Assembly: GCA_030529305.1 (NCBI GenBank)
Contig: JAUMXD010000032.1
Coordinates: 1 to 15,067, forward strand
DNA from: Allobrachymonas sp.
GTDB taxonomy: Bacteria; Pseudomonadota; Gammaproteobacteria; Burkholderiales; Burkholderiaceae
Reading direction: 5' to 3'
DNA: 15,067 bases
The position numbers and the translations under genes are program-made. Below, in pieces: positions 1-15,067 of this stretch. Positions within the stretch are counted from its first letter, which is position 1, and each line of letters starts with the position of its first letter. Under the pieces are notes generated by a model. That model was not told the DNA's origin. It saw nothing but the letters and a program-made list of their open reading frames with translations, and did not search any database.

Positions 1-760
1 CCTTGCGCGTGGCTTCGCTGATGAAGGGCGATGGCGCTTCTTCAATGATTTTTTGGTGGCGACGCTGGATGGAGCACTCGCGCTCGTGCAGGTAGATGAC
101 GTTGCCGAAGGCATCGCCCAGCACCTGGATTTCGATGTGGCGTGGCTGCTCGACGAATTTTTCGATGAACACGCGTTCGTCGCCAAAGCTGTTGCGCGCC
201 TCGTTGCGGCAAGACTCGAAGCCCTCGGCCGCTTCTTTGTCGTTGAAGGCCACGCGCAGCCCCTTGCCACCGCCGCCCGCACTGGCCTTGATCATCACGG
301 GGTAGCCAATGTCTTTGGCAATGCTCACAGCCTGCTCGGCCGATTCGATCGGATCGTTGTAACCTGGAATGGTGTTGACCTTGGCTTGCAGCGCCAATTT
401 TTTGGAAGCGATCTTGTCGCCCATCGCCGCAATGGAGGCGTGCTTGGGGCCGATGAAGACAAGGCCCTCTTCCTCCACCCGCTTGGCAAAAGCCTCGTTC
501 TCGGCCAAAAAGCCGTAGCCGGGGTGAATGGCCTGCGCGCCGGTTTGCTTGGCTGCGGCAATGATCTTGTCGGCCACCAGATAAGACTCGCGCGAAGGCG
601 CCGGGCCCAGCAGCACAGCCTCGTCGGCCATTTGCACATGGCGCGCTTCGCTGTCAGCCTCGGAATACACCGCCACGGTGGCAATGCCCATTTTCTTGGC
701 TGTGGTGATGATGCGGCAGGCGATTTCGCCACGATTGGCGATCAAGATTTTCGTGAACAT
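1..760 (-). CDS. pccA: Propionyl-CoA carboxylase biotin carboxylase (alpha) subunit, N-terminal part
   Basis: The gene is cut by the left edge; 253 codons remain. The start ATG is at 760-758 and the protein begins [17 protein letters not shown]. Visible biotin carboxylase landmarks are the N-terminal fold signature ([12 protein letters not shown]), [10 protein letters not shown] at about 79-88, the ATP-grasp glycine loop GGGGKG at about 162-167 with Lys159 just before it, and [10 protein letters not shown] at about 228-237. The missing part would hold the rest of the ATP-grasp domain, the BT domain and the biotinyl domain. The subunit carboxylates its own biotin using ATP and bicarbonate, and PccB then passes the carboxyl group to propionyl-CoA. 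An acetyl-CoA or 3-methylcrotonyl-CoA carboxylase subunit has a similar N-terminus, but pccB, scpA and meaB alongside favour PCC. A modest GAAAGG Shine-Dalgarno lies upstream. The gene is separated from pccB by the DUF6615 insertion and by copies of its own 5' end. Confidence 0.93.
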
Positions 761-774
761 ATGCAACGGCCCTT

Positions 775-888
775 TCAGCTAATTACTGGCATCGAAGCGG
801 CGAAATCACCTGCGCGCACTACGCGATCCAAGCGGTCTAGTGAGGCCGTGTTTTCGCCACAGTTCGCAATTAAGATTTTTTTAAACAT
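775..888 (-). pseudogene. Decayed second copy of the pccA 5' end; a 37-codon ORF
   Basis: The ORF reads MFKKILIANCGEN before diverging, against [13 protein letters not shown] in the real pccA. That is 10 of 13 residues and 30 of 39 bases identical. After codon 13 the similarity ends, and the frame continues without homology to a TGA at 777-775. The copied bases are AT-rich (TTTAAAAAAATCTTAATT), like the DUF6615 gene before it and unlike the GC-rich real pccA. This suggests it arrived with that gene from another organism's pccA. Its ATG overlaps the DUF6615 stop (ATGTTTAA, 8 bases shared), and it ends 14 bases before the pccA ATG. It could therefore still be translated and couple DUF6615 to pccA translation. 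A conserved protein product is unlikely. Confidence 0.7.
791..858. repeat. Inverted copies of pccA codons 11-17, with potential for alternative hairpins
   Basis: Plus-strand GGCGAAATCACCTGC (799-813) matches 14 of 15 bases of pccA codons 11-15, which lie on the minus strand at 716-730. The match continues past one extra base into CGCA. It also forms an imperfect inverted repeat with the decayed pccA copy: GGCGAAATCAC at 799-809 against GTGTTTTCGCC at 848-858, 10 of 11 paired. Nested CACTA/TAGTG arms lie at 817-821 and 838-842. In minus-strand RNA, segment 813-799 could pair with 858-848 or with 730-716, but not with both. The second pairing is 15 continuous pairs including one G-U, plus about 5 more after a bulged C, and it loops out the pccA ribosome binding site and start codon. 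The pairings are visible in the sequence; any regulatory role is inference. Confidence 0.6.
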
Positions 889-1687
889 TTCTATCACCCT
901 CCATGCGGAGATCAAAAATCATCAAACGCTTGTACTCTTCAGACTCAAGCTCAAACCATTTTGGCTTAGCACTTGAACTGGCAATCTGGATAATTTTATC
1001 TGGAACATTTTCAATATTAATAAAACATCTATAAAACTCATCCAAAATCATACCTACCAAATCAGAATCAACCCCTTGAAACCTAAAATTATCAAAACAT
1101 CCAAAAATTTTAGGGCAACAAAACAGAGATGACAGAGGAAACAACGGAACAGGAAAATTTTTAATACTTACACCCGATCGATAATACGTTGGAAAAAAAT
1201 AATTGTACAGCGCATTAGCAGAAGCTAAGTAAGCACCGCCTCTATCGATTCCTTTGCATACAGTATTCGGAGGAGAGTCATCGGTGTAAAACACATATAA
1301 AGGCAAAGCTGGAATATTAGGGTATAACCTCGGAGAAACGGAATCATTAATTAGCATCATCATCTGATACCCGTTTGTTCCACGCTTTCTCATTTCTCTA
1401 TTAATATTTTTTTGGGAGAGTTTCTTGGCTTGAATACGTAACCTTATTGCCCTAGAGGGGTACAAAATCCACCACTCCCAATCAGCACCAGTCAATTTAC
1501 CCTCAACATAGCGCGTAAAAGGAATATTTATGATGCGACTACTCGATTTTGATAACTCATACAAAAGCCAGTCTGTAATAGACTCCTCCTTCACCCGGTC
1601 ACATGACCCCATCCATTCTTTTATATAACCGCACTTTAACTGAGCTATCTTGCATATAGATCTAGGCATAAATATCAAGCTCCGCAT
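881..1687 (-). CDS. DUF6615 family protein, AT-rich gene inserted between pccB and pccA
   Basis: The product is 268 residues. I recognise the family from EESITDWLLYEL (34-45), GADWEWW (67-73), RIQAKKL (84-90) and PLYVFYT (129-135), by memory and not by search. Its function is not known. An acidic residue in EESITD, Asp69 and Gln86-x-Lys88 resemble a PD-(D/E)XK nuclease core with the QxK variant, so a nuclease or nucleic-acid role is possible but unproven. There is no signal peptide or clear membrane segment. The first ATG (1687-1685) overlaps the pccB stop as TAATG, which suggests translational coupling. An in-frame ATG at 1669-1667 (residue 7) has GGAG 10 bases upstream and may be the true start, giving 262 residues. 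Base composition is foreign: 19 of 60 G+C at 1141-1200, against 42 of 60 inside pccB at 2221-2280. It does not look like a propionate enzyme and was probably acquired horizontally. Confidence 0.75.
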   Translation of the reverse strand: MRSLIFMPRSICKIAQLKCGYIKEWMGSCDRVKEESITDWLLYELSKSSSRIINIPFTRYVEGKLTGADWEWWILYPSRAIRLRIQAKKLSQKNINREMRKRGTNGYQMMMLINDSVSPRLYPNIPALPLYVFYTDDSPPNTVCKGIDRGGAYLASANALYNYFFPTYYRSGVSIKNFPVPLFPLSSLFCCPKIFGCFDNFRFQGVDSDLVGMILDEFYRCFINIENVPDKIIQIASSSAKPKWFELESEEYKRLMIFDLRMEGDRNV

Positions 1688-3219
1688 TACAGTGGAATAT
1701 TGCCGTGCTTGCGCCAGGGGTTTTCCAGCTTCTTGTCTTTCAACATCGCCAAGCTGCGGCAGATGCGCTTGCGGGTTTCGTGCGGCTGAATCACGTCGTC
1801 GATAAAGCCGCGTGCGCCCGCCACAAAGGGGTTGGCAAAGCGTTCCTTGTATTCCGCCTCGCGCGCAGCGAGTTTTTCGGGGTTGTCTTTGTCCTGGCGG
1901 AAGATGATTTCCACCGCGCCCTTGGCGCCCATCACGGCAATTTCGGCATTGGGCCAAGCCAGGTTCACGTCGCCACGCAGGTGTTTGGAAGCCATCACGT
2001 CATACGCGCCGCCGTAAGCCTTGCGGGTGATGACGGTGATTTTGGGCACCGTGCATTCGGCATAGGCGTAGAGCAACTTCGCACCGTGCTTGATGATGCC
2101 GCCGTATTCCTGCGCCGTGCCGGGCATGAAGCCGGGCACGTCCACAAAGGTGATGACGGGGATGTTGAAGGCATCGCAAAAGCGCACGAAGCGCGCGGCC
2201 TTGATGCTGCTTTTGATGTCCAGGCAGCCCGCCAGCACCAGCGGCTGGTTGGCGACGATGCCCACCACGTTGCCGTCCATGCGCGCAAAGCCGATGACGA
2301 TGTTGGCGGCGTAGTCGGGCTGCAGTTCGAAGAACTCGGCATCGTCCACCGTTTTGACGATGAGTTCTTTCATGTCGTACGGCTTGTTGGGGTTGGCAGG
2401 CACGAGCGTATCCAGACTCATGTCGGCGCGGGTGGCCGGGTCTTGCGTGGGGCGATACGGTGCTTTTTCGCGGTTGTTGGCCGGGATGTAGTTGAACAGG
2501 CGGCGCAGCATCAGCAGGGCTTCCACATCGTTCTCGAAAGCCAAGTCGGCCACGCCGCTCTTGGTGGAGTGGGTGATGGCGCCGCCCAGCTCTTGCGCCG
2601 TCACAGTTTCGTGCGTCACGGTCTTGACCACTTCTGGGCCGGTGACGAACATGTAAGAGCTGTCTTTGACCATGAAGATGAAATCGGTCATGGCTGGTGA
2701 ATACACCGCGCCGCCCGCGCAGGGCCCCATGATCATGCTGATTTGCGGAATCACGCCGCTGGCCATGACGTTGCGCTGGAACACTTCGGCATAGCCTGCG
2801 AGAGAGGCCACCCCTTCCTGAATGCGCGCGCCGCCCGAATCGTTCAAGCCGATCACGGGCGCACCGGCTTTCATGGCCTGATCCATGAGCTTGCAGATTT
2901 TTTCGGCATGCGCTTCAGACAAGGCCCCGCCAAACACGGTGAAATCCTGGCTGAAGACGAAGACCAGCCGCCCGTTGATGGTGCCGTAGCCGGTCACTAC
3001 GCCGTCGCCGGGAATGTGCTTGTCGGCCATGCCGAAATCGGTGCAGCGGTGCTCAACGAACATGTCCCACTCTTCAAAGCTGCCACCATCGAGCAAGATG
3101 TCGATGCGTTCGCGGGCTGTGAGGCGGCCCTTGGCGTGCTGCGCGTCGATGCGCTTTTGGCCACCGCCCAGGCGGGCAGCGGCGCGTTTCTGTTCGAGTT
3201 GTTCAATGATGTGCTTCAT
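1687..3219 (-). CDS. pccB: Propionyl-CoA carboxylase carboxyltransferase (beta) subunit
   Basis: The 510-residue product is the usual full length for PccB/AccD5-type carboxyltransferases. It transfers the carboxyl group from carboxybiotin on PccA to propionyl-CoA, giving methylmalonyl-CoA in the cytoplasm. The N-terminal crotonase-like half carries GGARIQEG at 129-136 and [15 protein letters not shown] at 166-180. The C-terminal half carries [21 protein letters not shown] (about 359-379) and AYGGAYDVM at 401-409. The Asp in GGAYDVM (407) is at the position known in actinobacterial homologues to influence acyl-CoA choice. The start ATG (3219-3217) has only a weak GAAAGA upstream. The stop codon shares a base with the first ATG of the DUF6615 gene. 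No frameshift or missing motif was seen. Confidence 0.96.
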
Positions 3220-3239
3220 GGTCTTTCAGGTCGGTGAAT

Positions 3240-3256
3240 GCATGCGCAAAGCATGC
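3240..3256. repeat. Small GCATGC hairpin between meaB and pccB
   Basis: Arms GCATGC at 3240-3245 and 3251-3256 enclose a 5-base loop, about 20 bases before the pccB start. There is no T-tract, so it is not a terminator. It could be an mRNA-processing or folding element in the 73-base gap, or chance. Confidence 0.35.
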
Positions 3257-3292
3257 GGGGGTTGGTAGATGGCGTGAATCGATGGCGGCCAA

Positions 3293-4426
3293 TCAAAGGG
3301 CTGGGGGTGCTTTCTGACTGGCTGGTTGGGACACTTGCGAGGCAGAGGCCGCCGCTTGCGCGCAAGCCGCTGCAGGAGCGGCAGCGGTAGCAGCGGCCTG
3401 CACCGCCGCCCCATCGCCCATGCCAAAACGCTGCAGCAATTGGCGTGCGGCAGTGGAGGCCGCCAGCTGCCCCTGCTGCACCCGGCTTTGCAAATCGGGC
3501 AGCAGCTGGCGCACCTGCGCGTGCGAGCGAAAGGCCTGGCGCAGGCCCGCATCAATGCGTTCCCACATCCAGGCCAGTGACTGTTGCTGGCGGCGCGCGG
3601 CCAGGCGGCCATTGGCCTGCTGCATCTGCCGGTACTGGCACACGGCCTGCCAGAAAGCATCCAGCCCCTCGCCCTTCAAACCGCTGATTTGCAGCACCTG
3701 CGGCTGCCAAACCGTTTCTTCGTGCGCGTTGCGGTGCGGGTTGCCGTGCATGCCGAGCAGGCGCAGGGCCGAATGGATTTGCGCGCGCGCGCGCGCCGCA
3801 GCCGCCGTATCCAGATCGGCCTTGTTGATCACAACCAGGTCGGCCAGTTCCATCACGCCTTTTTTGATGGCCTGCAAATCATCGCCCGCGTTGGGCAATT
3901 GCAGCAGAACGAACAAATCGGCCATGCCGTGCACGGCGGTTTCGCTCTGGCCCACGCCCACGGTTTCAATCAGCACCACGTCGTAACCGGCGGCCTCGCA
4001 AATCAGCATGGCCTCGCGCGTTTTGTCGGCCACGCCGCCCAGCGCGCCGCCGCTGGGCGTGGGACGGATGTAGGCGGCTTCTTCGGTGGACAAACGCTCC
4101 ATGCGCGTTTTGTCGCCCAGGATGGAGCCGCCCGATACGGTGGAGGATGGATCGACCGCCAGCACCGCCACGCGGTGGCCCTGGCCAATCAGATACAGGC
4201 CCAGCGATTCGATGAAAGTGCTTTTGCCCACGCCCGGCACGCCGCTGATGCCGATGCGCAGCGACTGCCCCGTGTGCGGTAACAAGGCAGTGAGCAATTC
4301 GTCGCCCTGTGCGCGGTGGTCGGCCCGGGTGGATTCAAGCAAGGTGATGGCCTTGGCCATGGCGCGGCGCTTGCGCACGGTGTTGCCGTGCACGATGTCG
4401 TGCTGCAGATCCATCGCTTCAGCCAT
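3293..4426 (-). CDS. meaB: Methylmalonyl-CoA mutase-associated GTPase MeaB (ArgK family)
   Basis: This G3E-family P-loop GTPase gates cobalamin loading and protects methylmalonyl-CoA mutase. With the start chosen here it has 377 residues. Walker A GVPGVGKST is at about 62-70, the VDPSS segment at about 92-96, the switch and Mg-binding ETVGVGQ at 154-160, and the base-specificity NKAD at 201-204. The reading frame extends 7 codons further, to an ATG at 4447. I place the start at 4426-4424 because AAGGAG sits 6 bases before that ATG and the protein then begins MAEAMDLQ. The last 35-40 residues form an Ala/Gln/Ser-rich tail beyond the normal C-terminal helical arm, probably disordered. It lies 125 bases after scpA and 73 bases before pccB, in the same operon. 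Confidence 0.95.
   Translation of the reverse strand: MAEAMDLQHDIVHGNTVRKRRAMAKAITLLESTRADHRAQGDELLTALLPHTGQSLRIGISGVPGVGKSTFIESLGLYLIGQGHRVAVLAVDPSSTVSGGSILGDKTRMERLSTEEAAYIRPTPSGGALGGVADKTREAMLICEAAGYDVVLIETVGVGQSETAVHGMADLFVLLQLPNAGDDLQAIKKGVMELADLVVINKADLDTAAAARARAQIHSALRLLGMHGNPHRNAHEETVWQPQVLQISGLKGEGLDAFWQAVCQYRQMQQANGRLAARRQQQSLAWMWERIDAGLRQAFRSHAQVRQLLPDLQSRVQQGQLAASTAARQLLQRFGMGDGAAVQAAATAAAPAAACAQAAASASQVSQPASQKAPPAL
3781..3794. repeat. (GC)7 dinucleotide run inside meaB
   Basis: Fourteen bases of alternating GC encode an Arg-Ala stretch of MeaB. This is a simple-sequence tract that could slip or adopt Z-DNA. It falls in an ordinary coding frame, so it is probably a by-product of high G+C. 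Confidence 0.5.
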
Positions 4427-4432
4427 GCCGCA

Positions 4433-4438
4433 CTCCTT
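4433..4438 (-). promoter_or_regulatory. Shine-Dalgarno AAGGAG of meaB
   Basis: AAGGAG is followed by the 6-base spacer TGCGGC and the ATG at 4426-4424. This decides the start in favour of that ATG over the in-frame one at 4447. Confidence 0.8.
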
Positions 4439-4480
4439 GCGCAGCAAATGGCTGCAAGCCGCACGCTTGAACAGAGACTG

Positions 4481-4502
4481 GTTTCATCGCCACTGTTTCA
4501 TC
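4481..4502. repeat. Short direct repeat GTTTCATC x2 in the scpA-meaB gap
   Basis: GTTTCATC occurs at 4481-4488 and 4495-4502, 14 bases apart, in the 125-base gap between scpA and meaB. The gap holds no gene and no hairpin with a T-tract. Significance unknown. Confidence 0.3.
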
Positions 4503-4551
4503 ACCGCTTACGAAACGAACCGAGCCGAAAGCACAGCTTGGCATGCGCCGA

Positions 4552-6732
<2,181 letters not shown>

Positions 6733-6815
6733 GTCGTAAGGGTCTTTCTGACAACAACGGCTTGTTGATTGATGCGCAGATGCGAACAGATGACGCAAAC
6801 AGCCTTTAAAAAAGC

Positions 6816-6871
6816 ATTATCAAGCGATTTTTTCGGCGTATTTCACCAAATTGCCACGCAAATGCCAAATT
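6816..6871 (-). promoter_or_regulatory. Candidate promoter and operator region of the scpA-pcc operon
   Basis: The 153-base gap before scpA is AT-rich compared with its flanks. A GATAAT hexamer (complement of 6816-6821) could be a -10 box, but there is no convincing -35. Upstream of it AATTTGG is repeated with a 19-base period (complements of 6846-6852 and 6865-6871), a spacing that could fit a dimeric activator. No terminator hairpin is visible after the preceding ankyrin gene, so read-through is possible. Confidence 0.3.
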
Positions 6872-6885
6872 CAGGGTTTACCTTC

Positions 6886-8583
6886 TCAGGGTTTTCCTGA
6901 AAGAAGCTGCGTCACACGCTCGTGCCCGCCCAAGCGGGCGTAATCAGCGGCATCGCGGCCAGCGGCATCCGTCAAGGCGGCATCGGCCCCGTGCCGCAAC
7001 AAATACCGCACCACGGCCAAATGCCCCTTGCCCGCCGCCCGCATCAGGGCTGTGCGGCCTGCCGCATCTCGGGCATTGATGGCCGCGCCAACTTGCAAAG
7101 CCCGCTGCACGCCTGCGACATCGCCCCGGCTGGCGGATGCGAACAGAGCTGCTTGTGGGGCGGCCGCATCCTTTGCTGCTGGCGAGGCCAGAGGCCCCCG
7201 TTTGGATTGAGCTGATACATGTGGTGCAGCTATATGCGGCACGGCTGACGGCATGGCTTCTTGTTTCACTTCTGGCGCCAGCTCTTGCGCCTGGGCAGGC
7301 GCAGACGGCGAGCGCCGTGCCAACAAGCGCTCATTTAAAAGATCACTGGCTGCTGGGGGCGCAAGCTGTACCGACTCCGCCAATGGCCCTCTGCCCTGCA
7401 CGCGCGGCTGTACGGCTGCAACAGATTCTGTAGTTGCTTGCGGAGCAGCAGATTTCAGACGCCCTTTTGTCGCCAGCGGCGCGTTATCCAGTGGGAAAGG
7501 CGATGCGGCCTGCTGCTCCTCGGCGGGTCTGCCCGCTTGCCTGCTGGGCGCTTGATCGAACCTTGAATCCCCCACCGCCCTATCGGCTGCTGATCGGCTG
7601 GACACACCACGCACAGCCGACATGGCTGCAGCTGCTTCTGCATGTTCTGCTCGATGGGGCTGAGTGGATGGCTGCGGCGCTTGCATAGCCGATGACTGCG
7701 AGGGAGCAGCATGCGGCTGGCTAGTGGGCTTGCTCTGTTGGGTTTGTTGCTGCGCTTTGGATTGTGCTTGTTTATGCAAAGGCTTGCCTTTGGCTGCTGT
7801 GTGCGGCGCAGGTGCTGCAGCTGGTCGCGCCACGGGTAGCGGCGCGTCTGCTACCTCGTTGGCTGGCGCTGTGGCTGCTGCAACAGCGGGTGCATCCGTT
7901 GCCCCTACTGCATTGGCAGCAACGGCCTGCTCGGTGCGCGGCATGGGCGATGGGGTTGAGGCATCTGCTGCTGTTGAATCTGTACGTGCAGCGGCAGCAG
8001 CTTCGGCCTGTGGCTGTGCAGACGTGGCGGCAGGCTGGGTGGCCGCTTGTTGCTGATAAGGCGCGGGCGGCAGGGTTTGCGCCAGTTCGGCATAGCCTTC
8101 TGTGTGGGGCAAAAAGCGCGAAGCCAGCAAGCCCACCAGCCCGACCGCGGCCAAACTGCCAAAGGCGCGCATGGCTCGGATTTTCCAACGCGCATCGTTG
8201 GCGGCTTCTGCCCGTTTGTTGGCAGGCAATTTCACCGCCACGCCAACGGTTGAAGATGCATTCAACGCCGCCGCAGTGCGATCACCGCGCGCTGCATCTG
8301 ATGCATCAGTGCTCGCCGATAGCGCATCGGCTTGAGGCTTTTCCACATCCGCACCAAGCGTTGGCGTTGGCATGGCCTGTTTTGCCTCGTGCTCAATCGC
8401 CGCCACATTTTGCGCTGCTGCAGCCAGCACTGCCGCACGCACGGCGGAATTAGGCTGCGCTCCAGCCAGCTCATCAAAGGCCTGGGCTTGCTGATACAGG
8501 CGCACCAAGTCATCGGCTTGCTCAGGCCACGGCATCGCTGGCTTGGGCTGTTGGCCAGGGGGCAGATGGCGCTGATTCGTCAT
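6886..8583 (-). CDS. Single-pass membrane protein with C-terminal ankyrin repeats, possible anti-sigma partner
   Basis: The product is 565 residues. The first 140 contain no Cys, so there is no ZAS zinc motif as in many anti-sigma factors. One hydrophobic segment at about 141-158 follows the basic stretch RWKIRAMRA, predicting N-in/C-out topology. A Gln/Ala/Pro/Ser-rich low-complexity linker runs from about 170 to 475. Two to three ankyrin repeats follow at about 479-565 (NARDAAGRTALMRAAGKGH, then VVRYLLRHGADAALTDAAGR). I saw no cysteine anywhere, which suits an oxidising periplasm. Its ATG overlaps the stop of the ECF sigma gene (ATGA, 4 bases), so the two are translationally coupled. By position and topology it may restrain or sense for the sigma factor. 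That is inference; the sequence shows only the ankyrin and membrane features. Confidence 0.8.
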   Translation of the reverse strand: MTNQRHLPPGQQPKPAMPWPEQADDLVRLYQQAQAFDELAGAQPNSAVRAAVLAAAAQNVAAIEHEAKQAMPTPTLGADVEKPQADALSASTDASDAARGDRTAAALNASSTVGVAVKLPANKRAEAANDARWKIRAMRAFGSLAAVGLVGLLASRFLPHTEGYAELAQTLPPAPYQQQAATQPAATSAQPQAEAAAAARTDSTAADASTPSPMPRTEQAVAANAVGATDAPAVAAATAPANEVADAPLPVARPAAAPAPHTAAKGKPLHKQAQSKAQQQTQQSKPTSQPHAAPSQSSAMQAPQPSTQPHRAEHAEAAAAMSAVRGVSSRSAADRAVGDSRFDQAPSRQAGRPAEEQQAASPFPLDNAPLATKGRLKSAAPQATTESVAAVQPRVQGRGPLAESVQLAPPAASDLLNERLLARRSPSAPAQAQELAPEVKQEAMPSAVPHIAAPHVSAQSKRGPLASPAAKDAAAPQAALFASASRGDVAGVQRALQVGAAINARDAAGRTALMRAAGKGHLAVVRYLLRHGADAALTDAAGRDAADYARLGGHERVTQLLSGKP

Positions 8584-9152
8584 GCCATGCCCTCCAGCTG
8601 TTGGCGCAAGGCCGCACGGGCATAGCGCAAGCGGCTTTTGGCCGTTTCCAGCCCCACGCAGGTGACTTGGGCAATTTCGGCCACGCTCAGGCCCGCTTCG
8701 GCTTGCAGCACAAAGGCTTCGCGCTGCGGCAGGGGCAAGGCATCAAGCGCGGCCAATAGTTGCTGCGCCTGTTCGCGCGTTTCGATCTGGCGCAAAGGCC
8801 CGTAGCCCGATGGCGCGCCCAGCGTATCAGCCAGGGTTTGACCCGCGTCGTCTGGCGCATCCAGACTGGCATGGTCTTTGCGCGTGCGGCAGTAGTCGAT
8901 CATGCGGTTGTGCGCCAGGGTGAAAAGCCAGGTGCTCAAGCGCGCGCGCGCTTCATAGCGCGCGGCCTGCCCCACCACGGCCAGCCACACATCCTGCAGC
9001 AAATCGTCGGCCACGGCGCGATTGCCCACGTGGCGATACAGATAACGCCACAGGCGCGGCGCGTGCCGGTCGTACAAAGTGGCAAAAGCCGCCACATCGC
9101 CTTGCGCATAGGCTTGCATCAATTCCTCGTCTGGGCGGGCGGCGGGCTGCAT
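8580..9152 (-). CDS. ECF-type RNA polymerase sigma factor
   Basis: The product is 190 residues from the ATG at 9152-9150 (MQPAARPDEELMQAYAQG). Region 2 spans about 15-85, with the core-binding and -10 recognition segment DDLLQDVWLAVV (49-60) and LSTWLFTLAHNRMIDYCR (72-89). Region 4 is a helix-turn-helix at about 152-180 (LSVAEIAQVTCVGLETAKSR). It lacks regions 1 and 3, as ECF sigmas do. The frame stays open far upstream, but that extension overlaps the exported-protein gene and looks unlike coding sequence. The chosen start matches the usual ECF N-terminus, although its ribosome binding site is poor. A perfect dyad lies 11 bases before the ATG. The gene is followed with ATGA overlap by the ankyrin membrane protein and preceded by an exported protein, a layout typical of sigma/anti-sigma/target modules. 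Confidence 0.9.
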   Translation of the reverse strand: MQPAARPDEELMQAYAQGDVAAFATLYDRHAPRLWRYLYRHVGNRAVADDLLQDVWLAVVGQAARYEARARLSTWLFTLAHNRMIDYCRTRKDHASLDAPDDAGQTLADTLGAPSGYGPLRQIETREQAQQLLAALDALPLPQREAFVLQAEAGLSVAEIAQVTCVGLETAKSRLRYARAALRQQLEGMA

Positions 9153-9162
9153 GCGGGCATTA

Positions 9163-9180
9163 TGCCGATCCTGATCGGCA
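9163..9180. repeat. 18-bp perfect dyad before the sigma factor gene
   Basis: TGCCGATC CT GATCGGCA has 8-base perfect arms and a 2-base centre. It lies in the 154-base gap between the exported-protein stop and the sigma start. The short centre suits a protein-binding operator better than an RNA hairpin. It lies where a ribosome binding site would be expected, so occupation or folding could affect sigma translation or transcription. Confidence 0.55.
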
Positions 9181-9306
9181 GCGGCTGCGTTGTTGGCAGG
9201 CAGCTGGCGCACCGCAGTAAACCAGCCGCCAGACCATGCGCCCGCCATCGCTCCTTTGGCCTGCATGCCGCCAACCCCTGTGTGCCCTTGGCCCTGACCA
9301 ATCCCT

Positions 9307-10314
9307 TTACCAACTGGGCGGATCGGGTACGTAGCGGCGCGGCGCCGGTTCGGGGAAAGGTTGCGGCCGCACTGGCGGCTGCCAGCCGTAATCGGGGATG
9401 ATGCCCCGCGCCCGCAGGTTCTCTTCACTGTCGTAGCGGATGCGCACGATCTGATCGGGCCGACTGCTGCGACGCACAAAGGTGGTGTAGCCCACGGCCG
9501 AATCTTCGCGCCTGCCGTGGCCCGTGCCCAGCCGCGAACCGTAGGGCACAGGCGCAGACTTGGCCGCGCGCTCGCCATCACGCAGGCCGCTGGCGGCCTC
9601 GGCCTGCGGAGCGCGGGAGCCCTGGGCATGGCCGATCAGCGCATCTTCGCCGTACTCATACGCTGGCTCCGCATTCAGCCAGGGTTGCGGGCGCACAATG
9701 GGTGGCGCGGCCTGCTCGCGATACAGCGCCACGCCAATCACCCCCACGTGCGCTGGCCGGCCGGTGCGGGCTGCGTAAGAACGGGGCAGCGAGGTGAAAT
9801 GAAAAGCCGCCACTTCCTGATCGTTTTTGCGCCAGCCGGTGATGGTGTGCCACTGCCCCACATCCAGCACATAGCCGCTTTGCCGCACCGAGGCCGTTTG
9901 CCCCGTGATGACGTTCACGCCATCGACCGACACCACCGCCTCGACCCGCCCGGGCGCGAAACGGGGGTGCCCCATGATGGCGATGCCGTAACGCGCACCG
10001 GGCCGACCCGCCACCCAATACTCGCCCCGGTGGCGGTAAACGGGCAGCTCGCGGCCACTGTCGCGGTCGATGATGCGCACCCGCGCCACAGGGCCATGCA
10101 CGTAGGGGGCAACAGGCACAGGCGCTGGCGCGGCGGATGGGTAGCTGCCGGGGTAAGCCTCAATCTGCGCACAAGCCGTTTGCGAAAGGCCCGCCAGCAG
10201 CAGGGGCAGCAGCGCCCTGCGCCAGTTTTTGCTGGCTTTGGCCGGGTGCGACGAACGATGCGCCTGTAGCGGCTGACGCAGCGCTTGCTGGGGATTTGAA
10301 GCGGGGTGTTGCAT
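9307..10314 (-). CDS. Exported protein of unknown function
   Basis: With the start at 10314-10312 the product has 335 residues. An n-region rich in Arg, Lys and Gln precedes the hydrophobic core ALLPLLLAGLSQTACA and a likely signal peptidase I site after ACA (about residue 49). There is no good lipobox. The mature N-terminal half has a conserved-looking segment (VEAVVSVDGVNVITGQTA, then GYVLDVGQWHTITGWRK and HVGVIGVALY), probably a beta-rich domain. The C-terminal 130 residues are Pro/Arg/Ala-rich. I believe similar proteins occur beside ECF sigma genes in related bacteria but cannot name a family. The more upstream ATG at 10320 is disfavoured because AAGGAG lies only 2 bases before it, and 8 bases before the one chosen. 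Confidence 0.75.
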   Translation of the reverse strand: MQHPASNPQQALRQPLQAHRSSHPAKASKNWRRALLPLLLAGLSQTACAQIEAYPGSYPSAAPAPVPVAPYVHGPVARVRIIDRDSGRELPVYRHRGEYWVAGRPGARYGIAIMGHPRFAPGRVEAVVSVDGVNVITGQTASVRQSGYVLDVGQWHTITGWRKNDQEVAAFHFTSLPRSYAARTGRPAHVGVIGVALYREQAAPPIVRPQPWLNAEPAYEYGEDALIGHAQGSRAPQAEAASGLRDGERAAKSAPVPYGSRLGTGHGRREDSAVGYTTFVRRSSRPDQIVRIRYDSEENLRARGIIPDYGWQPPVRPQPFPEPAPRRYVPDPPSW

Positions 10315-10320
10315 GAGCAT

Positions 10321-10664
10321 CTCTCCTTTTCAAGGTTTTGTGAGGATGCTGACTGAAACGAAACTGCCCGGCAAACGGGGTTAAAACTGCACCGCCAAAG
10401 CGTAAACAGTTGCAACTGATTGGATCACTTGAATCACTTACAGAAGTTTGGGGCCTGTTTTTGAAGAGCGGAAACCAGCTCGGCTCACTCTTAAAAAGCA
10501 ACAATGCACACACTTATGCAGCACGCCCCCGCAAGGCGCACGATGCGATGCTTCAAGGCCTGATCGACTGCTTGATTGATCAACAGTTTGATTCAATAGC
10601 AACTGCGGTGCCCGTCACCCACAAGCACCTTAGCCTGGCCCACTGAATCTACAATGGCCCGCCT
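10321..10664. promoter_or_regulatory. Divergent intergenic region between the sigma module and dnaG
   Basis: These 344 bases separate two divergent transcription units, so both promoters should lie here. Visible structure: a perfect 12-base palindrome CAGTTGCAACTG (10407-10418); a direct repeat ATCACTT at 10424-10430 and 10433-10439; and TTGATTGATCAA (10572-10583), a 5-base dyad whose first half could be a -35 box for dnaG, with CAATAG (10594-10599) as a weak -10. Short open frames in it look non-coding. No ECF-type promoter could be assigned with confidence. Confidence 0.45.
10323..10328 (-). promoter_or_regulatory. Shine-Dalgarno AAGGAG of the exported protein
   Basis: AAGGAG is 8 bases before the ATG at 10314-10312 and only 2 bases before the ATG at 10320-10318, so it selects the downstream start. 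Confidence 0.75.
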
Positions 10665-12707
10665 ATGGCCATTCCGCACGGATTTATTCAAGAGTTGCTC
10701 ACCCGCGTCGATGTGGTTGACGTGGTGGGCCGCTACGTGCAGCTGAAAAAAGCCGGGGCCAATATGCAGGGCCTGTGCCCGTTTCATGGCGAAAAAACGC
10801 CCTCTTTTACTGTGAGCCCCAGCAAGCAGTTCTACCACTGCTTTGGCTGCGGCAAAAGCGGCGATGCCATCAATTTCTTGATGGAGCACAACGGCATGAG
10901 CTTTGTGGACGCCGTGCAGGAACTGGCCCAGCAATGCGGCCTGCAAGTGCCCGACGACCACGCCAGCCCGCAAGAGCGCGCCCGCGCCGAAGCGCGCCGC
11001 CAGCAGCAAGCCACCCTGGCCGATGTACAGGAAAAAGCCGCTGCCAGCTACAAAAAGCAGCTCAAGGCCAGCCCGCGCGCCATTGATTACCTGAAGCAGC
11101 GCGGCCTGAGCGGCGAAATTGCCGCCCGCTACGGCCTGGGCTATGCCCCGCCCGGCTGGCGCCACCTGAGCACGGTGTTTGCCGACTACACCGACCCACT
11201 GCTGGAAGAAAGCGGCCTAGTGATTCACCACGGCGAAGACGCCGCCAACCGGCCAGAAAGACAACAAGGGCAGCCAGGCCAGGAAGACAAGCGTTACGAC
11301 CGCTTTCGCGACCGCATCATGTTCCCGATCCGCAACGTCAAAGGCGTATGCATCGGCTTTGGCGGGCGCGTGCTGGGCGACGAAAAGCCCAAATACCTCA
11401 ACTCGCCCGAAACGCCCCTGTTCAGCAAAGGGCACGAGCTGTACGGCCTGTTCGAGGCGCGCACCGCCATGCGCCAGCACGGCTTTGCGCTCGTCACCGA
11501 AGGCTATATGGACGTGGTGGCTCTGGCACAAATGGATTTTGGCAACGCCGTGGCCACCTTGGGCACGGCCTGCACGCCCGAGCACGTGCGCAAGCTGTTT
11601 CGCTTCACCGATCACGTTGTCTTCAGCTTCGATGGCGATGCCGCCGGCCGCCGCGCCGCACGCAAGGCGCTGGATGCCGCCCTGCCCCATGCCACGGATA
11701 CGCGCAGCGTGAAGTTTTTGTTTTTGCCGCCCGAGCACGACCCCGACAGCTACATCCGCAGCTACGGCAAAGAGGCCTTTGCCGAGCAAATCCAGCAGGC
11801 CCTGCCATTGAGCCGCTTTGTGATCGAAGCCGCACAAGAAGGCTGCGACCCCAGCAGCACCGAGGGCCGTGCCCGCATGGCCAGCCTGGCCGCACCCATG
11901 TGGCAAGCCCTGCCCGATGGCATTTTCAAGCGGCAGCTTTTAGGTGAACTGGCCCAGCTGATTCACCTTTCGGCCGACGAGCTGCAAACCATGTGGGGCG
12001 GCCGCAGTGCCGCGCCTGCATCCCACAACACCCCGCCCGCCCAAGGCCGCCACCAGGGCCAGCCCAGCCACGACCCCGGCTGGCCCGATGGCTACGAAGC
12101 GCCTGCACCCTATGCCCAAGGCTTCGCGCCTGAGTTTGCCGGTCAGCAACGCCAATCGTGGTCATCACGGCCTTCATCGTCTGGCAGCATGCGCTTACGC
12201 GGGGCGAGCAAACACGGCGGCCACGCTGGCAACTGGCAACGCCCCCCCGAGCGCAGCAGCCGCATCAGCCTGCACACCCATGCCGACCACGTGCTGCGCT
12301 ATTTGCTAAGCGACACGCAGGCCTGGGATTGGCTCTCGCCCGCCGCGCACGAGGTGCTGCTGCACCAGCCCGCACCGCACGGGGCTTTCTTCGCCTGGAT
12401 CGAAAGCCAATACCTGCAACACGGCCCCCAGCCGTGGAGCGCCCTGCGCATTGCCTTGCAACAGCCCGATTGCGCCGATTTGCAGGCGCTGGCCGAACGC
12501 CTGATGCATTCCGACCACCGGCTGGTGGAGCCCGACCAGGGCGAATTTCTGCAGAACGTGCAGGCCCTGCATCTGCAAGAGCTGAAGCAGCAGCAGGCCA
12601 TGGCCTATGCCCAGCGCGATGTGGCACTGGCCGCCCAGCTGGGTGAGCAAATCCTGCAATTGCAGCAGGCGCAGCGAGCCGCTGGCCGCCAGAACGAGCC
12701 AAGCTAG
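10665..12707 (+). CDS. dnaG: DNA primase
   Basis: The 680-residue protein makes RNA primers for replication at the fork with DnaB helicase. The N-terminal CHC2 zinc domain has Cys38, His41, Cys59 and Cys62 (CPFHGEKTPSF, FYHCFGCGKSGD). The RNA polymerase domain has RFRDRIMFPI at 213-222. The Toprim fold has EGYMD at 279-283 and the metal-binding FDGDAAG at 322-328, with DPDSYI at 359-364. A Gly/Pro/Ser/Gln-rich linker (about 445-535) leads to the helical helicase-binding C-terminal domain. It is longer than E. coli DnaG, mainly in that linker and in a short Gln/Gly insertion near 195-208. The start matches the family (MAIPHGFIQELLTRVDVVDVV), although no good Shine-Dalgarno precedes it. The usual neighbours rpsU and rpoD are absent; hisC follows instead. 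Confidence 0.97.
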   Translation: MAIPHGFIQELLTRVDVVDVVGRYVQLKKAGANMQGLCPFHGEKTPSFTVSPSKQFYHCFGCGKSGDAINFLMEHNGMSFVDAVQELAQQCGLQVPDDHASPQERARAEARRQQQATLADVQEKAAASYKKQLKASPRAIDYLKQRGLSGEIAARYGLGYAPPGWRHLSTVFADYTDPLLEESGLVIHHGEDAANRPERQQGQPGQEDKRYDRFRDRIMFPIRNVKGVCIGFGGRVLGDEKPKYLNSPETPLFSKGHELYGLFEARTAMRQHGFALVTEGYMDVVALAQMDFGNAVATLGTACTPEHVRKLFRFTDHVVFSFDGDAAGRRAARKALDAALPHATDTRSVKFLFLPPEHDPDSYIRSYGKEAFAEQIQQALPLSRFVIEAAQEGCDPSSTEGRARMASLAAPMWQALPDGIFKRQLLGELAQLIHLSADELQTMWGGRSAAPASHNTPPAQGRHQGQPSHDPGWPDGYEAPAPYAQGFAPEFAGQQRQSWSSRPSSSGSMRLRGASKHGGHAGNWQRPPERSSRISLHTHADHVLRYLLSDTQAWDWLSPAAHEVLLHQPAPHGAFFAWIESQYLQHGPQPWSALRIALQQPDCADLQALAERLMHSDHRLVEPDQGEFLQNVQALHLQELKQQQAMAYAQRDVALAAQLGEQILQLQQAQRAAGRQNEPS

Positions 12708-12767
12708 GGCCTGTGCACCCGCCCTTGAGAGAGCCTTGCGCTTCAAAAATGCCGCAAGCCAAGGCCC
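12707..12767 (+). terminator. Possible stem-loop after dnaG, weak terminator candidate
   Basis: A nested structure begins at the last base of the dnaG stop. The outer arms GGGCCT (12707-12712) and AGGCCC (12762-12767) enclose CTTGCG (12735-12740) and CGCAAG (12753-12758) with a 12-base loop. There is no T-tract after it, so a classical rho-independent terminator is unlikely. It may only stabilise the mRNA end. Confidence 0.3.
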
Positions 12768-13012
12768 CAGCTGCCGCCACGCAACGATTGAGCAAGCTGG
12801 CAAAGCAGGCGGTGGCCTTTTGATTTCAACCCGCAAAGAAACGGCCCGCCGTCTTGCCCATTGCGCTGTGCCGCGCTGTCATCCGCATTGCTGTCGCACA
12901 CGCCCACTGGGCTTTCCAGCCACGCGACCCGCCTTGCAATCAGGGTTGCGCACGGGCCTCGCGTGCAATAATCAATCGGCGTTTTTCGTGCCTGCTTTTT
13001 CCGCATCCGCTC
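12708..13012. other. Non-coding gap between dnaG and hisC
   Basis: These 305 bases contain the stem-loop at the dnaG end and a candidate hisC promoter near the right side. Open frames here continue those of neighbouring genes or run antisense, and none resembles a protein I recognise. There is no his leader peptide rich in His codons. Confidence 0.5.
12946..12973 (+). promoter_or_regulatory. Candidate sigma-70 promoter of hisCB
   Basis: TTGCGC (12946-12951) and ATAATC (12968-12973) are separated by 16 bases, about 40 bases before the hisC ATG. The -35 is fair and the -10 approximate. The position fits a his transcription unit independent of dnaG. Confidence 0.4.
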
Positions 13013-14164
13013 ATGACCACACCCACTGATTTGCCCACCTGCATCCGCCCGGACGTGCGCGCCATGCAGGCCTACAAAGTCGCACAGGCCAGCGGCCTCA
13101 TCAAGCTGGACGCGATGGAAAACCCCTACCCCCTGCCCGCCACCTTGCAGCAAGCGCTGGGGCAGCGTCTGGCACAGGTGTCGATCAACCGCTACCCGGG
13201 CGAAGAAGCCCACGCCCTGCAACAGGCGCTGGCCGCGCATTACCAGGCCCCGGCTGATTACGGCGTGGTGCTGGGCAATGGCTCGGACGAGCTCATCACC
13301 CTGCTGGCCTTGAGTGTGCTCAAAACCGCACCGGCCTTGCTGCAACAAGGCGGCAGCAAACAGCCGCCCCGCCCCGCCACCATTCTGGCGCCGCAGCCCA
13401 GCTTCGTGATGTACCAGCTCACCGCGCAGCTGCTGGGCCTGCAATTCGTGGGCGTGCCTTTGCAGGCAGACTTCCATCTGGACGAAGCCGCCATGCTGGC
13501 GGCCATTGCACAGCACCGGCCCGAGCTGGTGTTTCTGGCCTATCCCAACAACCCCACCGGCACGCAATGGCAGGCCGCGAGCATGCGCCGCATCATCGCG
13601 GCCGTGGCCCGACACGGCGGCCTGGTGGTGGTGGACGAGGCCTATCACCCCTTTGCCCAAGCCACCTGGCTGGATGAAATCAAAGCCCACCCGCAAGCCA
13701 ATGCGCACGTGGTGGTCATGCGCACCATGAGCAAATTCGGCCTGGCCGGCGTGCGCTTGGGCTATCTGTTTGCGCAGCAAGATGTAGCGCATGAAATCGA
13801 CAAGGTGCGCCCCCCCTACAACGTGAGCGTACTCAACAGCAGCTGCGCCCTGTTCGCGCTGGAACATGCCCAGGTGTTTGCCGAGCAGGCTGCCGCCATC
13901 CGCGCCGAGCGCGCCCGCATTAAAGCCGACTTGGAGCAGCACCCGCAATTGCAGGTCTATCCCAGCCAGGCCAATATGGTGCTGGTGCGCTGCCTGGGCG
14001 CGCCAGATCAGGCCGCGCGGGCGCATGCGGGCATGCTTGCGCGCGGCGTGCTGGTCAAGAACGTTTCTACAATGCATCCCATGCTGGCCAATTGCCTGCG
14101 CCTGACCGTGGGCACGCCCGAAGAAAACACAGCCATGCTGGCCGCCCTCAAAGCCTCTTTATAG
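13013..14164 (+). CDS. hisC: Histidinol-phosphate aminotransferase
   Basis: This PLP-dependent fold-type I aminotransferase makes L-histidinol phosphate from imidazole acetol phosphate in histidine synthesis. The product is 383 residues from MTTPTDLPTCIRPDVRAM. Visible landmarks are LDAMENPYP at 32-40, GNGSDELI at 88-95, YPNNPTG at 177-183, DEAYHPF at 208-214 with the PLP-ring Asp, and TMSKFGLAGVRLGY at 238-251 with catalytic Lys241. A short Gln/Gly/Pro insertion (about 111-122) makes it slightly longer than usual. The frame is open upstream to about 12854, but that extension covers the promoter-like region and does not resemble HisC. hisB follows after 6 bases at most, so the two form an operon. 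Confidence 0.95.
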   Translation: MTTPTDLPTCIRPDVRAMQAYKVAQASGLIKLDAMENPYPLPATLQQALGQRLAQVSINRYPGEEAHALQQALAAHYQAPADYGVVLGNGSDELITLLALSVLKTAPALLQQGGSKQPPRPATILAPQPSFVMYQLTAQLLGLQFVGVPLQADFHLDEAAMLAAIAQHRPELVFLAYPNNPTGTQWQAASMRRIIAAVARHGGLVVVDEAYHPFAQATWLDEIKAHPQANAHVVVMRTMSKFGLAGVRLGYLFAQQDVAHEIDKVRPPYNVSVLNSSCALFALEHAQVFAEQAAAIRAERARIKADLEQHPQLQVYPSQANMVLVRCLGAPDQAARAHAGMLARGVLVKNVSTMHPMLANCLRLTVGTPEENTAMLAALKASL

Positions 14165-14170
14165 ATACGC

Positions 14171-14821
14171 ATGCACCTGCCTGCCATGCACACAACGGAC
14201 ATGATGACGGACATGACGCCCCCCACCCAAGCCGCCCGCAGCGCGCAAGTGAGCCGCCAAACGGCCGAAACCAATATCACGCTCACCCTCGATCTGGATG
14301 GCAGGGGCCAGGCCGATCTGCACACCGGCATCGGTTTTTTCGACCACATGCTGGAGCAAATTGCCCGCCACGGCTTGATTGACTTGCGCGTGCATTGCCA
14401 GGGCGACCTGCACATCGACGGTCACCACACCGTGGAAGACATCGGCATTGCGCTAGGGCAGGCGCTGGCCCGGGCCGTGGGCGACAAAAAAGGCATTGCG
14501 CGCTACGGCCATGCTTACGTGCCGCTGGACGAAGCCTTGAGCCGCGTGGTCATCGACCTGTCTGGCCGGCCGGGCCTGAGCTTTCACGCCGCCTTTACCA
14601 GCGGCATGATCGGCGCGCTCGATACGCAACTGGTGCAGGAGTTTTTCCAGGGTGTGGTCAATCACGCGGGCATGACGCTGCACATCGACAATCTGCGCGG
14701 CATCAACGCCCACCACCAGTGCGAAACCATCTTCAAAGCCTTTGGCCGCGCCCTGCGCATGGCTTTGACGCACGATCCGCGTAGCGCAGGCGTCGTCCCT
14801 TCAACCAAGGGTTGCTTGTAA
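14171..14821 (+). CDS. hisB: Imidazoleglycerol-phosphate dehydratase
   Basis: This Mn-dependent enzyme dehydrates imidazole glycerol phosphate to imidazole acetol phosphate, the substrate of HisC. The longest form has 216 residues. Motifs are [14 protein letters not shown] (55-68), the metal-binding [10 protein letters not shown] (83-92), NHAGMTLH (164-171) and [18 protein letters not shown] (178-195), with the family ending [11 protein letters not shown]. It is a monofunctional dehydratase without the phosphatase domain of enteric HisB. The start is uncertain: ATGs lie at residues 1, 6, 11, 12 and 15, with no clear Shine-Dalgarno. Family similarity begins near [13 protein letters not shown], and a start at residue 15 (14213) would give 202 residues, close to the usual length. 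Confidence 0.96.
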
Positions 14822-14873
14822 GCAAGCTATCCACAAAATGATTGGTACATATCAGCAGCGATTCGTACGCTTT

Positions 14874-14890
14874 CTTTTCTTATAGAAAAG
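14874..14890. repeat. AT-rich 7-bp hairpin after hisB
   Basis: CTTTTCT TAT AGAAAAG is a perfect inverted repeat about 50 bases past the hisB stop. It has no T-tract, so at most it is a weak 3' end stabiliser. A second small dyad, GCGATT A AATCGC, lies at 14958-14970. The 14822-15010 stretch is less GC-rich than the genes (25 of 60 at 14881-14940) and holds no gene I recognise. Confidence 0.35.
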
Positions 14891-15010
14891 GCTCATACGG
14901 GAATAAAGTGTACTTCTACTCCGAATGGACCATAGTAGGCACTGCGCCCATGAAGCTGCGATTAAATCGCCAGATATCTTGTTTTTGTAGTCTATTAGAG
15001 TTCCAGAAAC

Positions 15011-15040
15011 AAAAAACCCCATCCTTTTTGGGATGGGGTT
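15011..15040 (-). terminator. Rho-independent terminator of the rRNA operon
   Basis: Perfect 10-base arms AACCCCATCC (15015-15024) and GGATGGGGTT (15031-15040) enclose a 6-base loop. Read on the minus strand, the stem is followed by a T6 run (complement of 15011-15016). On the plus strand there is no T-tract. It therefore ends a transcript entering from the right, 13 bases after the 5S rRNA 3' end. It may also partly stop hisB transcripts coming the other way. Confidence 0.9.
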
Positions 15041-15053
15041 GGTGATGAATGTA

Positions 15054-15067
15054 GCCTGACGATGACC
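15054..15067 (-). rRNA. rrf: 5S rRNA, last 14 bases (cut by window edge)
   Basis: On the minus strand the edge reads GGTCATCGTCAGGC. This matches the 3' end of Burkholderiales 5S rRNA, which as I recall ends GTGAAAGTAGGTCATCGTCAGGC. The terminator directly downstream on the same strand supports the end of an rRNA operon. Only the 3' tip of the acceptor-like stem is visible, so the call rests on a short exact motif plus context. Confidence 0.78.

Follow-up and report, generated by a model that had tools for sequence, protein, structure and literature searches.

The window, a whole contig of 15,067 bases, carries the minus-strand genes mcm, meaB, pccB, DUF6615 and pccA in this order, pccA being truncated by the contig end (Table 1). 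The first-pass annotation had reported an AT-rich DUF6615 gene between pccB and pccA, and this gene was found to be real. The G+C content was 0.377 in the DUF6615 frame (881-1687), 0.604 in pccB (1688-3219) and 0.594 on the pccA side (1-762), i.e. 37.7% against about 60% on both sides. The change in composition had been placed at both gene ends, but the low-G+C block runs about 120 bp past the DUF6615 gene downstream. The interval originally assigned to the gene extended to 775; positions 775 to 880 belong to a second feature, the region of a start copy and a hairpin, and not to DUF6615.

Table 1. Features at the pccB-pccA junction, in coordinates of the window
Feature	Position	Strand	Basis
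pccB, carboxyltransferase subunit	1687..3219	-	PF01039, 690 bits
GGAG, probable Shine-Dalgarno site of the DUF6615 gene	1680..1683	-	sequence; 10 nt before ATG 1669
DUF6615, probable coding sequence, 262 aa (open frame back to ATG 1687, 268 aa)	881..1669	-	PF20320, 49.9 bits; start at M7 from P0001, P0002 and alignment A1
Degenerate duplicate of a biotin-carboxylase gene start, 11 codons (ATGTTTAAAAAAATC...)	856..888	-	75.8% identical to the window's own pccA start
Leader open frame (37 codons), with its end 14 nt upstream of the pccA ATG	775..888	-	frame calling
Hairpin part of the leader unit, degenerate	761..855	-	match to model R1 at 858-787, 22.6 bits, E 0.0024
pccA, biotin carboxylase subunit, truncated at the contig end	1..760	-	PF00289 and PF02786; ATG at 760

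The DUF6615 open reading frame comprises 268 codons (first ATG 1687-1685, stop 883-881), and the A of its first ATG is the last base of the pccB stop codon. Its score against PF20320 lies above the Pfam gathering cut-off of 23.8 and places the protein in the DUF6615 family, which was not named in any paper found by the literature search. A start on the pccB stop codon (TAATG), as first annotated, is probably not used. The protein record of the window itself, P0001, has 262 aa counted from residue 7, the N-terminus MPRSIC of the closest homologue (P0002, 74% identical, 264 aa) corresponds to residue 7 of the window protein, and the N-termini of most of the 30 aligned sequences lie near this residue; in addition, the GGAG at 1683-1680 precedes the ATG at 1669-1667. 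The 268 residues first given are therefore those of the open frame, and the product is likely a protein of 262 aa that starts at residue 7 and has its own ribosome-binding site.

Five residues, E34, E35, D69, Q86 and K88, were invariant in 30/30 aligned sequences (the window protein and 29 of 130 homologues), in the consensus contexts KEESxTDWLL, TGADWEW and QAKK. A fairly confident structure model was obtained (pLDDT 83.5, pTM 0.84), with a predicted helix at 34-48, a strand at 70-75 directly after D69 and a further strand at 79-89. The PD-(D/E)XK motif consists of an E in the first helix, a D at strand 2 and (D/E/Q)xK on strand 3, and a Q in the third motif is also seen in Mrr-like enzymes. 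All parts of this motif were found conserved in DUF6615, with QxK on strand 3. The model thus shares the order E-helix, D-strand, QxK-strand with the PD-(D/E)XK nucleases RecU, Hjc, EcoRV and I-Ssp6803I and differs by the Q in place of D/E in the third motif; cleavage by DUF6615 is predicted. The top three rows of the VIA-align comparison were human Rep15 (8.3 to 7.4), and rows were also obtained for RecU (7.0), Hjc (6.8), SwaI (4.8), I-Ssp6803I (4.7) and EcoRV (3.3); most rows are what we take to be PD-(D/E)XK nucleases. Foldseek returned no match for the model at E 0.001 or below, from a structure list that does not span every nuclease family, so that absence there proves nothing. The conserved EE, D69 and QxK suggest that DUF6615 is a PD-(D/E)XK nuclease, and here the motif is the stronger argument, the structure comparison being only supportive. 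A role in defence or DNA metabolism had been proposed at first. A DNA-acting function is backed by the PD-(D/E)XK-like motif, but defence is not, as no PADLOC family (2023 library) matched the protein up to E 1.

DUF6615 was detected over the cut-off in 2/399 genomes of the same bacterial family, neither of which carried a biotin carboxylase within about 1.5 kb on each side, and it was not found in the six same-genus genomes included in this search. In GTDB genomes, 42 DUF6615 loci were distributed over many phyla; one viral contig and seven plasmid records also carried the gene, and none was found in the phage collection. By mechanical ORF calls, an upstream neighbour on the same strand was present at 31/42 loci and lay within 30 nt at 13/42. 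Defence genes, mobile elements and pcc operons had been named as neighbours to look for around the homologues. The neighbours were unrelated genes without a fixed partner: among 98 scanned (of 127 listed neighbour ORFs, from 40 loci), Fic was found four times, Recombinase and AAA_13 twice each and BrxL once. DUF6615 as part of a fixed defence system was rejected, no family shown having matched more than 4 of the 98 neighbours. By eye, DUF6615 was seen to overlap by a few bases a gene resembling a restriction specificity subunit at one locus (L195) and a methylase-like gene at another (L192), overlaps that hint at a restriction role.

The pccB-pccA junction was examined in relatives. pccB was searched in 60 relatives and 399 family genomes, and 330/399 gave a match at E 1e-200 or below. 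Junctions were taken from 150 genomes, the best-scoring of the matches listed (148 of the same family, two, L023 and L027, of the same order). Three loci were swapped for longer pieces, two gaps beyond 1.5 kb were counted as over 200 nt, and one locus at a contig edge (L109) was left out, giving 149 measured relatives. The gap was at most 60 nt in 72, 61-200 nt in 24 and more than 200 nt in 53. The two genes had been described as normally adjacent; this holds for the 72 relatives with short gaps, but not for the 53 with the longest, and with varied genes inside these the junction is not otherwise closed. An internal control was provided by the 54 loci showing meaB, window included, where a gap over 200 nt was found in 8 cases between meaB and pccB and in 25 between pccB and pccA (Fisher p 0.0007, from related genomes that are not independent). 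Seven genomes (L010, L036, L039, L041, L044, L046, L048) have 787-858 nt between meaB and pccB, which is probably another inserted gene.

Gaps over 200 nt contained 63 mechanically called ORFs of at least 60 aa, spurious ones included, which formed 39 clusters. Nuclease-like among them were the DUF6615 gene of the window, the GIY-YIG-like gene of L001 (20.1 bits, under the cut-off of 22.6), HNH genes of L096 and L155 (over the cut-off) and, judged by eye alone, an HNH-like gene of L057. The other ORFs scanned gave one NYN domain over the cut-off and matches to DUF6630 and TIGR00271 below it. Relatives sharing DUF6615 at this place, which would have spoken for an old resident, were not seen among the ORFs of the junctions. 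In L096 (G689), a 5' fragment of pccA followed in frame by the C-terminal pccB motif KKLENPWRK lies between two inserted genes and is probably the scar of a tandem duplication. In L057 (G035), the HNH-like gene is followed by a long 5' duplicate of pccA and a gene on the opposite strand, MazF-like by eye.

Between positions 6467 and 1868 (4.6 kb), all 100-base steps of the window were 100% identical to G001, the nearest genome available. Near the end of pccB the identity drops to 97% and then to 88%, an unrelated insert with a GIY-YIG-like gene stands in place of DUF6615, and the match resumes at the pccA start with 93.3% over 765 bases. The GIY-YIG-like gene was found in 1/200 family genomes, G001 itself. 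Over the final 87 coding bases of pccB, identity to eight further members of the genus was 79-87% for G001 and 83-91% for the window, and G001 is the more unusual of the two at this end of pccB. In other parts of the window, fully identical blocks are interspersed with blocks that are 61-93% identical or unaligned; besides 1868-6467, full identity was observed at about 10768-12330. The mosaic suggests recent recombination between lineages, and a mixed assembly would look similar.

Downstream of DUF6615 lies a short unit built on a duplicated gene start. The pccB-pccA junctions over 60 nt, window included, were scanned for start duplications by motif, and 18/76 were flagged, compared to 20/1520 shuffled gaps. 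Of the flagged junctions, four were excluded, L038 and L078 as weak and L057 and L096 for longer duplications elsewhere in the gap, and the unit was thus found directly before pccA in 13/149 relatives and the window. A pattern that requires two biotin-carboxylase starts at a distance of 108-138 bases, and by design detects such starts only, was found in 56/399 family genomes and 41/141 genera, at 75 places among the matches listed; the reversed control pattern gave no match in the same 399 genomes. Units were located before pccA, before accC (after accB) and before other biotin-carboxylase genes, all named by eye from motifs. Two or three units in tandem were present in G618, G727, G485, G024, G443 and G716. 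The space between accB and accC in G618 (L215, G618:C10:12484-12726) holds two identical units of about 108 bp, and in G727 (G727:C1:2189793-2190146) three of about 108 bp follow each other, in both genomes each with a copy of the gene start.

Each unit repeats the first 11 codons of its gene and adds to them a hairpin and a ribosome-binding site; the three together form a short leader frame ending at the true start. A total of 41 distinct units, including that of the window, was extracted. The duplication begins at the ATG in most of them, because the preceding 15 nt were on average only 34% alike (two of the 41 exceed 75%), and it ends at about codon 11. The upstream copy was 88.3% identical to the start of its own gene and 81.2% to the starts of other genes, a difference reached in 0/5000 permutations. 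The start copy of the window, at 75.8% to its own pccA start, is exceptional.

The leader frame ends near the gene ATG in all 41 units, at most 15 nt upstream and at most 8 nt downstream of it. In 25/41 the frame is open at the ATG, and in each of these the stop is at +8, in TGTTT(A/G)A, as the gene has TTT and not TTC for its second codon. TTT was found at this codon in 6/16 units where the leader stops earlier and in 12/41 upstream copies. Since a stop at +8 itself needs a T there, the comparison was framed by whether the leader is open at the ATG, and the association with TTT gave a Fisher p of 7e-6, without correction for kinship. This is the trace that would be expected of a translated, coupled leader. 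In an alignment of 36 of the 41 units (the window, L039, L069, L134 and L153 being left out), the hairpin before the Shine-Dalgarno site had 6 consensus pairs, 5 of them with changes on both sides. Folding z-scores against mononucleotide shuffles were below -1 in 25/41 units, and -0.72 in the window. Sequestration of the Shine-Dalgarno site by the hairpin was considered and rejected. The mean unpaired probability of the site was 0.37 with the upstream part and 0.44 without it, that of the start codon 0.55 and 0.54, and no clear effect was seen.

The hairpin part was searched with a covariance model, R1, in 16 genomes with 150 candidates scored per genome; 11 of these genomes had been chosen as carriers of the unit, and some supplied the model. 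R1 gave 29 matches in 11/16 genomes, and 29/29 lay before biotin-carboxylase genes, at a search depth that leaves room for rare copies elsewhere. Of these, 24 coincided with places found by the pattern, and one immediately preceded such a place, at the edge of a contig. The remaining four were new and likewise precede biotin-carboxylase genes whose own start is duplicated. The model did not recover the known unit before pccA in G618. The hairpin as a dispersed repeat was rejected: 7/11 extra loci had no direct repeat around the match, and by eye these were for the most part either coding sequence or the start of a biotin-carboxylase gene lacking the unit; the other 4, which had one, were at biotin-carboxylase starts.

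The unit of the window is 128 bp long (761-888) and consists of the degenerate start copy, MFKKILIANCGE, followed by 95 bp ending at the pccA ATG. The start copy is A+T-rich like DUF6615 (10 G+C of 33). The stop codon of DUF6615 lies inside ATGTTTAA (888-881), the beginning of this copy, at +8, the position of 25/41 leader stops on true starts. The R1 match given in Table 1 is the best of the window; a second one (17.7 bits) was found on the other strand, over the pccA start. In same-genus genomes the unit was detected in 0/six by pattern and 0/three by model.

No Rfam family matched six unit-bearing loci up to E 1, or the window at gathering, and no description of the unit was found in the literature searched, most subscription papers being beyond its reach; the unit is apparently undescribed so far. 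The closest described element found is BRE, the beta-proteobacterial repeat element, which in the accessible text of its report is about 90 bp long, G+C-rich, present in tandem copies in Comamonadaceae and scattered beside many genes (PMC3110155). Compared by description, the unit is similar to BRE in size, composition and tandem habit; unlike the scattered BRE, within the depth of the R1 search it was found only at biotin-carboxylase starts. A biotin-carboxylase cluster of 128 fs-genes in 44 genera has been classed as translationally coupled (PMC3711429, accessible portion), and there, as in the leader unit, an upstream frame runs into the biotin-carboxylase start. The duplicated start and the hairpin are unmentioned in that portion of the paper.

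As many genes can occupy the junction, the setting of DUF6615 is less exceptional than first thought; it is also more interesting, because the gene probably encodes a nuclease, a different gene takes its place in the nearest genome and a decayed leader unit adjoins it. The proposal that it is foreign cargo at an operon site was borne out: the gene is rare in the family and was not found in the six same-genus genomes searched, its composition is foreign, the nearest genome holds another gene at what is a variable junction, and the EE/D/QxK residues are conserved. We lean towards the reading that DUF6615 is a recently acquired stand-alone nuclease cargo gene, which arrived together with the degenerate leader unit as a block of about 0.9 kb by homologous recombination. 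Another lineage, one with DUF6615 directly before a biotin-carboxylase gene, would have supplied the flanking pcc genes through which both recombined into the pccB-pccA junction, and the block of DUF6615, start copy and hairpin would have been joined to the resident pccA near the hairpin end. Joint arrival of the three from another lineage appears to be the simplest account; the donor was not found. The junction may tolerate such inserts because the insert can be transcribed with the operon and has its own ribosome-binding site, and pccA keeps its own start. Besides arrival as one block, we infer co-transcription, nuclease activity, a target and a benefit; the protein would cut DNA as a solitary restriction-like enzyme with a PD-(D/E)XK fold.

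Arrival by homing was also weighed, in which DUF6615 would be a free-standing homing endonuclease that cuts pccB-pccA alleles lacking its gene, the repair of which would insert a copy and co-convert the flanks. The model for this is found in T4 seg and mob, described in the accessible portions of two reports as free-standing homing endonucleases between conserved phage genes with co-converted flanks (PMC2988022, PMC10448857), and DUF6615 is, like them, a single putative nuclease gene between conserved genes with replaced flanks. The setting here, however, is a bacterial chromosome, the majority of insert clusters at the junction do not resemble nucleases, and a cognate site shared by the homologues was not found: the biotin-carboxylase start motif was present among the called ORFs of 0/42 DUF6615 genome loci and in 0/2 family members over the cut-off, and there is therefore no common family site there. 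We regard homing as unlikely. An integron cassette was considered as well, by eye, and not adopted. A chimeric assembly, joining reads of different strains so that insert or flank is artefactual, would be in keeping with a window that is one whole contig, with a DUF6615 gene known from this contig only and with the blockwise switches in identity to G001. A random join is, however, unlikely to place the DUF6615 stop inside ATGTTTAA in the arrangement of 25/41 leader frames, and P0002, encoded on a contig of 937 bases and known from its protein alone, also ends in RNV and would fit the same overlap; we give this explanation little probability. That DUF6615 is an old accessory component of propionyl-CoA carboxylase, to which its place in the same operon and strand and its intact frame might point, is very improbable in view of its foreign composition, its absence from the ORFs of relatives' junctions, its rarity in the family and the unrelated genes beside its homologues elsewhere.

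Joint arrival by recombination concerns the leader unit as well. It is possible, and we suggest it tentatively, that the unit is an undescribed gene-specific element of biotin-carboxylase genes, in which start copy, hairpin and Shine-Dalgarno site make up a translated leader whose stop would fall on or just before the true start. Such an element would move or expand among accC, pccA, mccA-like and other biotin-carboxylase genes, may be lost by recombination between the two start copies, and would have arrived here with DUF6615. In the boldest form of this proposal, the conserved biotin-carboxylase start would be the target cut by such nuclease genes, and duplicated starts and swapped nucleases would be repair products of one homing process.

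These results suggest that the space between two genes of a housekeeping operon, which is often regarded as fixed, serves as a site of exchange, where lineages with identical flanking DNA carry different, partly nuclease-like genes. DUF6615 gains a testable function. With the leader unit, the enzymes through which carbon is committed to propionate and fatty acid metabolism would acquire either a gene-specific level of translational control or a mobile element of a new kind; simple reporter constructs would suffice as a test.
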